Shown in pieces: positions 1-64,000 of a stretch of 64,000 bases of DNA. Position 1 is the stretch's first letter. Each line of letters starts with the position of its first letter. The DNA is taken from assembly GCF_030297175.1 (NCBI RefSeq), contig NZ_AP028070.1, forward strand, positions 2,728,001 to 2,792,000. Reading direction: 5' to 3'. Below the pieces are notes generated by a model. The model made no database searches. It was not told the origin of the DNA and saw only the letters and a list, made by a program, of their open reading frames with translations. A program made the translations under genes and the position numbers. Origin of the DNA: Marinobacter sp. LA51. GTDB taxonomy: Bacteria > Pseudomonadota > Gammaproteobacteria > Pseudomonadales > Oleiphilaceae.

Positions 1-661
1 TGACCGTGCCCTCGGTTCCCGGCGAATTTGCCAGTTTGCCCAGGTACGAATTCAGGCTTGCCACCATCAGGCCATTGACTGTGAACTGGGCACCCTGGCT
101 CAGCCGCCACTCCGCGCGATTCCGGGGCAGGCGCAAGGCAATGTGATCGGCGTCCATTGCGGCAATCGATGCGGCCAGGGCAAACATCGCAATGAACAGG
201 TACTTGGTCAGTTCAATGTTATCCAGCAGGAAATCCGCCAGTCCCTGCTCGACAGTTTTGAACGCGCCCAGTGCAGGCGTGGCGTGCTTCAGGTTTTGCG
301 CATAGAGGCTGTACTTCTCCTGGCACAGCTCCAGGTTGCGCTCGAGCGAGGTGCGCACCGCATCCGGATTGGGAGGCGAGCTGAACAAGTCATCCGGATC
401 CGGCTGGTAGGCATCGATGCGCTTGCGCACCTCTGCGTCCACGTCCATTTCGAGCTGGCACGATGGTTCAGTCGCGTCCGGATTCAACAGATAGTAGTTG
501 GGCCAGGTTTGTTCCCCCACCCACAACAGGCGCGAATGCAGGGAATTGCCCATCCCAAGCAGCAGGGTAAATAGCAGAAGCAGCAGCAACACTACCCCGT
601 GCATACGATGCACGGGGTAAAGGGTTCTGGCTGCGGGCGCGGTAACGGCTCGCCAGTTCAT
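1..661 (-). CDS. TRAP transporter permease subunit, DctQ-like N-terminal part (cut by window edge)
   Basis: Reading frame open from an ATG at 661 to the left edge, about 220 residues seen, so the gene is incomplete. A short basic N-terminus is followed by a leucine-rich membrane segment (about residues 22-45), a soluble stretch of about 100 residues and further hydrophobic segments near residues 150-210. It lies 15 bases downstream of a periplasmic binding protein gene and a TatT-type lipoprotein gene, all on the minus strand. That context suggests the membrane part of a TRAP uptake system, with a DctQ-like or DctQ-fused arrangement. The family call leans on the neighbours more than on a motif, since the conserved large-permease region would lie beyond the edge. 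Confidence 0.55.
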   Translation of the reverse strand, partial: MNWRAVTAPAARTLYPVHRMHGVVLLLLLLFTLLLGMGNSLHSRLLWVGEQTWPNYYLLNPDATEPSCQLEMDVDAEVRKRIDAYQPDPDDLFSSPPNPDAVRTSLERNLELCQEKYSLYAQNLKHATPALGAFKTVEQGLADFLLDNIELTKYLFIAMFALAASIAAMDADHIALRLPRNRAEWRLSQGAQFTVNGLMVASLNSYLGKLANSPGTEGTV

Positions 662-676
662 CAATGTACTTCCCTG

Positions 677-1687
677 TTATTCACGATTGCCTGCGGTGCA
701 CTCGGAAGACGCCGGATTGCTGGCACAACGAATCTTGCTGAGTAGGCCCAGCATCTTGGGATGGTAGACATCGGGCGCACCATTCAGTCCGTCACGCATC
801 TCCAAGCGATTCTGGCGGAACATCTCCTGATAGCCCTGAATGTCCTTTTCCGGAATCTTCACCCACTTCTCATCCGGGATAGCCGCTTCCTGACCGGAGA
901 TCAGGTTCATCGCCTGCGGGAACATGCCCCAGGCCACTTCCCGTGCGGTTTGAGCTTTGGCGTCAGGCAGCACATCATCACGGGCAATCACTTGCATGGT
1001 CAGTTGGGCCAGAGGGTAGTCGACAACGCCTCCCTCTTTGCCAATGCCTTTATAGAGCTCCAGAGCCTCATAGGCGAAAGCCGGGGCATAGGCTGTATCG
1101 ACCGAGCCATTGTTAAACTTGCCGGCAAAGTTGGTGATGTCGGAAGGCACCACCGTGGCTTTGATGTAGTTCACCATGTGAATGGCGTCTTTCTGATAAT
1201 CCAGTGTTGCCATACGCTTACCTGCCAGTTCCCCAGCGGTATCAATGCTACGATCGTTGACGAACAGGTACCCGGCGCCCACCGGCACAATGCCCAGCAC
1301 TTCATAACCGTTTTCCTTCATCAGTGGTGCCGCTTTCGGCTGTGCCAGGGTCGCCAGCAAGGTTTTCAGATCATCGTAAGTTGGCAATGCACCCACGGCA
1401 CTGATGCTGCCAGTAAAACGGTTGAACGGACGAGTGCGAATGTCTGTTGCCGCCACTGCATCGCACTGGCCAGCATTGAAATCACCCACGGCCACGCCTT
1501 CATCAGTGTAGGGTTTGAGCTCAAAATCGACACCGTGGGCCTTCATCTCCAGCGCATAGTCCTTGACCATGTTGTAGAGATCACCGTTGACGCCTATTAC
1601 GTCAAACACGCACATGGACACGGTTTTGGCAGAAGCTACGGGAACAACAGCAGCAAGGGCGACTGCGGCGACGGATTTGCGGATCAT
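677..1687 (-). CDS. Periplasmic solute-binding protein of the TRAP operon (DUF6091-like)
   Basis: 336 residues with a clear Sec signal peptide (about residues 1-20, ending VASA). The mature part has the two-lobed binding protein look: a V-C-V-F-D segment right after the signal, then repeated alpha/beta segments and a C-terminal helix-rich end with two cysteines. It resembles the putative solute-binding proteins filed as DUF6091 rather than classical DctP. It sits between the TatT lipoprotein gene (58-base gap) and the permease gene (15-base gap), so the three are probably cotranscribed. The ligand cannot be told from sequence. Confidence 0.65.
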   Translation of the reverse strand: MIRKSVAAVALAAVVPVASAKTVSMCVFDVIGVNGDLYNMVKDYALEMKAHGVDFELKPYTDEGVAVGDFNAGQCDAVAATDIRTRPFNRFTGSISAVGALPTYDDLKTLLATLAQPKAAPLMKENGYEVLGIVPVGAGYLFVNDRSIDTAGELAGKRMATLDYQKDAIHMVNYIKATVVPSDITNFAGKFNNGSVDTAYAPAFAYEALELYKGIGKEGGVVDYPLAQLTMQVIARDDVLPDAKAQTAREVAWGMFPQAMNLISGQEAAIPDEKWVKIPEKDIQGYQEMFRQNRLEMRDGLNGAPDVYHPKMLGLLSKIRCASNPASSECTAGNRE

Positions 1688-1745
1688 AACGACCTCCGGG
1701 GCATTTTTATGTTTGTTGGTAGTCGGATAGTGGTAACTGGGCGTG

Positions 1746-2810
1746 TCAGAGCAGGTCGTCCAGACTCATGGTTTCGACGCTGTCGGTGTCTCGTTTCGGG
1801 CTCATCTTGCCGAAGTAACTCTGGGGCGTCCGGTGCCCGTAATTTGCAGTCCAGTGCTTATCGGAAGAAAACCGGATAACGGCGGCCGCCACTTCATCGA
1901 CCAACTGGTAGTCGTCCCATACCTCAACCTTGTCTTCAGAGGCTGCAAACTGCGCGATGGTCTCGGCCAGCACCTCCGGCCGGCCAAACGTTTCCGCCGC
2001 CACGGCTTCCAGTGCCAAGGATGCCCGCAGGCCCTTCTTCACACCAAGCTCGGAGCTGTGGTCCAGAACCGCCCAGGGATCCGGTGACATCGGCGGCTTG
2101 GTATCCGGCAGCAGCAACCAGACCAGGGCCCGAATCGAGTTGGGCAGGCCGCCCCATTTCTCGTTGTCGACACAAATCGCAGCACGCTCAGCCTGGGGCG
2201 CGATGTTACGAGGAATACCGGCCAGGGCGCCGGAGTTGGCGTCGTTTACGATCGCCTGCATCCCGGTCAGCAACCCGAGCAGGAAGGTCAGTTCATCCTG
2301 CTCGCTGAACAGGAATGGGCACTCCAGCGGTTCTTCCGCGGGATCAAATTCATAGGCCGCCATGGCGCGATTGAAGGCTGTTAGGCGACGTTCGGCAGTC
2401 TTGGCATTCAGGCGCTTGGCTTCTTCACGGGCGTCTTTGGCCGCCGGGACATTGCCCTCGAAATCGGCACGGAGGTAGGCAAGCTCGGCTTCCCAGGCCC
2501 GGTATTCCATGCAATTACCCGCAAGCAGCATCAGCAACGAACCGGTGGCATCCGGCGCATCGGTAACCCGTGAAAACGAATACAACAAAGGATCAATGCC
2601 CTCACCCAGCGAGCAGGCCATGTGCGGATCGGACATCTGCAGCACGTAGGGCGTGGCTTCGCCTTCAGAGTAGCCGGACAACACGGCGCCGGTGGTGCTG
2701 TAAATGGGATTGGCAGAACAACCGGCCAGCAACAAAAAGATAACTGCGGTCGCGATGAGCTTTACCACGCCACCGGAGCGCGTGAGGAGATACACCTGCG
2801 AGGAATTCAT
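1746..2810 (-). CDS. TRAP transporter TatT-component lipoprotein
   Basis: 354 residues with a hydrophobic N-terminal segment ending in a lipobox, LLAG-C31, so the mature protein should be a lipoprotein. The rest is largely helical and rich in charged residues. The layout matches the TatT (TRAP-associated T component) family, whose known member is a TPR-like protein that binds the substrate-binding partner. It is the first gene of the minus-strand operon, preceded by AGGA about six bases before the ATG. The role in handing substrate to the TRAP binding protein is inferred from the family. Confidence 0.7.
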   Translation of the reverse strand: MNSSQVYLLTRSGGVVKLIATAVIFLLLAGCSANPIYSTTGAVLSGYSEGEATPYVLQMSDPHMACSLGEGIDPLLYSFSRVTDAPDATGSLLMLLAGNCMEYRAWEAELAYLRADFEGNVPAAKDAREEAKRLNAKTAERRLTAFNRAMAAYEFDPAEEPLECPFLFSEQDELTFLLGLLTGMQAIVNDANSGALAGIPRNIAPQAERAAICVDNEKWGGLPNSIRALVWLLLPDTKPPMSPDPWAVLDHSSELGVKKGLRASLALEAVAAETFGRPEVLAETIAQFAASEDKVEVWDDYQLVDEVAAAVIRFSSDKHWTANYGHRTPQSYFGKMSPKRDTDSVETMSLDDLL

Positions 2811-2980
2811 AGTCCGTCCTGTCGTGCGTTTTTGTTATGAACGGCGATAAGCATGCTGCCATTCTTGTCCTACAAAAATGGCTTGAATGCCGATACCAAA
2901 TGCCGATCAGGCCAATGGCCTCTTTTGCACCGTGCAGAAGAAAAATGACGACTAACCGTCCGCCGAACCCTCACAAAAAC

Positions 2981-3006
2981 AAAAGGACCCTCTCGAGGGT
3001 CCTTTT
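2981..3006 (-). terminator. Rho-independent terminator of atuR
   Basis: An 11-bp perfect stem (AAAAGGACCCT at 2981-2991 and its complement at 2996-3006) with a CTCG tetraloop. It lies about 40 bases past the atuR stop on the minus strand. The minus-strand copy ends in a T run, as expected for intrinsic termination; the plus-strand side also has a T run, so it may work both ways. Confidence 0.8.
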
Positions 3007-3043
3007 TCTATGGCGATGCTTGCGAGCAGAGACGCAGGCGCGA

Positions 3044-3667
3044 TCAGGTCCCCGGGGCGAAGCCCATCATGGCCATGGTCTGATCGGTCAGCCCGTCCAG
3101 GGTTAATCCGCCACGCTCAGGACGGTACCAGGTGACCGTCCAGCTCAGGGCACCGGTAAGCATGCGGCGAACCACGAACGGATCCGCCAGCAGGCGTTCT
3201 TCCTGCCTCAGGGACTCAAGGGTATCCAGCCAGAGCTTTTCGTAGATGTCCCGCAACTCCAGCACATCCGCCTGGGACTCCTCAGCCAGGCTGCGCCACT
3301 CAAACACCAACACCGCCATGGCCTCTCCGGTCTGACCGTTGACCGATTCCAGCTCGGCGCGGACCAGCGCCCTCAACTTTTCCTGACTGGTCGGCGCTGC
3401 ATCCACCGCTGCCTGCATCAGCGCGGTGTTCAGCCGAATAGTCTCCACCATCACCGCCTTGAGGATTTCCTCTTTGGTGCGGAAATGGTGGAACAGACTG
3501 CCGGACTGGATGCCAACCGCGGCGGCCAAATCCCTGACCGTGGTGCGCTCATAGCCCTTGTCCCGGAACAGGCGAGCCGCCTCCTTCAACAGGCGACCGC
3601 GGGCGCCATTGGGGTCGGAGACAAGATTGTCCGAGATCAGGTCTTTCAGGATTTTGCTTTGGTTCAC
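3044..3667 (-). CDS. atuR: TetR-family regulator AtuR of acyclic terpene utilisation
   Basis: TetR-type repressor with an N-terminal helix-turn-helix (R-L-L-K-E-A-A-R-L-F, then T-V-R-D-L-A and G-S-L-F-H-H-F) and a variable ligand-binding C-terminal part. It is divergent from atuA, as atuR is in Pseudomonas aeruginosa, where it represses the cluster; acyl-CoA-type inducers are likely. The longest frame opens at a TTG at 3697. I prefer the GTG at 3667 because GGAAA stands six bases before it, giving 207 residues. An inverted repeat at 3728-3745 in the shared promoter region is its probable operator. Assignment rests on family plus synteny. Confidence 0.8.
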   Translation of the reverse strand: MNQSKILKDLISDNLVSDPNGARGRLLKEAARLFRDKGYERTTVRDLAAAVGIQSGSLFHHFRTKEEILKAVMVETIRLNTALMQAAVDAAPTSQEKLRALVRAELESVNGQTGEAMAVLVFEWRSLAEESQADVLELRDIYEKLWLDTLESLRQEERLLADPFVVRRMLTGALSWTVTWYRPERGGLTLDGLTDQTMAMMGFAPGT

Positions 3668-3720
3668 AATGGCTTTCCGGCAGTCGAAACAGGCCAATGA
3701 TTCTACCCGACATTTCCCTG

Positions 3721-3750
3721 TTTACAAACCAAGCGCTTGCTTGGTATCGT
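3721..3750 (+). promoter_or_regulatory. Putative atuA promoter with embedded AtuR operator
   Basis: An inverted repeat ACCAAG-N6-CTTGGT occupies 3728-3745. It fills almost exactly the 18-base space between a -35-like TTTACA (3721-3726) and a -10-like TATCGT (3745-3750) reading toward atuA. A TetR dimer bound there would block RNA polymerase. The inner ten bases, CAAGCGCTTG, are themselves palindromic. The repeat is seen directly; the promoter and the AtuR assignment are inferred. Confidence 0.5.
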
Positions 3751-3831
3751 CAAAGCCATCCAAGGACACTATCGAAAGACGCAGGCTGCTCTCCACGGCC
3801 TGACCGCCTCCGACTCAAAAGGTTTTGACGC

Positions 3832-5652
3832 ATGACAGACACCGCCAAAGACACCGGAAAAACCATCCGCATCGGCTGTTCGGCTGCGTTCTGGGGGGAT
3901 ACCGAAACCGCCGCTGCACAGCTCGTTCGCGGCGGTCGGATTGATTATCTGGTGGCGGATTACCTGGCTGAAATCACCATGTCGATCATGGCCGGGCAGA
4001 AGATGAAGGACCCGTCTCAGGGCTATGCCCGGGACTTTGTGCAAACGGTTATGGGTCCGCTGCTGGGTGAGATTCGCGAGAAAGGCATCCGGGTTCTGGC
4101 CAATGCCGGCGGTGTTAATCCGGTGGCCTGCCGGGATGCCTTGCAGGCACTGTGCGAACAGGCCGGCGTTGAAATGAAGATCGCCCTGGTCCTGGGCGAT
4201 GATCTGCTGCCAGAAAAGAGAACCCTGGCTGAGGCCGGCATTACCGAAATGACCACCGGCCAGCCGATGCCACCGATGATGGTGAGCCTGAACGCCTATC
4301 TGGGCGCGCCCGGCCTGGTGGCGGCGCTGGACCAAGGTGCAGACATTGTGATCACCGGCCGCGTTGCCGACAGCGCTTTGGTACTGGCGCCTCTGGTGTA
4401 CGAATTCGGATGGGACTGGTCCGACTACGACAAACTGGCCCAGGGCAGCCTGGCCGGCCACCTGCTGGAGTGCGGCGCACAGGTGACAGGCGGCAATTTT
4501 ACCGACTGGGAACAGGTGGCCGATGGTTACGCGGACATGGGCTTTCCGATTGCCGAGGTCAATGCCGGCGGCGAGTTCGTCATCACCAAACCCGAAGGCA
4601 CTGGCGGCCAGGTGAGCCTGGGCACGGTGGCGGAACAACTGGTGTACGAGATTGGTGACCCACGGGCCTACCTGCTGCCCGATGTAACCTGCGATTTCAC
4701 CCGAGTGAGCCTGAAAGAAACCGGGCCAGACCAGGTCACCGTAAACGGTGCTATCGGCCTCCCCCCTACCGACAGCTACAAGGTGTCCGGCACCTGGCCC
4801 GACGGCTTCAAATGCACGGTTACCTTCCTGATGGCGGGCCTTAACGCACCGGCCAAGGCCCAAAAAGTGGCCGACGCTATCCTGACAAAAACCTCGCGCC
4901 TGTTCTGGGAGCGGGACCTGCCGGACTATACGGAAACCAGCGTGGAACTACTGGGCACCGAGGCCACATACGGCGCTCACGGTCGCGGCGGTGAAAGCCG
5001 GGAAGTCGTGGTGAAGATCAGCACCGCACACCCGAAGAAAGAAGCACTGGTGCTGTTCTCACGGGAAATTGCCCAGGCCGCTACCGGCATGGCACCCGGC
5101 CTGACCGGCATTGTTGGAGGTCGCCCGGCGGTATGGCCGAAAATCCGGCTGTTCTCCTGCCTGGTGCCCAAGAGTATGACCTCAGTTTCAGTGGACCTCG
5201 ACGGTGACCGCCAGCAGGTACCGGTCGCCACCGACGGCGGCTTCGACTCCTGCCAGCTGACCGAAGAACCGGCAAACCAGACCGCCCCGGAAACCGACAC
5301 CACTGTCCCCCTGATCGAACTGGCCTGGGCCCGCAGTGGCGACAAAGGCGATCACAGCAACATCGGCGTTGCTGCCCGCCATCCCGATTTCCTGCCTTTC
5401 ATCGATGCCGCGCTGACTGAAACCGCCGTTGCCGAGTGGATGCAACACACCCTCAACCCCGACACCGGCAAAGTCACCCGCTGGGCCATGCCGGGGCTGA
5501 ACGCCTTTAACTTCCTGCTGGAGCACAGCCTGGGCGGAGGCGGCGTTGCCAGCCTGCGCATCGACCCTCAAGGCAAGGCCTTTGCCCAGCAACTTCTCGA
5601 ATTTCCGGTTCCGGTTAGCCGGGCTGCCATGGAAAAAGGACACCGTACATGA
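3832..5652 (+). CDS. atuA: Acyclic terpene utilisation protein AtuA
   Basis: 606 residues belonging to the AtuA family (DUF1446 N-terminal region, about residues 10-450, followed by a C-terminal AtuA-specific domain, about 485-600, with A-R-S-G-D-K-G-D). AtuA is required for growth on citronellol or geraniol in pseudomonads, but its precise reaction is not settled. It is the first gene of the operon and overlaps atuB by four bases. The family is unmistakable from the opening glycine/alanine-rich segments and from being followed by atuB to atuH in canonical order. Confidence 0.9.
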
Positions 5653-6515
5653 GCTATCAATCCATTTTTCATCCCGAGCTGTTCAAGGGCCAGACCTTCA
5701 TCGTGACCGGAGGCGGCTCCGGCATTGGCCGCTGTACCGCCCACGAACTGGCCGCCCTCGGCGCCCAGGTCGCTCTGGTCGGTCGCAAGGCCGAGAAGGT
5801 TGAAACCGTAAAGGCCGAGATCCTCGAAGACGGCGGCATTGCCTCCGCCCACGTCTGCGACATCCGCGAGGAAGAATCGGTCAAGGCCACCGTGGCCGCC
5901 ATCCTTGAAGAACACGGCGGGCTGAACGGTGTAGTCAACAACGCAGGCGGCCAATTTCCGTCACCGCTGACCGGCATCAACCAGAAAGGCTGGGAAACCG
6001 TGGTCCGGACCAACCTGACCGGCGGTTTCCTGATGGCGCGGGAGGCCTACACCCAGGCCCTGGCCAACACTGGCGGCGCCATCGTTAACATCGTCGCAGA
6101 CATGTGGGGCGGCATGCCCGGCATGGGGCACTCAGGTGCGGCGCGGGCGGGCATGGTCAACTTCACTCAGACAGCGGCCGTGGAATGGGGTACTTCCGGC
6201 GTGCGCGTCAACGCGGTTGCACCGGGCTGGATTGCCTCCAGCGGCATGGATAACTACCCCGAACAGATGAAGGAATGGATCCGCAGCCTCAGCGACAACG
6301 TGCCCATCAAGCGCATGGGCACCGAATCGGAAGTCAGCGCCGCCATCTGCTTCCTGCTCAGCCCCGGAGCTGCGTTCATCAGCGGCGACTGCCTGCGCAT
6401 CGACGGCGGTGCCTCTCAGGGTGGCCGGATGTGGCCCTTCCCCAAGGCCAAAAACAACGAGCCGTTCAATGGCTTCCACCGCGCCACCACCCCGAAAGTG
6501 CTGAGCGACGACTGA
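5649..6515 (+). CDS. atuB: Short-chain dehydrogenase/reductase AtuB
   Basis: 288 residues, SDR fold: nucleotide-binding T-G-G-G-S-G-I-G near residue 20 and N-N-A-G-G near 97. The usual active-site Y-x-x-x-K is replaced by H161-x-x-x-R165 (in G-H-S-G-A-A-R-A-G), a pattern shared with 2,4-dienoyl-CoA reductase-like SDRs that lack the catalytic tyrosine. The N-N-A-G-G-Q-F-P segment fits that subfamily too. The start overlaps the atuA stop (ATGA). Its place in the pathway suggests reduction or oxidation of an acyclic terpenoid or its CoA ester, but the substrate is not evident. Confidence 0.82.
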
Positions 6516-6525
6516 GGAGAACGCC

Positions 6526-8142
6526 ATGCAAGTTCTGGAAACCACGGTCACTCCCCAGTCGGAGGAATTCCAGGCCAACGCCGAGGCTATGGAAGCACAC
6601 ATCCAGACCTTCCGGGAGGTGGAGCAAAAGGTGCTGGACCTGGCAGAAGCGGCGCGGGAAAAGTTCACCAAGCGGGGCAAGCTGCTGCCCCGGGATCGCA
6701 TTAACCGGCTGCTGGATCGGGGTACACCGTTTCTGGAACTCTGCTCCCTGGCGGGTTACCAGATGCATGATGACAAAGACGGCAGCCTCGCTGGTGGCGG
6801 CATCATTGCCGGCATTGGCACGGTCAGTGGCATCCGCTGCCTGGTCGTGGCCAGCAACAGTGCCATCAAAGGCGGCACCATCACTCCAGCCGGTCTGGAC
6901 AAGACCCTGCGCCTGCACCAGATCGCCATGGAAAATAAACTGCCGGTGGTCTCGCTGTCCGAAAGTGGCGGCGCCAACCTTAACTACGCCACCGATATTT
7001 TCGTGCAGGGGGCAAGAAGCTTTGCCAACCAGGCCCGCATGTCTGCCGCCGGCATTCCCCAGGTAACCGTGGTGCACGGCAACGCCACCGCCGGCGGCGC
7101 CTATCAGCCGGGCCTGTCTGACTACGTGGTGGCGGTGCGCGGCAAGGCCAAGATGTTCCTGGCCGGGCCACCGCTGCTGAAAGCCGCCACCGGCGAAGTA
7201 GCCACCGATGAAGAACTGGGTGGAGCGGAAATGCACGCACAGGTCGCCGGCACCGCCGAATACCTGGCCGAGGACGACGCCGACGGTATCCGCCAGGCCC
7301 GCAATATCCTCGAAGCCTTGTCCTGGAACGAGCAGCTACCACCTCAGCGCGAGCTGACCTGGGACGAGCCGTGTTTACCAGCGGAGGAACTGCTGGGGGT
7401 GATCCCGTCCGATTCCAAGAAACCCTACGACGTTCGTGAAATCCTCGCCCGAATTGCCGACAGCTCGAAATTCATGGATTTCAAGAATGAGTTCGATGAC
7501 CAGACCGTATGCGGCACCATCCGCATCGAGGGCCATGCGGTCGGCATCATCGGCAACAACGGCCCGATCACCCCGGCTGGCAGCGCCAAGGCGGCCCAGT
7601 TCATCCAGCTGTGCGATCAGGCCGGTACGCCGCTGCTGTTCCTGCACAACACCACCGGCTTCATGGTGGGCACCCACTCCGAGCAGAACGGCATCATCAA
7701 GCACGGCTCCAAGATGATCCAGGCGGTCGCCAACTGCCGGGTACCAAAGATCGCCATCGTGATCGGCGGCTCCTATGGTGCAGGTAACTACGCCATGTGC
7801 GGCCGCGGCCTGGACCCGCGTTTCATCTTTGCCTGGCCCAACAGCCGCACCGCGGTTATGGGCCCGGCCCAGGCCGGCAAGGTGATGCGCATCGTGGCCG
7901 AAGACAAGCAAAGACGCAGCGGCATGGAACCGGACCCGAAGACCCTCGATTTTCTCGAGCAGGCTACCGCCAAGAAACTCGAAGACGGCTCCACGGCCCT
8001 TTACGGCACGGCCCGGCTGTGGGACGACGGCCTGATAGACCCGCGGGATACCCGCCGGGTACTGGCGCTGGTGCTGTCGGTCTGTCGCGAAGCCGACGCC
8101 CGTCCATTACGCCCCAATTCGTTCGGTGTCGCCCGGCTGTAA
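6526..8142 (+). CDS. atuC: Geranyl-CoA carboxylase beta (carboxyltransferase) subunit
   Basis: 538 residues, a biotin-dependent carboxyltransferase of the propionyl/methylcrotonyl-CoA carboxylase beta family, with N- and C-terminal crotonase-like halves (about residues 30-290 and 300-525). Typical segments include S-E-S-G-G-A-N near 145 and G-N-N-G near 340. With AtuF it should carboxylate cis-geranyl-CoA to isohexenyl-glutaconyl-CoA. GAGGAG precedes the ATG. A paralogous methylcrotonyl-CoA carboxylase is possible by sequence alone, but its place between atuB and atuD decides for atuC. Confidence 0.9.
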   Translation: MQVLETTVTPQSEEFQANAEAMEAHIQTFREVEQKVLDLAEAAREKFTKRGKLLPRDRINRLLDRGTPFLELCSLAGYQMHDDKDGSLAGGGIIAGIGTVSGIRCLVVASNSAIKGGTITPAGLDKTLRLHQIAMENKLPVVSLSESGGANLNYATDIFVQGARSFANQARMSAAGIPQVTVVHGNATAGGAYQPGLSDYVVAVRGKAKMFLAGPPLLKAATGEVATDEELGGAEMHAQVAGTAEYLAEDDADGIRQARNILEALSWNEQLPPQRELTWDEPCLPAEELLGVIPSDSKKPYDVREILARIADSSKFMDFKNEFDDQTVCGTIRIEGHAVGIIGNNGPITPAGSAKAAQFIQLCDQAGTPLLFLHNTTGFMVGTHSEQNGIIKHGSKMIQAVANCRVPKIAIVIGGSYGAGNYAMCGRGLDPRFIFAWPNSRTAVMGPAQAGKVMRIVAEDKQRRSGMEPDPKTLDFLEQATAKKLEDGSTALYGTARLWDDGLIDPRDTRRVLALVLSVCREADARPLRPNSFGVARL

Positions 8143-8198
8143 TCCGGCGGCACAGACACAACAATTAAGAACCGATTTCAGACAAGGAGAACAACAAA

Positions 8199-9359
8199 AT
8201 GAAATTCACCGAAGAGCACGAAGCGCTGCGAAAAACAGTTCGGGACTTCGTCGAGAAAGAGATCAATCCGCACTGCGACGAGTGGGAAGAAGCCGGCGAG
8301 TTCCCGATTCACGACGTGTTCAAGAAACTGGGCAAGCTCGGCATTCTGGGCATCCAGAAGCCGGAAGAATACGGCGGCATGGGTCTCGACTACAGCTACA
8401 ACCTGGTGGCCGCTGAAGAACTGGGCATGGCCCATTGCGGTGGTGTGCCCCTGGCTGTCGGTGTACAAACCGACATGTGCACCCCGGCCATCGCCCGGTT
8501 TGGCTCCGATGAACTCAAACGCACCTTCCTTGCTCCCGCCATCACCGGTGACATGGTCGGCTGTATCGGCGTCAGCGAAGTGGGCGCAGGCTCCGATGTT
8601 GCCAACACCAAAACGGTTGCCCGGGCAGACGGCGACGACTACATCATCAACGGCTCGAAGATGTGGATCACCAACAGCCCGAAAGCCGACTTCATTTGCC
8701 TGCTGGCCAACACCAGCGACGACAAGCCCCACAAGAACAAATCCCTGATCGTGGTGCCAATGAACAGCCCGGGCATTTCCTTTAGCCCGCACCTGAACAA
8801 ACTGGGCATGCGCTCCTCGGAAACCGCCCAGATCTTCTTCGACGATGTGCGCGTGCCCCGACGCTACCGCATCGGCGCCGAAGGCACCGGCTTCATGATG
8901 CAGATGCTGCAGTTCCAGGAAGAACGCATGTGGGGCGCGGCTAACGTCATCAAGTCCCTGGAAAACTGCGTCGACAAAACCATCGACTACTGCCGGGAAC
9001 GCAAAACCTTCGGCCAGTCACTGCTCGACAACCAGGTGATTCACTTCCGACTGGCTGAGCTGCAGACCGAAATCGAAGCCCTGCGCGCCCTCACCTACCA
9101 GGCCTGCGAACTGCACATCGAAGGCAAGGACGTCACCAAGCTGGCCTCCATGGCCAAGCTAAAAGCCGGCCGACTGGGCCGCGAGGTTACCGACAGCTGC
9201 CTGCAGTACTGGGGCGGCATGGGCTACATGTGGGACAACCCGCTGTCGCGGGCCTTCCGGGACGTTCGCCTGGTCTCCATTGGCGGCGGCGCCGACGAAA
9301 TCATGCTGGGCATCATCTGCAAAATGATGGGCACACTACCGGGCAAACAACGCAATTAA
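8199..9359 (+). CDS. atuD: Citronellyl-CoA dehydrogenase
   Basis: 386 residues, FAD-dependent acyl-CoA dehydrogenase of normal length with N-terminal helical, middle beta (G-C-I-G-V-S-E, near 120) and C-terminal helical domains. The C-terminal signature reads S-I-G-G-G-A-D-E-I-M, so the catalytic glutamate of the medium-chain Y-E-G-T motif is absent at that place. As in isovaleryl-CoA-type enzymes, the base must come from another position. Converts citronellyl-CoA to geranyl-CoA in the atu pathway. A strong AAGGAG lies before the ATG. Identity rests on family and exact synteny. Confidence 0.88.
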   Translation: MKFTEEHEALRKTVRDFVEKEINPHCDEWEEAGEFPIHDVFKKLGKLGILGIQKPEEYGGMGLDYSYNLVAAEELGMAHCGGVPLAVGVQTDMCTPAIARFGSDELKRTFLAPAITGDMVGCIGVSEVGAGSDVANTKTVARADGDDYIINGSKMWITNSPKADFICLLANTSDDKPHKNKSLIVVPMNSPGISFSPHLNKLGMRSSETAQIFFDDVRVPRRYRIGAEGTGFMMQMLQFQEERMWGAANVIKSLENCVDKTIDYCRERKTFGQSLLDNQVIHFRLAELQTEIEALRALTYQACELHIEGKDVTKLASMAKLKAGRLGREVTDSCLQYWGGMGYMWDNPLSRAFRDVRLVSIGGGADEIMLGIICKMMGTLPGKQRN

Positions 9360-9383
9360 GCAACCTTAGTGGAGTTGGTTGGG

Positions 9384-10205
9384 ATGGAATCTTTACCTCA
9401 TTGCGAAACACTGCTGCTGGAAAAACAGGGCCCGACCCTGGTGGTCACCATCAATCGTCCGGATGTTCGCAACGCCATGAGCCTGCAAATGGTGGCCGAG
9501 CTGTCCGCGGTGTTTTCCCAGATCGAATCAGACTCGAGCATCCGCGCCGCAGTTATTCGCGGCACCGGTGGCCATTTCTGCGCCGGTGGCGACATTACAG
9601 ACATGGCCGGCGCCCGCAACCAGCCCGCGGCTGAGGGCGAGGCCGATCCGTTTTACCGGCTGAACCGGGCCTTTGGCCAGATGATCCAGCAGGTCAACGA
9701 ATCCTCCAAGGTGGTTATTGCGGTCACCGAAGGCGCTGTCATGGGCGGCGGATTCGGACTCGCCTGCGTCTCCGATGTAGCCATCGCCGGCCCTACTGCC
9801 ACCTTCGGCATGCCGGAAACCTCACTCGGAATAATCCCGGCCCAGATAGCCCCGTTTGTGGTGGAACGCATCGGCCTCACCCAGGCCCGGCGCCTGGCAC
9901 TGCTTGGTTTACGGATTAATGCGGAAGAAGCCTGCACCCTGGGCATCGTTCATCAGGCAGCCAATTCAGATGAGCAACTGGAGGAAATGCTCAGCCATAC
10001 CCTGGACCGAGTCCAATTGTGCGCGCCAGGAGCGACGACTGAGACCAAAGCCCTCCTGCACCGGGTTGGCCACGAAAATATGAGCGGCCTGCTCGACGAC
10101 GCCGCCGAGAAATTTGCCAAGGCTATCCGGGGTAGTGAGGGTGCCGAGGGCACTGTCGCATTCATGCAGAAAAGACCACCTAAATGGGCCACGGAATCCG
10201 AATGA
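9384..10205 (+). CDS. atuE: Isohexenylglutaconyl-CoA hydratase
   Basis: Crotonase-family protein of 273 residues from the ATG at 9384. I prefer this over a GTG at 9369 because GGAG stands nine bases ahead of the ATG. Oxyanion-hole segments are H-F-C-A-G-G-D-I near residue 57 and M-G-G-G-F-G near 120; the M-P-E-T-S-L-G-I-I-P segment holds a probable catalytic glutamate. It should hydrate the carboxylation product of AtuC/AtuF. Unlike the tightly packed upstream genes, it is followed by 151 bases carrying a structured palindromic element before atuF. Confidence 0.87.
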   Translation: MESLPHCETLLLEKQGPTLVVTINRPDVRNAMSLQMVAELSAVFSQIESDSSIRAAVIRGTGGHFCAGGDITDMAGARNQPAAEGEADPFYRLNRAFGQMIQQVNESSKVVIAVTEGAVMGGGFGLACVSDVAIAGPTATFGMPETSLGIIPAQIAPFVVERIGLTQARRLALLGLRINAEEACTLGIVHQAANSDEQLEEMLSHTLDRVQLCAPGATTETKALLHRVGHENMSGLLDDAAEKFAKAIRGSEGAEGTVAFMQKRPPKWATESE

Positions 10206-10212
10206 TCGCGGA

Positions 10213-10326
10213 GCGGGTGGGCAGGAAGGTCGGGCCAGAAAATGTTGAAGGCCAAGGATGGCCGGAAACAAGCGCACATGGATGTGCTCGTAGCGGTTTT
10301 CTGGCCCGACCTTTCTGCCCGCCCGC
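10213..10326 (+). ncRNA. TwoAYGGAY-like palindromic RNA element, copy A (between atuE and atuF)
   Basis: A 30-bp outer stem pairs 10213-10242 with 10297-10326; its only two non-Watson-Crick pairs are G-T wobbles. It encloses a 54-base core. In the core, GGCC/GGCC closes the hexaloop AAGGAT (10254-10259), and TGTT/AACA can extend that hairpin; a second hairpin GCACATGGATGTGC (10274-10287) has loop ATGGAT. The core matches copy B (15057-15164) at 50 of 54 positions while the outer arms differ. The layout agrees with the TwoAYGGAY candidate RNA class as I remember it. The loops carry the A-N-GGA signature bound by CsrA/RsmA. It would be part of the atu transcript. Confidence 0.7.
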
Positions 10327-10356
10327 GGACCTGCACCCAAGGAAGAGAACAACAAC

Positions 10357-12327
10357 ATGCTGACCAAACTGCTGATCGCCAACCGAGGTGAAATCGCCGT
10401 CCGCGTCATCCGCACCGCCAGGGATCTGGGCTACCGCACCGTGGCCGTCTATTCCGAGGCAGACGCCAACGCCCTGCACGTGCACGAAGCCGACGAGGCA
10501 GTCTGCATTGGCCCCGCACAGGTAACGGCCTCCTACCTCAATGCCGAAGCCATTCTCGAAGCCGCCCACAAGACCGGTGCCGACTGCATTCACCCCGGCT
10601 ACGGCTTCCTGTCTGAGAACTCTAGTTTTGCCAACGCCTGCAAAGCCGCCGGATTGGTATTCGTCGGCCCACCGTCGGATGCTATCGAATTGATGGGCAG
10701 CAAGCGCCGCTCCAAACTGGCCATGCAAGACGCCGGCGTACCGGTAGTGCCCGGCTACGAGGGCAACAACGCCACCGACGAAGAACTGATCGCTGCGGCC
10801 GCCGACATCGGCTACCCACTCATGATCAAAGCCTCTGCCGGCGGCGGTGGCCGCGGCATGCGGCTGGTGAATGCCGAACCGGAACTGGCCGATAACATCA
10901 AACGGGCCCGCTCCGAAGCCAAGCAGGCCTTCGGCGACGACGAACTGATACTCGAAAAAGCCGTACTCGAACCCCGGCATGTTGAAATCCAGGTGTTCGC
11001 CGACAGTCATGGCAACGCCGTGTACCTGGGCGAGCGGGACTGCTCGGTACAACGCCGACACCAGAAAGTGGTCGAAGAGGCCCCTTCCCCATTTGTGACA
11101 CCCGAACTTCGTTCAGCCATGGGCGAAGCCGCCGTCAAGGCAGCGCTGGCTTGTGGTTACGAGGGCGCAGGCACCGTCGAGTTTCTGGTGGACAAAGACC
11201 GTAATTTCTACTTCCTGGAAATGAACACCCGCCTGCAGGTGGAACACCCGGTCACCGAACTGATCACCGGCCAGGACCTGGTGGCCTGGCAACTGGCTGT
11301 GGCCGAAGGCCGCCCGCTGCCACTGGCCCAGCACGAGATCGAGCTGAACGGCCACGCCATCGAAGTCCGACTGTACGCCGAAGACCCAGCCAACGGTTTT
11401 ACACCCCAGACCGGCCCCCTGCTGAAATTCCAACCGGCCGAGGGCGAAGGCATTCGCTTCGACACCGGGGTCCGTTCCGGCGATACGGTCACGCCTCACT
11501 ATGATCCGATGCTGGCCAAAGTCATCGCCTGGGGCCAGACCCGGGACGATGCCCGCCGGCGCCTGATCCGGGCCCTGGAAGACACGGTCATATTTGGCGT
11601 CACCACCAACCGTTACTTCCTTAGCCGCATCCTTGCCGACGACACCTTTGGCGCCGGTGAAGCCACCACCGCCTTCTTGCAGCAAGCATTCCGGGACGAT
11701 CCGTCACTTCAGCCCCAAGAACCGTCACTGCGGGAACTGGCCCTGGCCGCCGGCATACTCGACCATAGCCAAACGGGCCAAAGCGCCTGGAGCAATGCAC
11801 CGGCGACCCGCACCCCCATCACCCTTGAACTGGATGGTAAAAACCAGGAGCTGCTGGTGTCCCGGGCGGGTAACCGGCTGAACGTCGCCATTGGCGACAA
11901 CCAGTACGAACTGGTCATCGAAGCACTCGAAAGCGACTCCCTGTGCACGATCGACAACGGCGTCCGTCAAAGGTGCCAATATCACCGCGACGGCGATTCC
12001 CTATATTTCCAGGCCTTCGGCCAGACATGGTCGGTGCGTGATGTGACCCACCAGCCTCCCGCAGGCAGCCTGGGAGCCGGCAGTGGCCGGGTGCAGGCAT
12101 CCATGGACGGCGCCATCATCGAAGTGCTGGCCAGGTCCGGGCAAAGAGTCAGTCAGGGGGATACACTGGTTATTCTCGAGGCCATGAAAATGGAACATCC
12201 GGTCAAGGCCGACCGTGACGGTGTCGTCAGCCAAGTGCTGGCAGGTGCGGGCGACCAGGTTAAACGCAATCAGCTACTGGTCGAGATAACGACTGAAGAA
12301 ACAGCCCAACAGGAGGCCGAGTCATGA
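10357..12327 (+). CDS. atuF: Geranyl-CoA carboxylase alpha (biotin carboxylase/carrier) subunit
   Basis: 656 residues: biotin carboxylase N-domain (1-115), ATP-grasp domain with the glycine-rich A-S-A-G-G-G-G-R-G loop near residue 160, carboxylase C-domain (about 330-440), a linker and a C-terminal biotinyl domain. The biotin attachment lysine is in E-A-M-K-M-E-H near 610. Works with AtuC to carboxylate geranyl-CoA using bicarbonate and ATP. Its own ribosome site (GGAAGAG) lies after the palindromic element, so it can be translated independently of the structured leader. The stop overlaps the atuG start. Confidence 0.92.
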   Translation: MLTKLLIANRGEIAVRVIRTARDLGYRTVAVYSEADANALHVHEADEAVCIGPAQVTASYLNAEAILEAAHKTGADCIHPGYGFLSENSSFANACKAAGLVFVGPPSDAIELMGSKRRSKLAMQDAGVPVVPGYEGNNATDEELIAAAADIGYPLMIKASAGGGGRGMRLVNAEPELADNIKRARSEAKQAFGDDELILEKAVLEPRHVEIQVFADSHGNAVYLGERDCSVQRRHQKVVEEAPSPFVTPELRSAMGEAAVKAALACGYEGAGTVEFLVDKDRNFYFLEMNTRLQVEHPVTELITGQDLVAWQLAVAEGRPLPLAQHEIELNGHAIEVRLYAEDPANGFTPQTGPLLKFQPAEGEGIRFDTGVRSGDTVTPHYDPMLAKVIAWGQTRDDARRRLIRALEDTVIFGVTTNRYFLSRILADDTFGAGEATTAFLQQAFRDDPSLQPQEPSLRELALAAGILDHSQTGQSAWSNAPATRTPITLELDGKNQELLVSRAGNRLNVAIGDNQYELVIEALESDSLCTIDNGVRQRCQYHRDGDSLYFQAFGQTWSVRDVTHQPPAGSLGAGSGRVQASMDGAIIEVLARSGQRVSQGDTLVILEAMKMEHPVKADRDGVVSQVLAGAGDQVKRNQLLVEITTEETAQQEAES

Positions 12328-13151
12328 ACACACTGAAAGGACGTACCGTCTTTATCACTGGCGGCAGCCGCGGCATCGGCCGGGCCATTGCCCTAGCCTG
12401 CGCCCGCCAGGGTGCCAACGTGGTGATCGCCGCCAAATCGGACACCCCGCACCCCAAATTGCCGGGCACCATCCACACGGTTGCCGAGGAAGTGCGGGCG
12501 GCCGGTGGTCAGGCACTGCCCCTGGTGCTGGACGTGCGCGATGATCAACTGGTCAAACAGCGCATGGACGAAGCTGCCGACCACTTTGGCGGCATAGACG
12601 CCCTGGTTAACAACGCCGGCGCCATTCGGCTGACCGGCGTGGAGAACCTCAAAGCCAGTCGCTACGACCTGATGCACCAGGTCAACGCCCGGGCGGTGTT
12701 CACCTGTAGCCAGGCCGCACTGCCCTACCTGAAGAAATCCGACCGCGGCCACATTCTGAGCCTGTCGCCACCGCTAAACCTGAACAACAAGTGGTTCGCC
12801 CAGTACGGCCCCTACACCACCACCAAATACGCCATGACCATGCTGAGCATCGGCATGGCCGAAGAATTCCGGCGCTACGGCATTGCCGTGAACACACTCT
12901 GGCCCAAGACCCTGATTGCCACCGCCGCCATCGAGTTTGAAGTGGGCGGGCCGGCCATGATGGCTCAGGGCCGCAAGCCGGATATCATGGCCGATGCCAC
13001 AGTGAGCATTCTGAACCGGTCTGCAGATGAGCTTTCAGGCCAGAACCTGATCGACGAAGACCTGCTGCGCCAGGATGGCGTGACTGATTTCGAACACTAC
13101 CGATACGCCGCGGGCGACAAGCCCCTGCTACCGGACCTGTTCCTGGACTAG
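12324..13151 (+). CDS. atuG: Short-chain dehydrogenase AtuG
   Basis: 275 residues, SDR fold with T-G-G-S-R-G-I-G-R near residue 11, N-N-A-G-A near 96 and an intact Y164-T-T-T-K168 catalytic pair (contrast atuB). The opening and the S-L-S-P-P-L-N segment resemble HSDL2-like SDRs. It overlaps atuF by four bases (ATGA), implying translational coupling. In the atu pathway it is a candidate for the oxidation of a terpenol or a later hydroxyacyl intermediate; the substrate is not shown by sequence. Confidence 0.85.
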   Translation: MNTLKGRTVFITGGSRGIGRAIALACARQGANVVIAAKSDTPHPKLPGTIHTVAEEVRAAGGQALPLVLDVRDDQLVKQRMDEAADHFGGIDALVNNAGAIRLTGVENLKASRYDLMHQVNARAVFTCSQAALPYLKKSDRGHILSLSPPLNLNNKWFAQYGPYTTTKYAMTMLSIGMAEEFRRYGIAVNTLWPKTLIATAAIEFEVGGPAMMAQGRKPDIMADATVSILNRSADELSGQNLIDEDLLRQDGVTDFEHYRYAAGDKPLLPDLFLD

Positions 13152-13160
13152 GAAAACAGC

Positions 13161-14990
13161 ATGAGCAATGATCAAGTCAGAGCCCGGGACATCGTACGAA
13201 GCCTGCCCGGCATCGTCCGAAAGTTCCCCTCTATCGCCCGGGGCTATTACTACTACGCGGTAAAGGACCAGAACCGGGAGCTAACCCTCGGCACCCTGAT
13301 CGAACGCAATGCCGAGCGACACGGCGATCGGCCGGCGGTGTTGTATGATGACCGGGCGATCAGCTGGAGCGAGTTTAATGGCTGGGCCAACCGCATTGCT
13401 CATTTTCTCCAGAACCAGGGCCTGACCAAGGGCGACGCCATTGCCGTGTTCCTGGAGAACCGCCCAGAGCTGCTGGCCGTTGTCGCGGGCGCGGCCAAGC
13501 TGGGCGTGGCCTGCGCCATGCTTAACACCTCTCAGAAAGGCAAGGTGCTGGAACACAGCATCAATCTGATCGAGCCCAAGATGGTAGTTGTCGGTGAGGA
13601 GCTGCTTGCCTCGTTCGAGGGAGTGAAAGGTGGCCTGAAAACCGGCCATCCCGACCCGTTCCTGTTCATGGCCGACATCAACACCCTGAACGCCTTTGGC
13701 GAAGCTCCAGACGGCTTCACCAACATGGCCGAGCGAGTCAGTACTTTTAACAGCAGCAACCCGGCGCTGCTCGACCCGCCACGCATGGGCGACACCGCCA
13801 TCTATCTGTTCACCTCCGGCACCACCGGCCTGCCTAAGGCCGCCCCCGGCTCACACCGCAAGTTCGTCAAAGCCTACGGCGGCTTCGGCATGATGTCTCT
13901 GGCCATGGAACCGGAAGACGTCCTGTATTGCACCCTGCCGCTGTATCACGGCACGGCCCTGCTGGTGTGCTGGGGCTCGGTGCTTGCCGGTGGTTCCGCG
14001 ATTGCGATACGCCGCAAATTCTCCGCCAGCGCCTTCTGGGACGACGTCCGCCGATACCGAGCCACCACCTTCGGCTATGTTGGCGAACTCTGCCGCTACC
14101 TGTTGAACCATCCAGCCAGCGAACAGGACCGGAACCACAGTCTGACCAAGATGATCGGCAACGGCCTGCGGCCTTCTATCTGGCGGGAGTTCAAAGAGCG
14201 CTTTGGTATCGACACCGTGGCCGAACTTTACGCCTCCAGCGAGGGCAACATCGGCTTCAGCAACTTCTTCAACATGGACAACACCGTCGGCTTCTCCACC
14301 GCCCCGTACAAGCTGGTGAAGTTCCACGACGGCACCCGGGACCCGGTCCGCGACAAGAAAGGCTTCATGCAGGAAGTTGGCAAAGGCGAGGCGGGGTTGT
14401 TGATCGGTGAGATCACAAAGAAGTGGTCATTCGAGGGCTACACCCAGAAAGAGGCAACCGAGAAATCCATCCTTCGGGATGCCTTCAAGAAAGGCGACGC
14501 CTGGTTCAACACCGGAGATGTACTGAAAGAAATCGGATGCCGACACCTACAATTCGTGGATCGCATGGGCGACACCTACCGCTGGAAAGGCGAGAACGTC
14601 TCCACCAACGAGGTGGAGAACATCATCGACGGCTCTGGCATGGTCGAAGAAGCGATCGTTTACGGCGTAGAGATCCCGAACACCAACGGCAAGGCCGGCA
14701 TGGTCACGCTGGTGCCTCACTCAAACGGCAGCGAGTTCGACGTCAATAAACTGTTCGCCTACCTCAAAGCCAACCTGCCTCCGTACGCGATTCCGGTCTT
14801 TGTGCGGGTCACCCGCGCTATTGAGAAAACGGGTACCTTCAAATACCGCAAAGTGGATATTCAGAAAGCTGGCTATTCACTGGAACGGGATAACGATGAG
14901 GTGTTTGCCTGGTTACCCAGAACAGAGGGTTATAAGCAGCTGACGTCTGAGCTGGTTGCTGACATTGATGCCGGGAAGGTTAGCTTCTGA
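13161..14990 (+). CDS. atuH: Long-chain acyl-CoA synthetase AtuH
   Basis: 609 residues, AMP-forming acyl-CoA synthetase of the FATP/very-long-chain type. The AMP-binding signature T-S-G-T-T-G-L-P-K is near residue 215, and the C-terminal region has F-N-T-G-D and D-R-x-G-D-T-Y-R-W-K-G-E-N (about 450-480). Expected role: activation of citronellate or geranate to the CoA ester at the start of the pathway. It is the last gene of the atu operon, nine bases after atuG, and is followed by the second copy of the palindromic element. Confidence 0.87.
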   Translation: MSNDQVRARDIVRSLPGIVRKFPSIARGYYYYAVKDQNRELTLGTLIERNAERHGDRPAVLYDDRAISWSEFNGWANRIAHFLQNQGLTKGDAIAVFLENRPELLAVVAGAAKLGVACAMLNTSQKGKVLEHSINLIEPKMVVVGEELLASFEGVKGGLKTGHPDPFLFMADINTLNAFGEAPDGFTNMAERVSTFNSSNPALLDPPRMGDTAIYLFTSGTTGLPKAAPGSHRKFVKAYGGFGMMSLAMEPEDVLYCTLPLYHGTALLVCWGSVLAGGSAIAIRRKFSASAFWDDVRRYRATTFGYVGELCRYLLNHPASEQDRNHSLTKMIGNGLRPSIWREFKERFGIDTVAELYASSEGNIGFSNFFNMDNTVGFSTAPYKLVKFHDGTRDPVRDKKGFMQEVGKGEAGLLIGEITKKWSFEGYTQKEATEKSILRDAFKKGDAWFNTGDVLKEIGCRHLQFVDRMGDTYRWKGENVSTNEVENIIDGSGMVEEAIVYGVEIPNTNGKAGMVTLVPHSNGSEFDVNKLFAYLKANLPPYAIPVFVRVTRAIEKTGTFKYRKVDIQKAGYSLERDNDEVFAWLPRTEGYKQLTSELVADIDAGKVSF

Positions 14991-15056
14991 CGATTAGTTT
15001 GGGGACTTGTCTCGGGCTCTAGCCTTTCAGGATTGGAATAACCGTGAAGTTCGAAA

Positions 15057-15164
15057 GGCAGAGAGGGCCAATCCTCCCAAAAATGTCGTAGGCCAAGGAT
15101 GGCCGGAGACAAGCGCACATGGACGTGCTCGTAGCGGTTTTTGGGAGGATTGGCCCTCTCTGCC
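15057..15164 (+). ncRNA. TwoAYGGAY-like palindromic RNA element, copy B (downstream of atuH)
   Basis: A perfect 27-bp outer stem (15057-15083 with 15138-15164) encloses a 54-base core. The core has GGCC/GGCC around AAGGAT (15095-15100), extended by TGTC/GACA, and GCAC/GTGC around ATGGAC (15119-15124). Relative to copy A, the TGTC/GACA pair replaces TGTT/AACA, a compensated T-A to C-G change. The outer arms share little with copy A beyond a GGCAG start. It lies 67 bases after the atuH stop, in the convergent gap before the quinone reductase gene. No T run follows the outer stem, so it is not a standard terminator. Confidence 0.7.
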
Positions 15165-15209
15165 CCACCCCAAGCCATCCAGGCTAGGAGCGGGGGCAGA
15201 TCCAGAATA

Positions 15210-16190
15210 TTAAGAGCCGACCTTAAGCACCACCTTCCCAGTAGCACGACGCTCAGTCAGAGCGCCCAGCGCCTTGGCGTAATCCTCAAATTCGAACACT
15301 TCGCTGATCTTTGGGTCGATCTTTCCCTCGGAGTAGAGCTTCATCAGCTCCATCATGTTCTGGGCACTGGCCTCGGGCTCGCGCTGGGTGAAGCTGCCCC
15401 AGAAAACACCAACCACGGAGCAGCCTTTCAGCAGTGTCAGGTTGGCCGGGACCTTGGGAATGTCACCGGCGGCGAAGCCGATGATCAGGTGGCGGCCGTT
15501 CCAGCCCATGGCGCGCAGGGCCTGCTCGGTGAAATCACCGCCGACCGGATCGTAGATGACATCTACGCCCTTGCCCTTGGTCAGGTTCTTCACCGCCTCC
15601 TTCAGGGGCTCTTCGCTGTAGTTGATCAGCTCATCAGCACCAGCTTCCTTGGCAATGGCCAGTTTCTCCGCGGAGCTTGCCGCCGCGATGACTCGGGCGC
15701 CCATGGCTTTGCCCAGCTCCACCGTGGCAAGACCAACGCCGCCGCTGGCGCCCAGCACCAGCAGGCTCTCGCCGGGTTGCAGGTTAGCGCGCTGCTTCAG
15801 GGCGTAGTATGAGGTGCCGTACACCATGGTGAAGGCTGCGGCTTTTTCATCGGACATGCCATCGGGCACTGGCAGAAGATTCTGTTCCGGCACAACGACT
15901 TCCTCAGCAAAAGCACCGTAACCGGTCAAACCGGCAACGCGGTCGCCTGGTTTGAAGCGTGTCACCTTCTCGCCCACCTCAATCACTTCACCGGCCATTT
16001 CACCACCTGGGGAAAACGGCAGGTTCGGCTTCAGCTGGTACTTGTTCTCGATGATCAGGGTATCCGGGAAGTTCAGACCGGCGGCTTTGACCCGCACCTT
16101 CACTCCGCGCCCCTTCACGTCCGGGCTTGTAACCTCTTCGATAACGAGTGTGTCGGCTGGGCCGTATTCCTTGCAGAGGATGGCTTTCAT
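15210..16190 (-). CDS. NADPH:quinone oxidoreductase, zinc-free MDR family
   Basis: 326 residues from the ATG at 16190, chosen because AGGAG stands six bases before it; the longer frame to 16253 lacks such a site. Medium-chain dehydrogenase/reductase fold: GroES-like N-domain with G-L-N-F-P-D and nucleotide-binding G-A-S-G-G-V-G near residue 149. Zinc ligands of alcohol dehydrogenases are not evident, as in quinone reductases and enoyl reductases. Likely reduces quinones or alpha,beta-unsaturated carbonyls with NADPH. Convergent with atuH across copy B of the palindromic element; a link to terpenoid breakdown is possible but unproven. Confidence 0.8.
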   Translation of the reverse strand: MKAILCKEYGPADTLVIEEVTSPDVKGRGVKVRVKAAGLNFPDTLIIENKYQLKPNLPFSPGGEMAGEVIEVGEKVTRFKPGDRVAGLTGYGAFAEEVVVPEQNLLPVPDGMSDEKAAAFTMVYGTSYYALKQRANLQPGESLLVLGASGGVGLATVELGKAMGARVIAAASSAEKLAIAKEAGADELINYSEEPLKEAVKNLTKGKGVDVIYDPVGGDFTEQALRAMGWNGRHLIIGFAAGDIPKVPANLTLLKGCSVVGVFWGSFTQREPEASAQNMMELMKLYSEGKIDPKISEVFEFEDYAKALGALTERRATGKVVLKVGS

Positions 16191-16334
16191 GGAATCTCCT
16201 GTAGTGGCATTGTTGTTAGGCATACACCAAGCTTGGGACCTGCCTGGTTGCAACTACCCTTCAAGCTAACCAGTGTCACTCCATGAAGCAAATGAAGAGC
16301 TCTTATCCGATTTTATAAATCAAACTGATGAAGC

Positions 16335-16907
16335 CTATAACAAAGACCCGGCGTAAATCAGCGCCCCCAGCAATCCCAGGGCCGCAATGATCAAGCCTGC
16401 TCGCAAACTTGACGAGAAGGCTTTGGGGATTTCGGCCTTGCCCCCATTGGAAGCGTCTTCCTGATGACTCAATTTCTGGTCATGTCTGGAGTTGCGAATC
16501 AGTTCAATCATTTCTTCGCATTGGCGCGCACTGAAGGACGCCGGATTGAAGTTTTCCAAACCGTGGTTTTCCAAGAACTGGTGTACGTCCTTGGAAAGCG
16601 GTACATATTTCATGGACCAACTGGAAAAAGTCCGCCCCTCCAGAGGTTCCTCTATCAATGTAATGATGTTCCTATGCCTCCTATCGTTCTGAATACGACG
16701 ATAGGTTTTTAAAACTTCGCCCTCCTCACCCTCCAGGTATTGGAAGAATTGGCCATTACCGTAGTAGAGACCACCCACCAGCTCACTCTGGCCATTGTGA
16801 AGTCGCGAAGTCATCAAAATCCGCGCAACGTGAGGCTCCACACCTTTATCAACGGGTTGAGCCTCGAAGGTAGCTTCGCTTGCATAGGCCAGGCGCATGA
16901 GTGACAT
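16335..16907 (-). CDS. Membrane-anchored BLUF-domain blue-light sensor
   Basis: 190 residues from the ATG at 16907 (GGAG eight bases upstream), rather than the GTG at 16913. Residues 1-105 form a BLUF domain with the flavin-switch residues visible: Y8 in R-L-A-Y-A-S, N38, Q56 in F-F-Q-Y-L-E-G, W97 and M99 in S-S-W-S-M. After a polar linker, a single C-terminal membrane helix lies at about 168-188. There is no enzymatic output domain, so it belongs to the short BLUF type, which signals by partner binding. The tail would fix it to the inner membrane. Monocistronic in appearance. Confidence 0.85.
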   Translation of the reverse strand: MSLMRLAYASEATFEAQPVDKGVEPHVARILMTSRLHNGQSELVGGLYYGNGQFFQYLEGEEGEVLKTYRRIQNDRRHRNIITLIEEPLEGRTFSSWSMKYVPLSKDVHQFLENHGLENFNPASFSARQCEEMIELIRNSRHDQKLSHQEDASNGGKAEIPKAFSSSLRAGLIIAALGLLGALIYAGSLL

Positions 16908-17089
16908 TTTCACTACTCCAAAAAGGAAATTAAGACAATTCGGTGAACGTTACGCGCACATTGGTCATCACGGATCACTGAAACCGGAATCAGGCTAGCC
17001 GCAAAGATGGATCGAGAGGTATTCTTCGCTATTCTTTCGCGACCTTTGCGTGTGCCTCTACCACCTGTATTTCGCCATCAGGACCAACC

Positions 17090-17707
17090 ATGTTCGATAT
17101 CGTCTACCTGCTCGAAATGACCGGAATCGTCGCCTTTGCCATCTCCGGCATGCTGGTGGCGCGCGCCAAAAATATGGACCCGGTAGGCGTCTTTACCATC
17201 GGCTTTATCACGGCGATGGGCGGCGGCACCCTGCGAGATCTCATTCTGGACAACCACCCGGTGTACTGGATTCAGCACCAGGAACTGCCTATGTTGATCC
17301 TGGTGCTGGCCATCGTGTTCAGCTACTGGCAGCGCGCCGGACGGCTTCCGACCTCGAAGATCGTGCTGCCGGATGCTGTTGGGCTGGGCGTGTTTTCCAT
17401 TCTCGGTGCGCAGCTGGCCCTGGACCTCGGGCATTCCTGGTTCATCGCTTCGCTGCTTGGCGTGATGACCGGCACCTTTGGCGGCGCATTGCGTGACACC
17501 CTGTGCAACGAAGTGCCGTCCATTTTCCGCAAGGACCAGATCTACGCGTCGATATCCTTCGCAGGCTGCTGGGTCTACTTCCTGTGTCAGTGGTTGCTGG
17601 AAAATGAAGCCCTGGCACTGACGATAGGTCTGTTTTTTATCGTCATCGTCCGAATGGCGGCTGTGCGCTTCGATATTCGCCTGCAACGGGATTCAACCCA
17701 GCACTAA
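17090..17707 (+). CDS. TRIC-type cation channel family protein (UPF0126)
   Basis: 205 residues, seven hydrophobic segments and two internal repeats with the family signature (G-G-G-T-L-R-D near residue 45 and G-G-A-L-R-D near 130). Bacterial and archaeal members are trimeric potassium-permeable channels related to animal TRIC proteins; YadS of Escherichia coli is a homologue. Nothing in the neighbourhood hints at a special role. The longer overlapping frame starting at 17050 is a shadow. Confidence 0.82.
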   Translation: MFDIVYLLEMTGIVAFAISGMLVARAKNMDPVGVFTIGFITAMGGGTLRDLILDNHPVYWIQHQELPMLILVLAIVFSYWQRAGRLPTSKIVLPDAVGLGVFSILGAQLALDLGHSWFIASLLGVMTGTFGGALRDTLCNEVPSIFRKDQIYASISFAGCWVYFLCQWLLENEALALTIGLFFIVIVRMAAVRFDIRLQRDSTQH

Positions 17708-17860
17708 TTCGTCGGCTCATCTTTAGCACACTGTCAATCATCCCTTGGCCTGAGAGCCTTCAGCCGGTAAGATTGCCGTTTTTTCGCGCAATCTGCGTTT
17801 CCCATTCGAAACCGATTCCCAACTCCTAACTTTTGGCATCCTGAGAGGCAGACTCCCGTC
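17708..17860. other. Leader region of the purine permease gene
   Basis: 153 bases between the TRIC gene and the NCS2 permease. A hairpin AGATTGC/GCAATCT spans 17770-17794. No purine riboswitch pattern is recognisable. The ATG of the permease gene is preceded by GAGAGGC. Confidence 0.35.
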
Positions 17861-19159
17861 ATGCTTGAACGACTGTTCCAACTCCAGGCCCACGGCACCA
17901 CTGTTCGTAAAGAACTGGTTGCGGGCGTAACCACTTTCCTGACCATGGCCTACATCATTGTGGTCAACCCCAGCATCCTGTCGTCGACCGGCATGGATTT
18001 TGGTGCTGTGTTTGTCGCCACCTGCCTGGCGGCCACCATCGGAACCCTGATCATGGGCCTTTGGGCCAACTACCCCATCGCCCTGGCTCCCGGCATGGGC
18101 CTGAACGCCTTTTTCTCATTCACCGTGGTCGGCAGCATGGGTTACAGCTGGCAGGTCGCGCTTGGTGCGGTTTTCCTCTCAGGTGTCATCTTCTTCCTGC
18201 TCAGCATCCTGAAGGTGCGCGAGTGGATCATCAACAGCATTCCGATGTCCCTGCGTTTCGGTATTTCTGCCGGTATCGGCTTCTTCCTGGCGCTAATCGC
18301 CCTGAAAAACGCCGGCATCGTGGTGGATAACCCAGCCACACTGGTCGGCATGGGTGACATCAAGGTTGCTGAAAGCCTGCTGTTCTTCGGTGGCTTTGTC
18401 CTGATCTGTGCGTTGTCGTTCCGGCGTGTTACCGGTGCCGTTATGATCGGCATCATTGCCATCACCGGTATTTCCATGATGCTCGGTATGGTTGAGTACA
18501 ACGGGTTTGTGTCCGCCCCGCCGAGCCTGGCACCGACATTCATGCAGCTGGACATCGCCGGTGCCCTGAACGTTGGCATGATCAGCATTGTCTTCGCGTT
18601 CCTGTTTGTTGACCTGTTCGACACCTCGGGCACACTGATCGGTGCCGCTCAGCGCGGTGGTCTGCTGGACAAAAACGGCAAATTGCCACGCCTGGGCCGC
18701 GCCCTGATGTCCGATTCGGTCGCCACCATGTCCGGCGCCGCCATGGGCACCTCCACCACCACCAGCTACATTGAATCCACGGCCGGGATCTCCGCCGGTG
18801 GCCGCACCGGCCTGACTGCCGTGGTCGTCGCTGCCCTGTTCCTGGCCTGCCTGCTGTTGTCACCGATTGCCAGCATTATCCCGGCTTACGCCACAGCACC
18901 GGCATTGATGTACGTAGCCGTGCTCATGACCAGCGGTCTGAAGCTCGTGGACTGGGACGACATCACCGATGCCGCACCGGCTGTCGTGACGGCACTGATG
19001 ATGCCGCTGACCTTCTCCATCGCAAATGGCATCGCCATGGGTTTCATCACCTATGCCATCGTGAAAGCCCTGAGTGGCCGCTGGTCTGACCTGAACGCCA
19101 GCGTCATTACCATTGCCGTGGTATTCGTCCTGAAATTCATTTTCCTGGATGCGGCGTAA
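17861..19159 (+). CDS. NCS2-family purine permease (AzgA/GhxP-like)
   Basis: 432 residues with about 12-14 membrane segments. It carries the AzgA-type features G-V-T-T-F-L-T-M-A-Y near residue 25, N-P-S-I-L, and D-L-F-D-T-S-G-T near 248, which distinguish hypoxanthine/guanine/adenine symporters from uracil permeases. It is 30 bases upstream of apt in the same direction, so uptake of a free purine base is coupled to its phosphoribosylation. Adenine, guanine or hypoxanthine preference cannot be told here. Confidence 0.85.
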   Translation: MLERLFQLQAHGTTVRKELVAGVTTFLTMAYIIVVNPSILSSTGMDFGAVFVATCLAATIGTLIMGLWANYPIALAPGMGLNAFFSFTVVGSMGYSWQVALGAVFLSGVIFFLLSILKVREWIINSIPMSLRFGISAGIGFFLALIALKNAGIVVDNPATLVGMGDIKVAESLLFFGGFVLICALSFRRVTGAVMIGIIAITGISMMLGMVEYNGFVSAPPSLAPTFMQLDIAGALNVGMISIVFAFLFVDLFDTSGTLIGAAQRGGLLDKNGKLPRLGRALMSDSVATMSGAAMGTSTTTSYIESTAGISAGGRTGLTAVVVAALFLACLLLSPIASIIPAYATAPALMYVAVLMTSGLKLVDWDDITDAAPAVVTALMMPLTFSIANGIAMGFITYAIVKALSGRWSDLNASVITIAVVFVLKFIFLDAA

Positions 19160-19189
19160 GCCGCATCCTGAGTCATCACCGGATCTGTC

Positions 19190-19732
19190 ATGGATTACTT
19201 CTCTGAAAGCATCAAAAAGGCGATTCGCACTGTGCCGGACTGGCCCAAGCCCGGCGTAGCGTTTCGCGACATCACCACGGTCCTGCAGGACAAGACCGCG
19301 TTTCGTAAGCTGATTGATGCCTTTGTCCACCGCTATCACGGCCATGAAATCGATGCCGTGGCTGCTGTCGATGCCCGCGGCTTTATCATTGGTTCGGCCC
19401 TGGCCTACGAGCTGAACGCCTCCCTGGTCCTGGTGCGGAAGAAGGGCAAGCTGCCGTTCGACACCCTGGTCGAAGACTACGAGCTTGAATACGGCAACGC
19501 CTCCGTTGAGCTGCATAAAGACGCCTTCAAACCCGGTGACAAGGTGGTCCTCGTTGACGACCTGATCGCCACCGGCGGTACCATGCTGGCCGCCACCCGC
19601 CTGATTCGCCGGATTGGCGCGGAGATCGTGGAAGTGGCGGCGATGATAGACCTGCCCGACCTCGGCGGCTCCCGAAAGCTGCAGGAAGATGGGCTTCAGG
19701 TTTATACTGTCTGCTCATTCGACGGAGAATAA
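19190..19732 (+). CDS. apt: Adenine phosphoribosyltransferase
   Basis: 180 residues, the normal length for Apt. The PRPP-binding motif [13 protein letters not shown] lies near residues 118-130; the N-terminal F-R-D-I-T-T and A-R-G-F-I-I-G segments are typical. Converts adenine and PRPP to AMP in purine salvage. It follows the purine permease gene closely and is 24 bases before the FAA hydrolase gene. Confidence 0.93.
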
Positions 19733-19756
19733 ACTGACAGCGCACGGGAGGCGGTT

Positions 19757-20419
19757 ATGCAGGACTACCAACATCACTGGAAAGATGGCACACCCGTGCA
19801 CTTGCCTCTGGGCAAGATTGTCTGCATCGGCCGCAACTACGCTGAACACGCCCGGGAACTGAACAACCCAGTTCCGGATGAGCCGTTGCTGTTTATCAAA
19901 CCCTCGACAGCAGCGGTACACATCACCCGGCCGTTGGCCGTGCCCCACGATCGTGGCGAGGTTCATTACGAGGCCGAGCTGGCCGTTCTGATTGGCCGGC
20001 CACTGACCAACGCCTCCGCCAGCGAAGCGGAAACGGCCATCCTTGGCTACGGCATGGCCCTGGATCTGACGCTGCGAGATATCCAGAGCAAACTGAAAGA
20101 GAAAGGCCACCCCTGGGAACGGGCCAAATCCTTTGACGGAGCGTGCCCGCTCTCTCCGTTCGTCGCTGCCGACAAGCTGCATAAAGACCATATCCAGTTC
20201 ACCCTGGATATCGACGGCGAGCGGCGCCAGACCGGCGACAGCCGCGAAATGCTCAACCCCATCGTGCCTCTGATTGCCCACATCAGCAGCCAGTTCAGCC
20301 TGCTACCGGGTGACATCGTACTGACCGGAACCCCCAAGGGCGTCGGCCCGCTGCAAATCGGCCAAACCCTGTCTCTCGAACTGGAAGACCTGCTGTTCGT
20401 CGAAACCAAAGTGGTTTAA
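19757..20419 (+). CDS. Fumarylacetoacetate hydrolase-family protein
   Basis: 220 residues covering a single FAA hydrolase domain. Visible signatures are G-R-N-Y-A-E-H near residue 26, the metal-binding E-V-H-Y-E-A-E-L near 72 and G-T-P-K-G-V-G near 195. Members include acylpyruvases, oxaloacetate tautomerase/decarboxylase and hydroxymuconate isomerases (YcgM type), so the substrate is left open. AGG (CACGGGAGG) precedes the ATG. Confidence 0.83.
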   Translation: MQDYQHHWKDGTPVHLPLGKIVCIGRNYAEHARELNNPVPDEPLLFIKPSTAAVHITRPLAVPHDRGEVHYEAELAVLIGRPLTNASASEAETAILGYGMALDLTLRDIQSKLKEKGHPWERAKSFDGACPLSPFVAADKLHKDHIQFTLDIDGERRQTGDSREMLNPIVPLIAHISSQFSLLPGDIVLTGTPKGVGPLQIGQTLSLELEDLLFVETKVV

Positions 20420-20466
20420 CGTTTGGCGTGAGCAAACTTATCTCCGGTTGAGGACGTACAACCTGC

Positions 20467-21780
20467 ATGGCAAAAAAACCGGTAACTTCCCGTAGTGGTC
20501 GATTTCTGAAACTCGCAGGCATGACGGCTTCCGTGGCTGGGCAATACGCCGGTCAGCGGGCGCGCCGCATATTCCGGAGCGAGAACGACGACGGCGCGCA
20601 AAGCGAAAGCTATACCCGCATGGCCGGGCATATAGCCGACACGCTGGGTGAGCTCAAGGGCGCGGTCATGAAAGTGGGCCAGATCGCCTCACAGACCCAG
20701 GATTTCCTGCCCAAGGAATTTTCCGACGCCCTGCAAACCCTGCAGAAAGAAGCGCCGCCGATGCCGTTCCCGGTGATCGTCGAGCAGATCGAAACCGAAC
20801 TGGGCAAGTCCATTGCCGAGTTGTTCGAATACCTTCAGGAGAAGCCCTACGCTGCGGCGTCCATCGGACAGGTCCATCGCGCCCGCCTGCACGACGGCAC
20901 CGACGTTATCGTTAAAGTGCAGTACCCCGGCGTGGACGATTCCTGCGATTCCGACCTGAAGCAATTGCGCCTGGCATTGAAACTGGGCGGCCTGCTGAAA
21001 ATGCCCAAGGAAGCAGTCGACCAGCTATTCGGAGAGATTCGTGAGCGGCTGAAGGAAGAGCTGGATTACGTCAACGAAGCGGACAATCTGCGGCTGTTCC
21101 GGAAATTCCATGAGAAAGACGACTGGATCATTATCCCCGATGTGATCGACAGTCATTCCAGCCGCCGGGTTCTGACACTGGAACTGGTGGAGGGAGATCA
21201 CGTTAGTGAAGTGACACCCGCGCGCTACGATCAGGACACCATCAACCTGATTGGCCACCGCATCTTTACCACCATGGCCGACCAGTTGTTTCGCTTCCAG
21301 TGCATCCACGGTGACCCCCACGCCGGCAACTTTGCCTACCGGCCGGACGGCTCGATCATCCTGTACGATTTCGGCTGCGTTAAGAAGCTAAAACCCGAAA
21401 TCATCAAATCCTACCGTCAGGCCCTAGTCGCCGCTTTGCAGGAAGACTATCAGGCCCTGGACCGCCACCTGATTGCCTTGGGCGCCCGGGTGGAAAGCCA
21501 GCCAGCGGTGGACGAAGCCTATTACGCCATGTGGCGGGACATTCTCATTGTTCCGTTCGAGCAGGAAGAACCCTACGACTTCGCGGAAGCGGACCTGCAC
21601 CAGCGCGTGGCCGCCAAGACCAGCACGGTGTTCAAATACCTGGAGTATTTCAAACCGCCAGTGGAGAGCATCTTCATTGACCGGATGATTGCCGGGCATT
21701 ACTGGATGCTGAAGCGGCTGGGCGTGCAGGCAGCGTTCCGCTCCGAGCTGGAAAAGTACCTGGAAACTACGCTCGACTGA
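20467..21780 (+). CDS. ABC1/UbiB-family atypical kinase
   Basis: 437 residues with the hallmarks of the ABC1 (ADCK/UbiB) protein-kinase-like family: the K-x-G-Q motif (M-K-V-G-Q) near residue 68, the alanine-rich loop A-A-A-S-I-G-Q-V near 133, the V-K-V-Q-Y-P lysine, H-G-D-P-H-A-G-N near 280 and Y-D-F-G metal-binding near 300. It lacks the C-terminal membrane helices of UbiB, so it is the shorter soluble type whose members act in lipid or quinone metabolism. The exact role is unknown. Confidence 0.83.
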   Translation: MAKKPVTSRSGRFLKLAGMTASVAGQYAGQRARRIFRSENDDGAQSESYTRMAGHIADTLGELKGAVMKVGQIASQTQDFLPKEFSDALQTLQKEAPPMPFPVIVEQIETELGKSIAELFEYLQEKPYAAASIGQVHRARLHDGTDVIVKVQYPGVDDSCDSDLKQLRLALKLGGLLKMPKEAVDQLFGEIRERLKEELDYVNEADNLRLFRKFHEKDDWIIIPDVIDSHSSRRVLTLELVEGDHVSEVTPARYDQDTINLIGHRIFTTMADQLFRFQCIHGDPHAGNFAYRPDGSIILYDFGCVKKLKPEIIKSYRQALVAALQEDYQALDRHLIALGARVESQPAVDEAYYAMWRDILIVPFEQEEPYDFAEADLHQRVAAKTSTVFKYLEYFKPPVESIFIDRMIAGHYWMLKRLGVQAAFRSELEKYLETTLD

Positions 21781-21787
21781 GCCACAA

Positions 21788-22267
21788 TCAGAAATAGCCA
21801 ACGAAGCGCCCCAGCACAAGCACCAGCAGCCACACCGCGAGGGACACCAGCGCACCGGCCCGCAGCGCCGGACTGACAGGCCCTTCGACCGCACCCGGGG
21901 CGTACCGGGCCATAATCACCAAGATATTCACCAGTCCAAGCAGCAGCACCAGCAGCTTGGCACGAAACCAGATCGACTCCAGATACTCGGTGGCCCGGGT
22001 GATGAACATCAGGCTGCCGGTGGTCACTGCCAATGCCAGGCCGACGGCCGCCGTCATCCTCAGTACCCGCCAGAATGGCTGCAGCGGCAGGCTCGACCAG
22101 AGCCCCAGCAACTTCAGATCCAGGGGAATAATGCCGCCCACCAACAACGCAATACCAAGAATGTGCCCGGCATTGATCAGCGGGTACCACCAAACCGACC
22201 CGGCAAGGGCTTGCGCCAGCGCACTCTGCTCCAGGATAACCGCAAACTCTGCCACTTCCTCTGCCAT
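21788..22267 (-). CDS. Four-helix inner-membrane protein (DUF6644/CopD-like)
   Basis: 159 residues from the ATG at 22267 (a TTG lies two codons upstream). Four hydrophobic segments are evident at about 28-50, 65-85, 100-120 and 132-155, with a conserved-looking H-I-L-G-I-A-L near residue 32. The arrangement resembles small membrane proteins annotated as DUF6644 or CopD-like. It lies 15 bases downstream of a periplasmic DUF6152 gene, and the two families are commonly paired, so they probably act together, perhaps in metal handling. Function is not established. Confidence 0.6.
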   Translation of the reverse strand: MAEEVAEFAVILEQSALAQALAGSVWWYPLINAGHILGIALLVGGIIPLDLKLLGLWSSLPLQPFWRVLRMTAAVGLALAVTTGSLMFITRATEYLESIWFRAKLLVLLLGLVNILVIMARYAPGAVEGPVSPALRAGALVSLAVWLLVLVLGRFVGYF

Positions 22268-22282
22268 GGACAATCAGCAGTC

Positions 22283-22663
22283 TCAGGACGAACGATCTGG
22301 GTATAGATTGTAATCTTTGCCATCAATGACGATGCGCTCCGCCTTGACCAGGCGTTCGTCCGCTTTGGCGGACTTGTGGCCATGAACGGTGATTTCGCGC
22401 CCCTCGGACAGCAGCTCGTCGGTGAGTCCCGCACGCTGATTGCGCCACGGCTGCCCCACTTCAATCAGCCACTCCTTGCCATCGACACTCAGCGTTACCT
22501 CACCGTGGGGGTTACCCAGGCGTTTAGCGACAATAATGCCGGTGATTTCAAACTCCTGATCCGTAGCCCAGCCCCAGCCATGGTGCGCCATTGCCGGAAC
22601 TGAACTCAGGATCAGGATAAGAGGAAGTAAAAACCACAGAATCGAACGTGTTGAAGACCACAT
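22283..22663 (-). CDS. Periplasmic DUF6152-family protein
   Basis: 126 residues with a signal peptide (about 1-26, ending P-A-M-A) and a mature N-terminus beginning H-H-G-W. The remainder is a small beta-rich domain with N-P-H-G-E and G-K-E-W-L-I segments typical of DUF6152. A GAGGGG ribosome site precedes the ATG. The adjacent membrane protein gene follows in the same direction. No enzymatic motif is visible; the histidines suggest possible metal binding, which is only a guess. Confidence 0.65.
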   Translation of the reverse strand: MWSSTRSILWFLLPLILILSSVPAMAHHGWGWATDQEFEITGIIVAKRLGNPHGEVTLSVDGKEWLIEVGQPWRNQRAGLTDELLSEGREITVHGHKSAKADERLVKAERIVIDGKDYNLYPDRSS

Positions 22664-22740
22664 GATGCGCCCCTCGCATTCAGCCTTTGCCTGAGATTAG
22701 TACAGGCACTGCTGATGGGACAGCTCGACCGAAAACGGGT

Positions 22741-23418
22741 TCAGTCGAGATTGGCAACCCACTCGGCAACACCTTCACAGGCACCCTTCTGGATAAAGCG
22801 GGCCCGGGACACGGACGGAGGCTCGGCCGGGTCCACAACAGTGACGGGAACTCCCGGCTCCACTTCATAGACCAGGCCGGCGGCCGGATAAACCTGAAGC
22901 GAAGTGCCGACAATCAGCAGATGATCGGCGGTACGAACCATTTCGGCCGCAGCATCCAGCATCGGCACTTCTTCACCGAACCAGACAATGTGAGGCCGCA
23001 GCTGGGCACCGCGCTCGCAGATTTCGCCCGGCTGGATGTCGCGATAGCCGATGTCGTAAACCAGTTCCGGGTGCTGGGAGCTGCGGGCTTTGGTGAGTTC
23101 GCCGTGGAGGTGAATAACATTGCTCGAGCCACCGCGCTCGTGCAGGTCATCAACGTTCTGGGTGACGATGGTTACCCGGTAGCGTGACTCCAGTTCCGCC
23201 AGCAACCGGTGGGCCTGGTTGGGCTGGGCAGATTCCAACTGCCGGCGGCGGTCGTTGTAGAACCGCAGCACCAGCTCCTGGTTACGGGCAAATGCCTCCG
23301 GTGTCGCCACATCGTAGACACTGTGCTCCTCCCACAAGCCCCCGTTATCCCGGAAGGTGGAGAGACCACTTTCGGCGCTGATGCCTGCGCCGGTCAGGAC
23401 CACGACGTGATCGCGCAT
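22741..23418 (-). CDS. cobB: SIR2-family NAD-dependent protein deacylase lacking zinc cysteines
   Basis: 225 residues with the sirtuin Rossmann core: G-A-G-I-S-A-E-S-G near residue 10, T-Q-N-V-D near 94, catalytic histidine in I-H-L-H-G near 110 and G-T-S-L-Q-V-Y near 180. The Y-x-x-R pair (F-Y-N-D-R-R) typical of class III desuccinylases is present. The usual four zinc-binding cysteines are missing: only one cysteine is left in that segment before P-H-I-V-W-F-G-E. The start overlaps the end of the upstream D-2-hydroxyglutarate dehydrogenase gene, so the two are coupled. Confidence 0.83.
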   Translation of the reverse strand: MRDHVVVLTGAGISAESGLSTFRDNGGLWEEHSVYDVATPEAFARNQELVLRFYNDRRRQLESAQPNQAHRLLAELESRYRVTIVTQNVDDLHERGGSSNVIHLHGELTKARSSQHPELVYDIGYRDIQPGEICERGAQLRPHIVWFGEEVPMLDAAAEMVRTADHLLIVGTSLQVYPAAGLVYEVEPGVPVTVVDPAEPPSVSRARFIQKGACEGVAEWVANLD

Positions 23419-24821
23419 CAGTCGAAGATCTTGCCAGGGTTGATAACGCCATTAGGGTCAAAGACCTGCTTGATCGCCTTCATGTAGGCAATTTCGGCCT
23501 CGCTGCGGGTGTAATGCAAATACGGCTTCTTGGTCATGCCCACGCCGTGTTCGGCGGAAACACTGCCCTCATAACGCTCAACAATCTCAAACACCCACTT
23601 GTTGACCTGCTGGCACTTCTCGAAAAAGTCCTCATTGGCCATGTCCTCGGGTTTCAGGATGTTCAGGTGTAGATTGCCGTCGCCAATGTGGCCAAACCAG
23701 ATGATTTCGAAATCCGGGTAATGCTTGGTCACCACCTCGTCGATTTCGGTCAGGAAGCCCGGCACCTTGGACACCACCACGGAGATGTCGTTTTTATAGG
23801 GCGTGCGCGGCGCGATGGACTCGGAGATCCGCTCCCGCAGCTGCCACAGGTTCTGGGCCTGGGTTTCGCTCTGGCTGATAACGCCATCCAGCACCCAGCC
23901 CTGCTCCACGCATTGCTCGAACAGGGCCATGGCATCGTCCATTACCTGGTCGGAAACGGCCTCGAACTCCAGCAGTGCGTAGTACGGCGCCTCGGTCTCG
24001 AACGGCGCCTGCACCTGGCCGTGGGCCAGCACATGCTGCATGGCCTGGTGCGAGAAGAATTCATAAGCGGTCAGATCGATCTGCTTCTGGAAGGTCTGCA
24101 ACACGTCCATGGTGTTGGTGAGGTCGTTGAGGCCCAGCACCAGCACGGTCAGGTTGTCCGGCTGACGGGTCAGCTTCATGGTGGCTTCGGTAATGAAGCC
24201 CAGGGTGCCTTCCGCACCAATGAACAGGTGGCGCAGATCGTAACCGGTATTGTTCTTTTCCAGATCCTTGTTCAGTTCCAGGATATCGCCCTTACCGGTC
24301 ACCACTTTCAGCCCCGCCACCCAGTCGCGGCTCATGCCGTAGCGGATCACCTTGATACCACCGGCGTTGGTGGACAGGTTGCCACCGAGCTGACTGGAAC
24401 CTGCCGAGGCGAAGTCCACCGGATAATACAAACCGTTCTCTTCGGCCAGATTCTGCAGCTGTTCGGTGACCACGCCCGCCTGGCAGTGCACGGTGCGATC
24501 GCTGGCGTTGAATTCCAGGACCTGGTTCATGTTGTCGAATGCCACAACCACTTCGCCATTGGCCGCCACCGCGCCGGCGCTCAAACCTGTACGACCACCC
24601 GACGGCACCAGCGCCACCTGATTTTCATTGGCAAACCGCACCAGCGCCTGCACCTGCTCGGTGGTTTTCGGCAGCACAATGGCGGTGGGCTTGGGTGGGT
24701 AGATCTTGGTCCAATCCTTACCATAAGCCTGAAGATCGTCAGGATCGGTCAGCACCTTGCCGGCATGGTCACCGGTGGCAATCAACTCTTTCAGGGAGGC
24801 GATGATTTGTTCGGAATTCAT
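23418..24821 (-). CDS. FAD-binding D-2-hydroxyglutarate dehydrogenase (GlcD/D2HGDH family)
   Basis: 467 residues: FAD-binding PCMH domain with P-S-G-G-R-T-G-L near residue 76 and a C-terminal FAD-oxidase domain with G-H-I-G-D-G-N-L-H and E-H-G-V-G-M. The general family includes glycolate and D-lactate oxidases. The divergent neighbour is serA, and in Pseudomonas a D-2-hydroxyglutarate dehydrogenase encoded next to serA removes the D-2-hydroxyglutarate that SerA makes while driving serine synthesis. This synteny favours D2HGDH. It is cotranscribed with the sirtuin gene. Confidence 0.8.
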   Translation of the reverse strand: MNSEQIIASLKELIATGDHAGKVLTDPDDLQAYGKDWTKIYPPKPTAIVLPKTTEQVQALVRFANENQVALVPSGGRTGLSAGAVAANGEVVVAFDNMNQVLEFNASDRTVHCQAGVVTEQLQNLAEENGLYYPVDFASAGSSQLGGNLSTNAGGIKVIRYGMSRDWVAGLKVVTGKGDILELNKDLEKNNTGYDLRHLFIGAEGTLGFITEATMKLTRQPDNLTVLVLGLNDLTNTMDVLQTFQKQIDLTAYEFFSHQAMQHVLAHGQVQAPFETEAPYYALLEFEAVSDQVMDDAMALFEQCVEQGWVLDGVISQSETQAQNLWQLRERISESIAPRTPYKNDISVVVSKVPGFLTEIDEVVTKHYPDFEIIWFGHIGDGNLHLNILKPEDMANEDFFEKCQQVNKWVFEIVERYEGSVSAEHGVGMTKKPYLHYTRSEAEIAYMKAIKQVFDPNGVINPGKIFD

Positions 24822-24857
24822 GGATAAGTCAGTCTCGTCGAGGTTGGTCCGGGGACC

Positions 24858-24875
24858 GGTAACCCTGCGGTTACC
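24858..24875. repeat. Inverted repeat in the serA / D2HGDH divergent region
   Basis: GGTAACC (24858-24864) and GGTTACC (24869-24875) form a perfect 7-bp inverted repeat with a CTGC spacer, 37 bases before the dehydrogenase start and within the 192-base region shared with serA. It could be a regulator site or a leader hairpin. A TATCAT at 24927-24932 is a possible -10 for serA, without a good -35. Confidence 0.4.
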
Positions 24876-25013
24876 AAAGCCTTTTATTCAGGCAATCCGG
24901 CGCGCTGTGAAATTCTGCGTTTATGGTATCATACCGCCCCTGTTCTGTGAGCCAGCCCTGACGATCACTGGCCACAGGTCATTTCACGTGACGAAAGGTT
25001 CGGAAGCAAGCCC

Positions 25014-26243
25014 ATGTCAAATACGTCTCTCGAAAAGAGCAAAATCCGGATCCTGCTGCTGGAAGGCGTGCATCAATCTGCGATTGATACCCTGAATGCC
25101 GCAGGCTACACCAACATCGAATATCTGACTCACTCGCTGGCCGAGGAAGACCTGATTGAGAAGATTGCCGATGCGCACTTCGTTGGGATTCGTTCGCGCA
25201 CCCAACTGACTGAGAAAGTATTTGACGCTGCCAATAAGCTGGTAGCAGTGGGATGTTTCTGTATCGGTACCAACCAGGTGAACCTGCAGGCGGCTACCCG
25301 CCGCGGCATCGCCGTGTTTAACGCGCCGTTCTCCAACACCCGTAGTGTTGCCGAGCTGGTTCTTGCCCAAGCGATTCTGCTGCTGCGTGGCGTACCTGAG
25401 AAAAACGCCAAGGCGCACCGCGGTGAATGGCTGAAATCCGCCAAAGACAGCTATGAAATTCGCGGCAAGAAGCTGGGCATCATCGGCTACGGCAACATCG
25501 GTACCCAGTTCAGTGTCCTGGCCGAGGGCCTGGGCATGGACGTCTATTTCTACGACGTAGTTTCCAAACTGTCGATTGGTAACGCCACCCAAGTCGGCAC
25601 CCTTCAGGAACTGCTGAATATTTCCGATGTGGTGAGTCTGCACGTTCCGGAAACTCCGGCTACCAAGTACATGTTCAAGGCCGAGCAGTTCGCGCAGATG
25701 AAGCCGGGCTCCATCCTGATGAACGCGTCCCGCGGCACCGTGGTCGACATCGACGCCTGCGCCGATGCCCTGAAGAGCGGCAAGCTCCTGGGTGCGGCCA
25801 TCGACGTATTCCCGGTTGAGCCCAAGTCCAACACCGAAGAGTTTGTATCACCGCTGCGCGAGTTCGATAACGTGATCCTGACTCCGCACGTGGGCGGCTC
25901 CACCATTGAGGCACAGGAAAACATCGGCCGCGAAGTGGCTGAGAAGCTGGCCATGTACAGCGACAACGGCACCTCGGTATCTTCAGTAAACTTCCCGGAA
26001 GTAGCCCTGCCGTCACACCCGAACCAGCACCGTCTGCTGCACATTCACGAGAACGTGCCGGGCGTAATGTCCGAGATCAACCAGGTGTTCTCCGAGAATG
26101 GCATCAACGTGTGCGGCCAGTACCTGCAAACCAAGGAAGACATTGGTTACGTGGTCGTCGACGTGGACAAGGCCTACGGTGAGCTGGCGCTGGAGAAGCT
26201 ACTCCAGGTGAAGGGCACTATCCGCTGCCGCGTACTGTTCTAA
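25014..26243 (+). CDS. serA: D-3-phosphoglycerate dehydrogenase
   Basis: 409 residues, the length of Escherichia coli SerA. Substrate- and NAD-binding domains with G-I-I-G-Y-G-N-I-G-T-Q near residue 155, N-A-S-R-G near 240 and H-V-G-G-S-T near 290, then a C-terminal ACT domain (about 335-409) for serine feedback control. It oxidises 3-phosphoglycerate in the first step of serine synthesis and can reduce 2-oxoglutarate to D-2-hydroxyglutarate, which the divergent gene would recycle. Ends just before a strong terminator. Confidence 0.95.
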   Translation: MSNTSLEKSKIRILLLEGVHQSAIDTLNAAGYTNIEYLTHSLAEEDLIEKIADAHFVGIRSRTQLTEKVFDAANKLVAVGCFCIGTNQVNLQAATRRGIAVFNAPFSNTRSVAELVLAQAILLLRGVPEKNAKAHRGEWLKSAKDSYEIRGKKLGIIGYGNIGTQFSVLAEGLGMDVYFYDVVSKLSIGNATQVGTLQELLNISDVVSLHVPETPATKYMFKAEQFAQMKPGSILMNASRGTVVDIDACADALKSGKLLGAAIDVFPVEPKSNTEEFVSPLREFDNVILTPHVGGSTIEAQENIGREVAEKLAMYSDNGTSVSSVNFPEVALPSHPNQHRLLHIHENVPGVMSEINQVFSENGINVCGQYLQTKEDIGYVVVDVDKAYGELALEKLLQVKGTIRCRVLF

Positions 26244-26268
26244 CGCAAGCAGCAATGAACGGGTAGTA

Positions 26269-26298
26269 AAAACCGGGGCCGAGGCCCCGGTTTTTTTT
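26269..26298 (+). terminator. Bidirectional intrinsic terminator between serA and the subtilase gene
   Basis: GC-rich stem AACCGGGGCC (26271-26280) with GGCCCCGGTT (26283-26292) followed by eight T on the plus strand. A run of A before the stem supplies a T tract on the minus strand, so it should stop both serA and the convergent peptidase transcript. Confidence 0.88.
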
Positions 26299-26308
26299 GG
26301 CTTGCAGT

Positions 26309-27583
26309 TTATTGTTGAACGCGCAACAGCAGGTTCGGAGAACCGGCCTTGATGCCCGACAGCACGTTGGACGTGGTTTTCTGCACCAGCGCCTCGTGAA
26401 CGGCAGCCGGAGTCAGCTGGCCATCCGCGGCCAGCAGCAAGGCGGCGTTACCGGCAACATGGGGCGACGCCATTGAGGTGCCACTGATGGTGTTCGTCTG
26501 GTTGTCACTCTGATACCAGGCCGCCGTAATGTTAGAGCCCGGGGCGAACAGGTCCAGGCAGCTGCCGTGGTTGGAAAACGAGGAGCGCTCGTCATTGGCA
26601 GTGGTGCTGCCCACCGTGACGGCCGCAGCGACCCGGTTCGGAGAACCGCTGCAGGCGTCCGCATCATCGTTACCGGCGGCGACCACGAAGGTCACGCCGC
26701 TTTCAATGGCGCCACGCACGGCGTTGTCCAGCGCATCCGAATTGCCACCACCCAGGGACATGTTGGCAACGGCTGGGGCTTCATGGTTTTCGGCAACCCA
26801 GTCCACACCAGCAATCACGTCAGAGTTACTGCCGGCGCCGGCACAGTTCAGTACCCGGACTGGGGCGACAGCAGCGTTCTTGGCAATACCGTACTCGGTG
26901 CCCACAGCGGTACTGGACACGTGGGTGCCGTGGCCATTGCAGTCAGACGTATCCTCCGGATCGCTGGCCTCAGCGCCCAACAAACCGAACAGGGGCAGCC
27001 CCAGGCCACCGGCACCGGCGAAGTTGCGGCCCTCGCTCACGCGCCCGGTAAATTCTGTGTGCGAGTCTCTCAGACCAGTATCAATCACGTACACGGTCAC
27101 GCCGTCACCCGCATTAGCGGGATAGGCGTAGCGATCATTCAGTGGCAGGAAGGCCTGGTCTACGCGATCCAGTCCCCAGGTGGCACCCTGCTGGGTTTCG
27201 GACGCCAGAATCACGCGGTCCGGCTCAACCGCTTGAACGCCCGGCATTGAGGTCAGCAATGCCGCCTGGCTTTCAGACAACGCAACAGCGGCGCCGGTCA
27301 TGGCGGTATCGTAAAGGTGCAGCAACTCCCCGCCACCGGTTGCAGTCAGTAATTGCTGTACGGCGGTTTCGAGGCTGGAGGTATTGAGTAGTGTCGGCAA
27401 AGCCGGGTCCAGGGTCAGGATGAAGCGCCCGGGAATCACGTCGCCAGCGGACGCAGCAGCGCCCGGTGCTTCAGTTTGGCCGAGGAGCGGTCCGGCCAGA
27501 TCAGACAATGGCCCAGCATGGGCAAGTGGCGCGGCGGCAAGCGTGATTGCGAACGGAGCGGCAATCCATAAGGTTTTAGTCAC
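26309..27583 (-). CDS. Secreted S8-family subtilisin-like serine peptidase
   Basis: 424 residues: signal peptide (about 1-23, ending A-H-A), an I9-type inhibitor propeptide (about 48-125) and a proteinase K-like catalytic domain. The triad is visible as D168 (V-I-D-T-G), H218 (N-G-H-G-T-H) and S370 (G-T-S-M-A-S-P-H), with the oxyanion asparagine in A-A-G-N near 305. Four or more cysteines in the mature domain suggest disulfides, usual in exported marine subtilases. Likely secreted to degrade protein outside the cell. Confidence 0.92.
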   Translation of the reverse strand: MTKTLWIAAPFAITLAAAPLAHAGPLSDLAGPLLGQTEAPGAAASAGDVIPGRFILTLDPALPTLLNTSSLETAVQQLLTATGGGELLHLYDTAMTGAAVALSESQAALLTSMPGVQAVEPDRVILASETQQGATWGLDRVDQAFLPLNDRYAYPANAGDGVTVYVIDTGLRDSHTEFTGRVSEGRNFAGAGGLGLPLFGLLGAEASDPEDTSDCNGHGTHVSSTAVGTEYGIAKNAAVAPVRVLNCAGAGSNSDVIAGVDWVAENHEAPAVANMSLGGGNSDALDNAVRGAIESGVTFVVAAGNDDADACSGSPNRVAAAVTVGSTTANDERSSFSNHGSCLDLFAPGSNITAAWYQSDNQTNTISGTSMASPHVAGNAALLLAADGQLTPAAVHEALVQKTTSNVLSGIKAGSPNLLLRVQQ

Positions 27584-27824
27584 GGGGCAAACTCCTTACT
27601 CGTTGATTCTTGTCATTAGGGTCACCAGTGCGCGTTTTGCACGCGACTGTGCATCCACGTTGGCACCCCAGGTTACGAAAATCACGGAAATCGCCTTAAA
27701 TTAGTTCCATATTTCAATAATTTAATCGGCTGTTCATGAAGTCGCCCTTGAGAATTGGACACCTCCCACCATGTAATAGTCAGGCGCCGAGCGCGTCTGA
27801 ACGTTCATCGAAAAGGAGTTATTT
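27584..27824. other. Divergent intergenic region
   Basis: 241 bases between the subtilase gene and the coiled-coil gene. It is AT-rich around 27690-27740, as a promoter region should be. I see no repeat, RNA structure or further gene in it. Confidence 0.4.
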
Positions 27825-28106
27825 ATGTCTTTGAAGGAATCACTGCAGCACAAACTGGAAACCCAGACCGATCACTGGAGCAAACAGGTTGAGAGTCTAA
27901 GGGCACAAGCTGAAGAAAAGATGGCCAAAGCCAAAGATGAACAATCCGAGGCGGAAGTACAGCGGGAATTCTCGGAGAAAATCCAAGCCCTTGAAGCTCA
28001 GATCGATACCGCCAAGAGCAAACTGAATGAAGTAAAAGAGTCCAGTGCTGACCAGCTGGACAGCCTGAAGCAGCGTATCGACGACTGGCTGCCCGGCAAG
28101 AACTGA
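27825..28106 (+). CDS. Small coiled-coil protein
   Basis: 93 residues, almost entirely helical and highly charged, with heptad-like spacing of leucine and alanine from residue 3 to about 85 (K-L-E-T-Q, A-E-E-K-M-A-K-A, I-Q-A-L-E-A-Q-I). No signal peptide. A strong AAGGAG stands before the ATG, and an intrinsic terminator follows, so it is a real monocistronic gene. Its look recalls small cytoplasmic coiled-coil stress proteins, but no function can be assigned. Confidence 0.75.
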   Translation: MSLKESLQHKLETQTDHWSKQVESLRAQAEEKMAKAKDEQSEAEVQREFSEKIQALEAQIDTAKSKLNEVKESSADQLDSLKQRIDDWLPGKN

Positions 28107-28140
28107 TGCCCCGAGCCCTCAGGTTTAAGCGAAAGGCATT

Positions 28141-28176
28141 AAAAAAGGCTTCGGTTTAATACCGAAGCCTTTTTTT
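28141..28176 (+). terminator. Bidirectional intrinsic terminator
   Basis: Stem GGCTTCGGT (28147-28155) with ACCGAAGCC (28161-28169), TTAAT loop, flanked by an A run and a T run. Terminates the coiled-coil gene and, on the other strand, the OmpA-like lipoprotein gene. Confidence 0.88.
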
Positions 28177-28212
28177 GGTTAACCGAACATCTACTGTCCG
28201 ATCACTGACTAT

Positions 28213-28869
28213 TTACTGCATCGGCACCAGCGTCAGCTCAACCCGGCGGTTCTGCTCACGCCCGGCGGCACTGTCATTGGAAGCCAGCGGGTAGCGCTCA
28301 CCATAACCCACGGCGCGGGTACGCTTGGGTGCAATGTTCTGATTCAACAGGAAATCGCGAACGGAACCTGCGCGCTGCTCACTCAGCAGCTGGTTATAGC
28401 TCTGGGAACCGGAACTGTCGGTATGACCTTCAATCTGGATGATGGTCTTGTCGAATTCCTTCAGGACCAGGCCAACCGATTCCAGCGTGCCGCTGAACGA
28501 CGGCTTGATGGACGACTGGTTGAGATCAAAGGTGATGTTGCCAGGCATGATCAGTTCAATCTGGTCACCATTACGGACAACGCGGACACCCGAACCTTCC
28601 AGCTTCCGGCGCAGCTGTGCTTCCTGCTTGTCCATGTAGTAACCGATACCACCGCCAATGGCCGCGCCACTGGCTGCACCGATCAGCGCGCCCTTACCAC
28701 GGTCGCTTTTGCTAGAGGTCGCCGCGCCAACAGCCGCACCGCCCAGAGCACCAATAATACTACCCTTGGTGGCACTGGAGGTCTTTTCTTCACCGGTGTA
28801 CGGGTCGTAAGTCATGCAACCGCCAAGTCCTACGGTTGCCACCGCGAAAGCAAGAATCGTTTTTTTCAC
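28213..28869 (-). CDS. OmpA-family outer-membrane lipoprotein with glycine zipper (YiaD-like)
   Basis: 218 residues from a GTG at 28869, chosen because AGGAG stands six bases upstream. The longer frame to 28992 has no such site and would hide the signal peptide. A lipobox-like L-G-G-C ends the signal. A glycine-zipper region (about 35-90, repeated G-A-L-I-G-A-A-S-G-A-A-I-G-G-G) precedes a C-terminal OmpA domain (about 105-215) with peptidoglycan-binding G-H-T-D-S-S-G and N-R-R-V-E. Probably anchors the outer membrane to the wall. It lies 19 bases after the esterase gene on the same strand. Confidence 0.85.
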   Translation of the reverse strand: MKKTILAFAVATVGLGGCMTYDPYTGEEKTSSATKGSIIGALGGAAVGAATSSKSDRGKGALIGAASGAAIGGGIGYYMDKQEAQLRRKLEGSGVRVVRNGDQIELIMPGNITFDLNQSSIKPSFSGTLESVGLVLKEFDKTIIQIEGHTDSSGSQSYNQLLSEQRAGSVRDFLLNQNIAPKRTRAVGYGERYPLASNDSAAGREQNRRVELTLVPMQ

Positions 28870-28888
28870 AACTATCTCCTGTGCTCTT

Positions 28889-29920
28889 TCATTTGCGGCC
28901 AGCTGCGTTTTTGCCAGCAGTCTGCACCGACGGGTTCGAAAATGTGTCAATGATGGTATTGAATACGGTCGCTTGCAGATCCTGGGCTTCATTCACCAGG
29001 TGATGGCGTCCGTCCGGGATTCTCAGCTCCTCTACCGACGAGAATTTATTGCGGATAATCCGCAGATTGTGCTCCCAATCCACTGTCAGATCCTTCTCTC
29101 CCTGCACCACGGTCACCGGAAAATCCACCGGTCGTGCAGATTCGATATGGGGCACCCAGCTGCGCAAAGCGCCCACCCAGTCTACATGCACCGCCCGCGC
29201 CTGCAGTGGGTCGTGCTCACGCAGGAACCGCAGGAACCGCGAGTTTCCGCTGTTCGCGGAAAAGGCCCTCCGCCAGCGCGTGAGGAAAGGCTTCATCAGG
29301 CTGTGCAGCACCTTCGCTCCCAGCCAGCCCACGGGACGCACCAGCGGTGCCAGCAATACCACCTTCCGGAAGGCAGACGTTCCCTGACTATGACCATTAG
29401 ACAGCAAGTAATCGATAAGGATCGCCCCACCGGTACTCTGCCCAACCGCAAACCAGGGTTGGCGGATTCTCGGCTGCACATGAGCCATTACATCCGACAG
29501 CACACCCTGGTATTCGATGAAGCTGCCAATGGCGGCTGGCGTCCCACTGGACAACCCATGGCCCGGCTGATCATACGCCAGCACGTCAAATCCGGCACCC
29601 AGGCACCGATCGATGAGCTGGCTGTACAGCCCGACATGGTCAAAGTAACCATGCAGAATGAACACCGTGCCCCGCGGGCTAAACGACTCAGGCAACTGGT
29701 AATAGTGCACCATGACCTGATGGCGTCCCGCCTCTACGTACCCCTGGTGGTAGACCACTTCGGGGTGTTCGACCCACAGGTCCAGACCGTAAAAGCGGCA
29801 GTAGGCGACCATCTGGTCGCTCAACTTCCTTGGAGTCGCAGGATCAAAAGCTTCCAGCCGATCTAGCAGCGAATGCCTGTCCCAATCCGGAATTTCTATG
29901 GTATCTGTTTTCCAGTACAC
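28889..29920 (-). CDS. Alpha/beta hydrolase (monoacylglycerol lipase / S33-like)
   Basis: 343 residues with oxyanion H-G-Y near residue 90, nucleophile S162 in G-Q-S-T-G-G, an aspartate in the E-K-D-L-T segment near 278 and a histidine in G-R-H-H-L near 308. No signal peptide, so cytoplasmic or loosely membrane-bound. The overall layout resembles the serine aminopeptidase S33/lysophospholipase group. It is upstream of the OmpA lipoprotein gene in the same direction. Confidence 0.8.
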   Translation of the reverse strand: MYWKTDTIEIPDWDRHSLLDRLEAFDPATPRKLSDQMVAYCRFYGLDLWVEHPEVVYHQGYVEAGRHQVMVHYYQLPESFSPRGTVFILHGYFDHVGLYSQLIDRCLGAGFDVLAYDQPGHGLSSGTPAAIGSFIEYQGVLSDVMAHVQPRIRQPWFAVGQSTGGAILIDYLLSNGHSQGTSAFRKVVLLAPLVRPVGWLGAKVLHSLMKPFLTRWRRAFSANSGNSRFLRFLREHDPLQARAVHVDWVGALRSWVPHIESARPVDFPVTVVQGEKDLTVDWEHNLRIIRNKFSSVEELRIPDGRHHLVNEAQDLQATVFNTIIDTFSNPSVQTAGKNAAGRK

Positions 29921-29999
29921 GTAGAGTTAAACGCCTGTCATGATTGATTAATAAGCTGTTTGATCTGCAATCCTAACGCATAGCGGGGGTAGAACACAG

Positions 30000-30893
30000 A
30001 TGCTGCAACACCTTCTTGAGACGGGCCTGCGCCAGACCATGCGCCGATTGGTACGCCCGGTGCTTCACCCGGCGGTGCCAGTGCAGCTTCAACGCACCCT
30101 CACCCGTCAGGCCTATCGCAGCTCCGTGCCACCGCGAGGTTGCCGCTTTGAACAAGACTCCATCGGCGGCCTGCCCGTCACCCGGACCCTGTTTGGTGAC
30201 ACCAGCCAGGGCGTCTTACTGTATCTGCACGGCGGTGGATTTATTATCGGTTCTGCTGCCACCCACCGTGGCCTTACCGGCCACCTGGCCAAGGCCAGCG
30301 GCTGCAGCGTAATCACGCCCGACTACCGGCTAGCGCCGGAACACCCCTTCCCGGCCGCTCTCGACGACGCCGAGGCGGTGTACTCGGCCCTGCTGGAACA
30401 GGGCGTCCCCCCGGAGCAGGTTGCCGTAGCCGGGGATTCCGCAGGCGGCGGGCTAACCGTTGCACTGGCCATGCGGCTCAGAGACCGGCAGCTGCCATTG
30501 CCGTCATCACTGACCGTGTTCTCGCCCTGGGTCGACCTGACCCAGCAACACCTGTATGCCCCGGAAATCGAACCCGTACTGCAGCCCCGCTGGACCGGAA
30601 AAGCGGCCAAACTGTACAGCGGGAGTGAGGCCCTGACCAACCCGCTGATCTCACCGGTTTACGGTGACCTGTCAGGCCTGCCACCGCTTCTGATCCAGGC
30701 CGGTAGCGAGGAAATGCTGCTCAACGATGCCGAGCGACTTGCCGCAGCAGCACAACGGGACGACGTGCCGACAACCCTGGAAATCTTCAACAGCCTCTGG
30801 CACGTGTTCCAGATCCACAGTGGCCAACTCGACCGGGCGACCGACGCGGTGGCCGGTGCCGGGGCGCACATCAAACGTCATCTGGCAGTTTGA
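30000..30893 (+). CDS. HSL-family alpha/beta hydrolase (esterase)
   Basis: 297 residues, hormone-sensitive-lipase family esterase (abhydrolase_3): oxyanion H-G-G-G at 77-80, nucleophile S147 in G-D-S-A-G-G-G, a late aspartate and a C-terminal histidine in W-H-V-F. Expected substrates are short to medium acyl esters. The last 23 bases overlap the end of the convergent GIY-YIG gene. Confidence 0.87.
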
Positions 30894-31149
30894 GCCGGCC
30901 ATTAACCAACGCCTCCTTGCGCGCCCGCGTCCACTGCTTGATGTGCCATTCCAGGCGGGATGCCCGGCTGCGATCACCAACCGGTGCGTGGAATACCAGG
31001 ATGAGTGGTCCCTTACCCCGCAGACTGCGCGCGCCTTTCGGTGCGCCGGCCTGGTGTTCGGAAAACCGGCGCTCCACATCGGTAGTGATGCCGGTATACA
31101 GTGCACCCCGGGCCGTCCGGACCATGTAGACAAACCACTCAGGAGCCAT
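30871..31149 (-). CDS. GIY-YIG nuclease-family protein (YhbQ-like)
   Basis: 92 residues from the ATG at 31149; a longer frame to 31251 is probably not used. One GIY-YIG domain fills the protein: V-Y-M-V-R near residue 7, L-Y-T-G-I-T (the GIY/YIG pair), the R-R-F-S-E-H-Q helix and a glutamate-bearing segment near 64. Related to small stand-alone UvrC-N-domain proteins of uncertain DNA-processing role. The start overlaps the end of the DMT transporter gene by 11 bases. Confidence 0.83.
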
Positions 31150-32047
31150 GGGCCAGTGCCTGCTCCCGAACCCGCACTTTTTTCTGCTGCAGCCAAAGAC
31201 CCGCGACGATAAGCACCAGCCCAATGTAAGTAGAAGGCAGGATCTGTTCACCCAAAATAAAGTAGATAAAGACCAGGGACAGGAACGGCGAAATGAAAAT
31301 CAGGTTGCTGACCCGGGACGTGTTTTCCGCCTTCTTCATGGCGTAGGACCAGAGCACGAACGCGATCCCCATTTCGAAGACCCCGACATACACGGCCGCG
31401 GCAAAAGCACCGGGACCCGGTAGGTTAAAGCCCACGGTCAACCCGCAAATAAGGACAATCACCGGCAACCCGAACAAGAAATTGAGGAACAGGCCCACCA
31501 CCGGATCCCGGGTGTCCCGGGTTGCGATTATCCAATAGGAGGCCCAGATCACTGTGCTGCCAATGGCCAGTGAGACGCCCAACGGGTCCGAAAAACTGAG
31601 TGATGCCACTGCACCCCGAGTCGCGATCACCACCACCCCGGCGTAACACACCAGTCCGGCAAGGATGTCGGTCTTTCTTAGCCGCTGCCCCAGGAAGGGC
31701 ACGGACAGGTACGCCAGCACCAGGGCCCAAGTGTAGTTCAGCGGCTGCGCCTCCTGGGCTGGCAGGCGATCGAACGCTCCGAACAACACGAAATAATACA
31801 GGCAGGGATTGATCAGCCCCATGCCAAACGACTGGGCGTATTGCCGTCGGCTGAGTGAGAAGACCAGATGCCAACGGCCCTGAATCATCAGGATAATTCC
31901 GATCACCAGCACCGACGAAGTACAGGCAATCAACAGCATCTCAACCGGCGCCAACTCCCGCAGCGCCAGCTTAAAGGCCGTAGCAACGGTGGACCAAAGC
32001 AGGACAGTCGCGAGCCCATATAGCATCGCCTGCTTCTGGTTTGTCAT
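31139..32047 (-). CDS. EamA/DMT-family transporter
   Basis: 302 residues from the ATG at 32047, which has GGAG seven bases upstream. Ten hydrophobic segments in two EamA repeats (about 8-140 and 155-285), with L-L-W-S-T-V-A-T near the start and P-F-L-S-L-V-F-I in the second repeat. Members export amino acids or other small metabolites; the cargo here is unknown. Probably cotranscribed with the GIY-YIG gene that it overlaps. Confidence 0.83.
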
Positions 32048-32142
32048 ACTCTCACTCCGACGGCAGTGGACAGGAAGGCTCCAGTCCAAATGTGTTACTT
32101 TAGCGGCAATTAAACATTCACCCCGGCTCTGGAGAACGGGAT

Positions 32143-33240
32143 ATGCGCATCACCGGCCACTGGCTTCCCTTCCTGGCAATCGTGCTGCTCTCCATGGCCG
32201 GCTGTTCTGAGAGTGAGCCCACGTCATCGGGTAATATGACACCGGAAACCGCGCCTCCAGAATACCCGGTCACCTGGCGCTTCGCCCTGGAAGAAATTGA
32301 GGGCAGTGTACAACACGCCTACGCCCGTGCACTAAAAGAGAGTATTGAAGAACGCTCGGATGGCAGAATCCTGCTGGATATCTTTCCTTACGGCTCCCTG
32401 GGTACCTCGGCACAGCTGACTGAGCTGGCCAAGAACGGCTCGGTACAACTGGCGTTCGCCTCCCCCGGGCACCTGGCTAACCAGATTCCTGAAGTGGGTG
32501 TCTTCACCCTGCACTACCTGCTGTCCGACGATGGCAACGTGAATCGCCAGCTACTGGCCAGCCCTGAGCTTCTGGCCATGTTCGAAACACCCTACGCCAG
32601 CCGCAACCTGAAACTGCTGGCGTTCGTGCCGGAAGGCTGGATGGCCTGGACCGCCAACAAACCCCTGCGGTCACCGGCGGACTTCCAGGACCTGCGCATC
32701 CGAACCATGACCTCTGATATGGCTGCAGCCAGCTACCGCGCCTATGGCGCGCAACCCGAGCAAACCCCATTCTCCCAGGTCTACACCGATCTTCAGCTGC
32801 GCAAAATTGACGCTCAGGCCAACCCTGTTTTCGCGATTGAGGAAATGGAGTTCTACGAGGTGCAGAGTACCCTGACCATTGCCCGCCCGACCCAGTTCAT
32901 TGCGTCACTGGTCACCAATCGGGATTGGTACCAGGCATTGCCGGAAAAGCAGCAGCAGTGGCTCGACCGAGCCCTGAAAGAGGTCGCCGAAATTGCCTGG
33001 CGCACCCAGGAACACCTGAACCAGGCACGCCTGAAAACCATGCTGGAAGGTCGTCAGCTCAAGGTGGTTGAGCTTTCCGAAGAAGAACGGGCGGTCTTTG
33101 CGCAAGCCAGCCAGCCTGTCCGCCAAGCCTACATCAACGCAACCGGCGAGCGGGGCACCGAGATCCTGAAACGCGTCCGGCAGTTGATCGAGACTCTGGA
33201 GAACCAGGCATCCGAGTCAGTGAGCAAGAACGGGGGCTAA
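32143..33240 (+). CDS. TRAP substrate-binding protein DctP, lipoprotein type
   Basis: 365 residues. A signal with lipobox L-S-M-A-G-C shows membrane anchoring, unusual for DctP proteins, which are mostly free in the periplasm. The mature part has the DctP fold: W-R-F-A near residue 45, F-P-Y-G-S-L-G near 80, G-W-M-A-W near 165 and the carboxylate-binding arginine in R-I-R-T near 182. No TRAP permease is adjacent: an exporter gene is upstream and rlmJ is convergent, only 2 bases away. Confidence 0.83.
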   Translation: MRITGHWLPFLAIVLLSMAGCSESEPTSSGNMTPETAPPEYPVTWRFALEEIEGSVQHAYARALKESIEERSDGRILLDIFPYGSLGTSAQLTELAKNGSVQLAFASPGHLANQIPEVGVFTLHYLLSDDGNVNRQLLASPELLAMFETPYASRNLKLLAFVPEGWMAWTANKPLRSPADFQDLRIRTMTSDMAAASYRAYGAQPEQTPFSQVYTDLQLRKIDAQANPVFAIEEMEFYEVQSTLTIARPTQFIASLVTNRDWYQALPEKQQQWLDRALKEVAEIAWRTQEHLNQARLKTMLEGRQLKVVELSEEERAVFAQASQPVRQAYINATGERGTEILKRVRQLIETLENQASESVSKNGG

Positions 33241-33242
33241 CA

Positions 33243-34085
33243 CTACTCGGGCACCAGCCAGTCCATTTGGTGACTGACACCGAGGCCTTCCCGGCCCTCA
33301 TTTACGTCGCCGATCATCGCCATCAGGCGCTCATCGAAGCCCCAGGGCGGGTTAACCACCAACATACCGGAGCCGGTCATGCCGCGCTCCGGCGGCTGTT
33401 CGAGATGAACCTCACTTCGCAACACTTTCCGGACTGAACCCTGTCGCACTGCATCGAGCAATTCCTGCTGGAGCCCACTGGTCAGAATGGGGTACCAGAT
33501 AAGATAGACGCCGTGACGGCATTTCTGCCAAGCCTTTTGCAATGCTGTCGCGACATCCGCGTAATCGGATTTAATCTCATAAGACGGATCGATCAGAACC
33601 AGCAACCGTGGCTGCCGGGGAGGAAGTTGATTGAGCATGCCTGACAGGCCATCGGACTTCACCACCCGAATTTTCGGAGACGATGCCCAGTCAGACAGTC
33701 GCTCACTTTCCGTTGGGTGCAGTTCAAAGGTAACCAGTGAATCATCGTCCCGCAAAAAATGACGAAACCAGGCCGGCGATCCGGGGTAATGCCTGAGCTG
33801 GCCTGTCGTTCCGTTCAGGCCGGCCAGAACATTGAGCACTGGTTGCCAGTCCGATGAATTGAGGCGTTCACGCGCTGCCCAGAGCTTTTGTATACCGCTA
33901 TCCGCTTCACCGGTTTTTCGGGCCCGCTCGCTACCAAGATCATAGACTGCACTGCCAGCGTGGGTATCCATGAAGGCAATCCCGGACTTCTTGGATTGCA
34001 TCATGGTGACGGCGAGCGCCAAAGCCGAGTGCTTCTGAACGTCGGCAAAATTGCCAGCGTGAAAGGCATGAAGATAACTGAGCAT
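33243..34085 (-). CDS. rlmJ: 23S rRNA (adenine2030-N6)-methyltransferase
   Basis: 280 residues, typical RlmJ length. The N-terminus M-L-S-Y-L-H-A-F-H-A-G-N-F-A-D is diagnostic. The catalytic D-P-P-Y motif reads D-P-S-Y (I-D-P-S-Y-E near residue 166), as in related gammaproteobacteria. Uses S-adenosylmethionine to methylate A2030 of 23S rRNA. Convergent with the DctP gene. Confidence 0.93.
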   Translation of the reverse strand: MLSYLHAFHAGNFADVQKHSALALAVTMMQSKKSGIAFMDTHAGSAVYDLGSERARKTGEADSGIQKLWAARERLNSSDWQPVLNVLAGLNGTTGQLRHYPGSPAWFRHFLRDDDSLVTFELHPTESERLSDWASSPKIRVVKSDGLSGMLNQLPPRQPRLLVLIDPSYEIKSDYADVATALQKAWQKCRHGVYLIWYPILTSGLQQELLDAVRQGSVRKVLRSEVHLEQPPERGMTGSGMLVVNPPWGFDERLMAMIGDVNEGREGLGVSHQMDWLVPE

Positions 34086-34264
34086 AGATCGGTTCCCTGT
34101 TTCAGGCGCCCATTAGGCACCAAGCAAAAACGTCAGGCAAGCGAGTAGCCCTGGGATGAACCTGGCTACTTTTGGTCTGTGCACGCCACCACAACGTACA
34201 TCGAGGTTCAGGGGTATTTTAAGTACTGGTATCCTTGCCGCTCACTTGCCCCGAGGACATCGGT

Positions 34265-35578
34265 TTGCCCAAGCAGAACTCTGACACTCTTGACCAACTT
34301 TACAGCCTGATTGCCAATGAGGAAGAGGCACGGGTTTGTAAAGACATCCCCGCCGAAGCCTGTCGGGAAGTACCCCGTAACTTCTTTCTGATTCTTGCGA
34401 GCAATGTGCTGACCAAGCTCGGTGATCTGCTGACCAGCCCCAAAACCGTGCTTGCCTGGTTAATGAGTGCCGTCGGCGCGCCGGCGTTGGTGGCTTGGCT
34501 GGTCCCCATTCGGGAATCCGGCTCCATGGTTCCGCAGATGGTGATCGGGGCCTGGGTCCGGCAAAAGGCGGTTCGCAAGTGGTTCTGGACACTCGGCAGT
34601 TTTGGCCAGGCCCTCAGTGTCTTAGGCATGGCTGCCAGCGTCTGGTTCCTCGAGGGCTACGCCGCTGGGGGTGGCATCGTAGCCTGCCTGATTGTCTTCT
34701 CCCTTGCCCGCGGTTTCTGTTCGGTATCCATGAAAGATGTTCAGGGCAAGTGCATCCCCAAAACCCGTCGGGGCCGTCTTTCAGGGTTGGCAACCACCCT
34801 CGGGGGTACGGCAACGGTGATCATGACGGTGCTACTGTTCTGGGATCGGGGCGACCCCAGCCTGACCTTCTACAGCACACTGCTCATGCTCGCTGCCAGC
34901 CTGTGGGTCATCGCCGGATTCCTGTTTGCCGGTGTGGACGAATACGCAGGTGAAACCGGTGGCGGTGGCAACGCCCTCAAGGATGCAGTGCGAAGCCTCT
35001 CTCTGCTGCGCGATGACGCGCCCTTCCGCCACTTTGTAATCACCCGGGCCCTGTTGCTGTGTTCAGCCCTGGCGGCCCCCTATTTTGTCGTGCTCGCCCA
35101 GAAGGAATCCGATATTGGCTGGATGCTGGGTGTTTTCCTGCTGGCGAGCAGCCTGGCCAGCTCAGTGAGTGCGAGCTTCTGGGGCTGGATGGCCGACACC
35201 TCAAGCCGGCGGGTGATGATCCGGGGCGCGGCCATGGCCAGTGGCGTGTGCCTGGCGGTCGGCATCAGCACGCTCGTCCTTGGAACCGACTTCGCCGGTG
35301 TCTGGTTCTATCCCATCGCTTTCTTCTGCCTGAGCATTGCCCACGCCGGTGTCCGGCTGGGCCGGAAAACCTACCTGGTGGACATGGCTGGTGGTAACAA
35401 GCGCACCGACTACACTTCGGTCAGCAATTCCGTCATAGGCGTTCTTTTGCTGGTGACTGGAGGCCTCACCGCCGTCGTATCGCTTGTGTCAGAGGTGGCG
35501 GTGATTCTGGTGCTCGGTCTGATGGGGTTTGCAGGCATGGTCAGCGCCATAAAATTAGAGGAGGTAACGGACGATTGA
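34265..35578 (+). CDS. MFS-type membrane transporter
   Basis: About 437 residues with roughly 12 membrane segments and a polar N-terminal region of about 45 residues. The start is uncertain. A TTG at 34265 has GAGGA seven bases upstream and is preferred over a TTG at 34235; no ATG is near. The fold and the short D-T-S-S-R-R loop between segments 8 and 9 suit the major facilitator superfamily. The cargo is unknown. Confidence 0.65.
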   Translation: MPKQNSDTLDQLYSLIANEEEARVCKDIPAEACREVPRNFFLILASNVLTKLGDLLTSPKTVLAWLMSAVGAPALVAWLVPIRESGSMVPQMVIGAWVRQKAVRKWFWTLGSFGQALSVLGMAASVWFLEGYAAGGGIVACLIVFSLARGFCSVSMKDVQGKCIPKTRRGRLSGLATTLGGTATVIMTVLLFWDRGDPSLTFYSTLLMLAASLWVIAGFLFAGVDEYAGETGGGGNALKDAVRSLSLLRDDAPFRHFVITRALLLCSALAAPYFVVLAQKESDIGWMLGVFLLASSLASSVSASFWGWMADTSSRRVMIRGAAMASGVCLAVGISTLVLGTDFAGVWFYPIAFFCLSIAHAGVRLGRKTYLVDMAGGNKRTDYTSVSNSVIGVLLLVTGGLTAVVSLVSEVAVILVLGLMGFAGMVSAIKLEEVTDD

Positions 35579-35588
35579 CCTTTATTTT

Positions 35589-35604
35589 TGTGACAGATGT
35601 CACA
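35589..35604. promoter_or_regulatory. CRP/Vfr-type binding site
   Basis: TGTGACAGATGTCACA is an exact TGTGA-N6-TCACA palindrome, the consensus for CRP of enterics and Vfr of Pseudomonas. It lies 145 bases before the small gene at 35749 and 11 bases after the MFS gene stop. The half-site match is complete and the flanks are AT-rich. The target gene is probably the downstream small operon, but no clear -10/-35 could be assigned. Confidence 0.6.
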
Positions 35605-35748
35605 TTTATCAATGTTTTTGGAACCAAAGTGCGTCATCTTACGTGATGTAACACATCCGCTGCCACGGAGCTGGGTAACGGGCTAAAACATAAAGGACCG
35701 GTTGTTCCACTGCGTAGCCACACACATCAGCTACAGAGAGGCAGAGAA

Positions 35749-36042
35749 ATGCGAACAGGTACATCAATTCCCAGCGAACATCGTGGTCGTTTACTGCATA
35801 CCGTATATGGCTGGTACGCCCTTACCCGTGAACAGGCAGACCTCGGCCCCTTCGACACAGCCGAAAAAGCTTCCCGTGCGCTCACCCGGCACATTCATAT
35901 CTACAGAGGCCTGAACAACCGTAACCCGGAGGATCAGGCACGCATGCACCTTCACGACACCGAGCACTGCGAGAGAAACAACTGCGCTCTGTGTGTCGAG
36001 GCCAAAGTGGCCCAGCACTCTATGATGCTGGTTGCGGTATGA
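35749..36042 (+). CDS. Small protein, DUF6316-like
   Basis: 97 residues, no signal peptide. The G-W-Y-A-L-T-R-E and L-G-P-F-D-T-A-E-K-A segments recall the DUF6316 family. A second part has C-E-R-N-N-C-A-L-C, a cysteine cluster with a nearby D-T-E-H-C, which could bind metal. AGAGAGGCAGAGAA precedes the ATG. The stop overlaps the start of a 42-residue membrane protein (ATGA), so the two are translationally coupled. Function unknown. Confidence 0.65.
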   Translation: MRTGTSIPSEHRGRLLHTVYGWYALTREQADLGPFDTAEKASRALTRHIHIYRGLNNRNPEDQARMHLHDTEHCERNNCALCVEAKVAQHSMMLVAV

Positions 36043-36167
36043 CCCCCGAACGCGGCCCGGAGCCCGAGCCCAGCCTGGTGCCCCCGCACCGCAAAGCTAG
36101 AGTCGCATTCGCGTTTCTGACTTTCTCGCTGGGTCTGTGTTTGCTGAGTTACGTCAGTACCCTCTAA
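36039..36167 (+). CDS. 42-residue single-helix membrane microprotein
   Basis: Short frame starting in an ATGA overlap with the gene before it. A proline- and charge-rich N-terminus (T-P-E-R-G-P-E-P-E-P, then H-R-K-A-R) is followed by a hydrophobic segment of about 20 residues (A-F-A-F-L-T-F to Y-V-S) reaching the C-terminus, a single membrane helix with positive residues on the cytoplasmic side. Codon use is like its neighbours. Coupling and topology argue that it is real; no function is known. Confidence 0.55.
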   Translation: MTPERGPEPEPSLVPPHRKARVAFAFLTFSLGLCLLSYVSTL

Positions 36168-36211
36168 TCGACCAGCTCAGCTAACCGTACCCTTAGCCAC
36201 AGCACTGTCCG

Positions 36212-36574
36212 CTAAAGGGTCTTGCCTTCGTTCAAAGCCAGGGCGCCTTTGACGATGCGATAAATAATCCAGATTGAGATACCCAGCAGAATAAACCAGC
36301 CAATGACCAGCGGCATGGTCACGATTCCAACAACGGTCCACAACAGCCCGATCCAGAAGGTCCGGATCTGCCACCGGAAGTGAGATTCGATCCAGGTATT
36401 GCGGACATCATCCAGCTTGACGTAATTGATGATCACGCCCACCAACCCGGTGATGCCTCCAACAAAAAACGATAACGCCTGAAGTATGTAAACCACTACG
36501 GCCAGATTACGGACCGGGTCGGAACGGCGCGCTACGGGATCGGGATTTGCAGGAACGTGCTCTGGTTCGGCCAA
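36212..36574 (-). CDS. DUF4870-like inner-membrane protein
   Basis: 120 residues with a polar, proline-rich N-terminal 20 residues and three hydrophobic segments (about 24-50, 72-92, 88-110). The V-I-I-N-Y-V-K segment followed by S-H-F-R-W-Q-I-R-T-F-W is the hallmark of DUF4870/YidH-like proteins, in which a short amphipathic segment lies between membrane helices. Convergent with the microprotein gene. Function unknown. Confidence 0.75.
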   Translation of the reverse strand: MAEPEHVPANPDPVARRSDPVRNLAVVVYILQALSFFVGGITGLVGVIINYVKLDDVRNTWIESHFRWQIRTFWIGLLWTVVGIVTMPLVIGWFILLGISIWIIYRIVKGALALNEGKTL

Positions 36575-36682
36575 GACATTGCCTCCTTAAATGAACTCTG
36601 CTGGCAGTCTAACACGTGCCCAGAGTACCCGAGCAGGCGCGCTCTGGCCGTTACGTTTCATTCATTCCCACCCGCCCAAAGT

Positions 36683-36734
36683 AAAAAAACCGCAAGGCGG
36701 ACTGGCCCCTTGGAAGCACCAGCTCGCTTTGCGG
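36683..36734 (-). terminator. Intrinsic terminator of phoX
   Basis: CCGCAAGGCG (36690-36699) pairs with CGCTTTGCGG (36725-36734), one G-T wobble, with inner CTGG/CCAG pairing. On the minus strand the stem is followed by a T run (complement of 36683-36689). It lies about 35 bases past the phoX stop. Confidence 0.7.
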
Positions 36735-36766
36735 CGGTTTGAAAAGTTACCCGCTTGGATTTGAAC

Positions 36767-38785
36767 TTACGCCCCGATCACGCCTCCATCGGTGCGAGTC
36801 ACGATCACCGTGGCATCTCGGGGATGGTCGCCCTCGGTGCCAAAGGGCCAGTTGGCATCCGGATGCTGGATATTCACAAACATGGTTTTCACATCGGGCG
36901 TGGTCACCACACCGGTGACTTCACAACCCACCGGCCCCACGAAGAAGCGCTTGATCTCACGGGTAACCGGATTGGCCGCCAGCATCATGTTGTTCTGGTA
37001 CGGCTCGGCGTCGGAACCATCGGTCTGGATCCACAGGCGGCCGTTGTAGTCGAACCACAGTCCATCCGGGCTGTTGAAGATGTTGTCGTCATCCAGGGTG
37101 ACAACTGCCTCACCGTCGACAACCGTTTCGGTGCCCTGCTCGCCGCCAAAGACAAAGATATCCCAGTCGAAGCTGGTCGCTGCATGGTCGCTGCTCTCTT
37201 CGGTCCACCGAATAATATGGCCGGTGCGGTTTTCCGCCTGGGGGTTGGCGGCATCGGTCTGCTCTTCAGTCCGGTTGGAGTTGTTGGTCAGGGTGAAGTA
37301 GACCTCGCCGGTGTTAGGATCCACAGCGCCCCATTCCGGGCGATCCATCGGCGTGGCACCGGCAATGTCGGCGGCTAGGCGGGTGTTCAGTAGCACATCG
37401 GCCTGATCATCAAAGCCGGTGAAATTGATGTCGCCCACCATGGTTCCGTCGGCAGCAGCCACCTTGGCGGCGAAGTCGCCATCGTCGAGTGATAAGGACA
37501 GCCATTCGCCGGTACCATCATCATTGAACCTGGCAACGTAAAGCGTGCCTTCGTCCAGCAGATAGCCGCCAGCCGTTGCTGCCGAGTAGTTATTAGCCGA
37601 TACAAATTTGTAGATATATTCGAAGCGGGAATCGTCACCGGAATAACACACCACCGGCTTGCCTTCGGTCACCGGCGCGAAGATCACTCCCTCGTGGCCG
37701 AATCGGCCCAGGGCGGTACGCTTCTGCGGCTTGGCTTCCGGTGTGAACGGATCAATTTCCACCATGTAACCGTAGGTGTTGGCTTCATTGCGGTAGTCAG
37801 TGTCTGGATCTCCAAGACCCGGCGTCACGTCAAAACGTATGTAGTCGTCGGCACCACCGTCAGCCAGCTCCCAATCGTAACGGCTGGAATCGCCAACACC
37901 ATGACGAGTCTGTTCACGCGGCTGGCCAGGATTGCTATTGGCAAAGTAGCCGTGCCAGTTTTCCTCGGCGGCCAGGTAGGTGCCCCACGGCGTCGGCCCC
38001 ATGGCGCAGTTATTCAGAGTGCCCCGGGTCTCGGTGCCGTTCGGGCTGAACTTGGTGACCAGTTTCGAGTTGCCGCGAACCGGGCCACGAATGTCCATCT
38101 CGGTGCCACCGGTAATACGGCGATTAAATGGGCTGCCAAACACCACGTCCCAGGTGCCTTCGCTGTCCTGCTTGATGTGTACCACGGACACACCATGGGC
38201 AGCGATTTCCTTGCGCACTTCGTCCTCCGGGCGCACGCCACCATTGTCGGCCGCCGCGGTCGCGCCAGTTGGATGCAGGGCATCCTGATTAATGTACTCG
38301 TGATTCATCACCAGCAAGCCTTCGGTGGAGCTGTTACCGCCGGCCTTCTGATCGATCGGGAAGAAATGTAGGCCATCGTGGTGCATGCCCACCTGTTGTT
38401 CCTGTTCGGCGCCCGTGTTGGAGGCATCGGCTCGGAATTCCGGGTAAGACCCGGTAATCGGTGTACCCCAGGGCAGGAATGCCTGGGCAGAATAGCCCTC
38501 GGGAACAACAACCTGATTGGCATTGGACACAGGGATGGCCTTGAAGCCCAGGTCCGTCTGTACACCAGCCGCTGAACCCGTGTCGTTATCGTCGTCATCA
38601 CTGTCACAACCGACCAGCGTCATCCCCATGATACTGGCGAGCGCCGCGCCGACGGTGCCTTTCATGACGGCACGACGCTGCAGCCGGGCAGCCAGCACTT
38701 CATGAAACGGGTAGTTGCCGGTCTGGTTGACGACGGGTTCGTAATTCGGATCCAGGTAGTTTGGATCAAAATCGTGCTTGGCCAT
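36767..38785 (-). CDS. phoX: PhoX-family alkaline phosphatase, Tat-exported
   Basis: 672 residues. The twin-arginine region (Q-R-R-A-V-M at about 36-41) and the hydrophobic stretch ending L-V-G-C60 indicate Tat export, possibly with lipid attachment. An aspartate-rich stretch follows. The body is the PhoX beta-propeller-type calcium/iron phosphatase, with M-N-H-E-Y near 158 and A-E-E-N-W near 273. Upstream, TTGTCAC and CTGTCG on the minus strand resemble a Pho box, but the half-site spacing is one base too long. Expected to release phosphate from organic esters. Confidence 0.9.
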   Translation of the reverse strand: MAKHDFDPNYLDPNYEPVVNQTGNYPFHEVLAARLQRRAVMKGTVGAALASIMGMTLVGCDSDDDDNDTGSAAGVQTDLGFKAIPVSNANQVVVPEGYSAQAFLPWGTPITGSYPEFRADASNTGAEQEQQVGMHHDGLHFFPIDQKAGGNSSTEGLLVMNHEYINQDALHPTGATAAADNGGVRPEDEVRKEIAAHGVSVVHIKQDSEGTWDVVFGSPFNRRITGGTEMDIRGPVRGNSKLVTKFSPNGTETRGTLNNCAMGPTPWGTYLAAEENWHGYFANSNPGQPREQTRHGVGDSSRYDWELADGGADDYIRFDVTPGLGDPDTDYRNEANTYGYMVEIDPFTPEAKPQKRTALGRFGHEGVIFAPVTEGKPVVCYSGDDSRFEYIYKFVSANNYSAATAGGYLLDEGTLYVARFNDDGTGEWLSLSLDDGDFAAKVAAADGTMVGDINFTGFDDQADVLLNTRLAADIAGATPMDRPEWGAVDPNTGEVYFTLTNNSNRTEEQTDAANPQAENRTGHIIRWTEESSDHAATSFDWDIFVFGGEQGTETVVDGEAVVTLDDDNIFNSPDGLWFDYNGRLWIQTDGSDAEPYQNNMMLAANPVTREIKRFFVGPVGCEVTGVVTTPDVKTMFVNIQHPDANWPFGTEGDHPRDATVIVTRTDGGVIGA

Positions 38786-38944
38786 GATTCCCTCTCTTAT
38801 CAGAACAGACGTTCGTTATTGAGGGATCAGTTTCGACAGAAATTGTGACAACGGAGAAACAGGAACAAGTCGAAACCGTTACTGTTTTTTGACAAGGGTC
38901 TTTGCACGCTGGTTCTTGCACAGCTCTTTTCTCAAGGCACAAAA

Positions 38945-38973
38945 AAACCGGCACAGGAGACCTGTGCCGGTTT
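38945..38973 (-). terminator. Intrinsic terminator of the acidic lipoprotein gene
   Basis: Perfect 13-bp stem, AAACCGGCACAGG (38945-38957) with its complement (38961-38973), AGA loop. The A run before it gives a T tract on the minus strand, 12 bases past the lipoprotein gene stop. Confidence 0.85.
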
Positions 38974-38984
38974 CTACCACCCAA

Positions 38985-39269
38985 TTACTGGGTAGCTTCA
39001 TCGTAGCCTTCTTCCATGGCTTCACCTGCTTCTTCAGCAGCTTCTCCCACTTCTTCGGCCGTATCTTCAGCGGCGTCCTCGGTCTGCTCCCAGGCACTTT
39101 GACCAGTCGCATCCTCGTAGGTGTTCTCGGCCGCATCGCCGGCGTCGTCCATCATCTCTTCGGCGTTATCGGCAGCCTGATCCATATCGACGCCTTCGTC
39201 CTCGGAGCTGCAGGCGGCAAGACCCAGTGTCATGGCAAATGCCAGCGCGCTCAGTGTGAACTTGTTCAT
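38985..39269 (-). CDS. Small acidic lipoprotein
   Basis: 94 residues from the ATG at 39269, which has AGGG eight bases upstream; an ATG two codons earlier is too close to it. The lipobox L-A-A-C ends a short signal. The mature part is almost only Asp, Glu, Ala, Met and Gly with E-E-A/D-D-A repeats, so strongly acidic and probably helical or disordered. Similar acidic lipoproteins are common in halophilic marine bacteria; no function can be given. Confidence 0.8.
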   Translation of the reverse strand: MNKFTLSALAFAMTLGLAACSSEDEGVDMDQAADNAEEMMDDAGDAAENTYEDATGQSAWEQTEDAAEDTAEEVGEAAEEAGEAMEEGYDEATQ

Positions 39270-39361
39270 AACCATGTCCCTCTGTTGGTCCGTGATAAAA
39301 CAACATCAGGTTACGGTTACACACCGTCACATACAATTACTCGGGGATTACCGTTTGGTTA

Positions 39362-39616
39362 CTAACGACTTACGGCAAGGGTTCGACCATCCAGGGTGAT
39401 GATGTGGTCAAGACTAACCATAATGCCCCGCCCCAGCAGAATGTATTCATGGCCAGCCCGGCTGAACAGGTCCCTGATGACATCGTGAACCATGCGGATC
39501 TGGCCAGCGCTGTCGCGATAGACCACCTCCGCCAGCCGTCCAGAGGTAAGGTACTCCACCAGCATGCCCTGCACGCTCCAGTGCACGGCGGCCGAAGACG
39601 CATTGGGTGTTGTCAT
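39362..39616 (-). CDS. Small protein, possibly Sm-like (Rof-type) fold
   Basis: 84 residues, no signal. The pattern hydrophobic strand, G-R-L, then Y-R-D-S-A-G-Q-I, then Y-I-L-L-G-R-G-I-M-V-S-L-D-H-I looks like the small beta-barrel of Rho-binding antiterminators (YaeO/Rof) and other Sm-like proteins, with the closing L-D-x-I strand. The resemblance is weak and by eye. Preceded by AAGGA. Function unknown. Confidence 0.55.
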   Translation of the reverse strand: MTTPNASSAAVHWSVQGMLVEYLTSGRLAEVVYRDSAGQIRMVHDVIRDLFSRAGHEYILLGRGIMVSLDHIITLDGRTLAVSR

Positions 39617-39782
39617 GGCTAATCAATCCTTGTGGTTGAGTGATTCTTTTTATTGGTACTCAACATGCCGAGACACATCCGCAGCGGCGGACCCGTAAAG
39701 TCTGGCTCACAGTGATGAATTTCGCCACCTACCAGCCGTCAGGTTGACGGCCGGTCTTATCAGCGCCGCATACGCTATTGCC

Positions 39783-41585
39783 TCAGAACCACTCCGTCTT
39801 CATCGCCAGGCAAGTGTCGTCCTGGTTCTTGAGCAACACCAGGTCCTGGGCCACAGTGGGCAACTCCCAATGGAAGAAGTACTGGGCCGCCTGCATCTTG
39901 CCCTGATAGAAATTCTGCTCATCGTCAGTGCTGAGATTAGCCAGCGCCTTTTCCGCGGCATTGGCCTGGCGCAGCCACATCCAGGACACGATGATGTGGC
40001 CAAACAGGTGCAGGTAGCACGAGGCGTTGGCCAACACCCGGTCCGGATTCTCGCTCATCAGTGACTTACCCAGGCTCTGGGTGACTTTCACCGCCTGCTG
40101 CAAGGTTTCGCTCAGGGACAGCGCCCACTGCTGGCAACGATCTGATGTGGCGGCCTCCAGGTCCAGCTGCATTTGCTGCATCAGCAGCTGCAGGCCGTGA
40201 CTCTGGTCCTGCCAGATTTTGCGACCGAGCAGGTCCAGAGCCTGAATGCCGTTGGTGCCTTCATGGATCGGGTTCAGGCGGTTGTCACGCCAGCATTGCT
40301 CCACCGGATACTCCCGGGTATAACCGGCACCACCATAGACCTGGATCGCCAGATCATTGGCTTTTGGCCCGTACTCGGACGGCCAGGCTTTGATCACTGG
40401 GGTCAGCAGATCCAACAGTTTGCCTGCTTCCTGTCGCTTCTGCTCATCCGGGTGAGTGTGCTGGTCGTCCATCAGCCGCGCGCCATACAGGCACAGCGCC
40501 AGGCCACCTTCGCTGTAGGCCTTCTGGGCCAGCAACATGCGGCGCACATCGGCGTGCTCGATGATCGGCACCTGCGGCGCTTCCGGGTTCTTTTCCGACG
40601 GCTTGCGGCCCTGCAGTCGATCCTTGGCATACTCCAGGCTGTGCATGTAGCCACGGTAGCCGATCACGGCCGCACCGAAGCCAACGCCCACACGGGCCTC
40701 GTTCATCATCTGGAACATGTACTTCAGGCCCTGGTGCGGCTCGCCCACCAGATAGCCGTGGCACGGAGCGTCATCTCCAAAGCTCAATGCGGTGGAGGTG
40801 GTGCCGCGGTATCCCAGCTTGTGGATCAACCCGGCCAGGTTCACCCCGTTGCGCTCGGTGGCGTTACCGTCCTCGTCCACGACGAACTTGGGCACGATGA
40901 ACAGCGAGATGCCTTTTACCCCGGCCGGTGCACCCTTAATCTTGGCCAACACCATGTGCACGATGTTCTCCGTCAGCGACTGTTCGCCACCGGAGATGTA
41001 GATCTTCGCGCCTTTGATCAGATAGTCGCCGTCGTCGGTCGGTGTCGCCGAGGTACGGATGTCCGCCAGCGACGAACCGGCGTGGGGCTCAGTCAGTGCC
41101 ATGGTGCCGCTAAAGCGACCGGACAGCATGTGCGGCAGGAAAGTTTGCTGCTGTTGTTCGTTACCGAACACCCGAATGAGGTTGGCCGCAGCGGTGGTCA
41201 GGAACGGATAACCGGCCGTGCCTGGGTTGGCTGCGGTGAAGAAGCCGTTGCAGGCCGCCATGACTGATTCCGGCAGCTGCATGCCGCCCAGATCGTAGTC
41301 GTAGCGCCCGGCAATAAAGCCGGCCTCGGCGTAGGCGTCGAAGGCCTCTTTGACCGCCGGGAGCATTTCCACGGCACCATCCACGAATTTTGGCTCGTCT
41401 TTGTCGGCGGCGCTGTTATGGGTGGCGAACTTGTCCCGGGCGATGCGGTCGGCGGTTTCAACCACGGCATCGAAGGTGTCACGGCTGTGCTCACTGAAAC
41501 GCTCGCGTTCGGTCAGGGTCTCTGTATCGAGGACTTCGTAGAGCTGGAACGCCAGGTCGCGGCGATCGATCAGGGTGTCGGTCAT
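39783..41585 (-). CDS. Acyl-CoA dehydrogenase, large 600-residue type (FadE/DmdC-like)
   Basis: 600 residues from the ATG at 41585, which has AGGAG seven bases upstream; the frame runs on to 41771 through the palindromic element but that part is not coding. N-terminal helical, middle beta (T-E-P-H-A-G-S-S-L) and C-terminal domains plus the extra C-terminal domain of this long subfamily. The catalytic glutamate E442 is in H-E-G-T-N-G-I-Q. Members oxidise medium/long-chain acyl-CoAs or methylmercaptopropionyl-CoA. The gene is divergent from a GlxA/AraC regulator, with the third palindromic element between them. Confidence 0.87.
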   Translation of the reverse strand: MTDTLIDRRDLAFQLYEVLDTETLTERERFSEHSRDTFDAVVETADRIARDKFATHNSAADKDEPKFVDGAVEMLPAVKEAFDAYAEAGFIAGRYDYDLGGMQLPESVMAACNGFFTAANPGTAGYPFLTTAAANLIRVFGNEQQQQTFLPHMLSGRFSGTMALTEPHAGSSLADIRTSATPTDDGDYLIKGAKIYISGGEQSLTENIVHMVLAKIKGAPAGVKGISLFIVPKFVVDEDGNATERNGVNLAGLIHKLGYRGTTSTALSFGDDAPCHGYLVGEPHQGLKYMFQMMNEARVGVGFGAAVIGYRGYMHSLEYAKDRLQGRKPSEKNPEAPQVPIIEHADVRRMLLAQKAYSEGGLALCLYGARLMDDQHTHPDEQKRQEAGKLLDLLTPVIKAWPSEYGPKANDLAIQVYGGAGYTREYPVEQCWRDNRLNPIHEGTNGIQALDLLGRKIWQDQSHGLQLLMQQMQLDLEAATSDRCQQWALSLSETLQQAVKVTQSLGKSLMSENPDRVLANASCYLHLFGHIIVSWMWLRQANAAEKALANLSTDDEQNFYQGKMQAAQYFFHWELPTVAQDLVLLKNQDDTCLAMKTEWF

Positions 41586-41699
41586 TGTGCTTCTCCTTTT
41601 GATGGCACACAGAGTGTCACAGCGACAAGGGTTAGAAAACCGGCATTTATGACATAATATTGGCCAATATCGCCATCGGAATCTGGAAGACGGTTCGCA

Positions 41700-41793
41700 G
41701 TGGGTAGAAGTATCCGGGACTCGCTGTGAATACGTCCCTGTACGCTTGTGTGCAGCATCCATGCTGCACACAGTCCCGGATACTTCTACCCAC
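41700..41793 (-). ncRNA. TwoAYGGAY-like palindromic RNA element, copy C (upstream of acyl-CoA dehydrogenase)
   Basis: A perfect 22-bp outer stem joins 41700-41721 with 41772-41793, with three more pairs beyond one mismatch. Read on the minus strand, the 50-base core has GTGTGCAGC/GCTGCACAC closing loop ATGGAT (plus 41757-41762), then AAGC, then GTAC/GTAT closing loop AGGGAC (plus 41734-41739), then TCACAGCG. Copies A and B have AAGC, GCAC/GTGC, loop ATGGAY and TCGTAGCG at the same places, so the second hairpin shows C-G to T-A covariation. The outer stem and first hairpin stem are unrelated to A and B. It begins about 115 bases upstream of the dehydrogenase start. Confidence 0.65.
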
Positions 41794-41818
41794 CGCGGCC
41801 CTGGCTCGGGAGTTTGCT

Positions 41819-42799
41819 ATGCATACGGTTTCAATCATCGGTTTTGACGGCGCTCTTGCCAGCGCCATAACGGGGATTATTGACCTGTTCCGTCTGGCCG
41901 GTGTGACCTGGGCCAGAATCCACGGCGAACCGCCCGAACCGCTGTTCCGAACTCGTCTTCTCACCGAGAAGGGCGATCCCTGCCGCTGCATTAACGGCAT
42001 CACCCTGCTGGCCGATGGCAGCTGGAATGATGGTGAGCTATCGCCGGCGGACATCATTATCGTGCCGACCATCGGTGCACCCATCACCGATGTGCTCGCA
42101 CACAACCGGCAGCTGGTGGACTGGCTGTCGCAACAGGGCAGCGCTCCGAAGCTGTTGGCGAGTAATTGCACCGGGGCGTTTCTATTGGCGGAGGCGGGCC
42201 TGCTGAATGGCCGCGAGGCAACCACCCACTGGGGCTTCAGCAATCAGTTCCGTCAGCGTTATCCGGAGGTAATCTGCCGGCCAGAAAAGCTGGTAACGGT
42301 TGATGGCGACATTGCCTGTGCCGGCGGTGGTATGGCCTGGTGGGATCTTGGGGTGTACCTGGTGGAGCGTTACGCCGGACCGGATGCGTCCCGGCAGCTG
42401 GCCAAGGCGTTTGTGATTGACGCCGGGCGTACCAGCCAGGCGCCGTACAGCGCCCTCCAGGCAAAACGCTACCACGCCGACGCCACGGTCCTGCAGCTGC
42501 AGGACTGGCTGGACAGTCACTTCACCCAAACCATTGCGTTATCGGAACTCGCCGTTCAGGCCGGGCTTAGCGAACGCTCTCTGTTGCGGCGCTTCAAGGC
42601 AGCTACTGGCGACACCCCGAATACCTATTTGCAACTGCTGCGGGTGGAGCACGCTCGCCACCACCTGGAGACATCGCGGCGACCGATTGACGAAATAATT
42701 AACACCGTCGGTTATGAGGATGTCAGCTCGTTCAGCCGTCTGTTCCGGAAGCACACTGGCTTGGCGCCCGGCGCCTACCGTTCACGATTCGGCCGCTAG
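41819..42799 (+). CDS. GlxA-family AraC-type transcriptional regulator
   Basis: 326 residues from the ATG at 41819 (GGGAG six bases upstream); the frame upstream to 41726 runs through the palindromic element and is not coding. The N-terminal DJ-1/PfpI domain (about 1-185) has C117 in S-N-C-T-G-A-F at the usual nucleophile elbow. The C-terminal AraC domain (about 220-325) has two helix-turn-helix motifs ending S-F-S-R-L-F-R-K-H-T-G. It may regulate the divergent acyl-CoA dehydrogenase gene, by position only. Confidence 0.87.
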   Translation: MHTVSIIGFDGALASAITGIIDLFRLAGVTWARIHGEPPEPLFRTRLLTEKGDPCRCINGITLLADGSWNDGELSPADIIIVPTIGAPITDVLAHNRQLVDWLSQQGSAPKLLASNCTGAFLLAEAGLLNGREATTHWGFSNQFRQRYPEVICRPEKLVTVDGDIACAGGGMAWWDLGVYLVERYAGPDASRQLAKAFVIDAGRTSQAPYSALQAKRYHADATVLQLQDWLDSHFTQTIALSELAVQAGLSERSLLRRFKAATGDTPNTYLQLLRVEHARHHLETSRRPIDEIINTVGYEDVSSFSRLFRKHTGLAPGAYRSRFGR

Positions 42800-42906
42800 G
42801 CTTTGTAACACATGGCCCACGTTATGCATCTTTATAAGTGGAAGGCCGATTTTTGGCGCCACTCGTAAAAGTTTTTGACACAGGTGTTTAAGTGGGGGAG
42901 GTAGCC

Positions 42907-43074
42907 ATGGACACACCGATGAAACAAAGCCAGGCCGATATTCTCAGCCGACTCTATGACATGAAGCAGAAGCAGCTGGCACAAGCGCTGCAGCAGGGCA
43001 ACAGCAGCCTGCGTTGCCTGGTGCTGGAGGCAGAGGCCGAAGCAATATCCAACGCGCTGAAATCCGTCCGGTAA
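42907..43074 (+). CDS. Small helical protein of unknown function
   Basis: 55 residues from the ATG at 42907, with GGGGGAGG five bases upstream, an unusually strong ribosome site. Two amphipathic helices are likely (S-R-L-Y-D-M-K-Q-K-Q-L-A-Q-A-L and V-L-E-A-E-A-E-A-I-S-N-A-L) around a short turn. No membrane segment, no recognised family. Followed by two hairpins at 43080-43130. Confidence 0.6.
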   Translation: MDTPMKQSQADILSRLYDMKQKQLAQALQQGNSSLRCLVLEAEAEAISNALKSVR

Positions 43075-43079
43075 TCTGA

Positions 43080-43130
43080 CTGACGCAGTGCGTCACAATC
43101 AGCCAATTCGGGGCCAAACAAGCCCCGAAT
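43080..43130. terminator. Tandem hairpins between the small helical gene and fadH
   Basis: TGACGC/GCGTCA (43080-43094) with an AGT loop, then ATTCGGGGC (43106-43114) pairing with GCCCCGAAT (43122-43130). Neither is followed by a T run, so terminator function for the two convergent genes is plausible but not certain. Confidence 0.5.
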
Positions 43131-43138
43131 GGAGAGCT

Positions 43139-45283
<2,145 letters not shown>

Positions 45284-45307
45284 TCAAGTTTGACTGACGG
45301 AGCAACC

Positions 45308-45421
45308 ATGACCGCAAGGTCCTTCGGCTGCATGTATACCCAGCGCCCACCCGTTACCGCCGACATCGCGCGGCACCGGGGCCGTTTACCCTACTTCCCT
45401 GACCCGCCCGCAACTGCTTGA
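45308..45421 (+). CDS. Possible 37-residue leader or small protein upstream of mrpA
   Basis: Short frame with GGAG five bases before the ATG in the 351-base gap between fadH and mrpA. The product is basic and proline-rich (M-T-A-R-S-F-G-C-M-Y start, R-H-R-G-R middle, P-D-P-P-A-T-A end), without a membrane helix. The rest of the gap holds the fadH promoter (45221-45252) and, after this frame, about 120 bases leading into mrpA with no clear structure. It may be chance. Confidence 0.3.
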   Translation: MTARSFGCMYTQRPPVTADIARHRGRLPYFPDPPATA

Positions 45422-45544
45422 TTGACGCCGCCGAGCCCTGGCACTGCCCCCGAGTAATCGTTGTGCAGGGAGGCCGGTCGAAGACTAGACTCACGCGGAT
45501 ACCCTTCTCCATTCACGGAAAAGAAAAACTCTAACGAGGTTGCG

Positions 45545-48346
45545 ATGTCGCTACCGCTGGTTGTATTACTGCCGTTCTTGGGCGCCATAGCCGCGCCCCT
45601 GTTTGCCCAGGGTGGGCGTACGGCAATTGCTGTCGCATCGTCGGTACCGGCGCTGATCGCTTTGGCCGCCCTGTTTCCACATTGGGAAACTCTGGCTGAC
45701 GGCGGCATGGTGCTGCATACCTATGAATGGTTGCCGGCCATTGGTCTCTCCCTGAGCTTCCGTCTGGACGGGCTGTCGCTGCTGTTTGCCCTGTTGATTC
45801 TGGTGATCGGGCTGCTGATCATTCTCTACGCCCGCTATTACCTGAAGGCAAAGGAGAACGCCGGCAAGTTCTACGCGCTCTTGCTGTGCTTCAAGGGCTC
45901 GATGCTGGGCATCGTGCTCTCCAGCAACCTGTTGCTGATGATGATTTTCTGGGAACTGACCAGTCTGACCTCGTTCCTGCTGATCAGCTTCTGGACTCAC
46001 AAGCAGGACGCCCGTCGCGGCGCCCGAATGGCACTGGCGGTTACCGGTGGCGGTGGCCTGGCACTGCTAGCGGGCATCCTGATCCTGGGTAACATCGTTG
46101 GCAGCTTCGAGCTCGACGACGTTCTGGCCGCCGGCGACCAGATCAAGGCCCATGCCATGTACCCGGTCGCCCTGACTCTGGTGCTCCTGGGCGCCTTTAC
46201 CAAATCTGCCCAATTCCCGTTCCATTTCTGGCTTCCCCACGCCATGCAGGCCCCAACACCGGTGTCGGCGTACCTGCACTCCGCAACCATGGTGAAAGCC
46301 GGCATTTTCCTGATGGCACGTCTGTACCCGGCGCTGGCCGGTACCGAGCAGTGGTTCTACATGGTGAGCTTCACCGGCATGGCCACCTTGCTACTGGGCG
46401 CTTACGTGGCCATGTTCAAGCACGACCTGAAGGGCCTGTTGGCCTATTCCACCGTCAGCCATCTGGGGCTGATCACACTGCTGTTCGGCATGGGCACCAA
46501 ACTGGCGGCCGTGGCAGCGGTCTTCCATGTCATTAACCACGCCATCTTCAAGGCCTCCTTGTTTATGGCGGCAGGCATCATTGACCATGAAACCGGCACC
46601 CGGGACATGCGCAGGATCAACGGCCTGTGGCGCTATATGCCCCATACGGCCACACTGGCCATGGTAGCCGCCTCTTCCATGGCCGGGGTGCCGCTGCTGA
46701 ACGGTTTCCTGAGTAAGGAAATGTTTTTTGCCGAATCCCTGCAGCTGAACCTGCCGGGCTATTGGGCCTGGTTGCCGCCGCTGGTGGCTACCCTGGCCGG
46801 GATCTTTGCGGTCGCCTACTCCGCCCGCTTCATTCACGACGTGTTCTTCAATGGCAAACCGGTGGACCTACCGGTGTATCCGCCCCATGAGCCGCCCCGG
46901 TATATGAAGATTCCGGTGGAGATCCTGGTGTTTGCCTGCATCATGGTGGGCATCTTTCCGGCGCTGTCCGTGGGTCCGCTGCTATACGCCGCGGCCTCGG
47001 CCACTCTGGGCGGCAACGTGCCGGAGTATCACCTGACCATCGCCCACGGCTTCAACCTGCCGCTGTTGATGAGTTTCCTGGCCTTCTTCGGCGGCCTTCT
47101 GATGTACAGCCAGCGCCAGCGCTTCTTTGATTTCCACGCCCGTTTCAAGGAAGTGGACGAAAAAGCGGTGTTTGAGGCTGCTGTTTTGCGGGTAGAAAAA
47201 TTCGCCAACCGCCTCACCGCCCGCATTGAGAACGGATCGCTCCAGCGCTATGGCGTGCTGCTGGTGCTGAGTGTCATTGCGGTTGCGGCCGCACCGCTGG
47301 CCGACTTGGGCGTGTTCATTGGCGAGAATGGCCTGAGCCCGGTGGACGCTGCTACCGCCATTGGCGCCGCCGTGTTGATTCTGTGTGCAATCCTGACCGC
47401 AGTCTTCCATCGTGACCGCTTTACTGCCCTGGTGCTGCTGAGCGTGGTCGGCCTGATGGTCGCACTGGCGTTTGCCCGCTTCTCTGCGCCGGATCTGGCC
47501 ATGACCCAGCTTTCGGTAGAAGTAGTCACCATCGTGCTACTGATGCTGGCGTTGTATTACATGCCGTCCTGGACACCACTGGAAACCGCCACACCACGGC
47601 GCATTCGCGACGTTGTGATCGCGCTGATTGCCGGCACCGGGATGACCCTGGTCACCCTGGCCATGCTGACCCAGCCGTTCAGCTCCATCTCCGAGTTCTT
47701 CCTGGACAACAGCAAACCCGGCGGCGGTGGCACCAACGTAGTGAACGTCATTCTGGTGGACTTCCGGGGCTTCGATACCCTGGGTGAGATCACCGTGCTG
47801 GCCATTGCCGCACTTGGTATCTACGCGATGCTCAAGAACACCGCCCTGACCCCACCACCGGGCGACGGCCAGGGCCATGGCTGGACCCGCGACGCTCACC
47901 CGCTGATGCTGAAACTGATTGCCCGGCCGATGCTGCCATTGGCACTGATGATTTCGGCCTATATCTTCCTGCGTGGTCACAACCTGCCGGGCGGTGGCTT
48001 CATCGCCGGACTGATCACGTCAGTTGCACTGATCCTCCAGTACGTTGCCAGTGGCATGACCTGGACCCAGGATCGGGTGCCGTTCAAATACCACACTGTG
48101 ATCGGTATTGGCCTGCTGTTTGCCGTCATTGCCGGCGCCGGCAGTCTCGCCTTCAGCTACCCGTTCCTGACCTCCACCTTTGGCTACATCACCTGGCCGG
48201 TGGTCGGCAAGTTCGAGGTGGCGTCCGCTCTGGTCTTCGATCTGGGTGTGTACCTGACTGTTATTGGCGCCACACTGCTGGCCCTGGTCAGTATTGGACG
48301 GCTATCACCGCATTCGGCCATCAAGAGTCCTAAGGGGGGCGTGTAA
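45545..48346 (+). CDS. mrpA: Mrp Na+/H+ antiporter subunit A, fused with subunit B
   Basis: 933 residues from the ATG at 45545 (GAGG five bases upstream). An NADH dehydrogenase ND5-like proton channel occupies about residues 60-480, the MrpA-specific C-terminal helices about 605-790, and an MnhB domain about 795-925. The A-B fusion and the gene order identify a group-2 (Pha-type) Mrp complex. It exchanges Na+ or K+ for protons using the membrane potential, important for salt and pH balance in sea water. First gene of a six-gene operon with overlapping stops and starts. Confidence 0.93.
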   Translation: MSLPLVVLLPFLGAIAAPLFAQGGRTAIAVASSVPALIALAALFPHWETLADGGMVLHTYEWLPAIGLSLSFRLDGLSLLFALLILVIGLLIILYARYYLKAKENAGKFYALLLCFKGSMLGIVLSSNLLLMMIFWELTSLTSFLLISFWTHKQDARRGARMALAVTGGGGLALLAGILILGNIVGSFELDDVLAAGDQIKAHAMYPVALTLVLLGAFTKSAQFPFHFWLPHAMQAPTPVSAYLHSATMVKAGIFLMARLYPALAGTEQWFYMVSFTGMATLLLGAYVAMFKHDLKGLLAYSTVSHLGLITLLFGMGTKLAAVAAVFHVINHAIFKASLFMAAGIIDHETGTRDMRRINGLWRYMPHTATLAMVAASSMAGVPLLNGFLSKEMFFAESLQLNLPGYWAWLPPLVATLAGIFAVAYSARFIHDVFFNGKPVDLPVYPPHEPPRYMKIPVEILVFACIMVGIFPALSVGPLLYAAASATLGGNVPEYHLTIAHGFNLPLLMSFLAFFGGLLMYSQRQRFFDFHARFKEVDEKAVFEAAVLRVEKFANRLTARIENGSLQRYGVLLVLSVIAVAAAPLADLGVFIGENGLSPVDAATAIGAAVLILCAILTAVFHRDRFTALVLLSVVGLMVALAFARFSAPDLAMTQLSVEVVTIVLLMLALYYMPSWTPLETATPRRIRDVVIALIAGTGMTLVTLAMLTQPFSSISEFFLDNSKPGGGGTNVVNVILVDFRGFDTLGEITVLAIAALGIYAMLKNTALTPPPGDGQGHGWTRDAHPLMLKLIARPMLPLALMISAYIFLRGHNLPGGGFIAGLITSVALILQYVASGMTWTQDRVPFKYHTVIGIGLLFAVIAGAGSLAFSYPFLTSTFGYITWPVVGKFEVASALVFDLGVYLTVIGATLLALVSIGRLSPHSAIKSPKGGV

Positions 48347-48714
48347 TGGAGCTTGTCTTCGCACTGGTCATCGGCGCTTTGACCGCTTCTGGCGTTTACC
48401 TGCTGTTGCGGGCGCGCACCTTCCCGGTGGTCGTCGGGCTGACCCTGATTTCCTACGGCGTTAACCTGTTCCTGTTCTCCAGTGGCCGGTTGGCGACCGG
48501 AGCCCAGCCCATCCTGGGCACGACCAGCAGCTACACCGATCCCCTGCCACAGGCCCTGGTGCTGACCGCAATCGTGATCGGTTTCGCGATGACCGCATTT
48601 TTGGTGGTGTTGGCGTTGCGCAGCCTGGCCGACCACGAGGACGATCATGTCGACGGTCATCAGGACGTCCATGCCACCAGTTCTTACCAGAAGCCGGAGG
48701 AGACCGGCAAATGA
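48346..48714 (+). CDS. mrpC: Mrp antiporter subunit C
   Basis: 122 residues, NuoK-like with three membrane helices and a histidine- and aspartate-rich tail (D-H-E-D-D-H-V-D-G-H). The start overlaps the mrpA stop and the end overlaps mrpD. Part of the Mrp complex in the inner membrane. Confidence 0.9.
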   Translation: MELVFALVIGALTASGVYLLLRARTFPVVVGLTLISYGVNLFLFSSGRLATGAQPILGTTSSYTDPLPQALVLTAIVIGFAMTAFLVVLALRSLADHEDDHVDGHQDVHATSSYQKPEETGK

Positions 48715-50228
48715 ACCACTGGCTGACTGCACCAATCCTGATCCCCCTGCTGGGCGGCATCCTCCAGGTCTTCATGGGCTATGCCCCGATCAGCCTGCGC
48801 CGAACCCTGGCCATCGCTACCACCGTGCTCTTGCTGGTTTCCACCATCGTCCTGGTCGTGCTGGCCAGTGACGACAGCTACCGCCTGTACGCCTTTGGCA
48901 ACTGGCAACCGCCGTTTGGCATTGTCCTGGTGCTGGATCGCCTGGCGGCACTGATGCTGGTGCTGACCGCTATCCTGGCCATCTTCTGTCACATCTTTGC
49001 CATTGGCGGCGCGGACGAGGGCAATCGCCAGTTCCATGGCCTTTTCCTGTTCCAGCTGATGGGCCTGAACATCGCCTTCCTCACCGGCGATCTGTTCAAT
49101 CTGTTCGTGGCGTTCGAGGTTCTGCTGATTGCCTCCTACGGATTGCTGATGCACGGCGGCGGGCGCGCCCGCAGTATACCCGGAGTGCATTACGTGGTTC
49201 TGAACCTGGCCGGCTCCGCGGTCTTCCTGATCAGTGTCGGCATGATCTACAGCGTCACCGGCACCCTGAACATGGCCGACCTGGCACTGAAGATTCCGGA
49301 ACTGACGGGCGAAAAAATGAGCATCGTCAAAGCCGGCGGCATGATGCTGCTGGTGGTCTTCGCACTGAAAGCCGCGTTGATTCCGCTGTGTTTCTGGCTG
49401 CCCAAGGCCTACGCCAACGCCACCGCCCCGGTTGCTGCGCTGTTTGCGGTCATGACCAAGGTGGGCATCTACGCCATCTTGCGGGTATACCTGCTGGTGT
49501 TCGGCGACGACGCCGGCGCCCTGGCCAACCTGGGCATGGACTGGCTGTTCCCGCTGGCGCTGATCACCCTGACCATGGGGGTCATTGGTGCCTTGGGCGC
49601 AGACAACCTGAAGACTCTGGTGGCCTGGCAGGTCATCATTTCCGTTGGCACCCTGCTGGCCCCCATTGCCCTGGGCTCGGCTGCCGGCATTTCCGCTGCA
49701 CTATTCTACCTGCTCAGCAGTACCTGGACCGTTGGTGGTCTTTTCCTGGTGGCAGAAATGATCGCCAATCAGCGCGGCAGCGCCAGGGACAAAATCGTCA
49801 CCGCGCCGCGTATGCGCAACCGCACTTTCCTGAGTGTATTATTCCTGATCGGCGCAGTGGCTGCCGCTGGCCTGCCACCGCTGAGCGGTTTCTTTGCCAA
49901 GCTACTGATTCTCCAGTCTGTGCTGTCGGGCTCGGAAATGGCTTGGCTGTGGTCGGTGGTGCTGATTGGCAGTTTCTTTACCGTGATCGCCTACAGCCGC
50001 GCCGGTAGCATCGTCTTCTGGCGCACCGTGGACGGTCATATTGAAGAACCCAGACCCTTGGGAGGCAATGTATCCGTCGCCGCCGGTGCACTGGCAGGCC
50101 TCAGTCTGGTGTTGGTGGCCCTGGCAGGCCCCATCAGCGAGTTTACCGACGCCACGGCCGCCCAGCTGCTGAATCCCGGGGATTATCTCGAGATCCTGAA
50201 GACACCCATGGTCAAGGGGGACAACTAA
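48711..50228 (+). CDS. mrpD: Mrp antiporter subunit D
   Basis: 505 residues, ND2/ND4-like proton-conducting subunit with about 14 membrane helices. It carries the family's conserved membrane lysine and glutamate segments, such as F-N-L-F-V-A-F-E-V-L near residue 127 and F-A-L-K-A-A-L near 220. The stop overlaps the mrpE start. Confidence 0.92.
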   Translation: MNHWLTAPILIPLLGGILQVFMGYAPISLRRTLAIATTVLLLVSTIVLVVLASDDSYRLYAFGNWQPPFGIVLVLDRLAALMLVLTAILAIFCHIFAIGGADEGNRQFHGLFLFQLMGLNIAFLTGDLFNLFVAFEVLLIASYGLLMHGGGRARSIPGVHYVVLNLAGSAVFLISVGMIYSVTGTLNMADLALKIPELTGEKMSIVKAGGMMLLVVFALKAALIPLCFWLPKAYANATAPVAALFAVMTKVGIYAILRVYLLVFGDDAGALANLGMDWLFPLALITLTMGVIGALGADNLKTLVAWQVIISVGTLLAPIALGSAAGISAALFYLLSSTWTVGGLFLVAEMIANQRGSARDKIVTAPRMRNRTFLSVLFLIGAVAAAGLPPLSGFFAKLLILQSVLSGSEMAWLWSVVLIGSFFTVIAYSRAGSIVFWRTVDGHIEEPRPLGGNVSVAAGALAGLSLVLVALAGPISEFTDATAAQLLNPGDYLEILKTPMVKGDN

Positions 50229-50716
50229 TGTTCGATCGCCTGAGTTTCCCCCAGCCCTGGCTCAGCCTGACTCTGTTCGTGATCTGGCAATTTCTCAGCG
50301 ACGGGGTTTCCGGTGCCAGTGTGGTACTGGGCCTGATCCTGGCCTGGGGCATTCCCCAGATGACCCAGGCGTTCTGGCCGGAGCGCCCCACCTTTTTCAA
50401 GTCCTGGCGAATGCCGGCCTACCTGACACGACTCCTCTTCGACATCGTTGTCGCCAGTTTTCAGGTCGCCAAGCTGATTCTCAGCCGGCGTAAGCCAAGA
50501 CCCATGTTTGTTTCCTACCCGCTGGAGCTGGAGCAACCGCTGGCCATCACCATTCTGGCGAGCACCATTTCGCTGACGCCCGGCACCGTCAGCGTCGACG
50601 TCAGTGACGACAACAAGATCCTGCTGGTGCACGCCCTGGACGCGGAGAATTGCGACGAAGTGATCGACACTATCCGCACCCGCTACGAAAAACCGCTGCT
50701 GGAGATGTTCGAATGA
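50228..50716 (+). CDS. mrpE: Mrp antiporter subunit E
   Basis: 162 residues: two or three N-terminal membrane helices and a soluble C-terminal domain with L-T-P-G-T-V-S-V-D, the MrpE signature. Overlaps mrpD and mrpF by one and four bases. Confidence 0.9.
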   Translation: MFDRLSFPQPWLSLTLFVIWQFLSDGVSGASVVLGLILAWGIPQMTQAFWPERPTFFKSWRMPAYLTRLLFDIVVASFQVAKLILSRRKPRPMFVSYPLELEQPLAITILASTISLTPGTVSVDVSDDNKILLVHALDAENCDEVIDTIRTRYEKPLLEMFE

Positions 50717-50982
50717 TCACCATCGCACTCTACCTGACCATCGGGATGGTAACGCTGGCAGCCGTACTCAACGTGTACCGGCTGATCAAGGGCCCGGACG
50801 CCCCGGACCGGGTACTGGCGCTGGATACGCTGTACATCAATGCCATTGCCCTGATCATTCTGCTGGGCATCACGCTCGGCACGCGCATGTACCTGGAGTC
50901 GGCGCTGCTGATCGCAGTGATGGGCTTTGTTGGCACCGTGGCCATGGCGAAGTACCTGAAGCGAGGCAGCGTCATTGAATAA
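50713..50982 (+). CDS. mrpF: Mrp antiporter subunit F
   Basis: 89 residues from the ATG at 50713 in an ATGA overlap with mrpE; the frame upstream is a shadow. Three membrane helices and the family motif G-P-D-A-P-D-R-V-L-A-L-D near residue 28. Confidence 0.9.
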   Translation: MITIALYLTIGMVTLAAVLNVYRLIKGPDAPDRVLALDTLYINAIALIILLGITLGTRMYLESALLIAVMGFVGTVAMAKYLKRGSVIE

Positions 50983-51021
50983 CATCAGCCCGAACAACCT
51001 TGCGAATCGAGGATGCCTGTC

Positions 51022-51354
51022 ATGAGCCAGTTCGCTGAATACGCCATCTGCCTGCTGTTGCTGACCGGTGGTGCCTTTACCCTGATTGGAGCCATCGGCC
51101 TGGCCCAGCTCCCGGATTTCTACACCCGACTGCATGGCCCCACCAAGGCCACGACCGTAGGCGTGGGCGCCATCATGCTGAGTTCGGTGATTTATTTCAG
51201 CAGCCGTGACGGCAGCATTGGCATATCAGAAATTCTGGTTACCGTGTTCCTGTTCATGACCGCCCCAGTCAGCGCCAATATCCTGGCCAAGGCCGCCATG
51301 CACATCGACGTCCAAACGGTGGACAATACCGAAGGAAAGCACTGGGATCAGTAA
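51022..51354 (+). CDS. mrpG: Mrp antiporter subunit G
   Basis: 110 residues from the ATG at 51022; another ATG at 51013 lies directly on the GAGG, so it is less likely. Three membrane helices with the family motif L-P-D-F-Y-T-R-L-H-G-P-T-K near residue 31. Last gene of the operon, 39 bases after mrpF. Confidence 0.9.
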   Translation: MSQFAEYAICLLLLTGGAFTLIGAIGLAQLPDFYTRLHGPTKATTVGVGAIMLSSVIYFSSRDGSIGISEILVTVFLFMTAPVSANILAKAAMHIDVQTVDNTEGKHWDQ

Positions 51355-51377
51355 GCGCCCCGCGTAAAAATTAGTCA

Positions 51378-51405
51378 TTGGACTTGAAGAAATTTGACGT
51401 ATAGT
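51378..51405 (+). promoter_or_regulatory. Putative sigma-70 promoter of ppnP
   Basis: TTGGAC (51378-51383), 16 bases, TATAGT (51400-51405), about 33 bases ahead of the ppnP ATG. Separates ppnP from the mrp operon. Confidence 0.4.
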
Positions 51406-51437
51406 AGGCGCCCCAACTATTTATGAGGAGCCAGCAT

Positions 51438-51719
51438 ATGCTCAAAGTTAACGAATACTTCGATGGCAAAGCCAAGTCCATTGCCTTCCAGACGTCCACC
51501 CTGCCGGCCACGGTTGGCGTTATCAGCCCGGGTGAGTACGAATTTGGCACCAGCAAAAAGGAAACCATGACCGTGATCAGCGGTGCCCTGACGGTCCTGC
51601 TGCCTGGCGTAGACGAGTGGATGACCTACGGTTCGGGTGAAAGCTTCGATGTAGCCGGCCAGGCCAGCTTCAAGGCAAAAACCGACATCGATACTGCCTA
51701 TCTCTGCACCTACGAATAA
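51438..51719 (+). CDS. ppnP: Pyrimidine/purine nucleoside phosphorylase
   Basis: 93 residues from the ATG at 51438 (GAGGAG upstream). A single cupin-like domain of the PpnP/YaiE family (DUF1255): V-N-E-Y-F-D-G-K near the start, S-P-G-E-Y-E-F-G-T near 32 and L-P-G-V-D-E-W near 60. Family members phosphorolyse several nucleosides. Stand-alone unit with its own promoter and terminator. Confidence 0.92.
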   Translation: MLKVNEYFDGKAKSIAFQTSTLPATVGVISPGEYEFGTSKKETMTVISGALTVLLPGVDEWMTYGSGESFDVAGQASFKAKTDIDTAYLCTYE

Positions 51720-51769
51720 GTCGCTTCTTCGACGGCCAGCACCCGCTGTCAAAAGTAAGTAGCGTTATC

Positions 51770-51820
51770 GCCGAACGTACCCGCAGCCTGAGATAAAGGC
51801 CGGGTCCGTTCGGCTTTTTT
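51770..51820 (+). terminator. Intrinsic terminator of ppnP
   Basis: GCCGAACGTACCCG (51770-51783) pairs with CGGGTCCGTTCGGC (51801-51814) with one mismatch, followed by six T. Confidence 0.85.
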
Positions 51821-51913
51821 CATCCCCGCCGGTTTTCGTTTGCGTCAATCTGTGTCAGATTTAGTCCTGCTTCTCTCGACAACATCAATAAATGAGAAAG
51901 AGGACACGGACAA

Positions 51914-53557
51914 ATGGTTCAGACCCGAATATTGCCCCCGGCCGACAACGCCTACCAGTACCCCCTGCTGATCAAACAGCTGCTGCTGTCAGGCCCGCGC
52001 CTGCGACCGGAGCAGGAGATCTGTTACGGCAACCGCAGCAAGTACACCTACACCGACCTGGTTGAGCGCATTCACCGTCTGGCCAACGCGCTGACCGATG
52101 CTGGGGTAAAACCCGGAGATACCGTCGCGGTCATGGACTGGGATACCCCTCGCTATCTGGAATGCTTCTTTGCCATTCCGATGATTGGCGCCGTCCTGCA
52201 CACCATTAACGTTCGCCTGTCACCGGACCAGATCGTGTACACCATGAACCACGCCGACGACGCCGTGGTACTGGTGCACGACGACTTCCTGCCGGTGATT
52301 GAGTCGGTCAAAGGCGACATTAAAACTGTTCGCAACTACATTCAGCTGACCGACGAAGCCTCCGCGAAATCAACCGAGCTGCCCAGCGCTGGCGAATACG
52401 AAGCCCTGCTGGCCAAAGCCGGAACCTCTTTCGACTTCCCGGACTTTGATGAAAACAGCATCGCCACCACCTTCTACACCACCGGCACCACCGGCAACCC
52501 GAAAGGTGTGTTCTTCAGCCATCGCCAGCTGGTTCTCCACACTCTTGCCATGACCGGCGCCCTCTCCGGCTACGACGAAATGCCGCTGCTGCGTTCCTCG
52601 TCGGTGTACATGCCGGTGACCCCGATGTTCCACGTACACGCGTGGGGCGTTCCCTATGCGGCCACCATGCTGGGCATCAAGCAGGTTTATCCTGGCCGCT
52701 ATGAGCCAGAAATGCTGGTGGACCTGCTGAAGGAACACAAGGTCACCTTCTCGCACTGTGTACCGACCATCATGCAGATGATGATGGGCACCGAATCTAT
52801 CAAAACAGCTGATCTCAGCAACTGGCACGTGTTGATCGGCGGCAGCGCCCTTACCAAGAGCCTGTGCGATGCCAGCGCCAAGCTCGGCATCCACATGTAC
52901 ACCGCCTACGGCATGTCTGAAACCTGCCCATTGCTGTGTGCGACGCACATGAAACCGGAGGATCTGGAACTGCCGCTGGAGCAGCAGACCGCCAAACGGA
53001 TAAAGACCGGCATCGCCACTGCCCTGGTTGACATGGAGATCTTCGATCCAGAGGGCTATCCGGTTCCCCACGACGGCGAAGCAAAGGGCGAAGTGGTTGC
53101 CCGCGCACCCTGGCTGACCCAGAGCTACTTCAAGGAAAAAGAGAAAGGCGAAGAACTCTGGAAGGGCGGCTGGCTGCACACCGGTGACGTAGCCTCCATG
53201 GACCCGGACGGTACGTTGGTGATCAAAGATCGCATCAAGGACGTCATCAAAACCGGCGGCGAATGGCTGTCGTCTCTAGACCTGGAAAACCTGATCAGTC
53301 AGCATCCTTCGGTCGCCGCTACCGCCGTGGTTGGCGTGCCTGATGAGAAATGGGGCGAACGCCCCCATGCTCTTGTCACTCTGAAGCCGGGCGAAACGGC
53401 CACTCTGGAGGACATCCAGAGCCATCTCCGCCAGTTCGTCGACTCCGGCGAAATCAACAAATGGGCCATCCCGGCACAGATTGATTTTGTCGAGGACATC
53501 CCGAAGACCAGTGTTGGCAAGATCAACAAGAAGCTGATCCGGGATCAGTTAAGCTGA
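51914..53557 (+). CDS. Fatty-acid-CoA ligase (AlkK/DmdB-like)
   Basis: 547 residues, AMP-forming acyl-CoA synthetase of the medium-chain type: [10 protein letters not shown] near residue 192, Y-G-M-S-E-T near 334, W-L-H-T-G-D near 417 and the C-terminal lysine in [10 protein letters not shown]. Activates medium-chain or related short acids to CoA esters. Similar enzymes include AlkK of alkane degraders and methylmercaptopropionate ligases, so the natural substrate is open. A bidirectional terminator follows. Confidence 0.87.
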
Positions 53558-53571
53558 GCAACAGCTCCTGC

Positions 53572-53602
53572 AAAAAAGCCAGCTATCGTAGCTGGCTTTT
53601 TT
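53572..53602 (+). terminator. Bidirectional intrinsic terminator between the CoA ligase and dadA
   Basis: Stem GCCAGCTA (53578-53585) with TAGCTGGC (53589-53596), TCG loop, with a six-base A run before and a T run after; works for both convergent genes. Confidence 0.88.
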
Positions 53603-53618
53603 GTGGCACTAGGGAAAA

Positions 53619-54872
53619 TCAAAAACCGCTAAAGGAAAAATCCACCTCGGGTTTTCGGCCCGCCACTATGTCCGCCAGTGCCGCGGCGGAGCCGCAGGAA
53701 TGGGTCCAGCCCAGGGTGCCGTGACCGGTGTTCAGGTACAGGTTGGCAAAATGGCTCTTGCCGATATAAGGCACGTTGGATGGCGTGGCGGGGCGTAACC
53801 CAGTCCAGAACTGGGCCTGATCCCAGTGCCCGGCCTCCGGCATGATCTCGGCGGTACGGCGCACGATGGCACGGCAGCGGGTGTAGTTCAGGTCCCGGGA
53901 ATAGCCATTGAGTTCGGCCGTACCGGCCACCCGCATCCGATCTCCCAATCGTGAATAGACCAGTTTGTACTCGTCATCGGTCAAGCTTACCTTAAACGCA
54001 GCTTTCTCGTTTTTCACCGGCACCGTAATCGAATAACCCTTGGTCGGGTAGATATCCAGTGTTAAGCCGATCTTTCTGGCCATTGGCGCACTATAGCTGC
54101 CCAGGCTCAATACGTAGGCATCAGCCCGGAACGTGTTATGAACACCGTCTTTGAGGACCTGGACGCCGAGAATCCGGTCCCCGGCCCGCTCGAAATCCAG
54201 AACGTCGGTGCCGTAGAGGAACTCAACACCGGCCTCCGCACACTTCTTAGCCAGGTTCTGGGTGAACTTGCGCGCATCACCAGATTCATCCTCTGAGGTG
54301 TAGGTGGCCCCAGCGATCCGATCGCGGATTGGTTTCAGTGCCGGTTCAAGTTCAACGGCCCGCTCAGCATCAATAATCTGCCGGTCACAGCCCAGGTCCT
54401 GCATGATGCGGGTCGGCTTGAGGGCACCGTCAAACTCTTGCGGATTGGTGTAGAAGTGCAGGATTCCTTTGCTCAGGGCGTCGTACTCAATGCCGGCTTC
54501 CCGGCGCAGGGCCTGCAACTGGGCGCGGCTATAAGTGCCCAGATTGACCATCTGGCGAATGTTGAAAGCGGCCCGGGCCGACGTGCATTCCCGCAGGAAA
54601 GCCAGTGCCCAACGCCACTGGGCAAGGTCGAGTCTTGGCCGGAACAACAACGGCGCATCAGCGCGAAACAGCCACTTCAGTACCTTGAGGGGCGCCGACG
54701 GGTTGGCCCAGGGTTCGGCATGAGAGACTGACACCTGACCACCGTTGGCAAAACTGGTTTCAAGCCCGGCATTGCTCTGTCGGTCGATCACTGTCACCTG
54801 ATGCCCCTGCCTCTGCAGGTACCAGGCTGTGGTCGTTCCTACGACACCCGCGCCCAAAACCGCTATGTGCAT
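53619..54872 (-). CDS. dadA: D-amino acid dehydrogenase
   Basis: 417 residues, FAD-dependent oxidoreductase with the dinucleotide motif G-A-G-V-V-G at 7-12 and the C-terminal D-A-O signature G-H-G-T-L-G-W-T-H. Oxidises D-alanine and other D-amino acids to keto acids, feeding electrons to the respiratory chain. No alanine racemase (dadX) follows here; the next gene on this strand is the SUI1 factor, upstream. Confidence 0.92.
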   Translation of the reverse strand: MHIAVLGAGVVGTTTAWYLQRQGHQVTVIDRQSNAGLETSFANGGQVSVSHAEPWANPSAPLKVLKWLFRADAPLLFRPRLDLAQWRWALAFLRECTSARAAFNIRQMVNLGTYSRAQLQALRREAGIEYDALSKGILHFYTNPQEFDGALKPTRIMQDLGCDRQIIDAERAVELEPALKPIRDRIAGATYTSEDESGDARKFTQNLAKKCAEAGVEFLYGTDVLDFERAGDRILGVQVLKDGVHNTFRADAYVLSLGSYSAPMARKIGLTLDIYPTKGYSITVPVKNEKAAFKVSLTDDEYKLVYSRLGDRMRVAGTAELNGYSRDLNYTRCRAIVRRTAEIMPEAGHWDQAQFWTGLRPATPSNVPYIGKSHFANLYLNTGHGTLGWTHSCGSAAALADIVAGRKPEVDFSFSGF

Positions 54873-54899
54873 GCTCCCCTCCGGTAAGATTGTGTTTCA

Positions 54900-55256
54900 T
54901 CAGCCACCGGACCGCTTCACAGTCCAGCCCTCCGCTTGCAAAAGCGGAACCAGAATGTCCCGCTGGTCGCCCTGAATTTCGACGACACCGTCTTTCACGG
55001 TACCGCCGGTGCCACACTTTGCCTTCAGCACCTTAGCAAACGCCTTTAGTGCTTTGTCATCCAGCGGGATGCCCGTCACCAGGGTTACGCCCTTGCCTTT
55101 CCTGCCCTTGGTTTCCCGGCTAACCCGGACAACGCCATCACCCTCAGGCCGTGCTGACTGGCCGCAGGTGCATTCCGAGACCGGGTTGCGGCAATCGGGA
55201 CACATTCGGCCCTGTTCGGTGGAAAAGACCAGTCCACCTTCAGCTCGTTTCTTCAT
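54900..55256 (-). CDS. SUI1/YciH-type translation factor
   Basis: 118 residues: an N-terminal zinc-ribbon-like C-P-D-C and C-T-C-G pair (about 19-31) and a SUI1 domain (about 50-115) with K-G-K-G-V-T-L-V-T-G and C-G-T-G-G-T-V. Homologue of eIF1 and Escherichia coli YciH, which affects start-codon fidelity. Located between dadA and a DUF4136 lipoprotein gene on the same strand. Confidence 0.9.
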   Translation of the reverse strand: MKKRAEGGLVFSTEQGRMCPDCRNPVSECTCGQSARPEGDGVVRVSRETKGRKGKGVTLVTGIPLDDKALKAFAKVLKAKCGTGGTVKDGVVEIQGDQRDILVPLLQAEGWTVKRSGG

Positions 55257-55273
55257 GTCGGATTCTTACTCCC

Positions 55274-55801
55274 TTAGCCAACGCCCGGTGGGTACTTGGA
55301 AAACATTTCCGACACGACCTCATCGATCAGCTCGCGCCGTGTCTCCGGGGACTGGCTTTCATTGAGGTAACGACGGCTGGCAGCGCGCCAGACGACTTCC
55401 TTGGTTTCGGTATCGATCAGTTCGACCACCAGCTTGCCCTCAGTAACTTCACGCACCGGTGGCGGTGCTGAAAGGCCCCAGCCAAAATTGCCCCGGCCGA
55501 AGCCAAACCCAAGGCCTACGCCAGTCTGCTCCAGTCGCTCTTCCTCAACGATCTGCCAGTTGGCCAGCAGGTCTGCTTCCGTTTTCGGCACCTTGCGCAT
55601 GGCCTTGCGCTTCAATTCCCGCTCAACCGCCATCTGGATGCGGCTGCCATCAAGGGACACAAAGGCTTCACTACCCGCTTCCTGGGCAAAAGACCAGGTC
55701 GAGTAATTGCCAAACACTGCCGACGGGTTGTAATCCGTCACAACATTACCGGCGCAGCCCGACAGGACCAACGCCATCGCTGCAATCATCAGTAACCGCA
55801 T
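55274..55801 (-). CDS. DUF4136-family lipoprotein
   Basis: 175 residues from the ATG at 55801, preferred over an ATG five codons upstream because GGAG precedes it. The lipobox is L-S-G-C. The mature part matches DUF4136: Y-S-T-W-S-F near 34, A-D-L-L-A-N-W near 83 and a G-L-G-F-G-F-G-R-G-N-F-G-W-G glycine-aromatic stretch near 100. Outer-membrane location likely; function unknown. About 17 bases upstream of the SUI1 gene. Confidence 0.85.
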   Translation of the reverse strand: MRLLMIAAMALVLSGCAGNVVTDYNPSAVFGNYSTWSFAQEAGSEAFVSLDGSRIQMAVERELKRKAMRKVPKTEADLLANWQIVEEERLEQTGVGLGFGFGRGNFGWGLSAPPPVREVTEGKLVVELIDTETKEVVWRAASRRYLNESQSPETRRELIDEVVSEMFSKYPPGVG

Positions 55802-55879
55802 AGTACTGCTCTCCATCTGTAATGGTGATTTACACTCAGTATACGCTTAGGACACGGACCTCGATGCCCTTAAGGTTCC

Positions 55880-56485
55880 TCACGTGTCGAAACCGTAATC
55901 CAGTTTCTGGGCGTCGCAGAAGGCCGTGAACTCATCCACGACCTGCTCTGGCAAGGACACCCGGGCTGAAACCACTGCGCCGTATTCAACCGACTCCAGC
56001 GTCGCACCGTGCAGCCCACACCAGTGCCGAACCGGCTGCTCGTCGGCAAACCCCATGGTGACTTCGGCAACTAACATGGGCTTTTGTACCACCCGCTCCA
56101 CCGCCGACAGGACACTTTCGGCGGCGCCCGCATAGGCCCGCACCAGACCACCGGCGCCCAGTTTAATGCCTCCGAAGTAACGAATCACCATCACCAGAAC
56201 ATCTCCCATATCCTTGTGCTGGATGACATTGAGGATGGGTTTACCTGCCGTGCCGGAGGGTTCGCCGTCATCGTTCATGGCCGCCTCAGCGGCCGCGCCC
56301 GGACGACCAATCTGATAGGCCCAGCAGATATGGCGGGCATCCGGGTGGTCTTGCTGGGCCTGTTCCAGCCAGGCTTTGACCTCGTCACGGGAGCCGACCG
56401 GCGCTACCCGAGCAATAAACCGGCTTTTCTTCACTTCCGTTTCGCGCTCGAGGTATCCTGCAGGGACCGGATAATCTTTGTTCAT
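55880..56485 (-). CDS. yigZ: YigZ/IMPACT-family protein
   Basis: 201 residues with the IMPACT N-terminal domain (about 10-125): K-S-R-F-I-A near 20, D-D-G-E-P-S-G-T-A-G near 73 and R-Y-F-G-G-I-K-L-G-A-G-G-L near 102, then a C-terminal DUF1949 domain. Family linked to translation regulation; the bacterial role is unclear. Confidence 0.92.
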   Translation of the reverse strand: MNKDYPVPAGYLERETEVKKSRFIARVAPVGSRDEVKAWLEQAQQDHPDARHICWAYQIGRPGAAAEAAMNDDGEPSGTAGKPILNVIQHKDMGDVLVMVIRYFGGIKLGAGGLVRAYAGAAESVLSAVERVVQKPMLVAEVTMGFADEQPVRHWCGLHGATLESVEYGAVVSARVSLPEQVVDEFTAFCDAQKLDYGFDT

Positions 56486-56500
56486 TGAACGGTCAATCCT

Positions 56501-56707
56501 ATGTCAAAAAAGTTCGAAGGCTCAGAAGACATCGAAGGCCCCAGCCCCGGCACGGTCGCGCCAGCCCAATTGCAAAAAGCCGGCTGCGGCATTCGGTTCG
56601 GCGACGACGAACTGCGCGAGGGTATTGATTTCTCCGGCGCTGCCACGCTCTTGGCGGACGACGCCCTGGGCACGTCGTCGGAATCAGGCCCGAGTGAAGA
56701 CCGGTAA
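56501..56707 (+). CDS. Hypothetical short protein
   Basis: 68 residues, acidic, with no signal or membrane segment and no recognised family (segments such as G-I-R-F-G-D-D-E-L-R-E-G and F-S-G-A-A-T). It is divergent from yigZ by 15 bases and its last 24 bases overlap the end of the histidine kinase gene. There is no clear ribosome site, so it may be a chance frame. Confidence 0.4.
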   Translation: MSKKFEGSEDIEGPSPGTVAPAQLQKAGCGIRFGDDELREGIDFSGAATLLADDALGTSSESGPSEDR

Positions 56708-58003
56708 CTCCACCGTCACCCGCAAGCCTCCGGCTTCGCCCCCGGCAGCTGCAATCCGACCATCGTGAGCGGTGACGATGTCCCGGGCGATTGCCAGTCC
56801 AAGGCCCCAGCCCTGACCACCCCGGGACTTGTCCGCGCGGAAGAAGGGCTCGAACAAATGCGGCAGGAGATCGACTTCAACCCCCGTGCCCTCGTCCTCG
56901 ATAGTGATCCGCACCCAACCTTCGATCCCCCCGACATCCACCCGTACCCGGTGCTCCGGCGGGGTATGGTCCAGGGCATTCTGCAGGATGTTGTCGAACG
57001 CGCGATGCAATAGCCCGGCATCACCCAGCACCGACATGCCGGCAACCTCGTCGCTCGCCGCCAGCCGGCAATCCACACCCTGATGCTCAGCGTAGTCTGC
57101 CGCATCGCGCAGCACCTGATTCATCAACTTGACCGGCTGTACCGGCTCCCGTTCGATGTCGGCGCCCTGCTCCGCTACCCGGTAAAGGGTCAGAATCTGC
57201 GCCGTCATCGCCTCCAGCCGTTCGTTCTGGCGCAGGATACTGGCAATTAATTGTTCGTCGGCGCCGCCGTCGCTGGCCAGCTCAATGGCGATGCGCTGAC
57301 GGGTCAATGGCGTACGCAGGTCGTGGGAGATATCCCGCAGCAGGTGTTTCTGTCGTTCCAGCAGGGTGCACAGTTGCTCGGTCATGGCGTTGAACGCCGT
57401 GGCAAGCTGGCCCACTTCGTCCCGGCGGCCAGCAATCTTCTCGCTAACACGCAGTCCGGTATTGCCCCCGGCGATGCGCTGGGCCGTGTTCTCCATGTGA
57501 CCTAAAGGCCGGGAGACGTACCGCGCAATCAGCCAGCACGCCAGGGTAATCAGTACAAACGCCAGCCCCAGTTCAATGAACCGGAAGAACTTGGGATCCA
57601 GCCAGCCTTCGCCATGCATCCGCGGCCAGGCTACCAGCTGATAGCCCGCATCCAACTCAATGACCGCCGGTTTCTGGGGGTACCAGCCGGATTTCATCCG
57701 TTCCCGGACCTGCGACGGCAGGCGCTGCTCACCGCCGCCGTGCTCGATCAGCATCAGGTGCAATTCCAGCTGTTTACCCTGACCGCGCAGGAATCGCCAG
57801 GCTTCTCCCCGGCCCCGCTGCTCACGGATCTGGATCGCTTCCTGGGCCAGATCCCTTAAGCCGACCTGGCGCTCAATGGCCTGGCGTTCCCGATCCAGCA
57901 GCGTTCGGGTCGCCAGGTTGCTGACCACTACAGTGATCGCCATCGCCAGCCAGATGGCCAGGAAAATCCGCCAGAACAGTGGGAACATCATGGCTTTCTT
58001 CAC
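56684..58003 (-). CDS. Sensor histidine kinase (CpxA-like)
   Basis: 439 residues: two membrane segments (about 11-30 and 142-162) around a periplasmic sensor of about 110 residues, a HAMP linker (about 160-215), the phosphorylated H227 in D-I-S-H-D-L-R-T-P-L, and a HATPase domain with N-x-x-x-N-A-L-D-H and G-W-G-L-G-L boxes. It overlaps the response regulator gene by four bases. The partner regulator and the divergent Spy-like gene suggest envelope-stress sensing as in CpxRA. Confidence 0.9.
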   Translation of the reverse strand: MKKAMMFPLFWRIFLAIWLAMAITVVVSNLATRTLLDRERQAIERQVGLRDLAQEAIQIREQRGRGEAWRFLRGQGKQLELHLMLIEHGGGEQRLPSQVRERMKSGWYPQKPAVIELDAGYQLVAWPRMHGEGWLDPKFFRFIELGLAFVLITLACWLIARYVSRPLGHMENTAQRIAGGNTGLRVSEKIAGRRDEVGQLATAFNAMTEQLCTLLERQKHLLRDISHDLRTPLTRQRIAIELASDGGADEQLIASILRQNERLEAMTAQILTLYRVAEQGADIEREPVQPVKLMNQVLRDAADYAEHQGVDCRLAASDEVAGMSVLGDAGLLHRAFDNILQNALDHTPPEHRVRVDVGGIEGWVRITIEDEGTGVEVDLLPHLFEPFFRADKSRGGQGWGLGLAIARDIVTAHDGRIAAAGGEAGGLRVTVELPVFTRA

Positions 58004-58686
58004 ACCGGCACCCGATAGCTGTAACCCAGCCCCCGAACAGTTTCGATGCGGGGCGGATCGTCATTGCCCAGCTTCCGTCGCAGATTGCTGATGTGCATAT
58101 CCAGGGTTCGATCAAACGCCTCCAGACGTCGGCCTAGCGCCCACTGCATCAGGTCGGTCTTGCGTACCACACTGCCGGCATGGGCCAGTAGTACATTCAG
58201 AACTTCGTACTCGGTGGCGGTCAGATCCAGCGCGGTGTCCTGCTGGAAAATCCGACGCTGGTCCGGCTCTACCCGCAGGTCACCGTACTCCCGCGTCGCG
58301 CTCACGTCGGCCTTCTGATCCCAGGCGATCCGACGCAACAGGGCCTGCAGGCGGGCTACCAATTCCCGGGGATTACAGGGTTTGGGGATGTAGTCGTCGG
58401 CGCCAACTTCAAATCCGACAATGCGATCGGTTTCATCGCCCCGGGCGGTCAGCAGCGCAACCGGAATGTGGGTGCTGGCCCTCAACTCACGCAACACTTC
58501 CAGGCCACTGATGTCCGGCAGCATGATGTCGAGCACCACCACATCGCAATCCTGGCCCATGGCCAGGGCCAGACCGTCCCGGCCGTTGGCGGCCTCCCGC
58601 ACGGTAAATCCCTGATTGGTCAGATAGCGGGCCAGCAGCTGCCGCAGTTCATCGTCGTCTTCTACCAGCAATACCCGATTTTGCAT
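58000..58686 (-). CDS. OmpR-family response regulator (CpxR-like)
   Basis: 228 residues: receiver domain with D53 in V-L-D-I-M-L-P and a lysine in Y-I-P-K-P near 103, then a winged-helix DNA-binding domain (about 130-226) ending G-L-G-Y-S-Y-R-V. First gene of a two-gene operon with the kinase. Divergent from the Spy-like gene, its likely target. Confidence 0.92.
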   Translation of the reverse strand: MQNRVLLVEDDDELRQLLARYLTNQGFTVREAANGRDGLALAMGQDCDVVVLDIMLPDISGLEVLRELRASTHIPVALLTARGDETDRIVGFEVGADDYIPKPCNPRELVARLQALLRRIAWDQKADVSATREYGDLRVEPDQRRIFQQDTALDLTATEYEVLNVLLAHAGSVVRKTDLMQWALGRRLEAFDRTLDMHISNLRRKLGNDDPPRIETVRGLGYSYRVPV

Positions 58687-58865
58687 TCGTCATCTCCATT
58701 CCTACTGCCGAAAGTCTAACACGCATGGCCCAAGCGGCTGATTCCCGGCATTTTCCTTTACAGAACCTTTACAGCGCGCTGACGCTCGTTGACGGGGCAC
58801 AGGGCTACGATGGCCACTCATCACAGCCATGGCCGCACAAGCGGCGAAACAACGAGGACAGCACT

Positions 58866-59219
58866 ATGAAAAAACGTAACAGTTCCATCATCACCGCCGG
58901 CCTGCTCGCTTCCGCGCTTCTGGCCACAAGCCCGTTTGCCCTGGCCGACCACCACGGCGACCGCAAAGGCCATCATGGCAAGCGGGATATGGCCGAGATG
59001 TGCGAGGACTTTCGCGAGGGCAAGGGTCGCTTCGATCAGGACAAGCGTCACGAAAAAATGAAGGAACGTCGGGCCGACATGGCAGAACGCCTGCAACTGA
59101 CCGATGAGCAGCTCGATATCTGGGAGGACATCCACGAGGAGCACCGGGAGAAGCACGAACAGCGTCGCGAAAAGATGAAGGAAAAATTCCAGGAGCGCTG
59201 CGACGCCCTTGAGAAGTAA
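58866..59219 (+). CDS. Spy/CpxP-like periplasmic protein
   Basis: 117 residues from the ATG at 58866 (GAGG upstream). A signal peptide ends F-A-L-A27. The mature part is helical, rich in Lys, Arg, Glu and His, with one L-T-x-x-Q-like segment (Q-L-T-D-E-Q-L) and two cysteines. The layout resembles the Spy/CpxP family of envelope chaperones and sensors that inhibit CpxA. Divergent from the CpxRA-like genes. Confidence 0.78.
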   Translation: MKKRNSSIITAGLLASALLATSPFALADHHGDRKGHHGKRDMAEMCEDFREGKGRFDQDKRHEKMKERRADMAERLQLTDEQLDIWEDIHEEHREKHEQRREKMKEKFQERCDALEK

Positions 59220-59306
59220 CAACACCGGACAGTGATCAAACCCCGGGTTCTGGCGTATGGTATCGGGAGACTCATAAGGAGCCACCCCGCTGGAGCTAAA
59301 CTGGCC

Positions 59307-60473
59307 ATGCCCGAACCCGGATTTCAGTCCCTCACTGTCGACACCTGCACCTCTATTGATGAGATTCCCCAGGCAGACTGGGATCGCCTGGCCGGCCAGG
59401 CCAATCCGTTCCTGCGGTATGAGTTTTTCAAGGCGCTGGAACAGTCCGGCTGCACCACCGCTGCAACCGGCTGGCAGCCCTGCCACCTGGTGTTTCGTGT
59501 TGATGGCCAGATCGCCGGGTTTGCCCCCGCCTATCTGAAAACCCACTCCATGGGCGAGTACGTGTTTGATTGGGCCTGGGCCGATGCTTATCAGCGCCAT
59601 GGCCTGAACTACTACCCCAAGCTGTTGATCGCCATTCCATTCACCCCCTCCCAGGGTCCGCGCCTGCTGCTCGATCCCTTGCTTCGAAACCGACTTGGGG
59701 AGGGCAGACTTCGGGATCTGCTGGACACGCTGATCACCCACCTCGACGCCCATTCCTGGCACCTGTTGTTTCCTGATGCTGCAGACCAGGCTTTGCTAGG
59801 CCATGCCGGTGGACTGCACCGCATTGGCTGTCAGTTCCATTGGCACAACCGGGAGTACGGCAACTTTGGGGATTTCCTGGGGCAACTTACATCCCGCAAG
59901 CGCAAATCCATTCGCAGGGAACGCCGGCAGGTCGCAGAACAGGGCATCAGCTTTCGCCGCTTTCATGGCCGCGACATTCCTGACCACGTGCTGGCCGCCT
60001 TTCACGTGTTCTACCAGGCCACCTACCTCAAGCGCGGCCAGCGTCCGTACCTGAACCCGTCGTTCTTCAAGCATGTGCGTGCGAACCTGTCCGAGCATCT
60101 GTTCCTGGTTATCGCGGTGCGCGACGGGGAGATGATCGCCGGCGCCTTGTTCCTGCGGGGAGAGGACACCCTGTATGGGCGTTACTGGGGCTGCCTGGAC
60201 GAATACAACCACCTGCATTTCGAAACCTGCTACTACCAGGGCATAGAGCTCGCGATCGAACTGGGCCTGCAATGCTTTGATGCCGGCGCACAAGGTGAGC
60301 ACAAACTGGTTCGGGGCTTCGAACCGGTACTCACCCACTCCTGGCACGGTGTCCGCCACCCGGGCTTCCGGGACGCCATCGCGGCGTTCGTGCAGGACGA
60401 GGCGGAACAGGTTGAAGGCTACTTCCAGGAGTCCCTGACTCTGCTGCCTTTTCGTCACGAAGACAACGATTAG
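59307..60473 (+). CDS. GNAT-like acyltransferase (DUF482/FemAB-type)
   Basis: 388 residues from the ATG at 59307; a GTG at 59232 would add 25 residues but has no ribosome site. Two GNAT-like halves, with an R-K-R-K-S-I-R-R-E-R-R basic segment in the middle and an A-R/D-G-E-M-I-A-G-A-L-F segment in the second. The family (DUF482) is linked to the peptidoglycan-peptide and N-acyltransferase fold. The substrate is unknown. Confidence 0.78.
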   Translation: MPEPGFQSLTVDTCTSIDEIPQADWDRLAGQANPFLRYEFFKALEQSGCTTAATGWQPCHLVFRVDGQIAGFAPAYLKTHSMGEYVFDWAWADAYQRHGLNYYPKLLIAIPFTPSQGPRLLLDPLLRNRLGEGRLRDLLDTLITHLDAHSWHLLFPDAADQALLGHAGGLHRIGCQFHWHNREYGNFGDFLGQLTSRKRKSIRRERRQVAEQGISFRRFHGRDIPDHVLAAFHVFYQATYLKRGQRPYLNPSFFKHVRANLSEHLFLVIAVRDGEMIAGALFLRGEDTLYGRYWGCLDEYNHLHFETCYYQGIELAIELGLQCFDAGAQGEHKLVRGFEPVLTHSWHGVRHPGFRDAIAAFVQDEAEQVEGYFQESLTLLPFRHEDND

Positions 60474-60521
60474 CTTCTATACTGAACATTCAAAGCACGT
60501 TTGTGTATAGGAATACGCGCC

Positions 60522-61193
60522 ATGGACTCTGAGTCACTGCTGAGTATCACCAATGGCGGCCAACTAGCTGTTCTGTTGGCCGGTGCGGCGCTTTTGCTGG
60601 GGTTGCTGGCACTCTGGCTGGGCGCAGGTGCCAAACGCTCCGCCAGCCGGGACATTGACAACCTGCGTCAGAAGATCGGCAGTATGGGTCGGGAGGTGGA
60701 CGAGATCCGGGTCAGCCAGTTCAACGCGCCAGAACGGGAAGCCTCAGCATTACAGGGTGTTGAGGCCAGCATCGCGAAATATCGCGCCGAAAAGAGCGCC
60801 TACGATCAGATCTGGCCGCAACTCTGGTTCCTGCACGACCGGCTAGGGATGTTCCTGCGCGCTGTCGAGAATGGAGAGTCGGCAGGTGACCTCAGGCTGG
60901 AGGCCAGGAATGCTGCCCTGGACGCCCGTACCATGCTCAATCGCAATCGGCCCTACTGCAGCGAGGCGGTGGATGAGTTGATTACCCGACTCATCGATAC
61001 CCAAATCAAGGTTCATCTGACTGCCTGCCAGCACCTGGACCTGCTGAAAGAGACCGCCGGTTCACCGTCGGATCACGAACGCCGGGTATTGCGGGACAAA
61101 TGTCACACCCTCTATGAGGGCGAGGCCCGGGACCTGATGAATCGCCTGACCGTGGCCATCCGGGCCCGGGTGATCAACGTCAGCTATCCTTGA
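60522..61193 (+). CDS. Membrane-anchored coiled-coil protein of unknown function
   Basis: 223 residues from the ATG at 60522 (AGGA upstream). One membrane helix (about 14-36) is followed by a coiled-coil-like stretch (about 45-65) and a helical cytoplasmic domain with several Trp and Cys residues. I do not recognise a family. The last 14 bases overlap the end of the convergent dodecin gene. Confidence 0.7.
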   Translation: MDSESLLSITNGGQLAVLLAGAALLLGLLALWLGAGAKRSASRDIDNLRQKIGSMGREVDEIRVSQFNAPEREASALQGVEASIAKYRAEKSAYDQIWPQLWFLHDRLGMFLRAVENGESAGDLRLEARNAALDARTMLNRNRPYCSEAVDELITRLIDTQIKVHLTACQHLDLLKETAGSPSDHERRVLRDKCHTLYEGEARDLMNRLTVAIRARVINVSYP

Positions 61194-61395
61194 TGCGGAA
61201 GCCCACTTTCATCACCACCTGATAATGGCCAACCTTGCCATCCTCGATGTGGCCCCGGGTTTCCATCACTTCAAACCACTCCATATTGCGAATGCTCTTG
61301 CTGCATTCCTCGAGACCATTCTCAATCGCGTTTTCGATGCTCTTGCGCGAGGAACCGATGATTTCCACCTTCTTGTACACATGATGGTCGGACAT
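61180..61395 (-). CDS. Dodecin family flavin-binding protein
   Basis: 71 residues from the ATG at 61395, which has AGGAG seven bases upstream. Dodecin features: V-Y-K-K-V-E-I-I-G-S-S, a central helix (E-N-A-I-E-N-G-L), the flavin-stacking tryptophan in M-E-W-F-E-V and the closing strand Y-Q-V-V-M-K-V-G-F. Forms dodecamers that store or scavenge flavin. Confidence 0.9.
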   Translation of the reverse strand: MSDHHVYKKVEIIGSSRKSIENAIENGLEECSKSIRNMEWFEVMETRGHIEDGKVGHYQVVMKVGFRIKDS

Positions 61396-61554
61396 GGCAC
61401 CACTCCTTAGCCTTCGCTTTTTGACGTGTATATTCAGCCTAGAAGACAACCCCATCGCCGGCAAACAGCGCCGGTGTCATGCAATCTGGCGAAGGCATTG
61501 GCGCGTATCGGATATCAGTGCCAACATAATTAATACCCCACCCCGGACACCGAT

Positions 61555-62334
61555 ATGAAGCGAACGCTGAAATACTCCGCCTGGTTCCTCGGCGCCCTGC
61601 TCATGTTGCTGACAGGCCCGTTGCTCCTGGCCACAAACAGCAGCCTGCAGGGTGCCGAAAGCTGGCGAACCGCAACCCGCGCCAGCGCCGGGATCGCGCC
61701 GCGCCCGGAACAGCATCCGGAAGCGGTGGTTCAGATTTACGGAGCCCGCGCCTGGAGCTGGCGTGGTTACTTTGCCGTGCACACCTGGATTGCCACCAAG
61801 GAGGCGGGCGCCGAGCAGTATCGGGTTCATGAAGTCACTGGTTGGCGTCGCTACGTGGTCAGCTCCCGCCTGAGCGAACCCGATCGCCATTGGTACGGCG
61901 CCAGGCCCGAACTGTACGCCGACATTCGCGGCGCGGAAGCACAAGCGTTAATCCCGACCATCTATCAGGCCGTGGACGCCTATCCCTATGTCACTGAATA
62001 CGAAGCCTGGCCCGGACCCAACAGCAACACCTTTACCGCCTGGGTAATTCGGGAAGTACCGGGACTGGATGTGGCACTGCCGAGCAACGCCATCGGCAAG
62101 GATTATCTGGGCAATCGCATAGTAGCGGAGGTGCCGGGCGGCACCGGCTACCAGCTTTCAATGGGAGGATATCTTGGGATCCTCGCGGGGGTGCGAGAGG
62201 GTTTGGAGCTGAACATTCTGGGCCTGTCTCTGGGTGTGAACCCCATGGCCCTGGGTATCAAGCTGCCCGGCATCGGCGAGCTGGCATTGCGCAATCCCAA
62301 CCCGATGTCAGAGGCTGCCTCAGCAGGCCAGTAG
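61555..62334 (+). CDS. DUF3750 domain protein
   Basis: 259 residues with an N-terminal hydrophobic segment (about 7-27, signal or anchor) and a soluble domain matching DUF3750: W-R-G-Y-F-A-V-H-T-W near 75, Y-E-A-W-P-G-P-N-S-N-T-F near 145 and P-S-N-A-I-G-K-D-Y near 180. The H-T-W-I and N-T-F segments are reminiscent of a papain-like hydrolase core, but the reaction is unknown. Confidence 0.82.
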   Translation: MKRTLKYSAWFLGALLMLLTGPLLLATNSSLQGAESWRTATRASAGIAPRPEQHPEAVVQIYGARAWSWRGYFAVHTWIATKEAGAEQYRVHEVTGWRRYVVSSRLSEPDRHWYGARPELYADIRGAEAQALIPTIYQAVDAYPYVTEYEAWPGPNSNTFTAWVIREVPGLDVALPSNAIGKDYLGNRIVAEVPGGTGYQLSMGGYLGILAGVREGLELNILGLSLGVNPMALGIKLPGIGELALRNPNPMSEAASAGQ

Positions 62335-62343
62335 CGCACTCGT

Positions 62344-62655
62344 CTAGAACAGGTAGCGCACCAGGCCTGCGGCGGCAATACCGGCACCAATGGCCGGCAG
62401 CGGCTTCCTCAGCGCCAGCATAGTCACAGCTGTTACCGAAAGCGCTGCAACCGCACCGGCATCGCCGGAGAACGCCATAGGCACGACGATGGCAATCAAC
62501 ACCGAACTGGCCATGGTGTTGATGAAGCTCTCGATGCGCGGACTAATCCGGACAAACGACATGGCGAACACGCCGCCAAACCGGGTAATCAGAGTAACCA
62601 ACGCCATGATGGCAATCAGGGCGAGAACACCCGTAGTGGTGGTTTCGATGGTCAT
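62344..62655 (-). CDS. azlD: AzlD-family branched-chain amino acid exporter subunit
   Basis: 103 residues, three or four membrane helices with the AzlD motif T-L-I-T-R-F near 21 and P-R-I-E-S-F near 39. Overlaps azlC by four bases (ATGA). Together they export branched-chain or other hydrophobic amino acids. Confidence 0.9.
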   Translation of the reverse strand: MTIETTTTGVLALIAIMALVTLITRFGGVFAMSFVRISPRIESFINTMASSVLIAIVVPMAFSGDAGAVAALSVTAVTMLALRKPLPAIGAGIAAAGLVRYLF

Positions 62656-63386
62656 GCCGGCCCCTCTTCCTGTTCCGCATGCTGCGGCTGATCCAGCCAG
62701 AAGTAGCCGATCAGACCACCGGCCAATGCGCCGGCGACCACGTGGGTATGCGGCGGAAGCCACTTCCACGCAGCCAGTGACGCCAGGGCGGCCACGCCCC
62801 AGGCTACCAGAACTCTGGGGGATTTCTTGCCACCCAGCGCCATCGCCAGCAGGAAACAACCCAGCACCATATCCAGCCCGAGGCTCTTGGGGTTCTGCAG
62901 CACACCACCGAAGTACACGCCCAGCCAGGTACCTACGAGCCATGCCAGCCAGAGCACCAGCCCGCCCCCGAGGATGACTTCCAGGTTACGTCGGCCGTTC
63001 TGGTATTCCTGGGCAGATACCGCCCAATTGGCGTCGGTCAGGAACAACAGCAGGCCGTAGCGCTTCAATGGCGCCACGTCTTTGAGCATCGGGTACAGGG
63101 ACGCACCCATCAACAGATGCCGGGAATTGATCGCAAACACTACTGCAATCAGCGGCAGCACCGAGACCTCGGTGCCCCACATATCGGTGGCCGCGAACTG
63201 GGAAGCACCAGCGAATACCGTGGTGCTCATCAACATCGCTTCCAGTGGGAGCAGGCCTTGCTGGGTAGCCGCCAAACCAAAGGCAGCACCAAACGCCACC
63301 ACGAACAGGGAGATGGGAAAGAGCCGGAAAAATTCCTGACGGACTTTGTGCGGCTGGATCTGGTATGCGTAGGAAGCGACGGACAT
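62652..63386 (-). CDS. azlC: AzlC-family branched-chain amino acid exporter
   Basis: 244 residues, seven or more membrane helices, with the AzlC hallmarks F-A-G-A-S-Q-F near 60 and N-S-R-H-L-L near 86. The start codon is directly preceded by a 13-bp palindrome at 63387-63413, leaving no ordinary ribosome site at the usual distance. Paired with AzlD. Confidence 0.9.
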   Translation of the reverse strand: MSVASYAYQIQPHKVRQEFFRLFPISLFVVAFGAAFGLAATQQGLLPLEAMLMSTTVFAGASQFAATDMWGTEVSVLPLIAVVFAINSRHLLMGASLYPMLKDVAPLKRYGLLLFLTDANWAVSAQEYQNGRRNLEVILGGGLVLWLAWLVGTWLGVYFGGVLQNPKSLGLDMVLGCFLLAMALGGKKSPRVLVAWGVAALASLAAWKWLPPHTHVVAGALAGGLIGYFWLDQPQHAEQEEGPA

Positions 63387-63413
63387 CAGAGGAAGCTAAG
63401 TTAGTTTCCTCTG
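63387..63413 (-). promoter_or_regulatory. Palindrome abutting the azlC start codon
   Basis: CAGAGGAAGCTAA pairs with the mirror stretch ending at 63413 around a single central base, with one G-T wobble. On the minus strand it ends exactly at the azlC ATG and contains AGAGGA about 21 bases from the ATG. It could be an operator or a hairpin controlling translation. A run of eight C (63437-63444) lies just upstream. Confidence 0.45.
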
Positions 63414-63471
63414 ACCGCGTATAGGTAAATACCGAACCCCCCCCTTAATCGAGGCTCAATTCACGACCGGC

Positions 63472-64000
63472 TCAATGCATGATATGCACTCGCCCATCCG
63501 CTGCCGCAAAGGGATTGTTGATACTGCTGCCTTCGCCGCCAAGGGCCGCTTCGGGATGCAATCGGTGCATGAGCATTTCAACACGCGCAGCATCCGCCTT
63601 AGGCACATCCACCATGATCAGGTACTTGCCGGCTTCGATGTCCTTGTGAAACCGCCGAATCCGGTAGTTTTCCGTGCCAATTCCGCCGAAGCCTCCAAGC
63701 CAGCCACCCGCCAGCACTGCAAACACACCCATGGCCACAAACGCCGACGTTGGCCAGGCCAGGTCGCCCCAGAGTGCCAGGGGCAGAATGAAGAACAGTG
63801 CAAACAGACCGCCGATGATCAGCCCCCGTTCCACAAACCTTGGCAGATCAGTGCGATCCAGCACACTGGCGCTATGAACATGGTGCGAATACAGACCGGC
63901 TTCGTCCTTACTGACCACATGAAACCGCCAGTTGGAGACGCCGTCGCGGTGCAGGTCGTCGGAGATGCTTTCCACATTGTCGATAGCATCGACGATATAA
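63472..64000 (-). CDS. Membrane protein with glycine zipper, DUF1269-like (cut by window edge)
   Basis: The frame is open to the right edge: before the GTG at 63975 it still reads Y-I-V-D-A-I-D-N, which fits the family's N-terminal strand, so the true start lies outside. About 176 residues seen: a soluble alpha/beta N-terminal part, two membrane helices (about 52-72 and 77-97 from the GTG) with a G-G-W-L-G-G-F-G-G glycine zipper, then a ferredoxin-like end. The layout resembles DUF1269-type or general stress proteins; function unknown. Confidence 0.6.
   Translation of the reverse strand, partial: YIVDAIDNVESISDDLHRDGVSNWRFHVVSKDEAGLYSHHVHSASVLDRTDLPRFVERGLIIGGLFALFFILPLALWGDLAWPTSAFVAMGVFAVLAGGWLGGFGGIGTENYRIRRFHKDIEAGKYLIMVDVPKADAARVEMLMHRLHPEAALGGEGSSINNPFAAADGRVHIMH

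Follow-up and report, generated by a model that had tools for sequence, protein, structure and literature searches.

Judging from the sequences of its relatives, copy B, the inverted repeat at 15057..15164 of the window (by which we mean the whole 64-kb stretch of Marinobacter sp. LA51 DNA that was analysed), is a member of a dispersed structured-RNA family, the lineage-wide Marinobacter form of the TwoAYGGAY-type RNAs. The pattern of mismatches in the arms of the copies shows that the strand carrying the GGA loops is the one selected to fold. The folded form is a long outer stem, whose sequence is largely free, bearing two ANGGAY-loop hairpins at its tip. A G-U bias specific to one strand, the resemblance to TwoAYGGAY, the divergent pairing of neighbouring copies and the likeness of the double changes to single mutational events go beyond the initial annotation of this DNA, which was made from the sequence alone.

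Copy B lies on the plus strand and consists of two arms of 27 nt, at 15057..15083 and 15138..15164, which are complementary at 27 of 27 positions and enclose a core of 54 nt (15084..15137), exactly as annotated. Hairpin 1 of the core (15084..15111, drawn from the fold and from pair counts in 99 copies) has TGTC...GACA outer pairs, a purine-rich internal loop, a GGCC stem and the loop AAGGAT at 15095..15100; hairpin 2 (15115..15128, drawn from the pair counts) has a GCAC/GTGC stem and the loop ATGGAC at 15119..15124. The folding energy of the RNA of copy B is -74.4 kcal/mol, against -39.9 +/- 4.1 kcal/mol for 200 dinucleotide shuffles (z -8.35). The motif AGGCTAGG follows downstream on the same strand, at 15181..15188. 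Copy A (10213..10326, plus strand) lies between a crotonase-family gene (9369..10205) and a biotin carboxylase-type gene (10357..12327). Its arms (10213..10242 and 10297..10326) are complementary at 28 of 30 positions, are also separated by 54 nt (core 10243..10296) and are unrelated in sequence to those of copy B. The two cores are identical at 50 of 54 positions and differ at offsets 3 (T/C), 5 (A/T), 24 (A/G) and 40 (T/C). As had been claimed, offsets 3 and 24 pair with each other, TGTT/AACA becoming TGTC/GACA, and a third difference, at offset 40, falls on the Y position of loop 2. A third, diverged member was recognised on the minus strand at 41696..41797 (arms 41696..41721 and 41772..41797) from its inverted repeat and from its match to R1, a covariance model which we built from Marinobacter copies only; its loops are ATGGAT and AGGGAC. 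It scores 82.9 bits (E 1.2e-18) and is absent from the training set of R1, to which copy B, with 111.9 bits, belongs. The genes around copies A and B, named after their best NCBIfam matches, some of which are under their own cut-offs, belong to the crotonase/enoyl-CoA hydratase family, the biotin carboxylase type, the SDR oxidoreductases, the long-chain acyl-CoA synthetases and the PIG3-type quinone oxidoreductases. This is compatible with the acyclic-terpene (atu) cluster named in the initial annotation.

In the genome to which the window belongs (G000, 3.77 Mb, one contig), a BLAST search with a 62-nt core found 24 places at E<=0.001 and one additional real copy at E 0.017 (L025), while five weaker places look like chance matches or fragments. 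In the 25 places scanned, the arms are 54 nt apart in 22 cases and 57 nt apart in two, the last one carrying an insert, and the arm sequences differ from place to place except for a loosely shared inner end. R1 has 47 matches in G000 and from 3 to at least 105 per genome in the 25 Marinobacter genomes sampled, the top counts being lower bounds because at most 106 candidates per genome were scored. Among 13 genomes of other genera of the order, 4 have any R1 match. A search of the named genomes for an exact pattern returned at least 116 stretches, all labelled Marinobacter except one; this exception (L171, contig NZGD01000124.1) is labelled as a Rhodopirellula MAG, carries a Marinobacter core and is probably mis-binned. 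The whole collection, 229 loci and the window (1.5 Mb), gave 358 core hits, which reduce to 283 distinct copies with flanks. The arms are separated by exactly 54 nt in 246 of these 283, arms of at least 14 bp are present in 264, and the stem is 24-30 bp long in 235 of the 264.

These copies were gathered by the similarity of their cores, which means that their arms were not selected for pairing. We retained 319 hits with a core of exactly 54 nt and 60 nt of flanks and reduced them to 127 non-redundant copies. In these, a copy's own arms pair on average at 21.9 of 27 positions, against 10.9 (at most 11.5 in 200 shuffles) when the right arms are swapped between copies. The expectation that arms would be copy-specific and always self-complementary was therefore largely borne out, as 22 or more of the 27 positions pair in the standard register in 101 of the 127 copies, and failed only in its "always", since a few broken copies exist. 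Of the other 26, 19 regain complementary arms when shifts of the register are allowed: in 11 the arms are 52-58 nt apart, 7 belong to a longer variant (130-159 nt) and one has lost hairpin 1. The remaining seven do not; four of them are damaged but real (L139, L046, L060 and L164) and three are weak or chance hits. We also ran a covariation test on 99 aligned copies, as pair counts in place of R-scape. In the copies 96.5% of the cells are paired, against 68.2% when shuffled; doubly changed cells number 1054 against 295, and the covariation score is 0.738 against 0.178. Sliding the partners by 1-3 columns makes the pairing fall to 33-49%.

The mismatches that persist in the arms tell which strand is concerned. 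Read on the strand of the core, the 2727 arm pairs of 101 non-redundant copies contain 52 G-T and 43 T-G mismatches against 2 A-C and no C-A; the others include 52 purine-purine mismatches and one T-T. Before removal of the redundancy the figures were 146 of the G-T type and 11 of the A-C type. Every G-T on one strand would be an A-C on the opposite strand, and hence only the strand carrying the GGA loops is under selection for pairing. The same bias is found in other families, in loci recovered with the Rfam model of TwoAYGGAY, RF01731 (34 against 5, counted without deduplication in the 30 loci, out of 40, whose arms reach 14 bp). Arm pairing, covariation counts and strand-specific mismatches support the initial claim that the pattern points to selection for an RNA structure and not to a mere duplication.

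We then compared orthologous elements, using 208 copies whose arms pair at 20 or more of the 27 positions and which have flanks of 500 nt, a choice which makes the one-sided counts lean low. Comparison of the flanks gave 593 ortholog-like pairs in 42 groups. At 80-85% flank identity, 9.5 pairs of a 27-pair stem are changed on both sides and 1.1 on one side. For a comparison of rates, each element was used once, alignable outer flanks were needed and pairs with more than 13 double changes were omitted, which removed 1 of the 36 pairs at >=88% flank identity, 1 of the 70 at >=85% and 67 of the 541 at >=75% (one omitted pair had 19 double changes). At >=88% flank identity, 19 ortholog pairs show double changes at 64 of 513 arm pairs (12.5%) and changes at 201 of 1436 flank bases (14.0%), with transition to transversion ratios of 24:40 in the arms and 102:99 in the flanks. 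At >=85% (27 ortholog pairs), 107 of 729 arm pairs are doubly changed, and the ratios are 45:62 and 165:155. One must keep in mind that flanks picked for their alignability are biased towards conserved ones and that comparisons between species cannot show single events. If compensation proceeded stepwise through G-U, double changes would be expected to lag behind single ones and to be rich in transitions; neither is observed, so that copying by template switching fits. The available text of PMC8794818 describes replication template switching as a mechanism for copying one arm into the other.

Could template switching alone, perfecting palindromes devoid of any RNA function, account for these elements? 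In its favour are a described mechanism, double arm changes at about the single-site rate of the flanks and the lack of a transition bias. Template switching is blind to the strand, and equal numbers of G-T and A-C would then be expected where we found 95 and 2; it also leaves the invariant loops of the core unexplained. This reading appears largely refuted by the strand bias, and we regard it as very improbable. Template switching of the arms and selection at the RNA level seem rather to act both, the second producing the strand bias and the first the double changes at the rate of single ones. A "compensatory" change need not, then, mean two separately selected steps, as the double changes resemble single mutational events. 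The way in which RNA stems change on two sides is an old question, on which double changes at about the single-site rate bear here, and independent stems of about 27 bp, by the tens per genome and in many species, offer a natural data set on it.

In the core, where the initial annotation would have been refuted by differences at random, paired changes were seen at two outer pairs of hairpin 1 and not at the one between them. At ortholog sites (after the same omission of strongly changed pairs), core pair 3-24 had 31 two-sided changes and a single one-sided change, and core pair 1-26 had 23 two-sided and 3 one-sided; for core pair 2-25, the third outer pair, there were 3 two-sided against 22 one-sided changes. 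The latter pair is unpaired in 40 of 99 copies and is not supported as a real pair. Offsets 4-6 and 21-23, which face each other, are purine-rich and compatible with G.A pairs in many copies and form standard pairs in others. ANGGA is invariant in both loops of the 99 aligned copies and the linker AAGCG nearly so, and in G000 the two ANGGA are found at the expected spacing in 24 of the 25 places found by BLAST, the exception carrying an insert. This invariance is partly built in, for the core was the seed of every search and the 116 loci come from an exact pattern which includes loop 2.

Of 30 genomes, several of which have only 1-2 copies, 21 have G-C at core pair 1-26 in every copy sampled, including 22 of 22 copies in G000. 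In the other 9 genomes it is mostly T-G, C-G, G-G or another state. These genomes include G018, G021 and G013, which we take from indirect indications to be M. shengliensis, M. lipolyticus and M. litoralis respectively, as well as G005, M. nauticus and M. persicus. A fresh sample, overlapping in part with the earlier one, gave a pair other than G-C in 11 of 12 copies of G018, 7 of 8 of G021 and 0 of 3 of G022, and the switch extends to the orthologous sites of copies A and B. Moreover, identical cores with unrelated arms occur within one genome more often than expected by block shuffling of nine genomes, G000 being outside this test: there are 20 such pairs against 2.4 expected, a number reached by 0 of 1000 shuffles, 13 of the 20 coming from G018. 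The mean core identity within genomes, 44.6, is above the shuffled mean (43.6) and below the shuffled maximum (44.9). The switch and the identical cores could reflect a reader whose specificity has changed, or a spread or conversion of cores without their arms.

The identical cores with unrelated arms also speak for a mobile DNA element, of the REP or MITE kind or a substrate of single-stranded DNA transposition, whose core would spread and whose arms would be taken from the target or made upon insertion. The range of copy numbers within one genus and the clean absence of the element at some orthologous sites, for instance at the site of copy A in G016, point the same way. We consider it quite improbable nonetheless: sites are common to many species, in the 42 ortholog-like groups, the length of the stem is fairly uniform, the mean core identity within genomes falls inside the shuffled range, and a search of 72,556 plasmids and 50,697 phages gave no match to copy B. 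The G-U strand bias, too, needs selection on a folded strand, a requirement which a folded single-stranded DNA could by itself still satisfy.

As for their place in the genome, the elements are shown to lie mostly after genes, and close neighbours to form divergent pairs with about 90-260 nt between cores. The context was read for 97 non-redundant copies: 43 lie between convergent genes, 49 between co-directional ones and 5 in divergent intergenic regions. A further 14 copies were set aside as being inside ORFs (taken as artefacts of our simple gene caller), and 16 lacked sufficient flank or genes to either side. Among the gaps of 150-1500 bp in the same loci, which were chosen for holding elements, an element is present in 42 of the 46 convergent ones, in 52 of the 98 co-directional ones and in 6 of the 27 divergent ones, which carry promoters. 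When two copies are less than 500 bp apart they are divergent (minus then plus) in 67 of 68 cases, overlapping loci included, and their cores are separated by 90-257 nt; the same orientation is seen for 20 of 21 neighbours less than 600 bp apart in nine genomes of other families.

At the site of copy A (site A), 11 of 24 relatives hold an element of the core type, identically oriented, whose arms are self-complementary and differ between species, though little between the closest relatives. Four others have a divergent pair of a sister type, one a deletion derivative and six none, and two are unreadable. The site of copy B (site B) holds a divergent pair in 12 of 24 relatives; G023 has one copy lacking its left arm, G017 has deletion derivatives, five relatives lack a full element and five are unreadable. 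One of those lacking it, G016, has a short hairpin without a core, for which we prefer a deletion remnant over a palindrome preceding insertion, given that the pair is present there in 12 relatives. At site B, G000 retains the plus member alone, and TCTAGCCT, at 15018..15025, may be what is left of the outer motif of a lost partner, which it resembles. The motif AGGCTAGG has 63 of its 80 occurrences in the 229 loci and the window at 40-49 nt past the end of a core on the same strand, a count in which loci overlap and many are orthologs of site B; there it flanks the divergent pairs on their outer sides. Another palindromic repeat, GTCGGATTA...TAATCCGAC, is found within the site-B region of several species (L093, L100, L102, L103 and L096). 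Deletion derivatives were seen in L100 (G017, sites A and B), L089 and L060 (site B of G023) and L103 (site B of G007), having lost the core and part of an arm, the inner hairpins, the left arm or hairpin 1. The longer variant has about 80 nt with further hairpins inside hairpin 2, at the same point (..CACATGG/GTGA.. to ..GCTCGTAGCG), and keeps its arms intact, 130-159 nt apart in the seven copies measured. It is carried at G000:C1:777300-777439 (L014, L027, L008), in L132, L140, L185, L035, L056 and L129 and also in L096 (site B of G021), and is either a site-specific insertion or a structural subtype.

The enrichment after genes and in convergent gaps, the divergent layout and the narrow range of stem lengths would all suit a transcribed 3'-end module, a stabiliser or terminator-like analogue of BIMEs, in which the long stem matters and the GGA loops serve another protein or merely form a cap; that loop 2 has lost its GGA in some families agrees with it. 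A stabiliser does not need invariant loops, however, and both ANGGA are invariant and AAGCG nearly so. We hold this explanation to be unlikely.

The two loops instead fit the published binding site of CsrA, on which the best reading that we can propose rests: the elements would be transcribed dual CsrA sites placed after genes. According to the available text of PMC7652899, the SELEX consensus of CsrA is RUACARGGAUGU with an ANGGAN loop, one dimer bridges two sites best when these are more than 18 nt apart, and a stem of very high stability may be unfavourable to CsrA. The sequence of hairpin 2 in copy B, ACAUGGACGU, is close to this consensus, and the GGAs of the two core loops are 21 nt apart, beyond the 18 nt wanted for two sites. 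Counting against the CsrA reading are the GC-only stem of hairpin 1 and, against a strict version of it, the absence of GGA from loop 2 in several other families. CsrA is encoded in G000, in 235 of 274 genomes of the class and in 22 of the 23 genomes with RF01731 matches; being nearly universal, its presence is uninformative as a correlate of the elements, and we dropped it. Small RNAs with promoters of their own seem less likely, a weak test for a sigma-70-like consensus upstream of 100 copies having given no enrichment (mean score 7.55 against 7.59 shuffled). The lack of a promoter signal favours elements carried in mRNAs over separate sRNA genes.

The mechanism that we propose is the following. 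The element would be transcribed within the 3' or intercistronic region of neighbouring mRNAs, its stem would present the two loops to one CsrA/RsmA dimer, and binding of CsrA would alter the fate of the carrier mRNA, dozens of copies together being able to titrate CsrA. Mutations of one arm would be copied into the other by replication template switching, and selection at the RNA level would remove the variants that break the stem. We regard this full explanation, a structured RNA family presenting sites to a CsrA dimer with template-switched arms under RNA selection, as probable, though by no means assured; the divergent pairs count against it, as one element of each is antisense to each convergent neighbour, and so does the survival of a few damaged copies. 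More tentatively, and with a probability that we put low, one may imagine in Marinobacter a distributed Csr layer, in which dozens to more than 100 nearly identical dual CsrA sites on the 3' regions of mRNAs would act collectively as a sponge coupled to transcription and individually as tags. Divergent pairs would then serve two convergent genes, and the elements would co-evolve genome-wide with one trans-acting reader, of which the species-wide switch of pair 1-26 is a possible sign.

The family is linked to RF01731 (168 positions, clan CL00106, gathering cut-off 43 bits), and copy B is not a formal member of it. The whole 64-kb window has no Rfam match at the gathering threshold. RF01731 did not find copy B at E<=10 or in the scan of G000; at E<=10 copy B matched eight microRNA hairpin models, which we take as chance matches due to the long stem, and weakly DUF3800-IV. 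Copy A matches RF01731 with 35.9 bits (E 8.3e-4), below the cut-off. In G000 the model has 25 places at E<0.6, of which 14 are BLAST core copies; one of the 11 outside that set is over the cut-off, with 43.4 bits. One of 14 control genomes has a match, under the cut-off, and the model matched 23 of the 274 genomes of the class (G000 included, under stricter filters), 13 of them over the cut-off. Conversely, R1 at E<=0.01 matches the same place in 9 of 40 RF01731 loci of other families, the rest being weak or absent.

With TwoAYGGAY the elements share two ANGGAY-loop hairpins on a long outer stem of unconserved sequence and, as in other families, their multiple copies and divergent pairs, a layout thus common to Marinobacter and other families. 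TwoAYGGAY is listed in PMC2864571 (2010). The available text of PMC4333381 proposes that these RNAs bind CsrA and describes a poorly conserved external stem in the Rfam model and tandem G-A in one stem; PMC11661157 calls them relatively unexplored in the part available. The shared architecture makes the copy-specific arms a property of a known family, striking here through the number of copies. In the aligned Marinobacter copies both loops keep their GGA, whereas elsewhere loop 2 is often without it, and just 16 of the 40 loci from outside Marinobacter show at least two ANGGA no further than 100 nt from the centre of the match. Copy numbers, obtained with different models, are 3 to at least 105 in Marinobacter (R1) and 1-30 in nine other genomes (RF01731). 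The accessible parts of PMC4333381, PMC2864571, PMC11701678, PMC7657543, PMC11661157 and PMC7652899 mention neither dispersed copies, nor divergent pairs, nor Marinobacter. The present copies show the family dispersed in high number, with its folding strand identified, a divergent layout found in other families too, a position after genes and loops whose signature fits CsrA, which makes the function of TwoAYGGAY directly testable in a culturable genus.

Finally, other known systems resemble these elements in part. Small RNAs of the CsrB/RsmZ type also have paired GGA hairpins, expected here as there to bind CsrA dimers, and differ in being encoded at a single locus where we find dozens of dispersed copies; in 25 Marinobacter genomes the RsmZ and RsmY models gave nothing over the cut-off, only sub-threshold hits as in control genomes. 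REP, BIME and REPIN elements prefer 3' regions. They are high-copy intergenic palindromes too, often in composite units of alternating orientation, according to the available text of PMC2817692 and PMC3116915. In our elements the arms are free, the centre is conserved and one folded strand is selected. The initial annotation had called this the opposite of a MITE or REP, and a conserved centre with variable arms was indeed found in 24 of the 25 G000 places and in the non-redundant set. The attC sites of integrons are also a folded single strand whose variable sequence is kept complementary; they conserve their ends and not their centre, whereas here it is the centre which is conserved.
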